A stretch of DNA of 57,767 bases from Kordia algicida OT-1. Its GTDB lineage: Bacteria > Bacteroidota > Bacteroidia > Flavobacteriales > Flavobacteriaceae. Position numbers and translations under genes: made by a program. The DNA is taken from positions 2,172,862-2,230,628 of the forward strand of contig NZ_DS544873.1 in assembly GCF_000154725.1 (NCBI RefSeq), written 5' to 3'. Below the pieces are notes generated by a model, which saw nothing but the letters and a program-made list of their open reading frames with translations, searched no databases and was not told where the DNA came from. Positions 1 through 57,767 of this stretch are shown piece by piece (positions within the stretch are counted from its first letter, which is position 1; each line of letters begins with the position of its first letter).

Positions 1-1222
1 CTACTTTTAACCAATTGTTGGTAGAAGTTGTTTCATTTTTCCATAAAAAGATGTCATCACCGCCAGAGTTGCTTACTATGATTTCTGGAAAACCATCATT
101 ATCTGTATCGCCAATAGCATTTGAGTAGCTTTCGCTAGTGTCGTTTTCAAAGCCTGAGCTAGATTCTATACTGAAAGTTCCATTCCCGTTGTTGGTGTAG
201 AATGCTGCTGACATTAAACTTGGCACACCACCATCTAACGAACCACTAACATATAAGTCTAGGTCTCCATTGTTGTTTGCATCTAAGAATACTGCTCCCC
301 ACGCAATACTTTCAAACATGGTTCCTGTTCCCGCAGCAACATTGCTAAAAGTTCCATCGCCATTGTTTCTTAATAAGTAGTTTCCAGGAATTCCGTTAGT
401 TACGTAGATATCAAACCATCCATCTCTATCAAAGTCCGAAATGGTAACAGACATTGCATCAATTGCTAGGTTTGTTCCAGATTCTTCACTTACGTCTGTA
501 AAGGATCCATCACCGTTATTTTTGTAGAGAATATTTGTGGTATTTGTTTTGTCATTTGCCATGTAAATGTCTTGCCAACCATCATTGTTGTAGTCAAAGA
601 ATGCTGAACAAAATGATAAATGACTTCCTGTGTCAATTCCTGCGGAAGCGCTTACATTTGTAAAAGTTCCGTCACCGTTATTTTTATAGAGATAGTTTGG
701 TTGTGGTGTACTTAATCCTCTGTTGCAAAGAAATACATCTAAGTATCCATCGTTATTATAATCGCCCCAAGAAGCGCCAAAGTTATCTTGTGCAGCAGTA
801 GGCAAGCCTGCTGAAATTGTAACGTCTGTAAGTGTGTTACCACTGTTTCTGTATAAACGACTTCCATCAACATCACTAGACACGTATAAGTCTTTGTCGC
901 CATCATTGTCAAAATCGACCCAAATAACTTGTTTTTGCTGTGCGTTGTTGCTAGGAACCATTGTTGTTTCAAGAGAAAACGTTCCATCACCGTTATTTTT
1001 ATAGATTTTTAAAGGATCGCCACTTTGCGTTCCAATGGTTATGTCGTCCCAACCATCATTGTTGAAGTCGCAAAAGGAAATTCCTCCGCCAAGATAAATG
1101 GTTCCACTGTAATCATCAACTCCTAGTGCGGTTGCTTGATTTTCAAAATATATTTGTGCATTTAGTTGAAAACAGAGAATATAAAGGGTACACGAAAAGA
1201 ATACTGGTAATCGTCTTTTCAT
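1..1222 (-). CDS. FG-GAP/VCBS repeat secreted protein, C-terminus cut by window edge
   Basis: Secreted or surface repeat protein, probably a calcium-binding beta-propeller. The first 23 residues form a signal peptide (MKRRLPVFF... to LNAQ). At least seven copies of the D-x-N/D-x-D-G-x-x-D motif follow (for example FNNDGWDD, FDNDGDKD, YNNDGYLD, FDRDGWFD), each inside a VCBS/FG-GAP blade that ends in LYKNNGDGTF-like sequence. The last visible residues (NNWLKV) resemble the join to an ASPIC/UnbV domain, which in flavobacteria is often followed by a type IX secretion sorting domain; that part lies outside the window. About 407 codons are present. The start was chosen because it gives a clean signal peptide. 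The exact role is unknown. Confidence 0.85.
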   Translation of the reverse strand, partial: MKRRLPVFFSCTLYILCFQLNAQIYFENQATALGVDDYSGTIYLGGGISFCDFNNDGWDDITIGTQSGDPLKIYKNNGDGTFSLETTMVPSNNAQQKQVIWVDFDNDGDKDLYVSSDVDGSRLYRNSGNTLTDVTISAGLPTAAQDNFGASWGDYNNDGYLDVFLCNRGLSTPQPNYLYKNNGDGTFTNVSASAGIDTGSHLSFCSAFFDYNNDGWQDIYMANDKTNTTNILYKNNGDGSFTDVSEESGTNLAIDAMSVTISDFDRDGWFDIYVTNGIPGNYLLRNNGDGTFSNVAAGTGTMFESIAWGAVFLDANNNGDLDLYVSGSLDGGVPSLMSAAFYTNNGNGTFSIESSSGFENDTSESYSNAIGDTDNDGFPEIIVSNSGGDDIFLWKNETTSTNNWLKV

Positions 1223-1396
1223 AAGCAGTCGGTAAATAGTTTATTGAGTTCGAGACTTCTAAACTATTAAAACAACTCAAATTTCACAAATATTTAACAT
1301 ATTATATTTGAAATATGTAATGATTTCTTTTTGTTTGTGTGTTATTCTATGTATTTGCTAGCAGTTTTTAAGATTTCTATTTTTTAAAAAAATCAA

Positions 1397-1430
1397 AAAA
1401 AATACCTCTAAGCAGCTTAGAGGCATTTTT
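1397..1430 (-). terminator. Rho-independent terminator of fabI
   Basis: A near-perfect hairpin (CCTCTAAG at 1405-1412, CTTAGAGG at 1416-1423, 3-nt loop) lies 20 nt past the fabI stop. On the minus strand it is followed by a long T-rich run. It also has T residues on the plus strand, but no plus-strand gene ends here. Confidence 0.8.
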
Positions 1431-1450
1431 TAGTATATATGAATTTTGTT

Positions 1451-2266
1451 TTATTCTTCTGTAAATCTTTCGATTACTTCTTGGCTAACTCCTGTGTTTG
1501 AGAATCCGCCATCATTGTAAAGGTTTTGCATGGTTACTCTCTTTGTTAAGTCTGAGAATAGCGTTACCGTGTAATTTGCGCAATCCATTGCAGTTGCGTT
1601 TCCTAGTGGAGACATTTTTTCTGCATATGAGATGAATCCATCAAATCCTTTGACACCTTGACCTGCCGTTGTTGGCGTTGGCGATTGGGAAATTGTGTTG
1701 ACACGAACTTTCTTTTCTTTCCCAAAGAAATATCCAAAGCTACGTGCAATAGATTCTAAGTATGCTTTGTTGTCTGCCATGTCATTATAATCTGGGAATG
1801 TACGTTGTGCCGCCATATACGTTAGTGCCACAATACTTCCCCACTCGTTCATTGCATCTTGTTTGTAAAGTGTTTGCATTACTTTGTGAAATGATACCGC
1901 AGAAACGTCCCAACCTTTGGTCATCCAATCGTATTTTAAGTCTGTGTAATGTCTTCCTTTACGAACATTTACAGACATTCCGATAGAGTGTAATACAAAG
2001 TCAATTTTCCCACCAAGGATTTCCATAGATTTTTCTATAAGGTTTTGAAGGTCTTCTTCGCTGGTAGCATCAGCAGGAATGATTTCTGAACCTGTTTTTT
2101 CCGCCAAGTCTTTTATTTTTCCCATACGCATTGCAATTGGCGCATTTGTCAATACAAATGTTCCGCCTTCTTCATGCACACGTTCGGCAGTTTTCCATGC
2201 AATAGAGTTTTCGTCTAAAGCACCAAATATGATTCCTTTTTTTCCTTTTAATAAGTTATATGACAT
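1451..2266 (-). CDS. fabI: Enoyl-[acyl-carrier-protein] reductase (NADH), FabI type
   Basis: Reduces trans-2-enoyl-ACP in the last step of each round of type II fatty acid elongation, in the cytoplasm. The 271-aa protein is an SDR-fold enzyme. It has the FabI-type nucleotide loop near residues 11-24 (GIIFGALDENSIAW) and the catalytic Tyr160-x6-Lys167 pair (YNDMADNK), the FabI spacing rather than the Y-x3-K of ordinary SDRs. HSIGMS near 93-98 matches the FabI strand before the substrate loop. The gene stands alone after recN with its own terminator. It belongs to the divergent Bacteroidota FabI branch, so database labels may read only SDR family oxidoreductase. Confidence 0.9.
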   Translation of the reverse strand: MSYNLLKGKKGIIFGALDENSIAWKTAERVHEEGGTFVLTNAPIAMRMGKIKDLAEKTGSEIIPADATSEEDLQNLIEKSMEILGGKIDFVLHSIGMSVNVRKGRHYTDLKYDWMTKGWDVSAVSFHKVMQTLYKQDAMNEWGSIVALTYMAAQRTFPDYNDMADNKAYLESIARSFGYFFGKEKKVRVNTISQSPTPTTAGQGVKGFDGFISYAEKMSPLGNATAMDCANYTVTLFSDLTKRVTMQNLYNDGGFSNTGVSQEVIERFTEE

Positions 2267-2304
2267 GCTTGTTGATTTTAGTCGTTTTTAGCTGTTTGGT
2301 AGTT

Positions 2305-2312
2305 CAAATATA
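2305..2312 (-). promoter_or_regulatory. Possible fabI promoter (-7 element)
   Basis: On the minus strand this reads TATATTTG, a full match to the Bacteroidota -7 consensus TAnnTTTG, 38 nt upstream of the fabI start. No convincing TTG -33 box is visible at the usual 17-23 nt distance, so the call is weak. Confidence 0.35.
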
Positions 2313-2358
2313 TGGTAAAAGATTGAATTGATCGATTTCTAAGTATCGAAATTATCTT

Positions 2359-4011
2359 TTATGATTTTAATAGTTCTTTCGCATTTGCCAATGCCGAATC
2401 GGAGATTTTTGCACCACTTAACATTTGTGCAATTTCCTCTATGCGTTCTTCTTCGCGCAATTCTTTTAAATGTGTGGTTGTCACTTCGTTAATATCTTGT
2501 TTGTAGACTTTGAAGTGTTGTTTTCCTTTGGCAGCAATTTGCGGTAAATGTGTGATAGAAAATACCTGCATACTTTTCCCCATGTGCTGCATGATTCGCG
2601 CCATTTTGTTCGCCACTTCACCAGAAACTCCTGTGTCAATTTCGTCAAACATAATAGTTGGTAATTGCATGTATTTTGACAAAATTGCCTTGATACACAA
2701 CATAACGCGCGACAATTCTCCTCCAGAAGCCGCTTTTTTGAGCTCGTTAAAGTTTCCGCCTTTGTTTGCCGCAAATAGAAATTGTAAATCGTCCATTCCA
2801 TTAGCGTAAAATTGTTTTGCCAATTGAACTTTGATATCAAAACGTGCATTTGGCATGCCCAAGTTTGCTAATAAACGCTCTAGTTGTTCAACTAATTTTG
2901 GAATGCCTTCCGTACGTTTTTGATGAATTGTCTTTGCAAGTTGCTTTAATTGATTGCTTAATGTTGTCAGTTCTTTTTCTTTTGCTTGAATGACTTCATC
3001 TATGTTTTCCGAAACGGCCGCTTTTTCAGAGAGTTCCGTTTGAATTTCCACTAATTCTTCAACTGAAAGCACATTGTGTTTTTTTTGTAAATCGAATATC
3101 TTTTGAAGCTTCGATGAAATTTCTTCTAATTGCTCAGGATTGAATGAAACTTCTCCTTGCAGATTGATGATTTCGTTATAAATGTCATCTAATTCTATGT
3201 ATGAACTTTTAATGCGTTCTGCCAAGCTGTTAAATTCTGGTGCAATTCCCGAGAGTTTTCCTGAACTACTTGCAATTCTGAAGTAAATTTATACTCCAAC
3301 TTGCTCATCAGAAAGGATTTGTTCCGATGTACTTAGATTCGTTTTTATGTCTTCCGCATTATTTAAACGCTCGTATTGCGCTTCTAAATCAGCAAGTATC
3401 AAGCCTTCTAGTTTTGCTTCTTCCAATTCTTTTAAAAGAAACATATTGTAATCATGTTCTTTTTCTAAAGCCGCTTGTTCGTCACGAATGTTTCGTAATT
3501 CTTTTTGAGTGGCTTGATAAGTTTTGAGTACTTCTTGATACGAAGTTACTTCGTCAGAAACGTTTGCCAGCGTATCAATGACTTGAAATTGAAATTGATT
3601 GTCAGTCAATTGTAATGTTTGATGTTGCGAATGAATATCAATTAATTGATCGCCCAAAGCTTGTAATACGCCTAAACGCACAGGAACATCGTTTACAAAG
3701 GCTCTCGATTTTCCAGAAGGCAATATTTCACGTCGTACAATTGTATCATGATCGTAATCGAGATCATTTTCTTCAAAAAATTGTTTGAGCTTGTACTTTT
3801 TTATGGAAAATTCCGCTTCAATCACACATTTGCGATCTTTATCTTTTAGCGAAGATAAATCCGCACGTTTTCCTAAGATTAATGCCAAACCGCCTAGAAG
3901 AATTGATTTTCCAGCACCAGTTTCTCCAGTGATAATCGTTAGTCCTTTGTCAAATTCGACTTGTAAAGAATCGATTAACGCAAAGTTTTTTATAGAAAGT
4001 TGTGTGAGCAA
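2359..4011 (-). pseudogene. recN: DNA repair protein RecN, interrupted by an in-frame stop
   Basis: SMC-like ATPase for double-strand break repair. The whole frame is about 550 codons, the normal RecN length. The 5' part (3289-4011, 240 aa) has Walker A GETGAGKS at residues 29-36 and the start of the coiled coil. The 3' part (2359-3225 from a TTG, open in frame since the stop) has the coiled coil, signature AASGGELSRV and Walker B PTIMFDEIDTG. Both parts share one reading frame and are separated only by a TAA at 3289-3291, so this is a nonsense change, a 3n indel or two compensating indels, not a single frameshift. Residues just after the stop (IYFR) fit the family poorly, which favours a small local lesion or assembly error. 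A functional split protein is unlikely but possible through reinitiation. Confidence 0.85.
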
Positions 4012-4045
4012 TGCCGTAAAGTTTTGTTACAATAGTTTCAACATA

Positions 4046-4077
4046 CAAAAATAGCGTATTGCTCTAAATTTTCGCAA
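4046..4077 (-). promoter_or_regulatory. recN promoter
   Basis: Minus strand: TTG (4075-4077), 21-nt spacer, TATTTTTG (4046-4053), matching the Bacteroidota TTG-N17-23-TAnnTTTG consensus. It lies in the porD-recN gap about 35 nt upstream of the recN start, so recN can be transcribed independently of the bamD-porD operon. Confidence 0.55.
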
Positions 4078-4080
4078 AAA

Positions 4081-4971
4081 TCAGAATTTAATTTTTTCCC
4101 ATTTTGAAGCGTGAAATGGCGCGACTCTATTGAGGGTTTCTACCAATTGTGTGACACTTACTTTTGGTCCGCCAGAGAAAACATTTTGAATTTCTTCCGC
4201 TTTGGCATCAAAAAAGGTTTGTAATAAGAAGGAATTGGGTCTTCGGTTGTTCAATGCTTTGAAAAGTTCTAAGCTTCCACTGATGGCTTGTTTTGCCGAA
4301 CGCGGATCATCTGCCATTTTATCCATTCCTACTCTGTGGTAGTTATACATTACCGTTCTGTATTCTTTATACGTATTGTTGAGCATGTTGTCTAACAATC
4401 TCCAACGTGTACGATTTCCATCTGCTTCTTTCCATCCTAGAAATGGACTTGTCTGCGAGAGGTTCACAATTTGTTGTGCTTGCGCATAGTAATCTGATCC
4501 GCCTCTGAGCGAAAATGTGTCTGCGTCAATCCCTAAAATAATGTGCACATAGTAAGCAACAACCGCAACTAAGTTTGAGGTGAATGCGTTGGGATTGTAT
4601 ACAATTGGTTGAAATTCTTGATAGATGAATCGAAATTGTCTGTCATTGAAGTTAAATACAGGCGACTCAAATGACGAATTGTAGATTGGTCGTGATGATT
4701 GCACTTGAATGGTCGCTACGAATTCATCCGATTGGTATTGCGATACATTTATCACCATACTACAGTTGATGCGTTCTTGTGGTGCAAATTTCTTATTAGT
4801 CCATTGAGTTTTGTTGACAAAATCATTCAGCGAACGTTCTAAGGTTTTGAAAATTTGCTGATTTGTCTGATTCACTTGTTGTGCATCAATTGTGATTTGA
4901 CAGTTTAATTCTTGTGCCGTCATGAATGATGCTACACTGAAAAATAAGATACTTAAAACAAGATTACGCAT
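4081..4971 (-). CDS. porD: Type IX secretion protein PorD (DUF4835 family)
   Basis: Periplasmic or outer-membrane associated protein needed for type IX secretion and gliding-related export in Bacteroidota. The 296-aa protein has a signal peptide (MRNLVLSILFFSVASFMTAQ) and then the DUF4835 fold, starting ELNCQITIDAQQVNQTNQQIF, with the conserved stretch NDFVNKTQWTNKKF and a middle SPVFNFNDRQFRF-like region. It overlaps the end of coaBC by 8 nt, and the coaBC-porD-recN order is the usual flavobacterial one, which supports the call. The biochemical role of PorD is not well defined. Confidence 0.85.
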   Translation of the reverse strand: MRNLVLSILFFSVASFMTAQELNCQITIDAQQVNQTNQQIFKTLERSLNDFVNKTQWTNKKFAPQERINCSMVINVSQYQSDEFVATIQVQSSRPIYNSSFESPVFNFNDRQFRFIYQEFQPIVYNPNAFTSNLVAVVAYYVHIILGIDADTFSLRGGSDYYAQAQQIVNLSQTSPFLGWKEADGNRTRWRLLDNMLNNTYKEYRTVMYNYHRVGMDKMADDPRSAKQAISGSLELFKALNNRRPNSFLLQTFFDAKAEEIQNVFSGGPKVSVTQLVETLNRVAPFHASKWEKIKF

Positions 4972-6175
4972 GGATTCGTTTTAAAATTTCACTAAATATA
5001 TCGTTGGCTACTTCAGCTTTCGATTTTAATCCAAAAGCTAAGGTATTCATTTTTTTATCAATAATTGTTACTTTGTTTGTTGGTTTTCCAAATCCTGCTC
5101 CTTTATCGTTTAACGAGTTGAGCACAATCATATCCAAGTTTTTACGCGTAAGTTTTCCTTTAGCATTTTCCAATTCATTGTTCGTTTCTAAAGCAAAACC
5201 GACTAAAAATTGTTCTTTTTTGATGTCTCCAAGCGAAGCAAGAATGTCTTTTGTTTTGACCAACTCTATCTGTAACGTTGAATCGTTCTTTTTTATTTTC
5301 TGAGTAGCTACATCTTTTGGTTTGTAATCTGCAACTGCTGCCGAAAGTATGGCAATATCTGCTGAAGGGAAATCTGCATGCGCCGCATTATACATGTCTT
5401 CTGCACTGATGACATTTACCACGTTTACTGACGAATGTGAAATGCTTTGATTGTTTGGACCTGCAATTAAAATAACCTCAGCACCTAAGTTTGCTGCGGC
5501 TCGCGCGAGTTCATAGCCCATTTTTCCAGAAGAATGATTTCCGATGAAACGCACAGGATCAATAGCCTCATAAGTTGGACCTGCTGTAATGACTACTTTT
5601 TTTCCTTTCAGCGGAAGCGCAGCCAAAATATCTTTTTCTATAAAGGAAACGATGTCTTCTGGTTCTGCCATACGTCCTTCTCCAACCAAACCACTTGCCA
5701 ATTCTCCGCTAGTTGCAGGAATCATGATGTTTCCAAAACTAGCTAGTTTTTCAAAAGAGTTTTTGGTCGATAGATGTTTGTACATATCCAAGTCCATTGC
5801 TGGTGCAAAATAAACTGGACATTTTGCTGATAAGTAAGTAGCAAGCAATAAATTATTGCTATTTCCTGTTGCCATTTTGGACATGGTATTTGCTGTTGCA
5901 GGTGCAATCAACATAAAGTCTGCCCACAAACCAAGTTCTACATGATTTGTCCACATGTCGTTTTCATCTTCTTCATTAGTAAAAGATGAATGCACGGGAT
6001 TTTTAGATAATGTAGATAAGGTTAACGGCGTTATGAAGTCTTTGGCAGCAGGCGTCATAATCACTTTGACTTCGGCGCCTGCTTTGATGAATAACCGTAC
6101 TAGAGAAGCTGTTTTATAAGCGGCAATTCCAGCGGTAACGCCTAGTAATACTTTTTTGCCCCTTAAAATTGACAT
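4964..6175 (-). CDS. coaBC: Bifunctional phosphopantothenoylcysteine decarboxylase/phosphopantothenate-cysteine ligase
   Basis: Makes 4'-phosphopantetheine for coenzyme A in two steps: CTP-dependent ligation of cysteine to phosphopantothenate (CoaB), then FMN-dependent decarboxylation (CoaC). The 403-aa protein has the CoaC flavoprotein half first (LGVTAGIAAYKTA near 11-23, the catalytic-His region HVELGLWADFMLIAPATANT, and PAMDLDMY in place of the usual PxMNxxM). The CoaB half follows (ITAGPTYEAIDPVRFIGN, SSGKMG, and the KIKK segment with downstream LVKTKDIL). It follows rpoZ after 3 nt and overlaps porD, so it sits mid-operon. Confidence 0.95.
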   Translation of the reverse strand: MSILRGKKVLLGVTAGIAAYKTASLVRLFIKAGAEVKVIMTPAAKDFITPLTLSTLSKNPVHSSFTNEEDENDMWTNHVELGLWADFMLIAPATANTMSKMATGNSNNLLLATYLSAKCPVYFAPAMDLDMYKHLSTKNSFEKLASFGNIMIPATSGELASGLVGEGRMAEPEDIVSFIEKDILAALPLKGKKVVITAGPTYEAIDPVRFIGNHSSGKMGYELARAAANLGAEVILIAGPNNQSISHSSVNVVNVISAEDMYNAAHADFPSADIAILSAAVADYKPKDVATQKIKKNDSTLQIELVKTKDILASLGDIKKEQFLVGFALETNNELENAKGKLTRKNLDMIVLNSLNDKGAGFGKPTNKVTIIDKKMNTLAFGLKSKAEVANDIFSEILKRIHA

Positions 6176-6178
6176 AGA

Positions 6179-6505
6179 CTAAGCTTCTTCTTTTGTGTTA
6201 CGGTAATATATTTTTTCTTCCAACCATTCTTGTACAGCAATAGCGTGTGGTTTTGGAAGTTTTTCGTAGAATTTAGATACTTCGATTTGCTCTTTGTTTT
6301 CAAAGATTTCTTCTAAACTGTCGTTGTGTGTAGCAAATTCGTCTAACTTCTCAATCAATTCTTTTTTGATTTCAGAGTTGATTTGAATTGCTCTTTTAGC
6401 TACAACAGAAATTGCTTCATAAATATTGTCCGTTGGCGCATCAAATTGATTTCTTTCAACTGTTGTTGTGCTGATTGGAGCGTCTAAGTTTTTAATATCA
6501 ACCAT
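6179..6505 (-). CDS. rpoZ: RNA polymerase omega subunit (RpoZ family)
   Basis: Small subunit that helps assemble and stabilise RNA polymerase. At 108 aa, it has the omega core (NIYEAISVVAKRAIQINSEIKKEL, near residues 28-51) in which the AKRA segment is the family hallmark, and an acidic C-terminal extension typical of Bacteroidota. It sits 5 nt after bamD and 3 nt before coaBC; rpoZ next to coaBC is a recurrent pairing in this phylum. Confidence 0.88.
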   Translation of the reverse strand: MVDIKNLDAPISTTTVERNQFDAPTDNIYEAISVVAKRAIQINSEIKKELIEKLDEFATHNDSLEEIFENKEQIEVSKFYEKLPKPHAIAVQEWLEEKIYYRNTKEEA

Positions 6506-6510
6506 AATTG

Positions 6511-7317
6511 TTATTTTGAAAATTTTGCTAATTCTTCTGTTATTGAAGCCATAATTTTGTCGGCTTCTTCTCTATATTTTGATTCAGGATAAAACTTTAC
6601 CAACGTTTTGTACGCTGATGCGGCTTCATTATAACGTCCTTCCATTAAAGATGCAAAACTTTTTGTTGCTAAGTTATACATGGCATCTAGTTTTAAGAAC
6701 ATGGCATCTTCTCTGAAGCTTGTCCCTGGATAATCTGAAAGAAAGTTCTCAACTGCTTTTATTGACGATTTGTAATCAGAAATCGTATTGTATTGTTTTG
6801 CAATTTCGTATGCTTTCTTTTCAATTTTTGTTGTCAATTCATCTACCATTACATTGGCATTATCTAGATATTTTGAATCTGGATAGTTGTTGATGAATGA
6901 TTGAAGTTTATTAATTGCCTTGATTGTTTCTCTTTGATCTATACTGTAACGAGGCGATTCCATGTAATAGCTTTTTGCTTCATAGAATGCTGCAGATTGG
7001 ATACTGTCACTTTTTGGATATGAACGTACAAAACGCTCAAATTGATATCCTGAAACGATGAATTGTTCTATTTCAAATAGTGATCTTGCATATAAGAACG
7101 TTACGCGCTCTCCTTGCGGTTTCCCTCTGTATCGTGGTACAATTTGCTCAAAAAGTCTACTTGATTTTTTAAACTTTCCTTCTTTATATAATCTTTCCGC
7201 TAGTTCGTATTTTACTTTCGTATCTTCCGACTTAAGTGCTTTTTGGTATTCGCTACAAGAAGCGAATGTAATAGCTATTAAAACTAGGTATAGAAATTTA
7301 GGCATCTTTTTAAACAT
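6511..7317 (-). CDS. bamD: Outer membrane protein assembly factor BamD
   Basis: TPR lipoprotein of the BAM complex, which inserts beta-barrels in the outer membrane. The 268-aa protein has a lipoprotein signal with lipobox TFASC (Cys21). It is followed by SEYQKALKSEDTKVKYELAE-type sequence characteristic of flavobacterial BamD, and by TPR helices (YKEGKFKKSSRLFEQIVPRY, FVRSYPKSD, INNYPDSKYLDNANV). It is first in the bamD-rpoZ-coaBC-porD operon. An in-frame ATG at 7305 is an alternative start. A TAnnTTTG-like element (TATTTTTG, 7322-7329) lies so close to 7317 that the shorter form, starting MPKFLYL, may be the one translated. Confidence 0.9.
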   Translation of the reverse strand: MFKKMPKFLYLVLIAITFASCSEYQKALKSEDTKVKYELAERLYKEGKFKKSSRLFEQIVPRYRGKPQGERVTFLYARSLFEIEQFIVSGYQFERFVRSYPKSDSIQSAAFYEAKSYYMESPRYSIDQRETIKAINKLQSFINNYPDSKYLDNANVMVDELTTKIEKKAYEIAKQYNTISDYKSSIKAVENFLSDYPGTSFREDAMFLKLDAMYNLATKSFASLMEGRYNEAASAYKTLVKFYPESKYREEADKIMASITEELAKFSK

Positions 7318-7420
7318 CTGGCAAAAATAGGTATTTATTATGTATTATGAAAACATTTTTAAGTCGCTAAATTAACTTTAGAAATCTGATTTTAGTATTC
7401 TTTATCATAGTTTTAACTTT

Positions 7421-7570
7421 TTGGAGCGCTTTGCTTTTAGATCGCTGCCGCTTTTGGAGCGCTTTGCTCTTAGATCGGCTTCGCCTTTTAGACTGCTTTG
7501 CTGTTAGAAACGCTAACGCTTTTAGACTTGTTGGAATTGCTGACGCTTTTAGACTGCTTTGCTTTTAGAG
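7421..7570. repeat. Degenerate short tandem repeat array
   Basis: About 150 bp in which the core GCTTTTAGA (variants GCTCTTAGA, GCCTTTTAGA, GCTGTTAGA) recurs seven times, every 17-26 bp. Each is preceded by a short GC-rich self-complementary segment such as GCGCTTTGC, GGCTTCGCC or CGCTAACG. It lies between bamD and the IS element and has no open reading frame of note. Its function is unknown. Confidence 0.7.
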
Positions 7571-7611
7571 CTAACTCTCTAACTAATCTAACCATCTAAG
7601 TAAGTCTAATA

Positions 7612-7626
7612 ACCTGAGTTCGATTA
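7612..7626. repeat. IS982 left terminal inverted repeat
   Basis: ACCTGAGTTCGATTA, a perfect complement of 8610-8624. The base outside it belongs to the TAATA target duplication (7607-7611). Confidence 0.92.
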
Positions 7627-7715
7627 ATATTCAGGATAGTTTTACTACCAAAAAAAGATAGATTTTTAGTAAATTAAAGTGTTGAAATTCAATTTATTAA
7701 TCTAAAAATCTATCT

Positions 7716-8609
7716 ATGGTTTCTTTTTCTAAAATTACGGAAATATTTTGTATTGTTGATGAATTCTGCAAAGAATATGATCAAATAGTTGATAAATCGC
7801 TACTTGGTAATGCTCCCAAACGACCTCCAATAATGTCAAAAAGTGAAATTATTACCATTACAATACTTTTTCATTTAAGTGGTTTTAGAACTTTTAAGCA
7901 CTTCTATATATTTTATATTCAGAAGCACATGCAGGAAGAATTCCCTAAAACTATATCTTACAACAGATTTGTCGAACAAATGCAAAGTAATTTAATGGCT
8001 ATGACTTTATTTTTGAAGACTTGTTGTCTTGGTGATTGTACTGGGATTTCTTTTGTGGATTCCACACCTATTAGAGTCTGTAAAAACAAGCGTATCAAAC
8101 GCAATAAGGTATTTAAAGGAATAGCCAACACTGGAAAGTCTACTATGGGATGGTTTTATGGATTTAAACTTCACATCGTCATAAATGATAAAGGCGAAAT
8201 CCTAACCTTTACAATTACACAAGCCAGTGAAGATGATAGAACACCACTAAAACAAGAACGATTTTTAGACAAAATATTTGGAAAACTATTTGCTGACAAA
8301 GGATATATAGGCAAAGAACTAGCCAAATTACTATTCATTGATGGCGTACAACTGATCACCAATATTAAAAATAATATGAAAAACGCGCTGTTGACAATAT
8401 CAGATAAAATACTGCTTAGAAAAAGATCCGTAATAGAAACGGTCAACGATGAACTTAAAAATATTTGTCAAGTAGAGCATTCAAGACATAGAAGTTTTGA
8501 AAACTTTCTTAGCAATCTAATTGCAGGATTGATAGCTTACAGCTTTTTACCTAAAAAACCACAAATTAGATTTCAGTCAAATAATAGTAATCAAATTTAC
8601 TTGTTTTAA
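7716..8609 (+). CDS. IS982-family DDE transposase
   Basis: Catalyses transposition of the surrounding element. The 297-aa protein is full length for IS982. Catalytic residues fit FVDSTPIRVCKN (first Asp), LFADKGYIG (second Asp) and VIETVNDELK (Glu). The family block KRNKVFKGIA, then GWFYGFKLH, is present. The stop codon overlaps the inner edge of the right inverted repeat region (8607-8609). No frameshift is needed for expression. Confidence 0.93.
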   Translation: MVSFSKITEIFCIVDEFCKEYDQIVDKSLLGNAPKRPPIMSKSEIITITILFHLSGFRTFKHFYIFYIQKHMQEEFPKTISYNRFVEQMQSNLMAMTLFLKTCCLGDCTGISFVDSTPIRVCKNKRIKRNKVFKGIANTGKSTMGWFYGFKLHIVINDKGEILTFTITQASEDDRTPLKQERFLDKIFGKLFADKGYIGKELAKLLFIDGVQLITNIKNNMKNALLTISDKILLRKRSVIETVNDELKNICQVEHSRHRSFENFLSNLIAGLIAYSFLPKKPQIRFQSNNSNQIYLF

Positions 8610-8624
8610 TAATCGAACTCAGGT
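8610..8624. repeat. IS982 right terminal inverted repeat
   Basis: Perfect complement of 7612-7626. It is followed by TAATA at 8625-8629, the right copy of the target duplication. Confidence 0.92.
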
Positions 8625-8636
8625 TAATAAGCTAAA

Positions 8637-9554
8637 CTACATTTTCTCCGTATGACTTATTTTACGATGATCTAATACCGTGTAACCGTCTTCATCAAAA
8701 TAGAAGGCTTTTTCGAAGGCGACATTCATCAGTAATTCTTCAAAAGTATACGAATGTAATCGGTATACTTCTTCGTTGAAAGCTTCGTCATAGTAAGAAA
8801 CCATGATTAAGAATTCGCCATTGAGTGTTTTGAGTTGTTCTTCGGTAAATTTATGCAATGGTGAATCTTCTGTGATTTCATGTACCAATGTCCATGTTGT
8901 TGGCAAATAGGTAATGTGATCTCTTTCTAGTTTTAATTGATAGAAGTTACGCTGATAGCCTTCATTATTGTCCATTTCTGTAATTGCCAACGTTACCGTT
9001 ACTCGCGGATTTATCATGACGTCTGTTTTGCTATTCATCAGCCGAAACATTAACGCTTTTCCATCGTTAAAATCACGCCAAATGATGTTTTCACTGAATT
9101 GAATGAGTGCTTTTGGTTTTGAAAATCGTCCGTATAGTAATCCTGTTACGAATGAAAAACTTAGCAATCCTACCAATGCTTGAAAACTTGACACAACGCC
9201 AGCAATCAAGCTTGTTGGAGCCATTGCGCCATATCCTAAAGTTGTAATGGTTTGCGACGAAAAGAAAAACGCATTGACAAAATCTACAATAAATGTTTGT
9301 GGTTCTACAGAAATGTATTCTACACCAATAAAAACATATATGGTGGCAAAGAATAGGTTTAAAATAAAGTACGCAAGAAATACAAAACAAAAGAAACGCG
9401 TCCAACTGATATCAACCAAATACGCATATAATGCAGAGATTCCTGTTTTTCCATGCAAATGCTTAATGTTAAACGAACCGTCTTTGTTGACGATTCGTTT
9501 TGCCGTAGTGATCGCATCTTCTCCTAATCCTGGATCTTGTACTTTTTTTGCCAT
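8637..9554 (-). CDS. Inward-rectifier (KirBac-type) potassium channel
   Basis: Inner-membrane K+ channel. The 305-aa protein has TM1 near residues 53-76 (FFCFVFLAYFILNLFFATIY), a pore helix and selectivity filter TTLGYG near residues 102-107, and TM2 (LIAGVVSSFQALVGLLSFSF). A long C-terminal beta-rich cytoplasmic Kir domain follows (MFRLMNSKTDVMINPRVTVTL, then LVHEITEDSPL). The filter has Leu where TIGYG or TVGYG is common. An N-terminal slide-helix region precedes TM1. It starts 6 nt after the dapA stop, so the two are likely cotranscribed. The gating signal is not evident. Confidence 0.88.
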   Translation of the reverse strand: MAKKVQDPGLGEDAITTAKRIVNKDGSFNIKHLHGKTGISALYAYLVDISWTRFFCFVFLAYFILNLFFATIYVFIGVEYISVEPQTFIVDFVNAFFFSSQTITTLGYGAMAPTSLIAGVVSSFQALVGLLSFSFVTGLLYGRFSKPKALIQFSENIIWRDFNDGKALMFRLMNSKTDVMINPRVTVTLAITEMDNNEGYQRNFYQLKLERDHITYLPTTWTLVHEITEDSPLHKFTEEQLKTLNGEFLIMVSYYDEAFNEEVYRLHSYTFEELLMNVAFEKAFYFDEDGYTVLDHRKISHTEKM

Positions 9555-9560
9555 TCAATG

Positions 9561-10442
9561 TTATGAATTCAATGAATCGGTAAAGTCGTTGAGCTTTTGT
9601 TTGAGCGAATCAGAAGCTTCTATTAGTGGTAAACGTACTGTTGCCGTAGAAAGATTCAGTTTTTCAAAAACAGCCTTGATTCCCGCTGGGTTTCCTTCTT
9701 CAAATATATAATCAATTGCTGGCATAAGTTTGTAGTGAAGTTTTGTGGCTTCTGCAACGTTTCCAACCAATCCAAAACGAATCATTTCAGAGAATTCTTT
9801 AGCATATCCTTGTCCTATTACAGAGATTACTCCTGCGCCACCTGCGAGTGTCATTGGCAACGCAATCATATCATCTCCAGAAATTACCAAAAAGTCTTTG
9901 GGTGCATCTTTTAGCAATCGCATAGCTTGTACTATGTCGCCCGCAGCTTCTTTGACAGCAATGATATTTTCAAAGTCATTTGCCAATCTAATCACCGTTT
10001 CAGGCAACATATTGCTTGCGGTTCTTCCTGGAACATTGTATAAAACGATTGGTTTCGGACTTGCTTCTGCAATGGCTTTAAAGTGTTGGTAAATTCCTTC
10101 TTGAGTAGGTTTGTTATAATATGGAGAAACAGATAGAATTGCATCAATATCATCAAAATTTGTTGCTTTTATTTCAGCTACAACAGCAGCAGTATTGTTT
10201 CCGCCAATTCCTAAGATGATTGGCAAACGTTTGTTGTTGGCTTTGACAACAGTTTCAATCACCAGCTGTTTTTCTTCTGTAGTAAGCACAGCACTTTCAG
10301 CCGTTGTCCCTAAAACGACTAAATATTCAATTCCTCCTTCAATCACGTGCGACACAATGTTTGCTAATGCGCTTGTATCTACCGAAGTGTCTTTGTTAAA
10401 AGGGGTAACAAGGGCAACTCCAGTTCCGATGAATTTCTTCAT
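9561..10442 (-). CDS. dapA: 4-hydroxy-tetrahydrodipicolinate synthase
   Basis: Condenses pyruvate with aspartate semialdehyde, the first committed step to diaminopimelate and lysine. The 293-aa protein is normal length. It shows Thr46-Thr47 (GTTAES), the dimer Tyr109 ([11 protein letters not shown]), catalytic Tyr135 and Arg140 (YNVPGRT) and the Schiff-base Lys164 (IAVKEAAGD). It lies 2 nt after the DUF6913 stop and 6 nt before the Kir channel gene, forming a three-gene operon. Confidence 0.96.
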
Positions 10443-10444
10443 TA

Positions 10445-10954
10445 TTATAATTTATTAAGTATGTGTAAATATTTGTGTAATTCTTCTGCAAATGTTTGTA
10501 TCTCTTTTTCTTTTGTTTGAATAATGAGATCGTGTATTTCTTGATCGCAACCTGCAATTCCAATTTTAAAATCTGCTTTGTGCAAGCCTGAAACTAATTG
10601 CAACGGCACTATATTGTTGTTGTAATAACTGATTAATACATCAAAAGGTGCGTCAAAAAATTGCTTCAAGTCTTTTCCTTTGGGGTTTCCTTTCCATCCA
10701 AAGTCTTTTTCATAAAAAACTGGATAATCAATTGTACGCGCTTTTTTAAAGTTTTTATGATAGCATAATACTTGTACTGTTGCTCCCAATTGCAATTCTT
10801 TAATTATCGAATTAAAATCAGGCATTTCATCAGCATTTACAATAATTCCAACAGTTTGTATAGGTGCATTACTAACTTTTTTTGCTGTAATATTATTGAG
10901 TTTTTTGTTCAGTGCTTTCTTTGCCGATTTGTATTGTAATCCTTTTAAAAACAT
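10445..10954 (-). CDS. Conserved Bacteroidota protein (DUF6913-like)
   Basis: 169 aa with the start used here ([19 protein letters not shown]). A longer frame reaches 11023, but that start lies inside a terminator hairpin and gives an atypical N-terminus, so 10954 is preferred. Visible features are a basic N-terminal helix, then alternating strands and helices ([51 protein letters not shown]). No signal peptide and no catalytic motif that I can name. It resembles the DUF6913 family next to dapA in flavobacteria. Function unknown. Confidence 0.75.
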
Positions 10955-10994
10955 GCATGCAATTTGATTCTTTACAAAAGTACTCTTTTTCCAT

Positions 10995-11030
10995 AAAAAA
11001 AAGAGATGTACATTTAGACACACATCTCTT
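10995..11030 (-). terminator. Orphan terminator or attenuator upstream of the DUF6913-dapA operon
   Basis: On the minus strand the hairpin AAGAGATGT (11022-11030), 12-nt loop, ACATCTCTT (11001-11009) is followed at once by a run of T (complement of 10995-11000). It points into the DUF6913 gene, whose start is 40 nt further on. It must therefore end an unannotated upstream RNA or attenuate the operon. Confidence 0.75.
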
Positions 11031-11064
11031 AAATTTTAAAACTACAGCTAACTTTTACCCTCAT
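11029..11064 (-). other. Possible 11-codon leader ORF before the terminator
   Basis: A minus-strand ATG frame encodes MRVKVSCSFKI and its stop overlaps the terminator stem. Length and position suit a leader peptide, but an 11-codon ORF can easily occur by chance. Confidence 0.2.
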
Positions 11065-11350
11065 AAACGTTAGTTATACGGCAAGTTACGTGCCTTCTTG
11101 GAAAACAAAAAATATATTTCGTAAGCGTCAAATTTTAACAACGAACGTCAATTTCACACCGCTATTCACAAAAAAAGTGTGTGTGTTTACAATTTTTTAG
11201 TGCAATTCGCTCTTATTGTATCTGTGATTTTTCATAATTTGCCAGATATTTAGTTTAAGTGAAATAAGCATATTCAAAAATTTCAATACAAACCGATCTA
11301 ATTGCTATGCGAATTCCATCTGACTCACCTAATAAATTAAAAACAAACAG
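11065..11350. other. Intergenic region without a gene
   Basis: Divergent intergenic stretch between the DUF6913 operon and the nucleotidase pair. It holds the likely source of the short minus-strand RNA that ends at 11001-11030, and the segment GCGAATTCCATCTGACT (11309-11325), repeated in altered form before the next gene (12145-12161). No CDS or tRNA is seen. Confidence 0.5.
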
Positions 11351-12100
11351 ATGAAAAAAATTGTTGCTTTATTGGCTATTTTTTTAATGTTCGCTTGTGC
11401 GGAAGAAAAACAAAGCGTTTCTCGAATTGAAGGAAAACGCATCAATATTAATGATTCTTTAACCGCAGATCAGGAAATTGAAGCATATGTAAAACCATTT
11501 CGTGAGCGCATTGAAGAAGATATGAATAAAGTGTTGAGCTACGCACCAAAAGATATGCACAAAAATGATGGCGAACTGGAAACTACAATTGGCAACTTAA
11601 TGTCTGATTTGATAAAGTCACAAAGTGAACCTATTTATAAGAAACGAACTGGAAAAAGTATTGATATTTGCTTGTTGAATCATGGCGGAATTCGTGCGCC
11701 CATACCAAAAGGACCAATAAAAACACAAACCGCTTTTAATGTGATGCCTTTTGAAAATTCAATTGTAGTTGCCGAACTTACCGCAGCTAATATACGTAAT
11801 ATGGTTGCTTATTTAGCGGAAGCCAAACGTGCGCATCCTATTTCTGGCTTGACCATAAAAGTAGATGACGATTTTAATGTGAAAGAAGCATTGGTCAACG
11901 GAAAACCTATTGAAGATGGCAAAACGTACACCGTAGTGACTTCTGATTATTTACAAAATGGTGGCGACCGAATGGACTTTTTGAAAGATCCGGAATCATT
12001 AGAGATTTTGGATTATAAGATTCGAAATGCCATGATTGATTATTTTAAAAGTACAGACACCATTCCTGCAAAACTTGATGGCAGATTTGTAAAGCAATAA
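11351..12100 (+). CDS. 5'-nucleotidase C-terminal domain lipoprotein
   Basis: Stand-alone substrate-binding domain of a UshA-like 5'-nucleotidase. The 249-aa protein has a lipoprotein signal (MKKIVALLAIFLMFAC, Cys16). The 5_nucleotid_C domain follows: NHGGIRAPIPKGPIKTQTAF then NVMPFENSIVVAELT near residues 111-145, and the nucleoside-base region NGGDRMDF. It lacks the metallophosphatase domain, which is encoded by the next gene 86 nt downstream. The two probably act together in the periplasm to dephosphorylate nucleotides; the partnership is inferred from gene order. Confidence 0.85.
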   Translation: MKKIVALLAIFLMFACAEEKQSVSRIEGKRININDSLTADQEIEAYVKPFRERIEEDMNKVLSYAPKDMHKNDGELETTIGNLMSDLIKSQSEPIYKKRTGKSIDICLLNHGGIRAPIPKGPIKTQTAFNVMPFENSIVVAELTAANIRNMVAYLAEAKRAHPISGLTIKVDDDFNVKEALVNGKPIEDGKTYTVVTSDYLQNGGDRMDFLKDPESLEILDYKIRNAMIDYFKSTDTIPAKLDGRFVKQ

Positions 12101-12186
12101 ACCTATTATTATAAAATGAGCCATAACTGATTCAACTTTTATTGGCAAATTCTATCTGACTTAATTCAGAAAACACAAACAAAGAG

Positions 12187-13104
12187 ATGAAAAGAAAAGA
12201 TTTTATACAACAGTCGTTAGCAACAAGTGCCTTTGTAACTTTGGGAGGTTTGTCTTTACAGAGTTTTACGGCAAATACTGCTAAGAAACATATTACCATT
12301 TTACACACCAATGATGTACACAGTCATATTGATCCTTTTGATGCGAATCATCCGCGAAATCCAAATCAAGGTGGCGCAGCACGTAGAGCGAGTTTGGTAG
12401 CAAAGATTCGAAAGGAAAATCCAAATACATTATTGCTAGATGCAGGTGATATTTTTCAAGGAACGCCGTATTTTAATTATTATGGTGGCGAATTGGAGTT
12501 TAAAATTATGAGCATGATGAAGTATGATTTGGCAACCATTGGAAACCACGATTTTGACAATGGAATTAACGGATTGTACGCACAGTTACCAAATGCTAAT
12601 TTTGATTTTGTGTCTGCTAATTATGATTTTAAGAATACCGTTTTAGATACACATGTAAAACCGTATAAGATTTTTGTGAAAGATGGAATTAAAATTGGAA
12701 TTTTTGGACTTGGTGTAAAACTTGAAGGTTTGGTAGATAAACGCATGTACAAAGAAACGGTTTATAATGATCCTATTGAATCTGCACAAGATATGAGTCG
12801 TATTTTGAAAGAAGAAGAAAAGTGCGATTTGGTCATTTGCCTGTCACATATTGGGTATAATTATAGAAAAAATCCTGAGCGACCTTCCGATTTGATTTTA
12901 GCACGAAAAACCAAGAATATTGATTTGATTATTGGTGGACATACACATACGTTTTTACAGAAACCTACGATTGAAAAGAATATTGTTGGAGAATCTGTCA
13001 TGGTGAATCAAGTTGGTGCCTACGGAATTTACGTTGGTAGAGTTGATTTTTACTTTGATAGCGAAAAGAATGTCATTGCCAATGGGAAATCGATTATTGT
13101 GTAG
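12187..13104 (+). CDS. 5'-nucleotidase metallophosphatase domain protein
   Basis: Calcineurin-like phosphoesterase half of a UshA-type nucleotidase. The 305-aa protein has a Tat-like N-terminus (MKRKDFIQQSLATSAFVTLG, with KRK rather than RR) and all metal-site motifs: HTNDVHSH, DAGDIFQG, GNHDFDNG, SHIGY and GGHTHT. The C-terminal nucleotide-binding domain is missing and is supplied by the gene before it. The pair is therefore split and in reverse domain order compared with one-piece UshA. Similar leader sequences precede both genes. Confidence 0.88.
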   Translation: MKRKDFIQQSLATSAFVTLGGLSLQSFTANTAKKHITILHTNDVHSHIDPFDANHPRNPNQGGAARRASLVAKIRKENPNTLLLDAGDIFQGTPYFNYYGGELEFKIMSMMKYDLATIGNHDFDNGINGLYAQLPNANFDFVSANYDFKNTVLDTHVKPYKIFVKDGIKIGIFGLGVKLEGLVDKRMYKETVYNDPIESAQDMSRILKEEEKCDLVICLSHIGYNYRKNPERPSDLILARKTKNIDLIIGGHTHTFLQKPTIEKNIVGESVMVNQVGAYGIYVGRVDFYFDSEKNVIANGKSIIV

Positions 13105-13157
13105 ATTTTAGGTGTTGGGTGTTGGGTTTTTGGTAGAAATTTGAACTATTTACCTTT

Positions 13158-13838
13158 TTAAATTTTCACAGTTTCATCAATGGAATCTTTGATGATGATG
13201 TATTGCCACATTTTATAGTGAGAATAAATAAACAGTAAGTTTGATACAACTGTGTATACTGGTTTTCTATCCACAAAGAGATACATTCCAAATACAATTC
13301 CCATAAAAGCCGTAGAAAGTCCTGCTAAGATTAGTTTTTGTGTTACTTTGTTTTTTCTGCTGAAATACGTCATGATCGACATGAATGAAAAATATCCGAT
13401 AGCAAACGAATAGAAGATTACTTCGCCGAAAATGGCATCATCTATTTTATCCACAAAAAATATAAATGGTAGCGTGTAAATCGCTAAAAAAGGAACAGTA
13501 TTGACAAGCAATCTTCTTGTTGATATGTAATGCGACTGCTTGAGTACAATAATACCATAAATTGCCAACGCTACTCCACTACTCGCAATTCCGTTAGCGA
13601 GTTTTCCTTGTATAAAAAAGAAATAATCGGCAAGCATAAAAACAACTAATGCTAATAGGTATAAAATATTTTTCACCTCAACATACAAGAAGTAAAAAAG
13701 TATTAGAATAGGAATTGTGAGAATGATGGTGTATTTTCTAAATATGTAATCTGGAAAAAATAGCCATAGTATGTCAACGCCTGCAACGCAGATCAATAAA
13801 ATGGTAAGGAGTCGTAGATTTTTTTTCATTAACGTCAC
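13158..13838 (-). CDS. Polytopic membrane protein, YhhN-like (copy 1)
   Basis: 226 aa with about eight hydrophobic segments and almost no soluble loops. The arrangement and the LADYFFF segment near residue 70 recall the YhhN/lysoplasmalogenase family, but motif support is thin. It is one of four related proteins of about 230 aa between here and 16483; a TM segment followed by a MTYFSRKNK-like loop near residue 160 recurs as VYINKPNK in copy 2. A short in-frame ATG at 13829 (MKKNLRLL) is an equally good start. Function uncertain. Confidence 0.6.
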   Translation of the reverse strand: MTLMKKNLRLLTILLICVAGVDILWLFFPDYIFRKYTIILTIPILILFYFLYVEVKNILYLLALVVFMLADYFFFIQGKLANGIASSGVALAIYGIIVLKQSHYISTRRLLVNTVPFLAIYTLPFIFFVDKIDDAIFGEVIFYSFAIGYFSFMSIMTYFSRKNKVTQKLILAGLSTAFMGIVFGMYLFVDRKPVYTVVSNLLFIYSHYKMWQYIIIKDSIDETVKI

Positions 13839-13868
13839 AAAGTAAATTATTTCTAAAAAGAAATCCTA

Positions 13869-14570
13869 TCATTTTACAAGCCTACTTGTCTGCTGCTTTT
13901 GAGAAGGAATCTCCCTATCATTTTCTATTGCTTTTAGTACAATATATTTATACATCGCGTAATGCATAAACAAGAAGGTAATAACCACGCCAACTCTGAT
14001 GGTTATTAAGAATTTAAAAAAGAGATTGTATCCGTGAATGATCGTAGAGATTAAGAAAACAACTCCTGAACTAAGTAACCACAAATTTATTTTATTTGGT
14101 TTGTTGATGTAAACAAGTGTTGTAATAAAAAAGAACAATCCGACACAAAATACATAAATCATGATGAAATTAAATACTTCTATTTGTACTGCATCTGAAT
14201 ATAAAATAAGCGGAACGAGATATACAATGAGAAAAGGAATTGTAGCAATGATGATGGTTTTTATAGGAATGACTTCTGCTGTCTTTAAACTAATAACAAC
14301 ATACAGAAAAACGCCAATTGCATAGAAAATTAATGCGATATTAAAGTATCCTTTGATATTGAGAAAAATGATTCCTAAAAATGTAGCCAACATTGAAAAA
14401 ACATATAATGTGTTTACCTTTTTTACCGAATAAAAATATAGTATTAACAATGTTGGTATTGGTAAAAATGTAGTGTATTTTCTTTGAATTATAAGCGGAT
14501 AAATAACTCCTAAAGCATCAATGAGTGTCAGGAAAAAATAAAGATATGTTAGGAGTTTACGTTTAGACAT
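13869..14570 (-). CDS. Polytopic membrane protein, YhhN-like (copy 2)
   Basis: 233 aa, about eight TM helices (starting MSKRKLLTYLYFFLTLIDAL). It has the same length, hydropathy and order of short loops as copy 1, 30 nt away on the same strand, though identity is low. The C-terminus is a charged tail (ENDREIPSQKQQTSR). No catalytic motif is recognised. The YhhN-like label is tentative. Confidence 0.6.
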   Translation of the reverse strand: MSKRKLLTYLYFFLTLIDALGVIYPLIIQRKYTTFLPIPTLLILYFYSVKKVNTLYVFSMLATFLGIIFLNIKGYFNIALIFYAIGVFLYVVISLKTAEVIPIKTIIIATIPFLIVYLVPLILYSDAVQIEVFNFIMIYVFCVGLFFFITTLVYINKPNKINLWLLSSGVVFLISTIIHGYNLFFKFLITIRVGVVITFLFMHYAMYKYIVLKAIENDREIPSQKQQTSRLVK

Positions 14571-14687
14571 TCGTTAAGCAATTAGTCTTATTTAAGTTAC
14601 AAAATATTTATTAAAAACTCCCTTTAAAAGTGTTTTGTAAGCTATATTTTTTTCTTCCGACTACCTATGCAACTAAAAACCAACAAC

Positions 14688-15086
14688 ATGAAAAAATATA
14701 TTCCATTTATTATTCGCCTTGCAATTGCTATTATTTTAATTCAAACCTTACGATTTAAGCTTACAGGAGCAGAAGAAAGTGTCTATATTTTTGAAAAAGT
14801 CGGTCTCGAACCTGTCGGGCGCATCGGAATTGGCATTGCAGAGCTAATTGCAGGAATTCTAATTTTGATTCCAAGAACAGCTTGGATTGGCGCAATTTTG
14901 ACTTTAGGAATTATTGGTGGTGCCATTATGATGCATTTGACGCAATTAGGAATTGAGGTTGTTCACGGAGGAAAAAGTGATGGTGGTGTATTGTTTGTTA
15001 CTGCAATTGTAGTTTTTATATTGAGCGCAATCACACTTTGGTTGCAACGAAAAAATATTCCAATTATAGGAAAGAAGTTTCAATAA
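14688..15086 (+). CDS. DoxX-family membrane protein
   Basis: 132 aa from the ATG at 14688 (MKKYIPFIIRLAIAIILIQT); an upstream in-frame ATG at 14667 would add seven residues. Four TM helices and the DoxX pattern are visible: TM1 with ILIQTLRFKLTGAEESVYIF, then VGRIGIGIAELIAGILILIP, WIGAILTLGIIGGAIMMHLT, and a last helix LFVTAIVVFILSAITLW. The role of this subfamily is unknown. It lies on the opposite strand between two pairs of paralogous membrane genes. Confidence 0.75.
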   Translation: MKKYIPFIIRLAIAIILIQTLRFKLTGAEESVYIFEKVGLEPVGRIGIGIAELIAGILILIPRTAWIGAILTLGIIGGAIMMHLTQLGIEVVHGGKSDGGVLFVTAIVVFILSAITLWLQRKNIPIIGKKFQ

Positions 15087-15095
15087 CGGAATCAA

Positions 15096-15785
15096 TCAAG
15101 AGAAATCGTTTAAGGTGTTTTTTTCATCTTCCAACATAAATTTTAGCGAGAAAAACAACATCAGGTTGCTACAAAAAACAGCCAATACTGTAAACATTCT
15201 TTCGTAAACATACAATTCATTAATTGTTATAATGATATTCATAATAGCTAAATTCACAGCAGCGATCAGCATCCACAAATTAGCCTGATTTTTGTTGCGA
15301 ATGTAATAATAAAGTGCAAACATTATATATGTTAACATTAACACAACCATTACAGCAAAGTAGATAAAGTCTTCCCGAATTTCATCATATACCAAACACA
15401 TCACACGATCATACACATATAAAATAGGTAACAGAATAAATAGCAAGATGATGTAAGTTCGTACCGTTGTTTTTTGTTTTTCGTTTTTGATATACATCAA
15501 TCGGATATACAAAAGATAAAATAATGAAATACAGACAGAAACTTCTGGGACACATTGCCCAAGCCCTATAATGATTAAGACGCCACCTGCAAGTCCGACA
15601 ATTAACGCTAGTGGAAATAGAAAGTTTAATGATTCTTTTTTTTCTTGTATGTAAATGATAGCTATTGTAATGAAACAAAAAGGATATATATACAGCAAGT
15701 CTAGTTTATCAAAAAACAAAGCAATGATGAGCGCAACAAAAGCCGTGATAAAAAATGCTAGATATGTTGGCTTTGTATATTTCAT
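15096..15785 (-). CDS. Polytopic membrane protein, YhhN-like (copy 3)
   Basis: 229 aa with about eight TM helices. It is clearly related to the next gene: both share GLAGGVLIIxG, the YIRLMYIKN / YLRLMYVRN loop, YYIRNKNQANLWMLIAAVNL / YYVKDKTPSNLWMLIAAVNL, and a final NELYxY segment. Its start overlaps the stop of copy 4 by 4 nt, so translation is probably coupled. Convergent with the DoxX gene. Function unknown. Confidence 0.6.
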   Translation of the reverse strand: MKYTKPTYLAFFITAFVALIIALFFDKLDLLYIYPFCFITIAIIYIQEKKESLNFLFPLALIVGLAGGVLIIIGLGQCVPEVSVCISLFYLLYIRLMYIKNEKQKTTVRTYIILLFILLPILYVYDRVMCLVYDEIREDFIYFAVMVVLMLTYIMFALYYYIRNKNQANLWMLIAAVNLAIMNIIITINELYVYERMFTVLAVFCSNLMLFFSLKFMLEDEKNTLNDFS

Positions 15786-16483
15786 TCGTTTATTGAATTA
15801 AATAAATCAGTATCTTCTTCATCTTTATTCAGCATAAACTTTAATACAAAAACTTGTATACATAAGCTACAAAATACTACAATAACTGTAAAAATGGTTT
15901 GATACATGTAGAGTTCATTCAAACCAATTATAATGTTCATAAACCCTAGGTTTACAGCTGCGATAAGCATCCAAAGATTTGACGGCGTTTTGTCTTTAAC
16001 GTAGTAATACAAAGCTGTGATAATATAACTCAGCATGAAAAACATAAGAAAACTAAAGTAAATAACGACATTTTTTAGTTCTTCAGAAACTGTATCAATA
16101 AGGTTGTAATACATGTACAATAAAGGAATAGACATCAGAGCTACATAAAGGTATGTTTTTAGTTCTGCTTTTTTCATCTTGTTTCGCACATACATCAATC
16201 GTAAATAAATGATGTAGAATAATGAAAATAGCACTGAAACGGCTTTTAGATGATCGCGCATGCCAAGTATAAGCAATACGCCGCCAGCCAAACCAATGCA
16301 TTGCGAAAGAATGTACAATACACTTGTCGGATCTTTCTTTTCCGTAAAATAAATAATTAAGATTGTTACTACCGTAAAAGGTTGCGCATATATTAAATAA
16401 AACTTTTCCAAAAATATAGCTACGAGTATCGTGACAATTCCAGCAATGATAAAAGCTATATGTGTTGGTTTCGTTAAATTCAT
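15782..16483 (-). CDS. Polytopic membrane protein, YhhN-like (copy 4)
   Basis: 233 aa with about eight TM helices, a close paralog of the following gene (shared GLAGGVLLIL, NLWMLIAAVNL and NELYMY blocks). Its start codon abuts the ligA stop codon directly (16483/16484), so it is likely cotranscribed with ligA. The tail (LNKDEEDTDLFNSINE) is acidic. No enzymatic motif is recognised. Confidence 0.6.
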   Translation of the reverse strand: MNLTKPTHIAFIIAGIVTILVAIFLEKFYLIYAQPFTVVTILIIYFTEKKDPTSVLYILSQCIGLAGGVLLILGMRDHLKAVSVLFSLFYIIYLRLMYVRNKMKKAELKTYLYVALMSIPLLYMYYNLIDTVSEELKNVVIYFSFLMFFMLSYIITALYYYVKDKTPSNLWMLIAAVNLGFMNIIIGLNELYMYQTIFTVIVVFCSLCIQVFVLKFMLNKDEEDTDLFNSINE

Positions 16484-18544
<2,061 letters not shown>

Positions 18545-18554
18545 TTACGCCAGA

Positions 18555-19877
18555 TTATCCTGCAACTACAGCACCTTTTCGCTTCGAAAAGCCATAAAAC
18601 ATGATGTATGCGTAACAAACCATTGCAAGTACAAAAGCGAGTTTGAAACCTACATTATCAATTAAAGCTCCAATGATAAATGGAATGATTGCTCCACCGA
18701 CGATTGCCATACATAATAAGCCAGAAGCTTGTGCTTTTAACTCGCCCAAACCTTCTAAACTTAGTGTAAATATGGTTGGAAACATGATTGAATTGAACAA
18801 TCCGACTGCCAAAATGGACCACATCGAAATTAATCCTGTTGTCGTAATTGATATTGCAATCATAGAAATAGCAAGTATCGCAAAGATGCTTAATACTTTT
18901 GCTGGCGACATAATTTTAGTGAGATATGCACCTACAAAACGACCAATCATTGCGCCGCCCCAATAGAAAATAATAAATACTCCAAGTAGTGATTTTGGGT
19001 CTTTTCCGTCAAAATCTTTCCCGAATACATCTGCAATCGTATTGGCAATACTCATCATCGTTTCGTTTCCTGCTACGACAGCTCCCAAATTCATGTTATC
19101 AAAATAATTTACCATAAAACTTCCTATGGAAACCTCGGCTCCAACATATACGAAAATCCCCAACGCACCGAGAAGCATCATTTTGTTTTTTAGAAGTTTC
19201 AAATAACCGCCTTTTGGACTGGTTTCCATGATGGTTGGTAATTTAATAAAGAAGAAAACTACTGCCAACAACGCAATAAATCCTGCGATTAGTAAGAATG
19301 GCGTTTGTACCGTTGATGCTTCTGCAATGTAGTATGCTTTTTTATCTGCTTCACTTAGTAATTCTATTTCTTTTGAATTTTTCACAGAATCACTCAATAA
19401 GTATAAAGCTCCAACTACAGGTGCAATTGTGGTTCCTAATGAGTTGAATGCTTGCGATAGGTTTAATCGGCTACTGGCGCCTTCTTCACTTCCTAACAAA
19501 GCTACATATGGATTGGCGGCAACTTGCAATACGGTGATTCCGCCTGCGAGCGTAAAATACCCAATTAGGAAGACTGAAAATGTTCTGTATTCTGCGGCTG
19601 TATAGAATAGCAAACAACCAATTGACATAATGACCAAACCTAAGATGATTCCTTTTTTGTAACCAATTTTTGACAGGATGAAACCTGCGGGTACAGAAAC
19701 GAAAAAGAACGCTGTAAAAAAGGCAAATTGTACCAATACTGTTTTGGCATAGGACATTTCAAATACATCTTTTAATCTTGGCACTAAGCTATCGACTAAA
19801 ACCGTGATAAATCCCCAAAGGAAGAATAACGTAGTTAGAAATATAAAGGCGCTTTTATAGGATTTGTTGGTTGACAT
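18555..19877 (-). CDS. Sugar MFS transporter, FucP/GluP family
   Basis: Proton-coupled sugar importer of the inner membrane (fucose/glucose-galactose family); the substrate is not readable. The 440-aa protein has twelve TM helices. Family motifs: FLWGFITVLVDSLVPRLKDVF in TM1, GGITVLQVAANPYVALLG with SRLNLSQAFNSLGTTIAP in the first half, and FYWGGAMIGRFVGAYL with SIMFPTIFTLSLEGLG in the second. A 56-bp array of eight 7-bp repeats begins 9 nt upstream of its start codon and may modulate expression. Confidence 0.92.
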   Translation of the reverse strand: MSTNKSYKSAFIFLTTLFFLWGFITVLVDSLVPRLKDVFEMSYAKTVLVQFAFFTAFFFVSVPAGFILSKIGYKKGIILGLVIMSIGCLLFYTAAEYRTFSVFLIGYFTLAGGITVLQVAANPYVALLGSEEGASSRLNLSQAFNSLGTTIAPVVGALYLLSDSVKNSKEIELLSEADKKAYYIAEASTVQTPFLLIAGFIALLAVVFFFIKLPTIMETSPKGGYLKLLKNKMMLLGALGIFVYVGAEVSIGSFMVNYFDNMNLGAVVAGNETMMSIANTIADVFGKDFDGKDPKSLLGVFIIFYWGGAMIGRFVGAYLTKIMSPAKVLSIFAILAISMIAISITTTGLISMWSILAVGLFNSIMFPTIFTLSLEGLGELKAQASGLLCMAIVGGAIIPFIIGALIDNVGFKLAFVLAMVCYAYIMFYGFSKRKGAVVAG

Positions 19878-19885
19878 GTTTTGTT

Positions 19886-19941
19886 GGTGTTTGGTGTTTG
19901 GTGTTTGGTGTTTGGTGTTTGGTGTTTGGTGTTTGGTGTTT
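19886..19941. repeat. Heptanucleotide microsatellite, 8 perfect copies of GGTGTTT
   Basis: Eight uninterrupted copies of the 7-bp unit (CACCAAA class on the minus strand), from 9 to 64 nt upstream of the sugar transporter start. They lie in its 5' UTR or promoter. Perfect copies of this number are prone to slippage. A shorter imperfect relative (GGTGTTG twice) is near 13111-13124. Confidence 0.95.
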
Positions 19942-20001
19942 AAACTTATAAACTTTTCAACTTATATACTCATAAACTCATTACCAATTTTAAGATGAAT
20001 A

Positions 20002-21015
20002 CTATTTGGTTTTATTGTAATAATTAGACTTGTGATTTTTGTTTTCGTCATTTTGATAAATAGTGTAATTGAACCATTCGTGGATACAATACGCGCCCGT
20101 TTCTCCTTTTTTATTGACTGCAATATAACCCACTTGAAAGTCTTTGTAATTCGGACTTTTTTTGATGACACGTTTTACAGCTTCTTCACAGGCTTCTTGT
20201 GGCGATTTTCCTTGTCGCATGAGTTCTACAATGAGAAAACTTCCTACGGTTTTTAAAACTTCTTCACCCATTCCTGTTGCGGTTGCACCTCCAATTTCAT
20301 TGTCTATGAATAATCCTGAACCTATGATTGCCGAATCGCCCACGCGCCCTTGCATTTTGTAAGACAATCCGCTTGTGGTACATGCGCCCGAAATGTCTCC
20401 GTTTTTGTCTATTGCCAACATTCCAATCGTATCATGGTTTTCTACATTGATGATCGGCTTGTATTTGGCTTCAACTTTCCACTTCTCCCAAGCTTTTTTG
20501 GAAGCTTCTGTGAGTAAGTTTTCTGGTTTGAAACCACTTTTTATTGCAAATTGCTTCGCGCCATTTCCAGCTAAAAGTACATGTGGCGTATCTTCCATGA
20601 CTTTTCTTGCTACAGATATTGGATGTTTTATATTTTCAATACAAACAACCGCACCGTAATCTCCTTCTTTGTTCATTATGCACGCATCGAGTGTTACATT
20701 TCCATCTCTGTCTGGCAAACCACCTTTTCCCACAGATTGATTGTTTACGTCTGCTTCTTCAACCATTACACCTTGTTCTACGGCATCTAATGAAGATTTT
20801 CCTTCTTGCAAAACGTCCCAAGCTTTTTTGGTTGCGTTTGGTACATTCCACGTAGCAATTACCATCGGAATGATTGGTTTTGCATCTGAATTGGTCGTTG
20901 TTGCTACAGCTTTTTCTTTAGATTTGCCATCATCCGCGCAAGCAGTCAAAGCCGTTCCAACGGTGAGTCCTAATCCTGTTAAAGCAGCGTTTTGAATAAA
21001 TTTTCTTCTTTTCAT
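20002..21015 (-). CDS. N4-(beta-N-acetylglucosaminyl)-L-asparaginase (glycosylasparaginase)
   Basis: Ntn hydrolase that splits the GlcNAc-Asn bond of glycoprotein fragments; related enzymes act on beta-aspartyl peptides. The 337-aa protein begins MKRRKFIQNAALTGLGLTVG, a Tat-type signal, with a lipobox-like LTAC (Cys26), so it is exported and perhaps lipid-anchored. Autocleavage and the catalytic nucleophile are at Thr196 in HDTIGML. The glycosylasparaginase blocks GRVGDSAIIGSGLF and GGATATGMGEE follow. It lies just upstream of the sugar transporter on the same strand, suggesting joint use of glycan-derived nutrients, which is inference. Confidence 0.9.
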   Translation of the reverse strand: MKRRKFIQNAALTGLGLTVGTALTACADDGKSKEKAVATTTNSDAKPIIPMVIATWNVPNATKKAWDVLQEGKSSLDAVEQGVMVEEADVNNQSVGKGGLPDRDGNVTLDACIMNKEGDYGAVVCIENIKHPISVARKVMEDTPHVLLAGNGAKQFAIKSGFKPENLLTEASKKAWEKWKVEAKYKPIINVENHDTIGMLAIDKNGDISGACTTSGLSYKMQGRVGDSAIIGSGLFIDNEIGGATATGMGEEVLKTVGSFLIVELMRQGKSPQEACEEAVKRVIKKSPNYKDFQVGYIAVNKKGETGAYCIHEWFNYTIYQNDENKNHKSNYYNKTK

Positions 21016-21164
21016 CTGTGAGTGATTTTATTTGCTGCTTTTCACAAGTTTCAAATTAAATGATTAAAATGAAAAACAGTCAATCGTATTTTGACTTCTT
21101 TTGATACTATAGAATGTATGTTTTTTGGGCGCTTTTTTTAGAAGTCGTTTACAAACTTATGATT

Positions 21165-21554
21165 TTATTTTTCAGCTAGAATTGCTGCAATGTTTGGTTT
21201 GAAATAGTTAGGTCCTTTGAGTACTTTTCCATCTTCTCGATAAATAGGTTTCCCATCTTCCCCTAATTTGCTCATATTGCTGCGCTGAATTTCTTCGAAG
21301 ACTTCAATGATTTTCTCTTGCATTCCGTGTTCTATGATCGTTCCGCAGAGAATGTATAACATATCACCCAGAGCATCGGCAACTTCTACCAAATCATTAT
21401 TTTGAGCTGCTTCAAAGTATTCTTCATTTTCTTCTTTCATAAGATTAAAACGAAGTAGGTTTCTTGCTTCTCCAATATTGGCGGTTGGTGTATTTTTTAT
21501 TCCCAAACCAAATGCTTCATGGAATTCTGTAACGGCTTCTATTCTTCTTTTCAA
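21165..21554 (-). CDS. MazG-like nucleoside triphosphate pyrophosphohydrolase
   Basis: 129 aa, all-alpha NTP-PPase fold. The metal-binding pattern is KEENEEYFEA near 40-49 (E-E-x-x-E/ExxE) followed by EVADALGDMLYILCG near 57-71 (ExxD), as in the MazG/HisE superfamily. Substrate not determinable; dNTP or modified-nucleotide house-cleaning is likely. No operon partner is evident. Confidence 0.82.
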   Translation of the reverse strand: MKRRIEAVTEFHEAFGLGIKNTPTANIGEARNLLRFNLMKEENEEYFEAAQNNDLVEVADALGDMLYILCGTIIEHGMQEKIIEVFEEIQRSNMSKLGEDGKPIYREDGKVLKGPNYFKPNIAAILAEK

Positions 21555-21667
21555 ATCGTACTTATTTTTAAAATTATAGTCGAAATATACTTGATTATTT
21601 AGCGCATTTTAGAATGTTTACTATTTTATTTTGAAACTTTTATTAACAACCTTTGCTGTTTAATTCG

Positions 21668-21675
21668 TAATTTTG
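21668..21675 (+). promoter_or_regulatory. Possible -7 element for the small membrane protein gene
   Basis: TAATTTTG, a full match to TAnnTTTG, lies 19 nt before the ATG at 21695. No TTG is present at the usual -33 distance. Confidence 0.3.
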
Positions 21676-21694
21676 TTAAAATAAAATATGTGTT

Positions 21695-21883
21695 ATGTTC
21701 AGTTCAGGTCAAATAATTTTTGCTGCTTTTTTTGTAATTATTTTTGTTGCAATTATGATTTATGCGTATCGCAAAGACTTACAACTACACAAGCGTTATT
21801 ATAAGGGAAGTTTGCGTATTCTTCTGGTTTTCATCCTCTTTATTATCACCATCGTTGTGATTAAAAAATTCATTGTATCTTAA
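21695..21883 (+). CDS. Small membrane protein
   Basis: 62 aa. Two TM segments (QIIFAAFFVIIFVAIMIYAY and ILLVFILFIITIVVIKKFIV) are joined by a basic loop (RKDLQLHKRYYKG). It has the look of a conserved flavobacterial small hypothetical protein. No function can be assigned. A TAnnTTTG element lies just upstream. Confidence 0.65.
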   Translation: MFSSGQIIFAAFFVIIFVAIMIYAYRKDLQLHKRYYKGSLRILLVFILFIITIVVIKKFIVS

Positions 21884-21961
21884 ATTTAGTTTGTTTTCTA
21901 TGCTGCATTTTTTGTAAATTGTAGGAAAACTTACTAACCATTACCATAATATAAACACATT

Positions 21962-21984
21962 TATTGCAGTTTTTTGCTGCAATA
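21962..21984. other. Hairpin in the leader of the response regulator gene
   Basis: TATTGCAG (21962-21969) pairs with CTGCAATA (21977-21984) over a T-rich 7-nt loop. There is no T tract after it on either strand, so it is not an ordinary terminator. Confidence 0.35.
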
Positions 21985-22003
21985 GGATTCCCAAATCGTC
22001 ATT

Positions 22004-22011
22004 TATATTTG
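22004..22011 (+). promoter_or_regulatory. Possible -7 element for the response regulator gene
   Basis: TATATTTG, a full match to TAnnTTTG, lies 41 nt before the ATG at 22053. The nearest TTTG upstream is 27 nt away, longer than usual. Confidence 0.35.
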
Positions 22012-22052
22012 GAGTGCATATAGTTTGTTTGTAATTTTTAGAACCCTAAGAT

Positions 22053-22667
22053 ATGATTACAGTCGCTATTGCAGAAGACCATCAGGCATTGATTGATGGC
22101 ATGCTTTCGTATTTGGAGTACGAAGAAGATATTCAAATTGTCGGACATGCCAATGATGGCGAATCGCTTTTAAAAATTGTTCGCCGAAAACAACCCAAAG
22201 TCGTGATTTGCGATATCCGAATGCCCAAAATGGATGGGATTGTAGCTACGAATCACATAAAAAAAGAGTTTCCACATATTAATATATTGGCGTTTACGAT
22301 GTACGATCAAGATAGAGCTGTACAGCAAATGTTGGATGCAGGCGCGACGGGTTATATTTTGAAAAATTCGCCTTTAAAAGTCGTCTTGGAAGCCATTTAC
22401 GCACTTTCGGAGCACAAAACGTACTATGATGCCAAATTGAATATTGGGCAGATTTCTAAAAATAGTTCTGAATCTATTTTATCGCGACGCGAAAAGGAAA
22501 TTTTGGCACTCATTGCACAGCGAAAGACTTCTAAAGAAATTGCGGAGTTACTTTTTATTTCGAAATCTACCATAGACACACACCGCAAAAACATGATTCA
22601 GAAGTTACAATTGCAAGGCGCTAATGAGTTGTTGGGTTATGCTATTGAGCAGAAGTATGCTTTTTAG
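22053..22667 (+). CDS. LuxR/NarL-family response regulator
   Basis: Transcription factor controlled by phosphorylation. The 204-aa protein has a receiver domain with acidic pair near Glu8-Asp9, phospho-acceptor Asp54 (VICDIRMPKMDG) and Lys in TGYILKNSP. The C-terminal LuxR helix-turn-helix is LSRREKEILALIAQRKTSKE, then IAELLFISKSTIDTHRKNMI. The likely partner is the histidine kinase at 24185, whose HisKA_3-type core normally pairs with NarL-like regulators. The two are separated by two unusual genes. Candidate binding sites are the matching 15-bp motifs at 22695 and 26003. Confidence 0.93.
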   Translation: MITVAIAEDHQALIDGMLSYLEYEEDIQIVGHANDGESLLKIVRRKQPKVVICDIRMPKMDGIVATNHIKKEFPHINILAFTMYDQDRAVQQMLDAGATGYILKNSPLKVVLEAIYALSEHKTYYDAKLNIGQISKNSSESILSRREKEILALIAQRKTSKEIAELLFISKSTIDTHRKNMIQKLQLQGANELLGYAIEQKYAF

Positions 22668-22694
22668 GGTTGGTTTTGGATTCGAATAATTTGA

Positions 22695-22709
22695 AAATAC
22701 CTATATGTG
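22695..22709. promoter_or_regulatory. Candidate operator upstream of the protease operon
   Basis: AAATACCTATATGTG, which matches 26003-26017 at 12 of 15 positions (all three differences are transitions). It lies 52 nt before the gene at 22762, almost the same distance as the second copy from its gene. It may be a site for the adjacent response regulator. Confidence 0.4.
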
Positions 22710-22761
22710 GGGATGTTTTGGTGGTTGGGAATTTGGGATGTTTGTATTGTAATTAATTAAA

Positions 22762-23757
22762 ATGATATTTATGACTGAAGATTTGGCCAACATACAATTA
22801 GAACAATATGGCGATTTTTTTATTGAGATGCCAGGTGTACATTATGTAGCTGTAGTTAAAGATGACAATAATGTTGCTAATGATTACTCAATGGAAATTG
22901 GAGTTGATAAAAAATTTGAAAAAGATGTTAATTTAATACTTAAGCAAAGAAAATCAATTTTGGAGAAGATTCCTTTCGAGCTTAAATTACCTATTAAAAG
23001 AAAAAAATCTAGATTCTTAAGAAAAGATATTAATTCTTTTAAGGGTATAAATTTTGTGCGGTCATTACCATTTTATTTTCAAAATGAAATAGCTTCAGGT
23101 CAAGAGATTTCGATGACAAATGCTAGTCAAGCTAAAGGTACAATTGGAGCTATTGTAGAATTAGAAAATCATAAAGGAGATTTCATACTCTCTAATTGGC
23201 ACGTAATGATGCAGAGTAGTGGAGATCTTGGAGCAGGTATAGATAATAAAAGTGATGAAAAGATTGCTGAACTTTTTTGGGGACTTAATAATGAATATTA
23301 TGACATTGCTCTATCGAAGATTATTTCTAAAAAGCAAATAATAAAGGAGAGAAAAATTGATACTGTAAAAAAGTATAAAGATATAAGAATAGGTGATTCT
23401 GTTAAAATTGAAGGGTTTAAAAGTGGATTTGATAAGAATACAATTTACTCTAAAAATGCATATGTTAAGGTTGGTAACGAGGAAAGAATTTTTAAGAATC
23501 AAATAATGACAGGTAAGTTATCTGTATCAGGGGATTCAGGATCAATAGTTCTTAATAAGAAAAATGAAATTATAGGTATTGTCTGTGCCGGTGATAATAA
23601 AAAATTTTCAATTTGTAATCATTTACATAGTTTATTATCAAGTAATATACTGCCTAAATATGAATACGGAGACAAAGGGAAAAAGAAAATTATTAAAATG
23701 CCAGAGATAAAGTTTAAAGCTATTTATACAAATAAAAGTCTAATCATAAGATCTTAA
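22762..23757 (+). CDS. Trypsin-like serine protease, cytoplasmic
   Basis: 331 aa (an ATG at 22771 would give 328). A chymotrypsin-fold protease is indicated by a full triad in order: His147 in ILSNWHVM, Asp181 in YYDIALSKI, Ser259 in SVSGDSGSIVL. There is no signal peptide or TM segment, so it acts in the cytoplasm. Residues 1-100 form a separate N-terminal region (LANIQLEQYGDFFIEMPGVH), and a basic C-terminus follows. The gene is very AT-rich with AGA and ATA codons unlike the adjacent response regulator, suggesting transfer. It is 3 nt upstream of the next gene. Target unknown; such proteases occur in some signalling and conflict systems. Confidence 0.75.
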   Translation: MIFMTEDLANIQLEQYGDFFIEMPGVHYVAVVKDDNNVANDYSMEIGVDKKFEKDVNLILKQRKSILEKIPFELKLPIKRKKSRFLRKDINSFKGINFVRSLPFYFQNEIASGQEISMTNASQAKGTIGAIVELENHKGDFILSNWHVMMQSSGDLGAGIDNKSDEKIAELFWGLNNEYYDIALSKIISKKQIIKERKIDTVKKYKDIRIGDSVKIEGFKSGFDKNTIYSKNAYVKVGNEERIFKNQIMTGKLSVSGDSGSIVLNKKNEIIGIVCAGDNKKFSICNHLHSLLSSNILPKYEYGDKGKKKIIKMPEIKFKAIYTNKSLIIRS

Positions 23758-23760
23758 ATT

Positions 23761-24183
23761 ATGAAAATTGAAAGAATTAAATCAAATACAACAAATAGAG
23801 TTACTCTTTTTGAAGGAGAAAAAAAGTTTTTAGTTACGGGTAATGTTGAATTAGATAATGCTAGTAAATTAACCAAAATTGATTTAAACGTAGATAATCC
23901 GAATGATCAATGGTATGAATTAAAACATGCTAATACATGTTATGAGCATATCGAATCAGGTATAAAAGCTCATGTGTTAGAATTACACTTTGAACAAAAA
24001 AAATTGCCTCATACACATTCCAATTCGGTAAAAATTGATAAAGAATATATTTTAGATAAAGGTTCTTTTATTTTCGTTACCGCTATATTTTACACTAATA
24101 TAGCAAACTTTAAAAAATGTCATTATAGTATTTTTGATGGTCAACCCGAAACAAAAGACGGAGCAATAATAGTGAGTATATGA
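23761..24183 (+). CDS. Unknown 140-aa protein of the protease-kinase operon
   Basis: No family recognised. It looks like a compact beta-rich soluble protein (RVTLFEGEKKFLVTGNVELD, LTKIDLNVDNPNDQWYELKH, GSFIFVTAIFYT) with two His-rich spots (LPHTHSN and HANTCYEH) and three Cys. There is no signal peptide or TM helix. It is fixed between the protease (3-nt gap) and the TPR kinase (1-nt gap), with the same AT-rich codon use, so the three genes probably form one functional unit. It could be a substrate, adaptor or regulator of the protease. Confidence 0.6.
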   Translation: MKIERIKSNTTNRVTLFEGEKKFLVTGNVELDNASKLTKIDLNVDNPNDQWYELKHANTCYEHIESGIKAHVLELHFEQKKLPHTHSNSVKIDKEYILDKGSFIFVTAIFYTNIANFKKCHYSIFDGQPETKDGAIIVSI

Positions 24184-24184
24184 T

Positions 24185-25984
24185 ATGAAACTACTCTTGC
24201 ATACAAAAAAACTTATTTTACCAGCAATTTTTCTAATTGTTGGTTTTTGCGTTTCTCAGAATACATCTTTAGACATACTTCGAAATTCAATCTCAAAATT
24301 AGATTTAGATGAATCAAAGAGTTATCTAAAAAGTATTGACACTACTGTTTTGGATAAATATGATAGAGGACTTTGGTATTTTTATAATGGCTTAAATCAT
24401 AGGTCAGATGATAATCATGATAAAGGTTTTCAAAATTTACTGAGAGCAGAAGAATTATTTCAAGAATTAGATAGTATTAATAATGCTGCTGATACCAATT
24501 ATGAAATACATATTCTATTGAGTCATCAAAATAATTTGGATATTGATTCGAAACCTTATTTAGATAAATATTTTAACTATGCGAAATCTAAGAAAGATAC
24601 ATTAATGCTTGCAAAGGCTTATTCAAGAATTGCTGTAGATTATATGGGTAAGAAAGATTTTAGTAATTCTAAATTGTATTTTGACAAAACTCTTGAGCAG
24701 TTAAAACTAATAAAAGATACTTTCAGAATAGCAGCTATTGAAATGAATATTGGGACACTTTATTACTCAGTTAAAAATAATGCTGATTCATCTCTATATT
24801 ATTTTAAAAAATCATTACCAACTTTTGTAAGACATTCGAACACTGATTACATTTCATACAATTATAATAATCAGGCCAAATCTTATGAATTAAAAAAAGA
24901 TTATAAAAAAGCAATTGACTTTTATAAAAAAGCAGACTCCATTACATTAAAAAAATATAATGCAAAAACAAAAGTAATCTTCTACGATAATATGGCAGAA
25001 GCATACAATAATCTTAAAGATTATGAAAATGCAGCTTTGTATTTAAACAAGTCTATTGAACTAAAAGATAGTATCAATGATATCGCCCAAAATATTGCGA
25101 TCAACGAAACAAATAATAAATATAAAACTGAAGAATTGACAGATGAAAGGGATCGCTTAGAAAAGCTTAATATTATCATTGAAGCAGAAAACAAACAAAC
25201 AAATAGTCTGTTAATTATATCTCTGTCAATCCTAACCCTCGTCATCATCTCCGCATATCTACTCCAAAAAAACACCCGAAAAAAACAACTCCTAGCCGAA
25301 CAAGCCAAAGACCTAGAAGCACAGAAAGTAGAAAACTTATTGCAAGAGCAAGAACTAGCTAGTATTGACGCAATGATTGAAGGTCAGGAAAAAGAACGAA
25401 AACGTATCGCAGAAGATTTACACGATGATCTTGGCGCATTGATGGCAACCATTAATCTACATTTGGAAAATATTGGTTCAAAAAACAGTCCAAATGCGCT
25501 CAATAAAACAAAAACATTACTTGGCGAGGCTTATGAAAAAATACGAAACATTTCGCACATCAAAAATGCAGGTGTTATTGCCAATCAAGGATTATTGGTT
25601 GCGATTAACAACATGACTTCAAAGATAAAAAGTGCCAACAAACTCGATATTGAAGTCATCGCACACGGACTTGAAAACCGACTTGAAAATTCATTAGAAT
25701 TATCCCTATTCCGAATGATTCAGGAACTTATTGCCAACATTATCAAACATGCAGAAGCCACCAAAGCAACCATTCAATTAACGCAATACGAAAAAAACCT
25801 CAACATCATCGTAGAAGACAATGGAAAAGGCTTTGACACTACAATCATAAAAGAAGTTAAGGAAACAGGAATCGGATTGGAAAACATCAAAAAACGCATC
25901 ATACACCTAGAAGGTACATTCGCTATTGATAGCACCATCGGGAAAGGAACGACCATTTTAATTGACATTCCACTTACAGTATAA
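24185..25984 (+). CDS. TPR-containing sensor histidine kinase
   Basis: 599 aa. Signal sequence (MKLLLHTKKLILPAIFLIVG), periplasmic TPR array near residues 40-310 (AKAYSRIAVDYMGKKDFSNS, YNNQAKSYELKKDYKKAIDF, YDNMAEAYNNLKDYENAALY), TM near 338-358 (NSLLIISLSILTLVIISAYL), coiled coil, HisKA_3 dimerisation domain with phospho-acceptor His413 (RIAEDLHDDLG), and HATPase_c with N box QELIANIIKHA, G1 VEDNGKGFD and G2 GIGLENIKKR. Start 1 nt after the previous stop. Base composition changes near 25210: the sensor half is AT-rich like the two genes before it, the kinase half is not, suggesting a recombinant gene. Confidence 0.9.
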   Translation: MKLLLHTKKLILPAIFLIVGFCVSQNTSLDILRNSISKLDLDESKSYLKSIDTTVLDKYDRGLWYFYNGLNHRSDDNHDKGFQNLLRAEELFQELDSINNAADTNYEIHILLSHQNNLDIDSKPYLDKYFNYAKSKKDTLMLAKAYSRIAVDYMGKKDFSNSKLYFDKTLEQLKLIKDTFRIAAIEMNIGTLYYSVKNNADSSLYYFKKSLPTFVRHSNTDYISYNYNNQAKSYELKKDYKKAIDFYKKADSITLKKYNAKTKVIFYDNMAEAYNNLKDYENAALYLNKSIELKDSINDIAQNIAINETNNKYKTEELTDERDRLEKLNIIIEAENKQTNSLLIISLSILTLVIISAYLLQKNTRKKQLLAEQAKDLEAQKVENLLQEQELASIDAMIEGQEKERKRIAEDLHDDLGALMATINLHLENIGSKNSPNALNKTKTLLGEAYEKIRNISHIKNAGVIANQGLLVAINNMTSKIKSANKLDIEVIAHGLENRLENSLELSLFRMIQELIANIIKHAEATKATIQLTQYEKNLNIIVEDNGKGFDTTIIKEVKETGIGLENIKKRIIHLEGTFAIDSTIGKGTTILIDIPLTV

Positions 25985-26002
25985 ACTTAGCAATCAATTC
26001 AA

Positions 26003-26017
26003 AAATACCTACATATA
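26003..26017. promoter_or_regulatory. Candidate operator upstream of the outer-membrane protein gene
   Basis: AAATACCTACATATA, the second copy of the motif at 22695-22709, 53 nt before the start at 26071. Confidence 0.4.
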
Positions 26018-26070
26018 AGTACTTTTCTATTACATAAAAAATACTACTTTTATACTAACTAACTACAACC

Positions 26071-28398
26071 ATGTTACATATGAAATCATTTTTACTAACT
26101 ATTTTAGGATTTTTCAGCGTTTTTACGATTTGTGCACAAGAAATCCCTGAAAGTAAATTCATTCCGCAATTAGAAAAAAAACAAAAAGAACTTACGGAAT
26201 TACTAAATGAAAAAAATCAATTAAATATTGAGGTTTTAATCCACGAAAAAAATATCAAAGAACTTTCTGCAAAAAAAGAAAAAACCAAAGAAGATGAAAA
26301 GGCTTTACAAAAAGCAGAAGACGATAAAAAAGGATTACAATCAGATCTTCAAAGCATTGAAAATAAAATCACTACAAAATGTATTGAATATAGCGAATTT
26401 CAAACATTCTTAGCAAAATATCAAAACGTAGCTCAAAAAACACTAGATAAATATGATGTTAGAGCTTGTGAGTTATACAAAGAAAAAAAAGAAACTGTCG
26501 TAGAAACCACACCAGAAATAACTGCTGAAAGTAACGAAGATAAGGTAAAAAATGCACTAGAAACACGCCAAAACGCAATTGATAAGTTAGTAGACAAGAA
26601 AGATGACTTTGATGAAACAATTGCTGAAATGAATAAAAATATCAAAATGGTAGAAGCAGACATAAAAGATGCTCCTGCCAACAGCCAAGAATTGGAAAAT
26701 TTTAAAGAAGACCTAAAAGAAAAAGAAAAAAGTAGAGATTCTGTATTAAAACTTGATGCAGAACTTAAAAAACAAATCATGGATTCTTGCTCGAAATTTA
26801 CTGAATACAAGAAATTCCTAAAAAAACATGAGAATGTAAAAGATTCCATTCTTGATTTATACAAAGCCCGAAACTGTCGATTGTTTGTAGAAAAAGACGA
26901 ACTCGATCCTGAAAAATATATCATTGTTGGAGACAACGATCCTGTAAAAGTAGATAGTTTATTCAGTAATAATAGCGCAAGGCAAGTATTGGCAAGTGTT
27001 TTCAGTATTGACAGCAAAACAAACTTAGGAACATTTGAAGTGCCAGGTGATAGAGCTTTTGTAAACTTCTATGCAGAAAACAACTCTGATGAAATCAAAA
27101 ATGCACTTAATATTGAAAACCAGACAAAAGATGAAGAAAGCTATGCGCTGAGCATCAAACAAATCAAAAAGAAAAATCTTATTACGCCTATTAGTTCAGA
27201 CAGTATATTGAACTTTATTGGCGAAGTTCCTGAAGGCGCATTGTTCAAATCCATTCAAATAGAATTACGCGAAGGCGGCATTGTCGATACGCGTTTGGTA
27301 TTACATTCTATCGATGGAAAATTTGAATTTTACTTTGAAGGAACAACACCCGTAAGTATTCTAAACTATACGCGTAGAGTGAAAAAAAGCTTTCTCAAAT
27401 ATTCGCACTATGTCAGTCTTGATGGTAAAGGCGTTTACAATGAAAATGCATTACGTCATTTATTAGTAAAATATACAGAAGTGCTTGATTATCATCCAAA
27501 TGCAGGTAGCAACTATGTTCCTGATGACGTAGCATACAAATTTCCATCAGACAAAGATAAAGAAGCCAAAGAAACAGGCAGACGCTCGTATCAAGTTATA
27601 AACGACAGCCATTTACAACACGTTTTAGACCTAAGAACGTATACAGATTTACTAGGATTATTTGGCGATGAAGCTAACGGATTATTCCAAATAGAAGGAA
27701 AAGCAGATTTCTTCATTCATCCTTTCAATCATAACGGAACGGCCTTTTATTACTTCAAAAAAGTTTCGCCTTACGTACGCTATTCACGATTTGATGAAGA
27801 CAATGATTTTATCGCTGCGACAACTCCAGATGTAGCAACAAACGTGCTAAATCCCAATACGGGCGATCCAGCAGATTACTTTTTCTTCAACGAAAACAAA
27901 TTAGGTCTCCTAGAGCGTTCAAACTTAGAAATGGGATTAGACATTAATCTTATGCATTTCAGATTTGCCAAAGAACTTCCTTTTTGGATGTCCGTGTATC
28001 TTCCTTTTAGTTATAATGTAACCAAAGTACAAACTACAGGAACAGATAGCGGCACTGAAATCATCAACGACATCAATTTTAAAACACTTGGGTATGGTGC
28101 AGGAGCAAATATTGAAATTCGTCGACTCAATAATTTTGGACTTAATGTAGGATACGAATTAAAAGGATATTCATTTATTGGAGATTATGCCCGAAACAAT
28201 TTATCTGAACCAAGTTACTTAAAAACGCAAGCCGTAAAAGCAGAAGTATTTTACTATCCAGGAGAAGACAAATCAAACTCTATATTCTTGCGTATGAAAA
28301 GTATCAGAGACATTAGTTCTTCAGGAGACGATTCTTTCTTCCAACTCCAAGTCGGCTACCGATTCACGCTTGGTGTTGGCGCCATCAAAGCTAAATGA
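26071..28398 (+). CDS. Large coiled-coil plus beta-barrel envelope protein, unknown
   Basis: 775 aa (a start at 26080 would drop three residues). Signal peptide ends near CAQEIP. Residues about 28-290 are charged heptad-rich coiled coil made of two copies of one module; each ends in a similar Cys-containing segment (KCIEYSEFQTFLAKYQNVAQ, then DVRACELYKEKKE; and SCSKFTEYKKFLKKHENVKD, then ARNCRLFVEKDE). A mixed central region follows, and the last 200 residues alternate polar and hydrophobic (YVRYSRF, YLPFSYNV, YGAGANIEIR, VGYRFTLG), suggesting an outer-membrane barrel. It shares an upstream motif with the protease operon, so it may be part of the same regulon. No named family recognised. Confidence 0.7.
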   Translation: MLHMKSFLLTILGFFSVFTICAQEIPESKFIPQLEKKQKELTELLNEKNQLNIEVLIHEKNIKELSAKKEKTKEDEKALQKAEDDKKGLQSDLQSIENKITTKCIEYSEFQTFLAKYQNVAQKTLDKYDVRACELYKEKKETVVETTPEITAESNEDKVKNALETRQNAIDKLVDKKDDFDETIAEMNKNIKMVEADIKDAPANSQELENFKEDLKEKEKSRDSVLKLDAELKKQIMDSCSKFTEYKKFLKKHENVKDSILDLYKARNCRLFVEKDELDPEKYIIVGDNDPVKVDSLFSNNSARQVLASVFSIDSKTNLGTFEVPGDRAFVNFYAENNSDEIKNALNIENQTKDEESYALSIKQIKKKNLITPISSDSILNFIGEVPEGALFKSIQIELREGGIVDTRLVLHSIDGKFEFYFEGTTPVSILNYTRRVKKSFLKYSHYVSLDGKGVYNENALRHLLVKYTEVLDYHPNAGSNYVPDDVAYKFPSDKDKEAKETGRRSYQVINDSHLQHVLDLRTYTDLLGLFGDEANGLFQIEGKADFFIHPFNHNGTAFYYFKKVSPYVRYSRFDEDNDFIAATTPDVATNVLNPNTGDPADYFFFNENKLGLLERSNLEMGLDINLMHFRFAKELPFWMSVYLPFSYNVTKVQTTGTDSGTEIINDINFKTLGYGAGANIEIRRLNNFGLNVGYELKGYSFIGDYARNNLSEPSYLKTQAVKAEVFYYPGEDKSNSIFLRMKSIRDISSSGDDSFFQLQVGYRFTLGVGAIKAK

Positions 28399-28404
28399 TT
28401 TAAT

Positions 28405-28422
28405 TTGTCATTCCTGCGAAGG
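28405..28422. repeat. Dispersed short repeat, copy A
   Basis: TTGTCATTCCTGCGAAGG, found again in inverted orientation at 37098-37115 with one mismatch. Both copies are intergenic. Confidence 0.6.
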
Positions 28423-28440
28423 CAAAAATCAATAGTTATG

Positions 28441-30060
28441 TTATACTTCCAATGAAGTAAACTCAAAAGTAGTCCCGTTGAACAATCCTTTATCACTAAG
28501 TTTTAACGACGGGATTACTAACAATGCCATAAACGACAAACTCATATATGGCGCTCGTAAAGTGCTTCCCATTTCTTTGGCAAGTTTGTCCAACTCGGCG
28601 TACTCCTCGCCTATTTCCCAACCAGTTTTATCACTCATAATTCCAGCAACAGGTAAGGAAACAACCTTTTCATCTTTTTCAGAAACGGCACAAATGCCGC
28701 CTTTATTCTCAATGAGTAAATTTACCGCTTTGCAAATAGCTTCATCCGAAACACCAACGGCAATAATATTATGTGAATCGTGCCCAACAGAGGAAGCTAT
28801 TGCGCCTTCTTTCAATCCAAAATTCTTTATAAAAGCCATCGCTGGCACTTCATCTTGATAACGATTTACAACGGTCATTTTCAAAATATCTTCTGCGGTA
28901 TTTGAGACCAAATTTCCATCTTCGACCAAATTATCCAAAATTAATTCGTTGGTTACCAATTCACCATCTAAAGCTTCTATCACGCGGATTTTACTTTTCG
29001 TGGCTTTGACCTGAAAATCAACCACATTCTTTGCAGAAGTATTGAAGTTATTGAGTATTTCAAACGGCACGCTGTCTATATGTGAAGTTTCCCCAGAAGC
29101 AACTCGGATGCCGTTAATGTAGGTTTCCAATACCTTAAAATTGGTTAAATCTTCCAGCACAACGAAATCGGCTGCATCGCCTTTTTGCAACTGTCCGACG
29201 TCCAACTTATAATGTTCTACAGGATTTACACAAGCAACTTGCAACACCTTAAAAATATCATTTCCTTTCGCAACTGCTCGTGCGCACAATTGGTTGATAT
29301 GTCCCAATAACAAATCATCAGGATGTTTATCGTCTGAGCAAAACATCATTTCTGCATAATGTTCATCTAGCAACGGAATCAATGCTTCAAAATTCTTTGC
29401 GGCGCTTCCTTCACGAATAATCACTTTCATGCCTTTTTGTAGCTTTTCTAACGCTTCATCATAGGTAAAACATTCATGATCGGTAGAAATTCCTGCGGCA
29501 ATATATTTACTAACGTCATCACCGCGTAATCCTGGCGCATGTCCATCCACAGGTTTGTCAAAATGTTTTGCCCAAGCAATTTTTTTTAACACTTCTGCAT
29601 CATCAAACAACACTCCGGGATAATTCATCATTTCTGCCAAATACTTAATCTCAGGTTTTGCCAACAATTCTTTAATATCATCTGAATCAATCACAGCGCC
29701 AGCCGATTCAAAACTTGTCGCAGGAACGCAAGAAGGCGCACCAAAGTTGAACTTAAACGGAACTTTCTTTCCATTTTCAATCATAAACTCCACACCTGCT
29801 TTTCCCAACACATTGGCAATCTCATGCGGATCGGAAACCGTAGCAACAGTTCCATGTAAAACTGCCAAACGCGCAAATTCCGAAGGAACCAACATCGAAC
29901 TTTCAATATGAATGTGTGCATCCACAAAACCAGGAATAATATAGGTTTCATTGTCATGATCTTTCTCCAAAATATTGACAATTTTCCCAGCTTCCGCGTG
30001 AATTTCTCCTTTATAAATTCTCTTATTAAAAATGTCTACGATGTTTCCTTGCTTAATCAT
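28441..30060 (-). CDS. ade: Adenine deaminase
   Basis: Converts adenine to hypoxanthine in purine salvage. The 539-aa amidohydrolase belongs to the AdeC-type family. Metal-site motifs: DAHIHIES near residues 47-54, [31 protein letters not shown] and [11 protein letters not shown]. The long C-terminal Ade domain is complete ([33 protein letters not shown]). Monocistronic, divergent from the precursor peptide gene, convergent with the coiled-coil protein gene. Confidence 0.95.
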
Positions 30061-30119
30061 TTAATACTAAATTAACGTAAAAACTTACAACAATAAACTT
30101 TTACTTACGTTACATAAAA

Positions 30120-30135
30120 TACATTAACGAATGTA
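30120..30135. promoter_or_regulatory. Palindrome in front of a precursor peptide gene
   Basis: TACATT-AACG-AATGTA, a perfect 6-bp inverted repeat with a 4-nt centre, 21 nt upstream of the start at 30157. It could be an operator for the peptide gene; the AT-rich setting makes chance occurrence possible. Confidence 0.3.
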
Positions 30136-30156
30136 AAATTTTTAAACGATTAAATT

Positions 30157-30393
30157 ATGAAAAAAAAGAATTTAAGTAAATTAAGCTTAAAAAAGAGCAC
30201 TGTTTCTGAGTTGAATAATTCAAGGAAAATCATTGGAGGAGGAGAAAAATCTGAAAGAAGAACTAATTGTGAACTATGTCCTCAAACAGGAACTTGTGCC
30301 AACACATGTGCCAATTGTCCTAGTGATGGCTGCCCTGAACCTACAGAAGGAATATTTTGTTCTCTTAATGTAACTTGTTATATACTTGTTTAA
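30157..30393 (+). CDS. Class I lanthipeptide-like precursor, 8-Cys core
   Basis: 78 aa. The leader (MKKKNLSKLSLKKSTVSELN, then RKIIGGG) matches the Bacteroidota pattern K-x-L-x-L-x-K-x-x-V/I-S-x-L ending in a double-Gly site, seen in class I lanthipeptide and related RiPP precursors. The core after residue 28 has eight Cys (TNCELC, GTCANTCANC, DGC, IFC, VTC) and many Thr/Ser, suitable for thioether or disulfide rings. No LanB, LanC, radical SAM or peptidase-transporter gene is within reach in this window, so any maturation enzymes are encoded elsewhere. Assignment rests on the leader and Cys content only. Confidence 0.7.
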   Translation: MKKKNLSKLSLKKSTVSELNNSRKIIGGGEKSERRTNCELCPQTGTCANTCANCPSDGCPEPTEGIFCSLNVTCYILV

Positions 30394-30397
30394 AGAT

Positions 30398-30432
30398 AAG
30401 TACTTGATTTTCTATTATAAAATTGAGTGCTT
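30398..30432 (+). terminator. Terminator-like hairpin after the precursor gene
   Basis: A 14-bp stem including three G-T pairs (30398-30411 with 30419-30432) and a 7-nt loop, 4 nt after the stop codon. The following T tract is weak. Confidence 0.4.
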
Positions 30433-30457
30433 AACAAAAATTTTATAAAAAAGAAGA

Positions 30458-30485
30458 AGCCGTTTCAATAAGTTTTGAAACGGCT
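30458..30485 (-). terminator. Terminator of the M49 peptidase gene
   Basis: Perfect 10-bp stem AGCCGTTTCA / TGAAACGGCT with an 8-nt loop. On the minus strand it is followed by a T-rich tract, 23 nt past the stop at 30509. Confidence 0.8.
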
Positions 30486-30508
30486 CTCAAAATAATGTAT
30501 TTCAAGTT

Positions 30509-32569
30509 TTATTTCCTATCAGACAAGAAGCTATAATTCTTACTGTAATACAACATTTGGTTGTCAAATGCTGCTGGTTGTTTTATTTTGATATCAGTAA
30601 TTTCGTTTGCAGTTGCATCCATATCTGGAACTAATACAGGATTTACAAATCCACCATTAGGGTTTGCTTTAAACTGTTCATTACGTTTTAAAACCTCAGC
30701 ATGAATTTTTTGATCTACTTTTATTCCATAACCTTCTACCAAAGCGCGTGCTGCTTCAAAATCTCCTTCAGATTTGATACGTTGTGTTTCACGTAATAAC
30801 TCACCAAATAATTCACGAAGTTTTACATAATCTTTGATGTCATAATATGTTTTCCCGTCACGAGTAACTTTTTCAATTACGTTATCTTTTTGTCCTTTTT
30901 CAAAAACCCAAGCAGAAACCCATTGTCTGTTTACCATGTGATCTTCTTCAACATCATCACCAAGTTTTAAACGAACTAATTGCGTCATCAAACCATTTCT
31001 GATATATCCATCATACGCCGCTTTTCCAACACCTTCAGTATCTTCTACCAATCCAAGTTCTTTTAATTTTGGATCCATTAAATAATACAATCCAACCAAA
31101 TCTGCTCTACCTTCTTCTAAAGTTGAAGCATAGTTTTTTAAGGTTTCTTTTGGCTGACCGATACCTGGATTTATTTGACCAGAAGCATGACCAATTACTT
31201 CGTGCAATGACGTATGTAATTTATCAGCTAATTTTCCATATTTCAATTCTAGTTGTAATTCTTCGTCATCATGTACAAACTCTTTTAATCTTCCAGACCC
31301 ACCATTTTGTCCATAAGCATTAATGATGTTTGCTAATGATACTGACTTAGAACCGTGTTCTTGACGAATCCAGTTGTTGTTTGGTAAGTTAACACCAATT
31401 GGAGTTTTTGGTGAAGCATCTCCTGCTTCTCCTGCTACATTAATGGATTTATAAGAAACACCAACTACATTTTTCTTTTTGTGACTATCAATTAATGGAG
31501 AATTATCTTCAAACCATTGTGCATTTTCAGACAAAACTGCCATTTTCTTAGACATATCAACGTCTTTAACTTGTACAATTGTTTCGTACGAACCTCTGTA
31601 TCCTTTTGGATCGTTGTATACTTCAATAAATCCGTTAATCCAATCAATATTTCCTTCAGTAGAAGTTGCCCAGGAAATACAGTATTGATCCCAAGTATCT
31701 AAGCTTCCCGTTTTGTAATATTCAATTAGTAAACCTAATGTTTTAGCTTGCTTTTCATTTTCAGCAACTCCTTTTGCTTTTTCCAACCAATAAATAATTT
31801 TATCAATTGCCTCACCATACATTCCGCCAGATTTCCATACTTTCTCTACTAATTTTCCGTTTTCACGAACTAATTTCGAGTTTAACCCTGCTTCAATTGG
31901 TCTTCCTTCTGGACCTTTGTAAGCTGTTTTATAAAATTCTTCAACATCTGCATTGGTAATGTCTGGACCATAAAAATTAACCGCAGAAACCAATACGTTA
32001 TCTACACCATCTTTTTTATTTACCTTCTTATTATCTTTATCGTTAAAGATGACTTCTAAAGCTTCTCCTTGTAATGTTGTATTTGTATCTGTCAACAAAC
32101 TTTCTAAATATGCTTTAGAAAATGCTGGCTTTAATTTATCATTTGAATTATGATGATGAATACCATTTGAAACCCAAACCATTTTTAAGTATTCTTCAAA
32201 AGCCTTCCAATCATCAGACGTTTTATCACCTTCATAATTTACATACACATTTTCCAATGCTTTTCTAATCGTTAAATTATGACGATAGTTTTGATCCCAC
32301 ATAATATCTCGCCCAGAAAGTCCAGCTTGTGTTAAATAATACACTAGCTTTTTTTCTTTTAAAGTCAATTCATCAAATCCTGGAATTTCATATCTTAAAA
32401 TATCAACATCACCAAATTCTTCTACTTTAAATTCCATTTTTCCATTCTCCGCAACTTCTATAAATTGTGCTTCGTACGGATCTGTCTTACTAACTTCTTC
32501 TTTTTTTTCTGCACAAGAAAATAGCATTCCTGCTGCCAGTGCTAATCCTGCAATCGATTTTAATTTCAT
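30509..32569 (-). CDS. M49-family (dipeptidyl peptidase III-like) metallopeptidase lipoprotein
   Basis: Zinc exopeptidase predicted to remove dipeptides, anchored in the envelope. The 686-aa protein has lipobox MLFSC (Cys19). The M49 hexapeptide motif HEVIGH is at residues 456-461 (HExxGH with the extra residue typical of M49), and EEGRAD at 485-490 supplies the third zinc ligand. Length and motif spacing fit the family. Bacteroidota homologs are sometimes mislabelled dihydrofolate reductase. Monocistronic with its own terminator. Confidence 0.9.
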   Translation of the reverse strand: MKLKSIAGLALAAGMLFSCAEKKEEVSKTDPYEAQFIEVAENGKMEFKVEEFGDVDILRYEIPGFDELTLKEKKLVYYLTQAGLSGRDIMWDQNYRHNLTIRKALENVYVNYEGDKTSDDWKAFEEYLKMVWVSNGIHHHNSNDKLKPAFSKAYLESLLTDTNTTLQGEALEVIFNDKDNKKVNKKDGVDNVLVSAVNFYGPDITNADVEEFYKTAYKGPEGRPIEAGLNSKLVRENGKLVEKVWKSGGMYGEAIDKIIYWLEKAKGVAENEKQAKTLGLLIEYYKTGSLDTWDQYCISWATSTEGNIDWINGFIEVYNDPKGYRGSYETIVQVKDVDMSKKMAVLSENAQWFEDNSPLIDSHKKKNVVGVSYKSINVAGEAGDASPKTPIGVNLPNNNWIRQEHGSKSVSLANIINAYGQNGGSGRLKEFVHDDEELQLELKYGKLADKLHTSLHEVIGHASGQINPGIGQPKETLKNYASTLEEGRADLVGLYYLMDPKLKELGLVEDTEGVGKAAYDGYIRNGLMTQLVRLKLGDDVEEDHMVNRQWVSAWVFEKGQKDNVIEKVTRDGKTYYDIKDYVKLRELFGELLRETQRIKSEGDFEAARALVEGYGIKVDQKIHAEVLKRNEQFKANPNGGFVNPVLVPDMDATANEITDIKIKQPAAFDNQMLYYSKNYSFLSDRK

Positions 32570-32804
32570 TTGTTTGTTTTTATTGTTTTTGTTTTGGTCG
32601 AATGTACTATATCAAATAGCTTCATTAAATAATGAAATAATTTGGCTACGAGTGTTTTACACGTTTCGTAATATATTTTTAGAAAAACTCAAAGAATTGC
32701 AAAATTCTCAAAAAATCCTCATCATTTTGCCACAAATGTAATCAATTCACTAAAACATTAAAAATTTGTACATTAGCAATACGAACTAATACACCCGAAA
32801 TAAT

Positions 32805-33851
32805 ATGAAAATCCTAAAGTACCTATTGCTGTTACTACTTGTACTCGTTGTAGCTGGAGCAATTTATGTAGAAACGAGACCTAGCGACTTTAAAATCTCC
32901 CGAAGTAAAGTCATCAACGCGCCACCTGCCGCCATTTTTAATAATATTAGCGATTTTAAAAATTGGGAAGCTTGGAATCCTTGGATGGAAAAAGATTCTA
33001 CCATAGTAGCATCATATCCTGAGCAAACTGCTGGTATTGGCGGTTCTTATAGTTGGACGAGTAAAGATGGACCTGGAAGAATGAAAAACTTATCAATGGT
33101 AGCCAACAAATCACTTGAACAAGAGTTACAATTTGCTGATTATGATCCAAATAAAGTAACTTGGAAACTCGAAGAAGTTGAAGAAGGAACTAAAGTCACT
33201 TGGACGATGAGTGGAGAAAATTCCCCTTTTATGTTTAAAATGTTTGCCGCATTATATGGCGGAATGGATAATATGATTGGTCCTGACTACGAAAAAGGAC
33301 TCGAAAATTTAAATAACGTTATGACAGAATATATGAAAAACAACCCAATACCAACATTCCGATTAGGCGAAATTTCACAACATGAAGGTTCTGCTAAGCA
33401 ATTTACAGGATATTACCAGAAAACCTCAACAGAGACAAGTCCTGAAGAAATGACAAAATTATTTATGCAATTCATGCCAAAAGCTGGACAATATGCTGCT
33501 GCAAATAAATTAGAAAATTACACGCCAGGAGCATTATACATAAAATGGGATGAAGAAACCAAAGAAGCTGAATTTTATATTGGACTTCTCTTAGATAACG
33601 ATACAGCAATTCCTGATGCGGACGGAATGACAAAAAGTATTATTCCTGCTGGAAAAGTTATAAAAATTTCAAAATTTGGTCCGTATGGAATTGGCGATAT
33701 GGAAGCGCACATGAAGATTGCCACTTACATGAACGAAAATAAATTAGTACCTGCAGGACCTGTCTGGGAATTGTATGTAAACGATCCTACAACGGTAAAG
33801 CCTGAGGATGTACAAACTGATATCTACTATTTGGTAAAAACTGCTGAGTAA
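32805..33851 (+). CDS. SRPBCC plus GyrI-like domain protein, membrane anchored
   Basis: 348 aa: an N-terminal TM anchor (ILKYLLLLLLVLVVAGAIYV), a START/Bet v1-like SRPBCC domain near 28-155 (ISRSKVINAPPAAIFNNISD, FKNWEAWNPWMEKD, TWTMSGENSPFMFKM), then a GyrI-like effector-binding domain near 200-345 (IPAGKVIKISKFGPYGIGDM, LVPAGPVWELYVNDP). The combination is common in flavobacteria; the ligand is unknown. A strong terminator follows. Confidence 0.83.
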   Translation: MKILKYLLLLLLVLVVAGAIYVETRPSDFKISRSKVINAPPAAIFNNISDFKNWEAWNPWMEKDSTIVASYPEQTAGIGGSYSWTSKDGPGRMKNLSMVANKSLEQELQFADYDPNKVTWKLEEVEEGTKVTWTMSGENSPFMFKMFAALYGGMDNMIGPDYEKGLENLNNVMTEYMKNNPIPTFRLGEISQHEGSAKQFTGYYQKTSTETSPEEMTKLFMQFMPKAGQYAAANKLENYTPGALYIKWDEETKEAEFYIGLLLDNDTAIPDADGMTKSIIPAGKVIKISKFGPYGIGDMEAHMKIATYMNENKLVPAGPVWELYVNDPTTVKPEDVQTDIYYLVKTAE

Positions 33852-33872
33852 AAAATTTTAAAACCTTTATGA

Positions 33873-33923
33873 AGATTGTCTAAACTGTATTCAAAATGAT
33901 TACTTTTAGACAATCTTTTTATT
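33873..33923 (+). terminator. Rho-independent terminator after the SRPBCC gene
   Basis: A perfect 12-bp stem (AGATTGTCTAAA at 33873-33884, complement at 33905-33916) with a 20-nt loop, followed by TTTTATTTTT. Confidence 0.85.
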
Positions 33924-33934
33924 TTTAGCAACAT

Positions 33935-34306
33935 ATGAAAGCACTTTTATTGGTTTTCCTTGGCGGAGGATTTGGAAGCACCTTGCGTTTTCTATTAGGA
34001 AAATATTTGAATAGTTCTGCAACAGGAATTCCCTACGGAACGTTTGCCGCAAACATTTTGGGAAGTCTATTGATTGGAATTATTTTAGGAATGGCTGCTA
34101 AAAATCAAGCGATCAATCAGCAACATACCTTATTACTTGCTACGGGTTTTTGTGGTGGCTTTACCACGTTTTCAACGTTTGCGTATGAAAATCATGTCTT
34201 CTTAAAATCTGGAGATTTCATGACCTTCTTTCTGTATACAATTGCAAGTTTTGTAATTGGTTTTGCGGCAGTTTTCTTAGGAATGTTTGTGGTTAAATAT
34301 TTTTAA
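33935..34306 (+). CDS. crcB: Fluoride channel CrcB (Fluc)
   Basis: Exports fluoride as a dual-topology dimer in the inner membrane. The 123-aa protein has four TM helices and the Fluc motifs GGGFGSTLRFLLGKY, YGTFAANILGSLLIG and GFCGGFTTFSTF, which carries the central Na+ site and the Phe-lined pore. No fluoride riboswitch is evident in the short upstream gap, which mostly holds the preceding terminator. Confidence 0.95.
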   Translation: MKALLLVFLGGGFGSTLRFLLGKYLNSSATGIPYGTFAANILGSLLIGIILGMAAKNQAINQQHTLLLATGFCGGFTTFSTFAYENHVFLKSGDFMTFFLYTIASFVIGFAAVFLGMFVVKYF

Positions 34307-34328
34307 CCGAAAAAGACAAGCCTGAAAA

Positions 34329-34934
34329 TTAATGTTTCTTGTAAGCTTTCACGCCAGCTTTTACTTCCGTTTTCATAAAATTGACTCTTGGTGGCACAGG
34401 ACATGAATAACGATCACTGTATGCACAGTATGGATTGTATGCTTTGTTAAAATCAATTTCTAATGTATTCCCTGATGGAATTTTAACATCAATATAACGT
34501 CCGCCGCCATAACTTTCAAATCCGTTGGTTTCATCTGTAAATGGCAAAAATAAATCGTCTTTATATTTCGGATCTTTATTCGGATCTTGACTTTGATATA
34601 CTTCTAATGAGAACTCTTTTCCGTTCAGTTTAAAAGTTGCAATTCCGTAGCATTTATAAATTGGCGTTCGCGAGGTAGATGTTTTCATTTTGAATGATTT
34701 TGCATCTGGCGTCAACTTAAAACTTGCCGTAACTTTATATGCTTCATCTACAGGAAAAAATTCTAATGCTTTAAATGTTTTTAAATCTTTAGGTGTCAAT
34801 GGTGATTTGGTAGCATCTTTAAATTCTGAATTTAATTCTCGCTGAAAATCAGTTTCTCCAACAAGCATTCTTTTTTCTTGCGCACAACTCACAGTCAACA
34901 TTAAAACACACAAAATCAAGCAAATATTTTTCAT
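34329..34934 (-). CDS. DUF1684 lipoprotein
   Basis: 201 aa with lipobox LTVSC (Cys17). The DUF1684 signature is at the C-terminus: NPYCAYSDRYSCPVPPRVN near residues 163-181, preceded by GGRYIDVKIP and DFNKAYNPYC. The mid-region LPFTDETNGFESYGGGRY is also family-typical. Function unknown. Convergent with crcB. Confidence 0.88.
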   Translation of the reverse strand: MKNICLILCVLMLTVSCAQEKRMLVGETDFQRELNSEFKDATKSPLTPKDLKTFKALEFFPVDEAYKVTASFKLTPDAKSFKMKTSTSRTPIYKCYGIATFKLNGKEFSLEVYQSQDPNKDPKYKDDLFLPFTDETNGFESYGGGRYIDVKIPSGNTLEIDFNKAYNPYCAYSDRYSCPVPPRVNFMKTEVKAGVKAYKKH

Positions 34935-35042
34935 CGTTTACGATTCAATTTAATTAAACAATTTCTGAGACAGAATAATTCCAAAAATACAATTTGTCAT
35001 TAAATAATTGAAGATTTTTATTATTTGTATCCTTTTTTTATG

Positions 35043-35050
35043 TAGTTTTG
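35043..35050 (+). promoter_or_regulatory. -7 element of a short orphan transcription unit
   Basis: TAGTTTTG, a full TAnnTTTG match, with TTTG 15 nt upstream (35024-35027), slightly closer than the usual 17-23 nt. It would start an RNA near 35057 that runs to the terminator at 35172. Confidence 0.4.
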
Positions 35051-35056
35051 AATCAA

Positions 35057-35206
35057 ATCATAGAAATAATGACAATTACCACAGTAAATAAGTATGTACA
35101 AAGATCTTCTTGGATAAGGAGTTCGGATGCTTATATATTGTGCTGATATAGATATCACATAATACAATTGTAAAAGTCCGACTTCACCGTCGGACTTTTT
35201 TATTTT
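35057..35206 (+). ncRNA. Candidate small RNA or attenuated leader before the MFS gene
   Basis: About 150 nt bounded by the -7 element at 35043 and a strong terminator at 35172-35206. It contains a 25-codon ORF (35069-35146, MTITTVNKYVQRSSWIRSSD and five more). GAGTTCGGA at 35119-35127 can pair with TCCGACTTC in the left terminator arm at 8 of 9 positions, counting one G-T pair, giving a possible antiterminator. It may be a ribosome-controlled leader for the downstream transporter or an independent sRNA. Confidence 0.4.
35172..35206 (+). terminator. Rho-independent terminator in the MFS leader region
   Basis: AAAAGTCCGAC (35172-35182), loop TTCACC, GTCGGACTTTT (35189-35199), then T-rich tail. 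No annotated gene ends here; it lies 56 nt upstream of the MFS start. Confidence 0.88.
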
Positions 35207-35261
35207 AACAATATTTCAAAATCAAAAAACTACCAATATTAACCAACCAAAAATACGAATC

Positions 35262-36474
35262 ATGAAAAAAATGTATATCAATTACATGGCTTCATTTAAA
35301 GGATTATCAAAAGAAATATGGTTTCTTTCGCTTATTTCGCTTGTAAACAGAGCTGGAACAATGGTTATTCCGTTTTTGTCATTGTATTTAAAAAAAGATA
35401 TGGGACTCACAGAAACGGATATCGGTTCTATTTTTGCTTTCTTCGGAATTGGCTCTGTGATTGGCTCATGGCTTGGAGGAAAACTGACAGATATTTTCGG
35501 TTTTTATAAAATAATGATTACCAGCCTTTTCTTAACAGGAATGTGTTTTATTGCACTACAATACATAGATTCTTTTTGGGGATTTTGTATTGCTATCTTA
35601 ATCACAATGTCTATTGCAGACACTTTCAGACCTGCTATTTTTGTAGCGATAAAAGCTTATAGCAAACCCGAAAATCAAACAAGATCTGTTGGTTTGATAC
35701 GACTTGCTATTAATGCAGGTATGGGAATTGGACCTACGTTAGCTGGGTTAATCATAGTCACTCAAGGATACAATTTATTATTTTGGATTGATGGCATTAC
35801 CCGTATTATAGCCCTTTTGTTATTTGGCTATTTAGTAAAAGATCCTAAAGTAAAACCATCAGACATACCGTGGTAAGCATAACAATTTAGACAAAAACAT
35901 CGTATATAAAGACATTTCTTTTTGGATTCATTCTTTTATTTGTTTTCTTTTTGGGATGGCTTTTTTTCAGTTATTCACAACCATACCATTATATTATGAT
36001 GAGGTATTTCACCTTAATGAATTTAAAATTGGAATCCTTTTATTTCTGAATGTAGCAATTATTGTAGTGTTTGAAATGCCACTTCTTAATTATTTAGAGA
36101 AACAACGAATTCCTATTGTAAAATATATCATAATGTCTTGTATATTACTTACAGTTAGCTTTTTAGTAATGTACCAAAATTTCTGGATTGGAATTTTGAT
36201 TATAAGTATTATTCTTATGACACTCAGTGAAATGCTAGGCTTTCCGTACACAAACAGATATGCCTTAAATAGAGCTAAAGATGGTCTTGAAGGTAGTTAT
36301 ATGGCGATGTATGCGATGTCCTTTTCTATAGCACACATTTTCAGCCCGAAAATAGGATTTGATATTGTTGAAAAGTTTGGATATCAAGCAAACTGGTTGG
36401 TTAGTGGATTGTATGGAGTTATTGGAATTATACTAGCTATTTGGTTGAGTAAACGAACACAAAAAGGATTGTAA
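35262..36474 (+). pseudogene. MFS drug/multidrug-type transporter, frameshifted
   Basis: One 12-TM MFS gene split over two frames. The 5' part (35262-35876, 204 aa) has TM1-6 with the MFS loop motif GGKLTDIFGFYK and RLAINAGMGIGPTLAG, a family pattern in TM5. The 3' part reads in the +1 frame, open from 35854 (GKHNNLDKNIVYKDISFWIH, then MAFFQLFTTIPLYY) to 36474. The frame change must lie within 35854-35876, where both frames are open, so a single 1-nt insertion (or 2-nt loss) explains it. Summed length, about 404 codons, is normal. The VOC gene follows after 1 nt. Recent inactivation or a sequencing error. Confidence 0.85.
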
Positions 36475-36475
36475 T

Positions 36476-36856
36476 ATGAATTTAAATCAAGTAACTATTT
36501 CGTCAACAGATGTTGCCAAAGCAACAAAATTTTATAAAAAACTAGGATTGCGTCTTATTGTAGACGCACTTCCTAGATATGTTCGTTTTGAATGTCCCGA
36601 CGGCGAGGCAACTTTTTCAATTCATCATGTTGAAAAAATGTCTGAAAGCCATAATATTACTTTGTATTTTGAGAATGCTACTTTAGATGAAAAAGTTATT
36701 GAATTACAAGCAAAAGGCATTAACTTTATCAGTTTACCAGAAGATAAATCATGGAATTGGCGAGAAGCACATTTACATGATTTAGATGGAAACAAATTGA
36801 TTCTGTTTAAAGCTGGTAAAGACAGAAAGAATCCGCCGTGGCGAGTTGATGGTTAG
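36476..36856 (+). CDS. VOC-family (glyoxalase/bleomycin resistance-like) protein
   Basis: 126 aa with paired beta-alpha-beta-beta-beta modules: NQVTISSTDVAKATKFYKKL, VRFECPDGEATFSIHHVE, ITLYFENATLDEKVIELQAK, WREAHLHDLDGNKLILF. A likely metal Glu/His pattern is visible (H of HHVE, E of WREAH). It starts 1 nt after the MFS frame, so the two were cotranscribed. Ligand unknown. Confidence 0.85.
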   Translation: MNLNQVTISSTDVAKATKFYKKLGLRLIVDALPRYVRFECPDGEATFSIHHVEKMSESHNITLYFENATLDEKVIELQAKGINFISLPEDKSWNWREAHLHDLDGNKLILFKAGKDRKNPPWRVDG

Positions 36857-36860
36857 TTTC

Positions 36861-36881
36861 GCTTCGCTCAATTCAAGGATT
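36861..36881. repeat. Dispersed 21-bp repeat, copy A
   Basis: GCTTCGCTCAATTCAAGGAT plus T, an exact inverted match to 50291-50311. Both copies follow the 3' end of a plus-strand gene. Confidence 0.7.
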
Positions 36882-37097
36882 CAAGGTTGTTTCGATTTTA
36901 AGTTGTGATATATAAAGAAGCATGTTCTTTTGTGAATTAACTTATTGCTTTTACATCTTCAATTATAAAGTTCAACTTTGGAAACTTTGCTGTTAGAATT
37001 GTTAAACAAATTTTATTGTTTTCTCTACGTGTTAACGCTGTAAAGATTAAGTAATTCGTAGATACTTTACGCATATGCAATTTAAAGTAAATTGCTA

Positions 37098-37115
37098 CCT
37101 TCGCAAGAATGACAA
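37098..37115. repeat. Dispersed short repeat, copy B
   Basis: Inverted copy of 28405-28422 with one mismatch in 18. Confidence 0.6.
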
Positions 37116-37215
37116 GCATATAATTAAACAAGCAATGTGATTCAAAAGCGTTCACCTTGAACGAAGTCGAAAAGAAGCGATCCAAAAATGAAAAAGATAG
37201 CTGAGCTTGTCGAAG

Positions 37216-38298
37216 CTACATCTTTTTATACATCGCCTTCAGTTTCTCTCGCGTAATGATTTCTTGCCAGTTTTTGCCCAATGCATTTTCCCAAAGTGGT
37301 ACTAACATCAATGCAATATCAATCATTTTATCAAACTCTTTGTCGGTCAAATTTGCACAAATTCCTGTAGGAATATCGATATCGTGTTTGCGTACCATTT
37401 TTTTGAATTCTGAAACGCCTTGCGGATAAAATTCTTCCAAATGATTGAACACTATACAATTTCCAATTCCGTGTTTTGTACCGAGTAAATACGAAAGTCC
37501 GTAACTCATGGCATGTGCAACTCCAACTTGCGAATAGGCAATACTCATACCACCGTGCCAAGAAGCCATCATCAATTTATCTTCCGAATCTTCATCACGC
37601 ACATTTTTTTCTAGGAATACATTACGACATAATTCTAGTGCTTTTTCCCCGTAACTTTGACTAAACGCATTGAGATACGTTCCTGTCAATGATTCTATAC
37701 AATGAATATAACAGTCCATTCCGGTGTAAAACCACTGATTTTGTGGCACGCCACGCGTTAATTCAGGGTCTAAAACTACTTGGTCAAACGGCGTATAATC
37801 TGAGTTAATTCCAAGTTTTTTTTCAGGTCCAGTTAATACCGTTGTTCGTGAAACTTCGGCGCCAGTTCCTGAAATTGTCGGAATTCCAACATGATATACA
37901 GCTTCTGTACTTACCAAATCCCAACCTTGATAATCGGCGGCACTTCCTTCATTGGTCAACATAATTGCGACTGCTTTTGCCATATCGAGCAAGGTTCCGC
38001 CACCAATTCCAATAATTCCTGATGGATTTTCCGTGAAACGAGATTTTAGTTCAGCGACCAATGCATCAACTTGAGACGTTTTTGGTTCTTCTTCCGCAGA
38101 AACAAAAATAATTTGATCTAAAAAACGAAGTGGAATTCTATCAATCAACCAAGGATTGTGCTCAAAAACATCATCTACCAAAAAGATAAATGGCGCTTTT
38201 GTATTGACACGTTTTGGCGCAAGAATTTCTTGTATCTGGTTAAAACTTCCTCTGCCGAAGATGACTCTGGGAACCATTGGAAAGTTTTTATACTGCAT
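37216..38298 (-). CDS. kdnB: Iron-containing alcohol dehydrogenase, 3-deoxy-manno-octulosonate 8-oxidase (KdnB-like)
   Basis: Oxidises the 8-hydroxyl of Kdo to an aldehyde in the pathway to 8-amino-Kdo. The 360-aa type III ADH has an NAD(P) motif GIGGGTLLDMAKAVA near residues 97-111, PTISGTGAEVS, and metal ligands in TGMDCYIHCIESL (Asp, His) and GVAHAMSYGLSYLLGTKHGI (two His). The KdnB call rests on recall of the family and on kdsB in the same operon. The transaminase KdnA, needed to complete the path, is not in this window. Another ADH activity is possible. Confidence 0.78.
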   Translation of the reverse strand: MQYKNFPMVPRVIFGRGSFNQIQEILAPKRVNTKAPFIFLVDDVFEHNPWLIDRIPLRFLDQIIFVSAEEEPKTSQVDALVAELKSRFTENPSGIIGIGGGTLLDMAKAVAIMLTNEGSAADYQGWDLVSTEAVYHVGIPTISGTGAEVSRTTVLTGPEKKLGINSDYTPFDQVVLDPELTRGVPQNQWFYTGMDCYIHCIESLTGTYLNAFSQSYGEKALELCRNVFLEKNVRDEDSEDKLMMASWHGGMSIAYSQVGVAHAMSYGLSYLLGTKHGIGNCIVFNHLEEFYPQGVSEFKKMVRKHDIDIPTGICANLTDKEFDKMIDIALMLVPLWENALGKNWQEIITREKLKAMYKKM

Positions 38299-38345
38299 AG
38301 TTAGTTAGGTTTAATAGTGTAAATATAAATATTACGTTAGGTTAT

Positions 38346-38969
38346 TTAGTGTTTCAACAAATATTCTTGAAACTTTTCGGTAAACTGTCCTACATGATAG
38401 CCATCCATCAATGCGTGATTTACGGAAACTGAAACCGTCATTATTTTTTTATCATTTTTAACTTCCATTTTACTGAAAGCGATTCTTGGAACCGATTCTT
38501 TTTTTCCATGAAAAGGTTCTTTATGTCCTGTAAAACTCGTCCAAGGAAGCGCTGAACAAAACACACAATCCTCTGTATTTTTAGGCGGAAATAATTCGTC
38601 TGAATTGAAAATACGCTCTTTTTCTTTTTCTAGATTTTGCTTAAATATTTCAAAATTGGCATCGTAATCTATAAACGAAAAACCAAAAGTCTTGTTTGGT
38701 CGCATAATCGTTGATGAAGCGTGAATGGCTTCGTGTATTACAACTTCATCTTCATTCTCAATGCGATATTTAAATGCTTCTACCGAATTAACAGCTTGCA
38801 TACAATCGTGCAAATAAACCGCAAAAAAGCTATTTCCAGAAGCTTTTGCAAATTCATACGCTTTTGTGACATCCATTGGCGCTGCAACTGCAAAAAACGG
38901 ATCTTGAAATGTATTGAAAAATTCAAAATGCTTTCTTCGATTCCACGTGGCTACATTTAGTTTCTTCAT
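38346..38969 (-). CDS. Chloramphenicol acetyltransferase-like protein
   Basis: 207 aa, CAT-fold acyl-CoA transferase. The N-terminal half resembles CAT (TWNRRKHFEFFNTFQDPFFA, NSFFAVYLHDCMQAVNSVEA, FKYRI), and the active-site block is VNHALMDGYHVGQF, corresponding to the CAT HHxxxDG(Y/F)H motif with Asn for the first His. Tight position inside the kdsB-HAD-CAT-kdnB operon (1-nt overlap with the HAD stop) suggests acetylation of a sugar or metabolite rather than, or as well as, drug resistance. Confidence 0.83.
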   Translation of the reverse strand: MKKLNVATWNRRKHFEFFNTFQDPFFAVAAPMDVTKAYEFAKASGNSFFAVYLHDCMQAVNSVEAFKYRIENEDEVVIHEAIHASSTIMRPNKTFGFSFIDYDANFEIFKQNLEKEKERIFNSDELFPPKNTEDCVFCSALPWTSFTGHKEPFHGKKESVPRIAFSKMEVKNDKKIMTVSVSVNHALMDGYHVGQFTEKFQEYLLKH

Positions 38970-39670
38970 TACAAATAGTTTAACACTTCAACAATGTTTT
39001 TTACGACATCATACGCATCAGATTCTTCGTTTGGCGAAACGGTTTCATGTTGCCAAGTTGTGTGAAATGGAACATGAATTGCCTTTCCTCCTATGTTTAT
39101 AATTGGCAAAACGTCTGATTTTAGCGAATTGCCAATCATCAAAAATTCGTTCACATTTATTTCTAAATGATCGAGTAAGTCTTGATAATTTTTCTCTTTT
39201 TTGTCGCTCATCACTTCTACATGATGAAAGTATTTGGTCAAGCCAGATTTTTCTAATTTGCGTTCTTGATCCAGCAAATCGCCTTTCGTTAAGACTAATA
39301 ATCTGTATTTTTTGTTTAAATTTTCTAAAACTTCTTCAATGCCATCGAGCAATTCTACTGGCATAGAAATCATTTCTTTGCCTAAATCGATGATTTCAGA
39401 AAGTACTTTGTTTGAAATTTTCCCGTTAGAGAGTTCAATTGCACTTTCTACCATAGAAAGCATAAAACCTTTAATACCGTATCCGTAGATTGGAAGGTTT
39501 TTCATTTCCATTTTAAATAATTCCTGATCGATCGTATTTTCGGTTTCGTAAGCAGATAACAATTTGGCAAACTTATGCTCCACGTCTCTAAAGTAGGTTT
39601 CGTTTACCCAAAGTGTATCATCAGCATCAAAAGCAATGACTTTTATGTTTTTATATTTCATTACTTCCAC
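38969..39670 (-). CDS. HAD-superfamily hydrolase
   Basis: 233 aa. Motif I FDADDTLW near residues 14-21, motif II VLTKGD near 124-129, the Lys region and motif [13 protein letters not shown] near 176-185. The cap is alpha-helical (residues 24-100). A phosphatase, perhaps YjjG-like on nucleotides or on a sugar phosphate. It overlaps kdsB by 10 nt and the CAT gene by 1 nt, so it belongs to the same operon. Confidence 0.87.
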
Positions 39671-40389
39671 TGTTTTTTTGCACGTTCTAGATCTTCTGGC
39701 GTATCTATTTCAACACCTTCAACCGTAGTTTCTACCATTTTTATTTTTTTGCCGAATTCTAAATAACGAATACATTCTATTTTTTCAGTGGCTTCTAGCA
39801 TTTTCATTGGCAATTCGGCAAAATCGAGTAATGCTTGTTTGCGAAACGCATAGATTCCTTTGTGTTTGTAATATTTGGCACCTGCATTTTTATCTCTTGG
39901 AAAGGGAATTGGAGAACGAGAAAAGTACAACGCAAAACTACGTTGGTCTACAATCACTTTTACGGTATTTGGATTGTTGATTTCGTCCCAATCCTTGATT
40001 TCTACCATCAATGAAGCCAAATCGATTTCTTTGTTGGGATCGTCATGAAATACATTGATGACTTTTTCTAAACTTGCCTTTTCTGTAAACGGTTCGTCAC
40101 CTTGCACATTGATTACAATATCCGCTTCCACGTCTTGTACCGCTTCTGCAATACGATCACTTCCAGATTCGTGTTCCTTTTTGCTCATAATTACGTTTCC
40201 GCCATGACGACTCACTTCTTCACGGATAATATCACTATCTGTTACTACAAAGACTTCTTCAAACAAACCTGTAGCAACGGTGGCTTCATACGTTCTCGTA
40301 ATCACGGTTTTTCCGTGCAAATCTTGCATGAGCTTTCCGGGAAATCGGGAAGCTGCATATCGTGCGGGAATCATTGCTATAATTTTCAA
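39661..40389 (-). CDS. kdsB: 3-deoxy-manno-octulosonate cytidylyltransferase
   Basis: Activates Kdo, or 8-amino-Kdo, as the CMP sugar for lipopolysaccharide core assembly. The 242-aa protein has [14 protein letters not shown] near residues 7-20, [23 protein letters not shown] near 93-100, the [11 protein letters not shown] segment, and [14 protein letters not shown] near the C-terminus. First gene of the operon ending in kdnB, with a canonical promoter upstream. Whether it prefers Kdo or the 8-amino form cannot be told. Confidence 0.93.
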
Positions 40390-40416
40390 AGGCTGTAGTT
40401 TGTAGTTTTATAGTTT

Positions 40417-40447
40417 CAAAAGTACAATTTTAATGTAAGATTCTCAA
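40417..40447 (-). promoter_or_regulatory. Promoter of the kdsB operon
   Basis: Minus strand: TTG (40445-40447), 20-nt spacer, TACTTTTG (40417-40424), a full match to the Bacteroidota consensus, 28 nt upstream of the kdsB start. Confidence 0.6.
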
Positions 40448-40660
40448 TTAATCTTCTTCGGCAGTCACAGTACCAAGTTCGTTTTTCTTTACAAAGAGTT
40501 GTTGTCCAGCTTCTTTACTTATTTTTATAAAACTGATTTGCGGTTTTTCATCAAAACTGAGCTTTCCTTCTTTGTCATAACTTTCCATCATATTGTTTAT
40601 GGTAAGATAGAATTCTTTAGCTTGCGCCTTTTTTACCCAAAAGCTTGTAATATAAATCAT
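40448..40660 (-). CDS. Small conserved-looking hypothetical protein
   Basis: 70 aa (MIYITSFWVKKAQAKEFYLT to LGTVTAEED). Mixed alpha-beta composition with a helix near 14-30 and a strand QISFIKIS. There is no signal peptide or TM segment. Codon use looks coding and the frame is compact, but I recognise no family. Confidence 0.55.
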   Translation of the reverse strand: MIYITSFWVKKAQAKEFYLTINNMMESYDKEGKLSFDEKPQISFIKISKEAGQQLFVKKNELGTVTAEED

Positions 40661-40792
40661 TCATGCAATACAATAGTTTTGGTTGGTTAATTTTTTAAAA
40701 ATAGGAAAAATATTCTTAGCGCATGTTGAAGTCGTTTTATCACAATTAGATTCTTTTTTGTGATGAAGTATGAGTTTTGACTAGGATATTCC

Positions 40793-42220
40793 TTAGGATT
40801 CCAAGAAGAATTCATCCGAAAAACCGATGAGATATAGCTTTTCTTGTGCACGCGTTATAGCAGTATATAACCAACGCATGTATTCTTTTCCAACGCCATT
40901 TGGCAAGTATGGTTGCTCAATAAAAACCGTTTTCCATTGTCCACCTTGCGATTTGTGACAGGTAATTGCATAACTAAATTTTACCTGCAATGCATTGAAA
41001 TATTTATTCCCTTTTACTTTTAAAAATTTCTTGTATTTGGAAGTTTCTTCTGCGTAATCGTTCATCACTTCTTGATACAAGCGATTTCCATCTTCATAAG
41101 ATAATGCTGGAGTTTCCGCATGAATGGTATCGAGAAGCAACACCGTTTCTAGTGGTTTTTGATTTGGATAATCGACCATTCTTATCTTGACTTCCGCAAA
41201 GCGAAAACCATACAATTCTTTGATCGCAAAAATTTCCAATACTTCAATAATGTCACCATTGGCAATAAATCCTGCTTCGGAAGTTGGAGGCAACCAAAAG
41301 TAATTGTTTTTTACAACCATAAGGTAATCGCCTGAAGCTAATTCGTTCTCATTAAACAAGATACGACTTCGTATTTGCTGATTGTATATATTAGCTCTTT
41401 TGTTAGATCGAACAATGATTGCCATTTCTTCTTTTCCGCTATCGGAATATGAATCACTGATAGCATCTTGAATTTCGTAACCATCAATCAAACGGATAAT
41501 ATCTGGAAAATTGGAGAGTTGAAATTTATATTCCGCGTAAAATTCGTCGTGCAATTGTTCTCGTAAATTTGTGGCATTGACTAAAATTCCAGAATCAGCA
41601 TCTTGTCGTACAACTTCATCTAATTCAATGAGTGTTACGTTTTTATTGTAATTCAATTCTAACGTACGTTCATCCAATGCTGGACTGATATCAAGTTTTA
41701 CAGGTGGCAACTGCGCAGTATCTCCAATTAAAATGAGTTTGCATTTGTGTCCTGCATATACATATTGCATTAAATCGTCTAATAAAGAACCATTTTCAAA
41801 TAATTTAGAATCAGTAGGCGAATCAGGAATCATAGATGCTTCATCCACAATAAAAATAGTGTCGCGATGCTTGTTTGGCTGCAATACAAAGTTTACACCA
41901 CCGCCTTTGTCTTTTTTAGGAAAGTATATTTTTCGGTGTATTGTATGTGCTTGCCGCTTGGAATAGTTACTAATTACTTTTGCCGCACGACCTGTTGGCG
42001 CTAGTAAAACAGATTTCTTTTTGGTGTGCCACAAATGTGTAACCAACGTACCAATAGTTGTGGTTTTTCCTGTTCCTGCATATCCTTTTAAAAGGAATAA
42101 AGCATCTGGATCGTTACCAAAAATAAATTCGCAAAGTTTGTGTAAAACTACATCTTGTTTAAAAGTAACTTCATGTGGGAATTTACTTTTTAATAGTTTG
42201 TAAAATGTAGTTGCATCCAT
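40793..42220 (-). CDS. RecD-like ATP-dependent DNA helicase/AAA ATPase
   Basis: 475 aa, superfamily 1 helicase. Walker A LKGYAGTGKTTTIG near residues 44-57, motif Ia LLAPTGRAAKV, Walker B TIFIVDEASMI, motif III LILIGDTAQLPPV, motif IV IIVRSNKRANIYNQQI and C-terminal UvrD-like block FSYAITCHKSQGGQWKTVF with YTAITRAQEKLYLIG. Shorter than RecD2, without its N-terminal HhH repeats. Likely a DNA repair or recombination helicase. Confidence 0.9.
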   Translation of the reverse strand: MDATTFYKLLKSKFPHEVTFKQDVVLHKLCEFIFGNDPDALFLLKGYAGTGKTTTIGTLVTHLWHTKKKSVLLAPTGRAAKVISNYSKRQAHTIHRKIYFPKKDKGGGVNFVLQPNKHRDTIFIVDEASMIPDSPTDSKLFENGSLLDDLMQYVYAGHKCKLILIGDTAQLPPVKLDISPALDERTLELNYNKNVTLIELDEVVRQDADSGILVNATNLREQLHDEFYAEYKFQLSNFPDIIRLIDGYEIQDAISDSYSDSGKEEMAIIVRSNKRANIYNQQIRSRILFNENELASGDYLMVVKNNYFWLPPTSEAGFIANGDIIEVLEIFAIKELYGFRFAEVKIRMVDYPNQKPLETVLLLDTIHAETPALSYEDGNRLYQEVMNDYAEETSKYKKFLKVKGNKYFNALQVKFSYAITCHKSQGGQWKTVFIEQPYLPNGVGKEYMRWLYTAITRAQEKLYLIGFSDEFFLES

Positions 42221-42339
42221 AAGTCTAGCTATTGTCGTCTTTTTACGCGATATTTACGAGCGAAAATAGAAAAGTAAATTGAATGAATTGGTATCATTTG
42301 ATTTTTTATAAATATAACATGCTTTTTTTACGGAAATAC

Positions 42340-42369
42340 TTTTACGATTAAAAAAAAATTGTAGATTTG
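42340..42369 (+). promoter_or_regulatory. Possible promoter of the 42411-44646 operon
   Basis: TAGATTTG (42362-42369) fully matches the -7 consensus, 41 nt before the ATG. A TTTT (42340-42343) stands in for TTG at an 18-nt distance. Confidence 0.4.
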
Positions 42370-42410
42370 CGTATATTGATGTTCTTAAAACAAAACTATT
42401 CTTAATAGAG

Positions 42411-43277
42411 ATGAAACACTTAAAACAAAAATTCAATTTAGTCTTATCATTAGTAACCGCTTTCTTACTTCTTCCAGCTTTATCACTAGCGCAAAACGCT
42501 GATGTTGTTGAGAAGGGTTCATTCCAAGCACTAAAAACTCCAATCATTTTAGTGGTAGCCTTAATTGTAGCTATTGGACTTTTATTTTTGATTGAAAAAG
42601 TGGTTCCACGAAAGGTGAGACCTTTATTTTCAGTGATCTTTTTATTAGCATCTGTATTTTTCGGATATAAAATTTACAATTCAATTATGGCACCTGTTGA
42701 GTTCAGACAGGTAAAAGTAAAACGTTATACTGCCGTAATTAACAATTTAAAAGATATTAGAGACGCACAATTAGCGCACAAAACGATTAGAGGAGATTAT
42801 GCAAAAGATTTCAACGCGCTTGAAAGCTTTATTGAAAATGCAGAGTTTGCCATTGTAGAAAAGAGAGATTCTAGTTACACAGAGTTTGACAAAGTATATA
42901 AGATTGACAAACTGAAAGAAGTTGTTATCATTGATACATTAAGCTTTAGAGCTGTAAAGGATTCGTTATTTAAAGGTTCAGATCGCTACAAGAAAATGAG
43001 ATATGTACCGTATGCGAAAAATGAAAAAGAAACTTTTAAAATGAAAGTTGATTCTATCATTGTAAACGGATATACTGCTCCTGTATTTAAAGTTTCTGTA
43101 GATAAAGACGTTATTTTACACGATCAGAACAAAGATTTATTAATGCAAGAGAAACGAGTGGTTTCTGTTGATGAAGTAGACGGAAAAGAAATTTTTGTTG
43201 GATCACTAGAGAAAGTAAGTGATAGCGGAAACTGGCCAACAAGTTACGAGATTAATGACAAAAACAAGAAAAAATAA
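42411..43277 (+). CDS. Conserved membrane protein of the DUF3822-rsmD cluster
   Basis: 288 aa. Signal-like N-terminus (ending SLAQN), TM helices near 46-65 (IILVVALIVAIGLLFLIEKV) and 70-90 (PLFSVIFLLASVFFGYKIYN), then a long soluble domain (VEFRQVKVKRYTAVINNLKD, IRDAQLAHKTIRGDYAKDF). It overlaps the next gene by 23 nt. Gene order is conserved in flavobacteria as far as I recall; the function is unknown. Confidence 0.8.
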   Translation: MKHLKQKFNLVLSLVTAFLLLPALSLAQNADVVEKGSFQALKTPIILVVALIVAIGLLFLIEKVVPRKVRPLFSVIFLLASVFFGYKIYNSIMAPVEFRQVKVKRYTAVINNLKDIRDAQLAHKTIRGDYAKDFNALESFIENAEFAIVEKRDSSYTEFDKVYKIDKLKEVVIIDTLSFRAVKDSLFKGSDRYKKMRYVPYAKNEKETFKMKVDSIIVNGYTAPVFKVSVDKDVILHDQNKDLLMQEKRVVSVDEVDGKEIFVGSLEKVSDSGNWPTSYEINDKNKKK

Positions 43278-44091
43278 AGATACAGATCAATTAGATTTGC
43301 AAAAGTTGTCCATTCAGATCTCACTGAATGGACTTTCTTTTTGTATCCTAAATACAATTCACAACGAAATTACGGCACTGAAGCATTTTCATTTTGAACA
43401 TGTGACCAATCCGTTGCAATTGGAAAAGGAAGTCATTGCAATTTTTGAACAGGAAGCATCGTTGCTAGATCAGTCGTTTGAGGCAGTTACAGTGAGTCAC
43501 ATCAACACCTTATCTACTTTTGTTCCAAAACCTTTATTTTCCGACAAAAACCTTGCCGATTATCTGAAATATAACAACAAGATTTTAGCAAACGATTATA
43601 TTACGTTTGATGTTGTTGCGAATAATGATATGGTAAATGTGTATATTCCGTATGTAAATATCAACAACTTATTTTTTGAGAAATACGGCGCATTTCATTT
43701 TAAACATTTTGCAACTGTACTACTCGAAAATATTTTTCACTTGCCAAAAACATCTGAAGAAGCTACCGTTTACGTACACGTACAAAAGGAACAGTTTGAA
43801 ATTGTAGTGATTCAACATAAGAAACTGTTGTTATACAATTCGTTTGAGTATTCAAGTTCCGAAGATTTCATTTATTATTTATTATTCACGCTTGAGCAAT
43901 TACAATTGAACACAGATACCATTCAATTATATTTTCTAGGAGCAATTGATAAAGCAGACATTCTGTACACCGTAACGTATACGTATGTACGTCATGTTGA
44001 CTTTTTAGATAAAAAGTATCCATTTGAATTTAGTACTGAAATAGAAACTGTAGAAAGTCATCATAATTTCACCTTGTTAACCAATTTTTAG
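43255..44091 (+). CDS. DUF3822 family protein
   Basis: 278 aa from the ATG at 43255 (MTKTRKNKDTDQLDLQKLSI); a longer frame to 43219 would run deep into the previous gene. ASKHA-like DUF3822 pattern: LSIQISLNGLSFCILNTIHN, YVNINNLFFEKYGAFHFKHF, FEIVVIQHKKLLLYNSFEYS and DFIYYLLFTLEQL. The stop is directly followed by rsmD. Role unknown. Confidence 0.85.
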   Translation: MTKTRKNKDTDQLDLQKLSIQISLNGLSFCILNTIHNEITALKHFHFEHVTNPLQLEKEVIAIFEQEASLLDQSFEAVTVSHINTLSTFVPKPLFSDKNLADYLKYNNKILANDYITFDVVANNDMVNVYIPYVNINNLFFEKYGAFHFKHFATVLLENIFHLPKTSEEATVYVHVQKEQFEIVVIQHKKLLLYNSFEYSSSEDFIYYLLFTLEQLQLNTDTIQLYFLGAIDKADILYTVTYTYVRHVDFLDKKYPFEFSTEIETVESHHNFTLLTNF

Positions 44092-44646
44092 ATGCGTATT
44101 ATTTCAGGAAAACATAAAGGAAGACGATTGACAGCTCCTAAAAAATTGCCAGTTCGTCCAACAACCGATTTAGCTAAAGAATCGTTGTTCAATATTTTAA
44201 ACAATCATTATTACTTTCATGAAATTTCTGTGCTTGATCTTTTTGCAGGAACTGGAAATATAAGTTATGAATTTGCGTCACGCGGCACGGAAAATATCAC
44301 TGCTGTAGATGGCGATTATGGTTGTGTGCGTTTTATCAAACAAACTGCCGCACTATTGGAACTTGACATTACCGCGATAAAAAGTGATGTGTATAAATTT
44401 CTAGATCGTACCAACATCCAATCGGATATTATTTTTGCAGATCCGCCGTATGCGTTTACGGAAGCTCAATTTACACAAATTGCCACTACCGTTTTTGAGA
44501 GAGATTTACTTTTGGAAGATGGTTTTTTAATTATAGAACACGCCAAAGAAACATCACTTGAACATGTTGCTAATTTTAGCTTTTCAAAAAGTTATGGTGG
44601 TTCTGTGTTTAGCTTTTTTGAACTTCCTGAAACAAACTCAGAATAA
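44092..44646 (+). CDS. rsmD: 16S rRNA (guanine(966)-N2)-methyltransferase RsmD
   Basis: Methylates G966 of 16S rRNA with SAM. The 184-aa protein begins MRIISGKHKGRRL, with RPTTDLAKESLFNIL, SAM-binding DLFAGTGNISYEFASRG near residues 49-65, and catalytic DPPY near 118-121 (FADPPYAF). Start codon immediately after the DUF3822 stop, so translation is coupled. Confidence 0.94.
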   Translation: MRIISGKHKGRRLTAPKKLPVRPTTDLAKESLFNILNNHYYFHEISVLDLFAGTGNISYEFASRGTENITAVDGDYGCVRFIKQTAALLELDITAIKSDVYKFLDRTNIQSDIIFADPPYAFTEAQFTQIATTVFERDLLLEDGFLIIEHAKETSLEHVANFSFSKSYGGSVFSFFELPETNSE

Positions 44647-44661
44647 TAATTCTGAATTCTG

Positions 44662-44679
44662 AATTCATAATTATGAATT
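44662..44679. repeat. AT-rich palindrome between convergent genes
   Basis: AATTCATAATTATGAATT, a perfect 18-bp palindrome next to further TCTGAATTC repeats in the 31-bp gap between rsmD and ribH. It may act in termination in either direction. Confidence 0.5.
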
Positions 44680-45163
44680 AGAATTTTCGCAAAGCAGCCA
44701 TTTTAATTGCGGCTACTGCGGCTTCTGTTCCTTTATTTCCATGTTTTCCACCAGAACGATCAATTGCTTGCTGTAAAGTATTATCTGTCAACACACAAAA
44801 AATTACAGGAATATCCGATTGCACATTTAAATCTTTAATTCCTTGTGCTGTAGCGGAACAAACAAAATCAAAATGTTTCGTTTCTCCTTGAATCACACTT
44901 CCAATAGCAATAATTGCATCTACTTTTTGCGTTTTTTGCATGTGTTTTGCTCCGTAGACCAATTCGTAGCTTCCTGGAACATTCCAACGAACAATATTAT
45001 CTTCTACAACTCCATTCTCTAGTAGTGTAGCAATGGCACCTTCACAAAGTCCTTCTGTAATGTTCTCATTCCACTCAGAAACAACAATCCCAAATCGAAA
45101 ATCTTTCGCATTTGGGATTGTAGCTTTATCATATGTTGATAAGTTTTTATTTACTGTCGCCAT
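44678..45163 (-). CDS. ribH: 6,7-dimethyl-8-ribityllumazine synthase
   Basis: Penultimate riboflavin enzyme, forms icosahedral or pentameric capsids. 161 aa. Substrate motifs are present: VSEWNENITEGL near residues 29-40, PGSYEL, GSVIQGETKHFDFV near 87-100 with the catalytic His96, and PVIFCVLT. 3 nt after the TPR protein gene on the same strand. Confidence 0.95.
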   Translation of the reverse strand: MATVNKNLSTYDKATIPNAKDFRFGIVVSEWNENITEGLCEGAIATLLENGVVEDNIVRWNVPGSYELVYGAKHMQKTQKVDAIIAIGSVIQGETKHFDFVCSATAQGIKDLNVQSDIPVIFCVLTDNTLQQAIDRSGGKHGNKGTEAAVAAIKMAALRKF

Positions 45164-45166
45164 ATA

Positions 45167-45982
45167 TTATTTATTCAAGGCTTCTGCTTTTCCGATGTAA
45201 ATATCTAAATTCTTTCCATCTGCAGTATTTTTAAAAGAAGCATATTCATTTTCAATTCTTTTAAAGTATTGCAATGCTTTTCCTGCTTCTCCTAAATCTA
45301 AAGCTGTAATTCCTGCTTTCAATAAGTAAATTGGAGTTGTCGCTTCGTTTGCACTATGTTGAAATGCTTTTTCATAATATTCTAAAGCTACTTTTGGCTG
45401 CTCTAATTGAACAAAGGCATCACCAATAGCTCCTTTAGCTTTTGCTCCAATGATAATATCATCAGATTCAAATTCTTGTAAATGTTCTACGGCTAATTCG
45501 TATTCGTTTAAATTTAAATATGCAATTCCAGCACTGTAATTAGCCAAGTTTGCTGCATTCGTTCCTGGATAATTTGCAATAATATTTAAATACCCAAACT
45601 TTCCTTCTCCTCCATTTAAGGCTAAAGTGAACAAAGAATCTCTTGTTGCAAGTCCGTTTACCATATCTTGACTCAAGTTGATATTAACTGCTTGATTAAA
45701 ATATGAGTTTGCTTGAAAAACTTCGTTTGCAGCTTCTGCTTCTTTTGGAGCAGTAAATGCTTTACTATAAATTAAGTATCCGATAAGAATAATTGCAATT
45801 GCACCAATTCCGATAAAGATATACTTTTGATTTCCTGCTACCCACTCCTCCGTTTTGGACGCAGTTTCGTCTAAAGTATTAAAAACTTCTGCTGTTGTAC
45901 TTTCAATTTCTTCAGCAGGAACTTCCTTCTCTTTCTCTACTTTGGTCTTTACTTTATATCCTCTTTTCTTGTAAGTTGCCAT
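45167..45982 (-). CDS. TPR membrane protein (YfgM-like)
   Basis: 271 aa from the ATG at 45982 (MATYKKRGYKVKTKVEKEK); the longer frame to 46066 adds a hydrophobic leader that runs into the recF promoter gap and is unlikely. A basic N-terminus, one TM near residues 54-74 (YIFIGIGAIAIILIGYLIYS), then TPR helices (NLANYSAGIAYLNLNEYELA, AKGAIGDAFVQLEQPKVALE, LLKAGITALDLGEAGKALQY). Inner-membrane protein facing the periplasm, probably a chaperone-type adaptor. Precedes ribH and diverges from recF, as in other flavobacteria. Confidence 0.88.
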   Translation of the reverse strand: MATYKKRGYKVKTKVEKEKEVPAEEIESTTAEVFNTLDETASKTEEWVAGNQKYIFIGIGAIAIILIGYLIYSKAFTAPKEAEAANEVFQANSYFNQAVNINLSQDMVNGLATRDSLFTLALNGGEGKFGYLNIIANYPGTNAANLANYSAGIAYLNLNEYELAVEHLQEFESDDIIIGAKAKGAIGDAFVQLEQPKVALEYYEKAFQHSANEATTPIYLLKAGITALDLGEAGKALQYFKRIENEYASFKNTADGKNLDIYIGKAEALNK

Positions 45983-46093
45983 AAATTGTATATTAATGTG
46001 CGCAAAAATAAAATTTTTAAGTAGAATTAAAAGCTTATTTATTTGATATTTTTCAATAATTTGCATTTTTATTGTAATGATGCTCCTATTTTC

Positions 46094-47173
46094 ATGTTTC
46101 TAAAGAAATTATCACTGATAAATTACAAGAATTTTGAAACGAATTCTTTTGATTTTAACCAAAAAATAAATTGTCTTGTCGGAAATAACGGCGTTGGAAA
46201 AACCAACGTGCTCGATGCTATTTATCACTTATCGTTTGGAAAGAGCTATTTTAATCCTGTAGCTTCCCAAAACATAAGACATGGAGAAGATTTTTTTGTG
46301 ATTGATGGTTTGTATGAAAAAGCCGATCGTGACGAAAATATTATTTGTTCTTTGAAGAAAGGACAGAAAAAAATGGTGAAACGCAATGGAAAACCGTATG
46401 ATAAACTATCAGAACATATAGGTTTTTTGCCTTTGGTGATTATTTCACCTGCCGATCGCGATTTGATTATTGAAGGAAGCGACACGCGTAGAAAGTTTAT
46501 GGACAGTGTCATTTCACAATCCAACAAAAAGTATTTGCACAACCTCATCAACTATAACAAAGTACTTTCGCAGCGAAATTCATTGCTAAAGTATTTTGCT
46601 TTAAACAGTACGTTTGATGGCGATACGTTGAGTATTTACAACGATCAATTACACGAGTTTGGTTCACAAATTTACGCGGAGCGCAGCGCGTTTTTAGATG
46701 CTTTCTTGCCAATTTTTATGACGCGATACAATGCCATTTCTAACGAAAAAGAAATTGTTAATATCAGTTACAAAAGTCAGTTACATGAAAAAGATTTTCG
46801 ATCTTTGCTGGAAGAAAGTCTGGCAAAAGACAAAGTATTGCAATACACAAGCGTAGGAACTCATAAAGATGATTTATTGTTTACTATTGAAACCTATCCA
46901 ATTAAAAAATTTGGGAGTCAGGGACAACAAAAATCATTTTTAATTGCGTTAAAACTAGCACAATTTGATTTTATCAAACAATTAGCAAATGTGACTCCTA
47001 TCCTACTCTTGGATGATATTTTTGATAAATTGGATGAAGATCGTGTAGCGCAAATCATGGCGTTAGTCAACAATGAAGATTTCGGACAAATTTTTATCAG
47101 CGATACGCATGTAGAACGCACAGAAAGTATTGTAAAAGAAATTCATCAATCGTACGAAATTTTTAAATTATAA
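46094..47173 (+). CDS. recF: DNA replication and repair protein RecF
   Basis: Loads RecA at single-strand gaps with RecO and RecR. 359 aa from the ATG at 46094 ([19 protein letters not shown]), the usual RecF start; an upstream frame to 46043 is less likely. Walker A GNNGVGKT at residues 30-37, [20 protein letters not shown], the ABC signature region [20 protein letters not shown], and Walker [14 protein letters not shown]. Followed after 5 nt by the DUF721 gene. Confidence 0.95.
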
Positions 47174-47178
47174 TTATT

Positions 47179-47475
47179 TTGAAAAAAAGACACACCGAAC
47201 ATAGAACCATTAGCGAAGTTTTGAAAGATTTTGTTTCCGAACATCGACTGGAAGATGGTTTGGACAAAATTGACGCACGTGATGCTTGGATTAAAATTAT
47301 GGGAAGTGGCGTAAACACGTATACAACAAATGTTATCTTAAAAAATGATACACTTTATGTTTCCTTATCTTCTGCGGTATTGCGTGAAGAATTGAGTTAT
47401 GGAAAAGAAAAAATCATTCGCTTGCTTAATGAAAGTCTTGGAAAAGAATTGATTCAAAATTTGGTATTACGCTAA
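47179..47475 (+). CDS. DUF721/DciA-like protein
   Basis: 98 aa with a TTG start (47179), 5 nt after recF. DUF721 features: ISEVLKDFVSEHRLEDGLDK, AWIKIMGSGVNTYTTNVILK, LYVSLSSAVLREELSYGKEK. DUF721 proteins include the helicase loader DciA, and pairing with recF fits a replication role. The TTG start is supported by the lack of an in-frame ATG and by close operon spacing. Confidence 0.85.
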   Translation: MKKRHTEHRTISEVLKDFVSEHRLEDGLDKIDARDAWIKIMGSGVNTYTTNVILKNDTLYVSLSSAVLREELSYGKEKIIRLLNESLGKELIQNLVLR

Positions 47476-47506
47476 AACGCTAACAATCCATTTCAAAATT
47501 AAAAAC

Positions 47507-48604
47507 ATGAAGAAAATAACACTTTTATTCTTTAGTATTTTAATCTACGTTACAACACTAAACAGTCAAAATCTACTACAAAGTTTGTACAGTTTAGAAC
47601 AGTTTCCTGCTGAAATGGACAAAAGTAAAAATTTCATTAAAGAAGCTACAGATGGAATTTTGATGTACGATTTTATTGCGAGCAACGGCAATTATCAATT
47701 CAATAAAAAAGCCAAAGAAGCTGTTGTTTTTAAGTTGCCTTTACAAGATGATTTTTCGCTTCACTTCTTCAATCCAAAATCAAAAGAAGCCTATAATGAA
47801 GTAGCTATTTACATCATATATACTTTTAATTATTTAGAGTATTTTGATAAATTCGAATTGAATGAAGATACCTTTTCTTTAAGTTCACTGTTTGATCTTG
47901 CAACGAGATATTCCAATTTTGACGAATATCAATTGGTGCATGAAATGTTAGCAAATTTTAACCCTGGATTGGATTATAACACAAGACGAATCTTATTCTT
48001 TGAAGAAGCCGCAAAAGCCGTTCAACTTGAAGAAATTCCGAATTTTAAAGAAGTAGTAAGTCCTGAAGATCTGGAAGAAATGTCTTCGAAAGAAGTAGAA
48101 GAAATGATGCTAGACGAAATTCTTGATGCTGCTGATTCAGAAAATATCATACCACAACTTTTCAATCATTTTATACTTGACACGGAAAGTGAGCAAAAAA
48201 CCAAGCAACGTATTTTTAAACTATTCAATGACCAAAATATTTTAGAAGAAACTGAACAAAAAATTCTTCAACCTAAGATAAATATTGAGTTTTCTAAAGA
48301 GTGTTTTCTGAGCTTTCCTAAAAATATGCTGCAACTGATTGACAGAAACGATCATTTATTTCGAGTAAAATCGCTCAACATTGCGGTAGATTTCAAGAAT
48401 AAACGACTCATAATAGATTTTATCGGGAAAAACTACACAGATATTACCATCAACAATGCTGATTATAAAGGTAAAAAAGTTAAAGATGAAATTGTTAGAA
48501 CCAAACAATTACGAATAGTTGTTGAAAATACGAAAACAGAATTTCAAATATTTAAACAAAATACTATGAAAGCTATTCCTTATACAATTCCATTGAAACA
48601 GTGA
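47507..48604 (+). CDS. Secreted protein of unknown function
   Basis: 365 aa. Signal peptide MKKITLLFFSILIYVTTLNS. The mature part is acidic in the middle (EDLEEMSSKEVEEMMLDEIL) and otherwise helical, with a beta-rich C-terminus (LNIAVDFKNKRLIIDFIGKN). No Cys cluster, no lipobox, no known domain. It begins 31 nt after DUF721 and lies, with the S8 protease, between two parts of the usual core cluster. Confidence 0.65.
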   Translation: MKKITLLFFSILIYVTTLNSQNLLQSLYSLEQFPAEMDKSKNFIKEATDGILMYDFIASNGNYQFNKKAKEAVVFKLPLQDDFSLHFFNPKSKEAYNEVAIYIIYTFNYLEYFDKFELNEDTFSLSSLFDLATRYSNFDEYQLVHEMLANFNPGLDYNTRRILFFEEAAKAVQLEEIPNFKEVVSPEDLEEMSSKEVEEMMLDEILDAADSENIIPQLFNHFILDTESEQKTKQRIFKLFNDQNILEETEQKILQPKINIEFSKECFLSFPKNMLQLIDRNDHLFRVKSLNIAVDFKNKRLIIDFIGKNYTDITINNADYKGKKVKDEIVRTKQLRIVVENTKTEFQIFKQNTMKAIPYTIPLKQ

Positions 48605-48944
48605 TAAAATGTTTTACTTTTTTTGTAGACTAGCTTGTATGATTAGATTCACTTTGTTCTATTCAAAAATTCAAAAAACAAGTGTCTTTTTTCCGAGAAA
48701 AGAAGCAAATAAAATTTGCTATAATTTAAAATCAGTCAACTTAACATTTTTTTTAAAAAACACAACAGCTCCTTTTTTTGTGTTAAATATAACGAATTGT
48801 GATAAATACGTGTTTTAATTAAAAAAATGTAGCTTTTTACAACATTTATTAAAGTAAAAACCTTAAAAAAAGTATGCGAAAGTTTGAATTCATGTATAAA
48901 AAAACATGGTAATATTGGGGTATAACCAAAACAAATCTTATACC
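48605..48944. other. AT-rich intergenic region without a gene
   Basis: About 340 bp, strongly AT-rich, between the unknown secreted protein and the S8 protease. A 69-codon frame (48609-48818) has no start signal or family resemblance. It presumably carries the protease promoter, but no full TAnnTTTG match was found. Confidence 0.5.
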
Positions 48945-50210
48945 ATGAAAAAAAATCTCAAATTAATTTACGTACTATTATTAGTATTCGTTACTGCTTG
49001 TTCTACGGACAGTATTACATCTTCTGATGAAGAAATTTTGCTTGAAAAGAAAGGTGACCAAACAGAAGTTATTTCTGGCGAATACATTATAATATTCAAA
49101 AAAGGTGCTGATTCTAAAACGAGTTATTTTGCAACAAAAAGAGGCAAAACTCCAGAATTAACAAGAATTCAGAACTTTTACAAAACAAAAGCATTGGAAG
49201 CTCTTAAACTAATTGGAAAAGGTGAAGGCAATTTAGGGTATGTCTACACTGGTGCAATTCAGGGTTTTCATGCAAAAGATTTATCTAGTGACGATGTAAA
49301 AATCCTATCTAGTATTGAAAGCATTGATTACATTGAACCAAATCGCACTGTTTTTAGTGATTTGCCACAACCAAAAAATCCTCAAGGAGTAAAATTACCA
49401 ACAGGTAATGATATTATTGGAAAATCAGATACTGTGCTACCAAGTGGAGACTTCTTACCATGGGGGGTAGATTACACAGGTAGAGGAAATAATGCGGGTA
49501 CAAATAGATATGTATTTGTAATTGATACAGGAATTGCGCCACATTCAGATTTAACGATCGATTCTGGTTTATCAGAAAGTTTCTATCCTGGAGAAGACTG
49601 GGTTGACAGAAACGGTCACGGTACACACGTAGCAGGAACTATTGGTGCAAAAGCTAATGGATCTGGTGTTATCGGTGTAGCGTACGGATCTACATTAGTA
49701 GCTGTAAAAGTTTTAGGAGGAACACAAGGAACTGGTTCTGACGCAGGAATTCTTGCAGGTGTTGATTACACGTATAACAACTCTATTGCAGGTGACGTAT
49801 TTAACTATTCAGTTGGTTACAGAACAAGACGTACAAGCACAGCTATTGACAATGCGTTTACGACATTAGATAATAAAATTTACGGAGCTTTAGCCGCTGG
49901 AAATAGTAATGACAATACTTTATATTACTCTCCACAACGTTTACAAACTAGCCGTACTTGGATGGTTGGAAATCTTACAAGAAGCATTACACCAAATGGT
50001 AGTTCTTGTTATGGTGCATCTGTTGACAGATGGGCGCCAGGTACTGATGTATGGTCAACTTGGTTAAACGGTAATTACAACAGAATTTCTGGAACTTCTA
50101 TGGCGTCTCCACACGTTGCTGGAATACTTGCCGTTCGAGGAAACAACTCTGTTGGAACACAAGGAAATACAACTAAAAACGGATTTACAGCTCCAAATGC
50201 TAAAAAATAA
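48945..50210 (+). CDS. S8-family subtilisin-like serine protease lipoprotein
   Basis: 421 aa from the ATG at 48945, which gives a lipoprotein signal (MKKNLKLIYVLLLVFVTAC, Cys19); a longer frame to 48906 is less likely. Inhibitor I9-type propeptide near residues 45-130 (GEYIIIFKKGADSKTSYF, to IDYIEPNRTVFSD). Proteinase K-like catalytic domain with Asp194 (FVIDTG), His225 (GHGTHVAGT) and Ser385 (GTSMASPHVAG). No type IX sorting domain at the C-terminus. Likely an extracytoplasmic general protease. Confidence 0.92.
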   Translation: MKKNLKLIYVLLLVFVTACSTDSITSSDEEILLEKKGDQTEVISGEYIIIFKKGADSKTSYFATKRGKTPELTRIQNFYKTKALEALKLIGKGEGNLGYVYTGAIQGFHAKDLSSDDVKILSSIESIDYIEPNRTVFSDLPQPKNPQGVKLPTGNDIIGKSDTVLPSGDFLPWGVDYTGRGNNAGTNRYVFVIDTGIAPHSDLTIDSGLSESFYPGEDWVDRNGHGTHVAGTIGAKANGSGVIGVAYGSTLVAVKVLGGTQGTGSDAGILAGVDYTYNNSIAGDVFNYSVGYRTRRTSTAIDNAFTTLDNKIYGALAAGNSNDNTLYYSPQRLQTSRTWMVGNLTRSITPNGSSCYGASVDRWAPGTDVWSTWLNGNYNRISGTSMASPHVAGILAVRGNNSVGTQGNTTKNGFTAPNAKK

Positions 50211-50251
50211 GTTGATAAACTTTTATCATTTCATCTGATAAAATTCCAAAA

Positions 50252-50290
50252 AGTCTCAGGCAAGGTAATCTTCTTGTCTGAGATTTTTTA
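50252..50290 (+). terminator. Terminator of the S8 protease gene
   Basis: An 11-bp stem (TCTCAGGCAAG at 50254-50264, CTTGTCTGAGA at 50273-50283, one G-T pair), then six T. Confidence 0.85.
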
Positions 50291-50311
50291 AATCCTTGAA
50301 TTGAGCGAAGC
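50291..50311. repeat. Dispersed 21-bp repeat, copy B
   Basis: Exact inverted match to 36861-36881, between two terminators. Confidence 0.7.
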
Positions 50312-50313
50312 AA

Positions 50314-50346
50314 ATAAAAAAAAGCCTCAACCAAACGATTGAAGCT
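50314..50346 (-). terminator. Terminator of ndk
   Basis: Stem AGCCTCAA (50323-50330) with TTGAAGCT (50339-50346), one internal mismatch. On the minus strand a T-rich tract follows. 30 nt beyond the ndk stop. Confidence 0.7.
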
Positions 50347-50375
50347 TCTCAATATGAAAATATTGTTTTATTTCC

Positions 50376-50795
50376 TTAAAAAATCTCTCTCCCTGCAAAG
50401 TGAAAAGCACCTTCAATAGCTGCATTCTCGTCACTATCAGATCCGTGAACTGCATTTTCTCCAATAGAAGTTGCATATAAATTTCTAATAGTTCCTTCTG
50501 CTGCTTCCGCTGGATTTGTCGCTCCGATTAACGTTCTAAAATCGCTTACTGCATTTTCTTTTTCTAAAATTGCGGCAACAATTGGTCCTCTTGTCATAAA
50601 TTCTACCAATTCTCCAAAGAAAGGTCTTTCGTTGTGAACTGCATAAAATTCTTCTGCATCACGCTTGCTTAATTGCGTTAACTTCATTGCAACGATTTTA
50701 AATCCTGAAGCAGTAATTTTTTCTAAAATAGCTCCGATGTGTCCATTTTCAACAGCATCAGGCTTAATCATGGTAAAAGTTCTTTTTCCAGCCAT
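50376..50795 (-). CDS. ndk: Nucleoside diphosphate kinase
   Basis: Balances NTP pools by phosphate transfer through a His intermediate. The 139-aa protein is full length: [17 protein letters not shown] near residues 8-24, [17 protein letters not shown] near 56-72, and the catalytic His117 in NAVHGSDS. Monocistronic with canonical promoter and terminator. Confidence 0.97.
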
Positions 50796-50854
50796 TACGG
50801 TATGTATAATTTGTTATAAGTTCTTTTTTGTAAAATCATCGTTGATTTTCGGTG

Positions 50855-50884
50855 CAAAAGTACACAAATACAATTTATTTGCAA
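50855..50884 (-). promoter_or_regulatory. ndk promoter
   Basis: Minus strand: TTG (50882-50884), 19-nt spacer, TACTTTTG (50855-50862), an exact match to the Bacteroidota consensus. Predicted start of transcription is near 50849, giving a leader of about 54 nt. Confidence 0.65.
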
Positions 50885-50905
50885 GGCTAATTTAGTATAT
50901 TAGCC
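50885..50905. other. Small inverted repeat between ndk and nrnA
   Basis: GGCTAA (50885-50890) and TTAGCC (50900-50905) with a 9-nt centre, just upstream of the ndk -33 box and 75 nt before the next gene. It could be an operator or chance. Confidence 0.25.
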
Positions 50906-50979
50906 AGCTATGAAATGAGAAGTCTGAAAATCTTCCCTATTTTTTGAGCATTTACAATTGAATTACAGAACAAAAACGC

Positions 50980-51993
50980 ATGAACGAAGTTGAGATACAA
51001 GGCGTAAAAACGCTGTTACAAACACCACAAAAAATTGTCATCATTCCACATAAAAATCCAGATGGCGATGCTATTGGTGCTACGCTTGCGCTTTGGCATT
51101 ACTTGAAAAAGCAACAACATGACGCCGTTATTATAGCGCCAAATGATTATCCAGAATTTTTAAAATGGATGCCTGGCGAAAGTGATATTGTAAAGTTTGA
51201 TTATGAAAAAGATCGTGCCACAACATTATTAGAAGCTGCCAATGTTATCTTTACGTTAGATTTTAATGATTTAAGCAGAATTGGCGATATGGAAACAGTT
51301 GTCGCGGCTTGCAAAGCTACTTTTGTGATGATTGACCATCATCAGCAACCTTCTGATTATGCAAAGTTTATGTATTCGGATACGAGCATGAGTTCTACTT
51401 GTGAAATGATTTATAATTTTATTTCCTTTTTGGGTGATGAAAATAGGATTACTCCAGAAATGGCTTCGTGCATGTACACCGGAATTATGACCGATACGGG
51501 ATCATTCCGCTTTAAAGCGACCACAAGTACCACACACAGAATTATTGCCAATTTGATAGATAAAGGTGCTGAAAATGCAGCAATTCACAATGCTATATAC
51601 GATACCAATAGTTTGAGTCGTTTACAATTATTAGGTTGTGCGTTGAAAAATTTGGTCGTTTTAGAAACATACAATACTGTGTATATTACCATAAGCAAAG
51701 ATGAATTGACACGTTACGATTTTAAAAAAGGTGATACAGAAGGTTTTGTAAATTATGGTTTATCATTAAAAGGCATTAAATTTGCTGCAATTTTTATAGA
51801 AAACATGCAAGAACCGTATGTAAAAATGTCATTGCGATCGAAAGGTAATTTTTCTGTGAATGAATTTGCTCGTACGCATTTTAATGGCGGCGGACATACA
51901 AACGCAGCAGGAGGAAGAAGCGACGATACTATGGAAGCAACAATAGATCGCTTTACGAAAATTTTAACTGCATACAAAGAAGAATTAAGTTAG
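50980..51993 (+). CDS. nrnA: DHH/DHHA1 phosphoesterase, NrnA-type nanoRNase/pAp phosphatase
   Basis: Degrades 2-5 nt RNA and removes phosphate from pAp. The 337-aa protein has the DHH motifs: IIPHKNPDGDAIGA near residues 21-34, TLDFNDLSRIGD, MIDHHQQPSDYA (DHH box) and GIMTDTGSFRF. The C-terminal DHHA1 domain ends in FNGGGHTNAAGG. First gene of an operon with gldI and the double isomerase. Confidence 0.9.
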   Translation: MNEVEIQGVKTLLQTPQKIVIIPHKNPDGDAIGATLALWHYLKKQQHDAVIIAPNDYPEFLKWMPGESDIVKFDYEKDRATTLLEAANVIFTLDFNDLSRIGDMETVVAACKATFVMIDHHQQPSDYAKFMYSDTSMSSTCEMIYNFISFLGDENRITPEMASCMYTGIMTDTGSFRFKATTSTTHRIIANLIDKGAENAAIHNAIYDTNSLSRLQLLGCALKNLVVLETYNTVYITISKDELTRYDFKKGDTEGFVNYGLSLKGIKFAAIFIENMQEPYVKMSLRSKGNFSVNEFARTHFNGGGHTNAAGGRSDDTMEATIDRFTKILTAYKEELS

Positions 51994-51996
51994 ACT

Positions 51997-52563
51997 ATGT
52001 TGAAAAGAATTGTGTTCTTAGGTATAATAATTGCAACGCTTGTTTCCTGTGCTCAAAAAGAAGCTCGGAAACCTGTTAACATTCGTTCCGGTACTTTTTT
52101 AAAAGAATCTGTAGAACGAAATAAAGCACTTGTAGCAAAAGAAGAAGCAATGATTCAAAAGTATATTCAACGAGATTCCGCAAATACATACTTAGCTTCT
52201 AAAAACGGATTCTGGTATTTTTATAATACCAAAGCGCCTGATGAAGAAACTTATCTTCCACAAAAAGGAGATACACTAACTTACGAATTTGATGCCGCTA
52301 AAATTGCAGGAAATACCATTTATAAAAAAGAAGAATTTGGCATTCAAGAATATGTCGTAGACAAACAACAAGTCATTCCAGGATTGCGTTTTGGCTTACA
52401 ACTTATGAAAAAAGGAGAAACAGTTACATTCCTTTTTCCTTCACATATTGCTTACGGATATCACGGAGATAATAAAAAGATAGGAACCAATATTCCAATC
52501 AAATCAACAATAACCCTACTTGACATTAAAAAAGACAACAAAAACCTAGAAACAGAAAATTAA
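51997..52563 (+). CDS. gldI: Gliding-associated FKBP peptidyl-prolyl isomerase GldI
   Basis: Periplasmic lipoprotein proline isomerase associated with gliding and type IX secretion. 188 aa, lipobox TLVSC (Cys18). After a helical linker, an FKBP fold: KNGFWYFYNT, LPQKGDTLTYEFDA, VIPGLRFGLQLMKKGETVTF, FPSHIAYGYHGDNKKIG and IPIKSTITLLDI. 3 nt after nrnA and 1 nt before the next isomerase gene. The gliding role is known for the family, not shown here. Confidence 0.9.
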   Translation: MLKRIVFLGIIIATLVSCAQKEARKPVNIRSGTFLKESVERNKALVAKEEAMIQKYIQRDSANTYLASKNGFWYFYNTKAPDEETYLPQKGDTLTYEFDAAKIAGNTIYKKEEFGIQEYVVDKQQVIPGLRFGLQLMKKGETVTFLFPSHIAYGYHGDNKKIGTNIPIKSTITLLDIKKDNKNLETEN

Positions 52564-52564
52564 A

Positions 52565-53782
52565 ATGAAATTATTTACAACAACAATCACACTATTTCTT
52601 GCGATTATTACTTTAGGATTTACTTCATGTAAAAGCGCCAACAACCAAGATTTAGAAGATGGGCTTTACGCAGAAATAAAAACAACAAAAGGTACCATGC
52701 TTGCAAAATTATTCTATAAGCAAGTACCTGTAACAGTAGCAAACTTTGTTGGTTTGGCAGAAGGAACACATCCAAAATTAGCAGACTCTTTACAAGGAAA
52801 GCCATACTATAATGATATTATTTTTCACAGAGTTATGGATAAATTTATGATTCAAACTGGTGACCAAACAGGAACTGGGCGAGGAAATCCAGGATTTCGC
52901 TTTATGAGCGAATTAGACCCGAATTTAAAACATGACAAACCAGGAATGTTATCTATGGCAAATTCTGGAGGATTAAATACTAATGGAAGTCAGTTTTTCA
53001 TCACAGAAGTTCCTTACCCAAGCTTAGATGCTTTTGATGCCAGCGGAAACTTAAAACCTTGCGATCAACCAAGAGTAAGCTGTCACGCAGTATTTGGTGA
53101 ATTAGTTAAAGGATTGGAAGTTCAAGACAGTATTTCAAACGTTGCCGTATCTAAAGATCGTGCTACACTAAACAAACCTTTAGAAGACATTAAAATCACT
53201 GAAATCAACATCATCCGTAAAGGTTCGGATGCAAAAGCATTTGATGCAGCAAAAGTTTTCAATGAAAAAGAAGCTGGACTTCCTGCAAGACATGAAAAAC
53301 TAAAAGAAGAACAACTAGAAAAGCAAAAAGAAAGAGCTAAAAAAGCTGCAGAAAGCTTTAAAGAAGCTAACAAAGACTTAGGTGAATTTTACGAATCGCC
53401 AACAGGAATCGTAATGGTTACTACCGAAAAAGGTTCTGGTGTACAACCAAACTCAGCAGACAAAGTAATGGTAAACTGTGCAGGTTATTTAGATAACGGT
53501 AAATTATTCTACACAACTTACAAAGAGCTAGCACAAAAAGAAGGTATTTACAACGAAGTAGCTGACGAACGCGGATTTTACGCACCTTTCCCAAGTGTTT
53601 ACAACCAAAGTGCAACACTTGTTCCTGGATTTAAAGAAGCATTATTACGTATGAAAGTTGGTGAAAAAGCAAAAGTTTTCATTCCTTCTCACTTAGGATA
53701 TGGTTCAAGACCAAACGGACCAATTCCAGCAAACTCAAACTTAATTTTTGATATCGAAATTGTAAAAATTGCAGATAAATAA
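52565..53782 (+). CDS. Cyclophilin-FKBP fusion peptidyl-prolyl isomerase lipoprotein
   Basis: 405 aa, lipobox GFTSC (Cys22). Residues about 35-210 form a cyclophilin domain (FHRVMDKFMIQTGDQTGTG, MLSMANSGGLNTNGSQFFIT). After a charged helical linker (KLKEEQLEKQKERAKKAAES), residues about 290-403 form an FKBP domain (VPGFKEALLRMKVGEKAKVF, IPSHLGYGSRPNGPIPANSN). Two unrelated isomerase folds in one envelope protein, next to gldI, suggest a dedicated folding station for exported proteins. The terminator follows. Confidence 0.92.
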   Translation: MKLFTTTITLFLAIITLGFTSCKSANNQDLEDGLYAEIKTTKGTMLAKLFYKQVPVTVANFVGLAEGTHPKLADSLQGKPYYNDIIFHRVMDKFMIQTGDQTGTGRGNPGFRFMSELDPNLKHDKPGMLSMANSGGLNTNGSQFFITEVPYPSLDAFDASGNLKPCDQPRVSCHAVFGELVKGLEVQDSISNVAVSKDRATLNKPLEDIKITEINIIRKGSDAKAFDAAKVFNEKEAGLPARHEKLKEEQLEKQKERAKKAAESFKEANKDLGEFYESPTGIVMVTTEKGSGVQPNSADKVMVNCAGYLDNGKLFYTTYKELAQKEGIYNEVADERGFYAPFPSVYNQSATLVPGFKEALLRMKVGEKAKVFIPSHLGYGSRPNGPIPANSNLIFDIEIVKIADK

Positions 53783-53803
53783 ATTTTAAAAAATCATATA
53801 TAT

Positions 53804-53840
53804 AAAAGACTCTTTTTATCATAAAAGGGTCTTTTTTTTA
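53804..53840 (+). terminator. Terminator of the nrnA-gldI operon
   Basis: A 13-bp stem (53804-53816 with 53823-53835, one G-T pair), 6-nt loop, T-rich tail. Confidence 0.88.
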
Positions 53841-53950
53841 TGCGCAAGTGTTAACTTCTATCATTTGCTTTAAAACATTAGTTAGCGGAAAGTATCACAA
53901 AAAACTAATTTTCAGTAAATTACATCCTAAGAACGAAAGTTTCATTAAAA

Positions 53951-54057
53951 AAGGGGCTTTTTCACCGGGAAAAACACGGTAAAGATTCTATCTATTTTCC
54001 TGTTTTGAGATTCTATTGACTGAATGATATTTGCAACGAAACAAAAATAAATATCAC
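53951..54057 (+). promoter_or_regulatory. Promoter and leader of precursor 1, first repeat copy
   Basis: Begins with AAGGGGCTTTTTCAC, resembling the right arm of a terminator with no left arm, then a promoter region with TTTTG (54003-54007) and GATATTTG (54026-54033, one mismatch to TAnnTTTG), 18 nt apart. The block recurs at 54327-54436, offset by exactly 376 bp. Confidence 0.6.
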
Positions 54058-54276
54058 ATGAAAAAACAAATCAAAACTTTAGGATTAAAAAAGCAAACAG
54101 TTTCTTCATTAGAAGCTAGGTTATTAAAGGGTGGAGCGCCAACTACAATGACTATGTGGGATTATTGCGCAAGTCAATTAGTGTGCGAACCATTACCTCC
54201 ACAACAACCTGAACCGGGAACAAATCCGTCATATTCCAACTGTGACAATTGTGGAAAAAGTTGGTTGAGATGCTAA
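54058..54276 (+). CDS. Class I lanthipeptide-like precursor, 5-Cys core (copy 1)
   Basis: 72 aa from ATG 54058; a longer TTG frame to 54031 would begin inside the promoter. Leader MKKQIKTLGLKKQTVSSLEA, then RLLKGG: the same K-x-L-x-L-x-K-x-x-V/I-S-x-L plus double-Gly pattern as the gene at 30157. The core has five Cys (DYC, LVC, SNC, DNC, LRC), a Pro-rich centre (PLPPQQPEPG) and several Thr/Ser. The C-terminal residue is Cys. No processing genes are nearby. Predicted ribosomally made modified peptide, bioactivity unknown. Confidence 0.72.
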   Translation: MKKQIKTLGLKKQTVSSLEARLLKGGAPTTMTMWDYCASQLVCEPLPPQQPEPGTNPSYSNCDNCGKSWLRC

Positions 54277-54306
54277 AAAACATCAAATAAATTCCAAGTA
54301 CACATT

Positions 54307-54338
54307 AAAAGCCTCTTTATATACAAAAGGGGCTTTTT
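54307..54338 (+). terminator. Terminator of precursor 1
   Basis: AAAAGCCTCTTT (54307-54318) pairs with AAAGGGGCTTTT (54326-54337) through 12 bp including one G-T, then T. Its right arm is the start of the next repeated promoter block. Confidence 0.82.
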
Positions 54339-54436
54339 CACAAGTGTAAACACGGTTTTTAATACCTTTATTTTCCTGTTTTATGATTTTTTGTACTGAA
54401 TGATATTTGCATCGTAATAATTAAAAAACAATAATC
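54327..54436 (+). promoter_or_regulatory. Promoter and leader of precursor 2, second repeat copy
   Basis: Copy of 53951-54057. Conserved parts include AAGGGGCTTTTTCAC, ATTTTCCTGTTTT and ACTGAATGATATTTGCA (54395-54411). It places the -7 element GATATTTG 27 nt upstream of the ATG at 54437. Confidence 0.6.
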
Positions 54437-54649
54437 ATGAAAAAACAAAAAATCTCACTTTCATTACGTAAACAAAAAATTTCTTCATTAGACACGCAAG
54501 ATGTAAAAGGCGGAATGTTTACCACTGATTTTATTAAAACCATCAGAGTTGACTGCCGATTTACAAAAAATACAGATTGCGGTCAGTTTACTTGTAATCT
54601 TGACACGATTACACCAGAATGTTTGGCAAGTAGAGTCGGATTATGCTAA
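54437..54649 (+). CDS. Class I lanthipeptide-like precursor, 5-Cys core (copy 2)
   Basis: 70 aa. Leader MKKQKISLSLRKQKISSLDT, then QDVKGG. The core has five Cys (VDC, TDC, FTC, PEC, GLC), again with Cys as the last residue, and seven Thr. The core sequence is unrelated to copy 1 except for Cys number, while leader and promoter are clearly duplicated, the pattern expected for a peptide family whose core diversifies. Followed by a large structured inverted repeat rather than a simple terminator. Confidence 0.72.
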   Translation: MKKQKISLSLRKQKISSLDTQDVKGGMFTTDFIKTIRVDCRFTKNTDCGQFTCNLDTITPECLASRVGLC

Positions 54650-54672
54650 GAGATTAAAGTATTGCTGTAAAA

Positions 54673-54809
54673 AAAGAGGCTATCTAAAAAGTGTATTGAA
54701 GCGTCATTCTGGACCTGATCCAGAATCTCATCATATTGACTTTCAAATGTTATGAGAAACCGAATCAAGTTCGGTTTGACGAAGTCTGTACTTTTTAGAC
54801 AGTCTCTTT
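54673..54809. repeat. Nested inverted-repeat element (cloverleaf-like)
   Basis: Outer arms of 20 bp (54673-54692 and 54790-54809) pair with one G-T and one mismatch. Inside are two perfect hairpins: ATTCTGGA/TCCAGAAT (54706-54726) and AAACCGAA/TTCGGTTT (54757-54777), each with a 5-nt loop. As RNA this folds as a branched junction. It may be a terminator that gained a REP-like insert, or a small non-autonomous element. Confidence 0.6.
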
Positions 54810-54830
54810 ACTATTACAAAAAAACTTATA

Positions 54831-56294
54831 TTATTTCTTCGGAATATTCTTCAAAATTTCCAATACATATTTCCAATATTTTTGAGCAGAAGAAATACTT
54901 GCGCGCTCGTCTGGCGAATGTGCTCCACGAATGTTTGGACCAAAACTAATCATTTCCATGTCTGGATAATTGGTTCCTAAAATTCCACATTCCAATCCTG
55001 CGTGGCAAGCGGCTACATGCGGTTCTTCACCGTTGTTCAATTCTTTATACAAATTCACCATTACTGGCAAAATTGAAGCATTCATATTTGGTTCCCAGCC
55101 AGGATATGATCCTGAAAATTCAACTTCGCAACCTGAAAGTTCAAACGTAGCTCGTAATTTTGTTGCTAAATCCATTTTTCCACTTTCTACGGAAGAACGA
55201 GTTAAGCAACCCACTTTAATTTCGCCATCTTTTACAATAACACGTGCAATATTATTTGACGTTTCAACCAAATCTTCAATGTCTGGACTCATTCGGTATA
55301 CGCCGTTGTGCGCAGCGTATAGTGAACGCGTAATTCCTTCTTGCACGCCCAATTCCATCACGCCTTTTGGAGTTTCTGTAGTTGTAATTTCAATTTCCAA
55401 TTCTGCTTCAATCGTAGCAAATTCTTTTTTAATCGTATCAATCTGTGTTTGCATTTCAAACGCAAACGCTTCTTGGTGTACTTTATCAACAACAACTGTC
55501 GCGACACTTTCTCTAGGAATTGCGTTACGCAAACTTCCACCATTAATTTCAGCAATACGTAATCCGAAGTTTTCAAAACCATCAAACAGCAAACGATTCA
55601 TCAACACATTTGCGTTTCCAAATCCTTTGTGAATATCCATTCCGCTGTGTCCGCCTTGCAAACCGCTAATTTCAATTGTGTACGCTACACTAGCTGCTGG
55701 AGTTTCTTCCACAACATACGAACGTGTTGCAGTAACATCAATTCCTCCCGCACAACCAATTCCGATTTCATCATCTTCTTCCGTATCAAGGTTTAGCAAA
55801 ATTTCACCTTCCAACAATCCGCCTTTCAATCCCATAGCGCCTGTCATTCCGGTTTCTTCATCAATAGTAAATAAGGCTTCAATGGCTGGATGTGCAATAT
55901 CGTCACTTTCCAGCACTGCCATAATTGTCGCAACCCCAAGTCCGTTATCGGCTCCTAAAGTTGTTCCTTTTGCTTTTACCCAATCTCCATCTACAAACAT
56001 TTCAATTCCTTGCGTATCAAAGTCAAATTCGGTATCAGAATTCTTTTGGTGTACCATATCTAAATGCGATTGCATCACAATGGCTTTTCGGTCTTCCATT
56101 CCAGCTGTTGCAGGTTTTTTCACGATCACGTTTCCAACTCCATCAACGAAGGTTTCCAACCCTAAATCTTCTCCAAATTTCTTCATAAAAGCAATCACGC
56201 GTTCTTCTTTTTTTGAAGGTCTTGGTACTGCATTTAGATCTGCGAATTTATTCCAAAGTTTTTTAGGTTCTAAAGTTCTAATTTCTTGACTCAT
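54831..56294 (-). CDS. pepD: Aminoacyl-histidine dipeptidase (M20, PepD)
   Basis: Cytosolic zinc peptidase for Xaa-His and other dipeptides. The 487-aa protein has MQSHLDMVHQKN near residues 73-84 (zinc His and Asp), TLGADNGLGVA near 117-127 (bridging Asp), TIDEETGMTGA near 148-158 (catalytic and zinc Glu), a GGHSGMDIHKG dimerisation-lid region, and CHAGLECGIL near the C-terminus. A TACCTTTG -7 element lies 35 nt upstream (56329-56336 on the minus strand) without a clear -33 box. Confidence 0.95.
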   Translation of the reverse strand: MSQEIRTLEPKKLWNKFADLNAVPRPSKKEERVIAFMKKFGEDLGLETFVDGVGNVIVKKPATAGMEDRKAIVMQSHLDMVHQKNSDTEFDFDTQGIEMFVDGDWVKAKGTTLGADNGLGVATIMAVLESDDIAHPAIEALFTIDEETGMTGAMGLKGGLLEGEILLNLDTEEDDEIGIGCAGGIDVTATRSYVVEETPAASVAYTIEISGLQGGHSGMDIHKGFGNANVLMNRLLFDGFENFGLRIAEINGGSLRNAIPRESVATVVVDKVHQEAFAFEMQTQIDTIKKEFATIEAELEIEITTTETPKGVMELGVQEGITRSLYAAHNGVYRMSPDIEDLVETSNNIARVIVKDGEIKVGCLTRSSVESGKMDLATKLRATFELSGCEVEFSGSYPGWEPNMNASILPVMVNLYKELNNGEEPHVAACHAGLECGILGTNYPDMEMISFGPNIRGAHSPDERASISSAQKYWKYVLEILKNIPKK

Positions 56295-56489
56295 GCTATT
56301 TTATTTGTAGATTGTATTAATTGTTTTGCAAAGGTAAATGTTTGCTCTGAAAATTGCTTGTTTTTTAGCGAAATACCTTGCAATCTATTTCTAATTAACA
56401 AAAATATGACGTCATTTTAGAAATAGTGATTTAGTTTTTTTACATTAGCTACAAATCATTTTCCCGAATGATGTTCAAATGTATTGTTT

Positions 56490-57563
56490 ATGACCAAGAG
56501 AACAAAAGTTTTAATTGCCTTATCCTTTCCCTTACAATTTATTCTTATCAAGATACTTGGCAATTACCCTGAATTTATTGAGACGTATTACAGCAACGGA
56601 TTGTATCCGTATGTTTCCAAACTTTTTAGAATTGTCTTTGGATGGATTCCGTTTTCAATAGGAGACATTTTTTATACCATTGCAGGAATCTTAATCATTC
56701 GTTACATTTATAAAAATTACCGTTTGGTTCGTAAAGAATACAAGCGAATTCTACTTGATATATACATTACCATTACAGTTGCATATTTTGCTTTTCACTT
56801 ACTTTGGGGAATGAATTATTACCGACTGCCTTTATATAAATCGCTTGAATTAGATCGTAAATACACCACCGAAGAATTGGTCAATTTTACCGAAAGAGCC
56901 ATCGCGAAAGCAAACAGCATTCAATATCAAATTACACAAAACGATACTATAAAAGTAAAAGTTCCTTATAAAAGCAGCGAGATTTTCGAAAAAACCATGA
57001 ATGGTTATGAAAATTTTAGCGCAAAACAACCACAATTTGAATTCTCACATCGCAGCTTAAAAACCTCTATTTATAGCGGATTTTTAACCACAATGGGTTT
57101 TAGTGGATATATCAATCCCTTTACCAACGAAGCACAAATTAATGGTAGAATTCCTGTGTATAAATTTCCTGTTACGGCAAGTCACGAAAAAGCACATCAA
57201 ATTGGATATTCAGCAGAAAACGAAGCTAATTTCATCGGTTGTATGGCTGCGTTTTACAACGACGACATTTACTTTCAATACGGCGCTTATAATTTTATGG
57301 TGTGGCATTGCTTAAAAGAAGTACACAACCGAGACAAAGACGAATACGAACGCTTAAAACTCACCTTAAACTCAGGAATTCAGAAGAATTACGATGAAGT
57401 TCGTGCATTTTGGACATCACACAAAAATCCGCTAAAACCGATGTTCAAATTTACATTCGATCAATTTTTAAAAGCAAACAATCAATCTGGTGGAATATTA
57501 AGTTACAGTTACGTGGTTTCCTTGCTGGTAAACTATGACAAAAAACATACGCTTGTTCCGTAA
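56490..57563 (+). CDS. DUF3810 membrane protein, metallopeptidase-like
   Basis: 357 aa from the ATG at 56490 (a TTG at 56484 would add two residues). Three N-terminal TM segments (LIALSFPLQFILIKILGNYP, IGDIFYTIAGILIIRYIYKN, ITITVAYFAFHLLWGMNYYR) precede a soluble domain with SHEKAHQIGYSAENEANFIG near residues 235-254. This contains an HExxH zincin motif followed by a downstream Glu, so a membrane-bound metallopeptidase activity is plausible but unproven. The family is conserved in Bacteroidota. Confidence 0.85.
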   Translation: MTKRTKVLIALSFPLQFILIKILGNYPEFIETYYSNGLYPYVSKLFRIVFGWIPFSIGDIFYTIAGILIIRYIYKNYRLVRKEYKRILLDIYITITVAYFAFHLLWGMNYYRLPLYKSLELDRKYTTEELVNFTERAIAKANSIQYQITQNDTIKVKVPYKSSEIFEKTMNGYENFSAKQPQFEFSHRSLKTSIYSGFLTTMGFSGYINPFTNEAQINGRIPVYKFPVTASHEKAHQIGYSAENEANFIGCMAAFYNDDIYFQYGAYNFMVWHCLKEVHNRDKDEYERLKLTLNSGIQKNYDEVRAFWTSHKNPLKPMFKFTFDQFLKANNQSGGILSYSYVVSLLVNYDKKHTLVP

Positions 57564-57597
57564 CGCACGAAAACCTTCTTTTTTTCGTTAAAACACT

Positions 57598-57767
57598 ATG
57601 AATAAAGTATTTCTTTTTCTTTTGTGTTTGGTTGTTTTCGCTTGCGCAGATTCGTCTCAACAGCAAACAAAAGTTGCTACTACTACAGTAACTTCCGCAA
57701 AAGCGACGACGATTTCCATTGTTCCAAATTCGATAGATGCTACAGTGTTAGACATCAACTTTACGCC
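57598..57767 (+). CDS. Lipoprotein, N-terminal fragment cut by window edge
   Basis: Fifty-six codons are visible. MNKVFLFLLCLVVFAC gives a lipobox VFAC (Cys16), followed by a Ser/Gln/Thr-rich spacer (SSQQQTKVATTTVTSAK) and the start of a beta-type domain. Starts 34 nt after the DUF3810 gene. Nothing more can be assigned. Confidence 0.7.
   Translation, partial: MNKVFLFLLCLVVFACADSSQQQTKVATTTVTSAKATTISIVPNSIDATVLDINFT

Follow-up and report, generated by a model that had tools for sequence, protein, structure and literature searches.

The precursor pair and its array

The window, a 57,767-nt stretch of the genome of Kordia algicida OT-1, encodes two adjacent small peptides on its forward strand. 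Gene 1 (54058..54276) encodes 72 aa from the ATG given and comprises a leader, MKKQIKTLGLKKQTVSSLEARLLKGG (54058-54135), and a core (54136-54273); gene 2 (54437..54649) encodes 70 aa, again divided into a leader, MKKQKISLSLRKQKISSLDTQDVKGG (54437-54514), and a core (54515-54646). Their ATG start codons are 379 nt apart. Both leaders are 26 aa long, terminate in GG, and conform to the pattern LxLxKx5L, and both cores contain five Cys, one of which is the last residue. The genes are 54% identical in the leader and 9% identical in the core. The open reading frames and their alignment therefore bear out the first-pass annotation of this DNA, which had described a gene pair with double-Gly leaders, five core Cys with Cys last, and diverged cores. 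Its statement that no LanB, radical SAM, or C39 protein is nearby also holds, with zero LanB, C39, and SPASM matches inside the window.

Neither peptide had a Pfam match, and both scored below the curated cut-off of 22 bits against NF038153 (lant_leader_L1a; 12.7 and 14.0 bits). Against a profile of 64 leaders from the same genome, described below, gene 1 scored 32.9 bits and gene 2 scored 39.2 bits. A third member of the leader family (30157..30393, forward strand, 78 aa), with a core rich in Cys, is located elsewhere in the window. An Rfam scan of 53780-54850 returned only sub-threshold matches, which we regard as chance.

The pair is flanked on one side by a 405-aa gene (52565..53782, forward strand) that we take to encode a peptidyl-prolyl isomerase, and on the other by a 487-aa gene (54831..56294, reverse strand) that presumably encodes an aminoacyl-histidine dipeptidase-like protein. 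Homologs of both (41-75% and 89-95% identical, respectively) adjoin the array in all nine sister Kordia loci that were read (the locus was not found in G009), such that members of the family are located between the same two flanking genes in each case. Sister arrays comprise one to three leader-bearing units, as counted by pattern, and the order and number of units vary among them. Because the leader profile matches at least 142 places in the genome and the array is syntenic in nine of nine sister loci, the gene pair is not a product of chance.

Gene 1, recognizable by its APTT core, is present and open in all ten Kordia loci read (the K. algicida locus included), with a pooled dN/dS among the ten orthologs of 0.24 for leaders; the ratio for cores is 0.34, at a dS (1.29) that is near saturation. 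The leader type of gene 2 is found in ten genes distributed over eight of the ten arrays, again including our own; mean identity among these is 70% for leaders and 24% for cores. That the two genes are spurious small open reading frames, or a decaying pair without a product, is scarcely credible in light of the open frames and dN/dS ratios of gene 1 and of the family-wide contrast between leaders (2 Cys in 3,669 residues) and cores (11.5% Cys). Broken units do exist and are what such an interpretation could draw on: a third unit in G002 lacks GG and appears decayed, a 19-aa fragment of the family is located at position 1566046 of the K. algicida genome, both copies in a genome without LanB (G170) are broken, and one unit in G003 has a core of just seven residues.

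A repeat search identified a 106-nt direct repeat upstream of the two genes, the copies of which are 75% identical and offset by exactly 376 nt. Copy A (53946..54051, forward strand) contains the 3' arm of a terminator-like hairpin, TTTTCCTGTTTT, and a -7-like element, GATATTTG, at 54026-54033; copy B (54322..54427, forward strand) contains the same -7-like element at 54402-54409. The 3' arm of a terminator-like hairpin between genes 1 and 2 (54307..54338, forward strand), which was seen by eye and missed by a consensus scan, is part of copy B. A block like copy A precedes the APTT-type gene in all ten arrays read (our own and nine sisters). Two copies were observed only in our genome, G010, and G002 among the arrays read, and in G002 the second precedes the decayed unit.

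Promoters in Bacteroidota follow the pattern TTG-N17-22-TAnnTTTG. Of 121 upstream regions taken from the family, 4 contain this pattern, versus 1.6 in shuffled sequences, and in its exact form it precedes neither gene in the window; a promoter common to the family was rejected on these counts. The first-pass annotation had proposed a conserved promoter and the duplication of an entire promoter-leader-core unit, and each proposal stands in part. The repeated block is real, but it is local and finds no support across the family as a promoter. Duplication applies to the upstream block, but not simply to the genes: gene 2 as a recent copy of the full unit of gene 1 is unsupported, its leader type being present in eight of ten arrays. 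Because that leader type is so widespread, whereas the doubled block is confined to three of the arrays, genes 1 and 2 look in their sequences like older paralogs preceded by a block that underwent duplication or exchange.

A palindromic dispersed repeat (54668..54812, no strand assigned) begins 19 nt past the stop codon of gene 2. The element is 137-145 nt long, has a predicted fold of -52.9 kcal/mol (z -8.65), and is found at 34 distinct places in the genome (40 matches merged by hand) and in at least nine of the 11 Kordia genomes among the matches listed. Nine of the 34 copies, oriented either way, begin 5-37 nt past the stop codon of a precursor gene in the family, where 0.07 would be expected at random; the excess has a p of 2e-4 if all copies are taken to sit at gene ends, with a guessed 4,400 genes in the genome. 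Among 20 other copies whose flanks were inspected (five more were left out), 15 have an open reading frame of at least 45 aa ending within 60 nt, and several of these sit between converging genes. For these reasons, the element may be a two-way terminator or a small mobile element inserting at terminators.

A genome-wide leader family and a single LanB locus

NF038153 matched at least 97 places in the K. algicida genome at E<=10, at least 19 of them above cut-off; 5 of 14 control genomes were matched at E<=10 and none above cut-off. Sixty-four leaders read from these places were aligned, yielding the consensus MKKxxxKxLxLxKxxISxLxxxxxxGG and a profile that matched at least 142 places in the genome at E<=1. 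Removal of 3346080 (unreadable at a locus edge) and of two poor matches, 949779 and the 1566046 fragment, left 139 genes, 136 of which have GG as expected. The search for further genes with this leader that had been advised in the first-pass annotation thus returned a family of at least 139 members. All 11 Kordia genomes contain such a family, with between at least 125 and at least 150 leader matches each at E<=0.1 (six with at least 150). Collectively, these observations suggest that genes 1 and 2 are, in all probability, class I lanthipeptide-type precursors within a genome-wide Kordia family of at least 139 members, as judged from their sequences.

The 139 genes fall into 92 groups, 61 of which are singletons, and 46 start-to-start gaps are shorter than 700 nt when compared to 2.6 expected at random. 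In 39 same-strand tandem pairs, mean identity was 57% for leaders and 30% for cores, and the leader was the more alike of the two in 37. For comparison, random pairs are 48% identical in the leader and 22% identical in the core, and cores are 20% identical to shuffled cores. Some near and distant precursors have C-terminal stretches in common, such as CSSWWGGQ.CKPCDK and DSRFGGCDSYYCP, that were recognized by eye. Examples are 416197/416577, 1693582/1694787, and 554328/3184116; in the last pair, TADVKDCP was seen in both genes despite their being 2.6 Mb apart. This looks like the sharing of modules between cores.

Each of the 11 Kordia genomes has a single match to LanB (PF04738). In K. algicida, it is located at C1:3416113-3418083, approximately 1.2 Mb from the pair in the window, and is encoded within a run of three separate genes in the order LanC (PF05147, LANC_like), LanB-N (PF04738, Lant_dehydr_N), and LanB-C (PF14028, Lant_dehydr_C). 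Next come family members 3419427, 3421526, and 3421926, and beyond these are genes for an HlyD protein and for an ABC exporter with a C39 domain (3425477-3425842). This organization recurs in the genus: open reading frames resembling LanC, LanB-N, and LanB-C are adjacent in 11 of 11 Kordia genomes, and in all 11 LanB shares its contig with a C39 domain encoded 7-10 kb away. The enzyme search that had likewise been proposed therefore yielded a LanB accompanied by LanC, by LanB-C, and by an exporter of the C39 type. Neighboring modification enzymes, a usual but not essential trait of LanA, do not accompany the window pair, and of the 139 genes in the family, just 3 lie no farther than 50 kb from LanB.

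When proteins of solved structure were searched by sequence, LanB-N matched 9g04 (MadB), NisB, and 5ehk (MibB), LanB-C matched 9g04 and 5ehk, and LanC matched LanC-like proteins. A modeled Kordia LanB-N that is 94% identical to our own, from an alignment of 17 sequences and with a moderate mean pLDDT of 73.9, matched MadB, MibB, and NisB. These three proteins are class I dehydratases, and MadB and NisB have also been solved with substrate or leader.

The leader of gene 2 and that of the peptide beside the K. algicida LanB are alike at 14 of 26 residues, as counted by eye. Some short peptides encoded near LanB depart from the family in their cores. The peptide next to LanB in our genome (positions 4815-4952 of locus L042) has the family leader and a core of 19 residues with one Cys, and its counterparts in loci L038, L039, and L041 likewise combine the family leader with a core that has one or no Cys. 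Such a low-Cys peptide may be a regulator, decoy, or helper rather than a product.

We then compared the distribution of the leader with that of LanB in a sample of 249 Flavobacteriaceae genomes, 24 with and 225 without LanB. At E<=0.001, the leader profile matched 17 genomes, comprising 16 of the 24 with LanB and 1 of the 225 without (Fisher p 2e-18, a value that is too small because the sampled genomes are related and not independent). Counted by genus, the leader was identified in 14 of 22 with LanB versus 1 of 180 without, and NF038153 at E<=0.01 matched 13 of 24 versus 2 of 225 genomes (G170 and G182). The sole LanB-free genome matched by the profile, G170, has two copies and both are broken, and use of the leader without LanB was rejected on that basis. 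The NF038153 match in G182 is inside a 305-aa frame and was judged to be chance. Eight of the 24 LanB-encoding genomes had no match to the leader profile, and therefore other leaders must exist; the "LanB" of one genome counted among the 24 (G246) is a fragment only.

Proximity followed the same pattern. Among LanB-encoding genomes matched by the profile, the two Kordia genomes excluded, a leader match was no more than 5 kb away from LanB in 11 of 14, or in 13 of 15 when NF038153 matches were added (for G255 and G078, these counts use part of the leader matches). The first-pass annotation had suggested that the pair belongs to a precursor family served in trans by distant enzymes. The distant and sole LanB, the leader encoded beside LanB both there and in other genera, and the co-occurrence of the two together give this suggestion good support. 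A genome devoid of RiPP enzymes and sister genomes devoid of related leaders had been named as observations that would speak against it; both the enzymes and the sister leaders were found.

Radical SAM enzymes were considered in addition to LanB. A separate RiPP locus (C1:1813000-1823000) encodes a SPASM protein, a C39 ABC exporter, and a precursor with the leader MKKINLAEFQTSKLTLNERLNTKGG, along with a further gene that we take to encode an ATP-grasp-like protein. As regards membership of the family in the grasp-with-SPASM group, the LxLxKx5L-GG leader was absent from this SPASM/ATP-grasp locus. Four SPASM proteins in the genome scored above cut-off, and radical SAM-modified peptides and lanthipeptides have both been reported for Kordia in the available sections of a recent survey (PMC11118758). 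Another RiPP enzyme, such as a radical SAM/SPASM protein, could thus be thought to modify the family, with the link to LanB being indirect. Against this, the leader of the precursor at the SPASM locus, which was read over 10 kb, is unrelated, and a pattern search found no LxLxK-GG gene within approximately 1.5 kb of the other SPASM matches. With zero such genes near SPASM matches, radical SAM was rejected as the enzyme of the family, and we consider modification by some other RiPP enzyme to be improbable.

Core composition and the predicted pathway

The cores are rich in Cys (11.5% versus 0.7% in long open reading frames totaling 12,009 aa) and in Thr (11.8% versus 5.7%). At least two Cys are present in 131 of 136 cores, and at least four Cys follow residue 27 in 91 of 136 precursors versus 19 of 243 other small open reading frames (from nine loci and the window). 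Such Cys-rich cores, together with the six C39-domain matches in the genome, could also indicate secreted, double-glycine peptides with disulfide bonds that are exported and cleaved by a C39 protein without involvement of LanB or LanC. Double-glycine leaders and C39 exporters do occur without lanthionine synthesis, and C39 matches were identified in 8 of the 14 control genomes. Under that alternative, however, the leader would not be expected to track LanB (16 of 24 versus 1 of 225 genomes) or to be encoded beside it in 11 of 14 other genomes.

The arrangement of residues within the cores bears on the same question. Ahead of Cys, Ser/Thr is enriched at Cys-5 (181 versus 119 expected, z 6.8) and at Cys-4 (151 versus 120, z 3.2), z-scores that count related tandem copies over all cores; when the test was repeated on 72 dissimilar cores, the values were 87 versus 56 (z 5.2) and 69 versus 55 (z 2.3), respectively. 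There was no enrichment four or five residues after Cys (95 versus 99 and 75 versus 95 expected). The Ser/Thr count equals or exceeds the Cys count in 135 of 136 cores, and the number of Cys is odd in 64 of 136. Thioether rings therefore fit the cores better than do disulfides alone, and we consider disulfide-bonded products without lanthionine to be unlikely. Ser/Thr is also elevated at Cys+2 (167 versus 114) and depleted at Cys+1, where Pro is elevated; the enrichment of Ser/Thr at Cys+2 and of Pro at Cys+1 is not predicted by simple ring chemistry.

Class I lanthipeptide synthesis, the interpretation that we favor, would proceed as follows. Each small gene or array would be transcribed by itself, and the split LanB encoded at C1:3.41-3.43 Mb would bind the shared leader, LxLxKx5L...GG. 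LanB-N would glutamylate core Ser/Thr using Glu-tRNA, and LanB-C would eliminate the glutamate. LanC would then add Cys to form thioether rings, after which the C39 ABC exporter and its HlyD partner encoded near these enzymes would cleave after GG and secrete the peptide. By this scheme, one LanB would modify all of the scattered precursors, and a constant leader combined with free change of the core and tandem gain and loss of units could generate many peptides from one enzyme set. The putative biological role, following the usual guess for such peptides, is antagonism of rivals.

Relation to described systems

Class I precursors in Bacteroidetes with an LxLxKx5L-GG leader have been described (Walker et al., 2020; PMC7268733). 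In its available sections, that survey covers seven genes to each side of LanC and flags as a notable exception a class I cluster in which 10 precursors are encoded. The Kordia family resembles the class I type presented there in its leader motif, GG terminus, Ser/Thr/Cys-rich core, C39 protease near the enzymes, and LanB with LanC. It differs from the cases presented in those sections in that Kordia encodes about 140 precursors, almost all of which are far from LanC. Mining restricted to LanC neighborhoods would miss nearly all of them.

The closest parallels to this arrangement that we identified are in cyanobacteria. Prochlorosins are class II peptides of the Nif11 family that are modified by a LanM-type enzyme and whose genes can be scattered; 29 substrates are given for ProcM, and up to 83 putative precursors per strain (PMC10783134, available sections). 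SyncM is reported to serve up to 79 precursors (PMC9872173, available sections). Insofar as these sections describe them, the prochlorosin and synechococsin systems share with Kordia many scattered precursors, a GG leader, a variable core, and one enzyme set, the last of which is a prediction for Kordia. In contrast to the single LanM and Nif11 leaders of prochlorosins, Kordia has class I LanB-N, LanB-C, and LanC, an LxLxKx5L leader, and at least 139 precursors. By analogy, the best reading is that the Kordia set works like the prochlorosin system as a class I counterpart and not as a member of it.

Kordia has been named as RiPP-rich, and up to 176 predicted RiPP precursors have been reported in Bacteroidota genomes (PMC11118758). 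The available sections of that study do not contain the leader family, the locus with a single LanB, or the comparison of arrays presented here. The first-pass annotation had raised the possibility of an undescribed peptide group, and this needs to be qualified: the leader type is published (PMC7268733) and Kordia was already regarded as RiPP-rich (PMC11118758), but a genome-wide class I set served by one LanB was not found described in the open-licence literature.

More tentatively, and with somewhat less than even confidence, the observations can be drawn together as a genome-wide combinatorial class I repertoire. Such a repertoire would comprise one LanB/LanC/C39 locus, a universal leader, and more than 100 mostly unlinked genes, the cores of which would be diversified by tandem birth and death, possibly with separate regulation and with the palindromic 3' element aiding spread or termination. 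If this is true, genome-wide biosynthesis of many peptides by one enzyme set also arose in class I and in an unrelated phylum, and the substrates in Kordia outnumber those of the published cyanobacterial one-enzyme sets that we found, as given in the available sections of those reports. A standing question, namely how a single dehydratase and a single cyclase cope with more than 100 unrelated cores and what purpose such repertoires have, would then become testable. The LanB/LanC pair of Kordia would also be a candidate tool with which to make libraries of cyclic peptides.

Large numbers of leaders were also observed outside of Kordia. Two genomes of a second genus (g69), G255 and G078, had at least 33 and at least 14 leader matches, respectively, and thus expansion of the family may have happened more than once.
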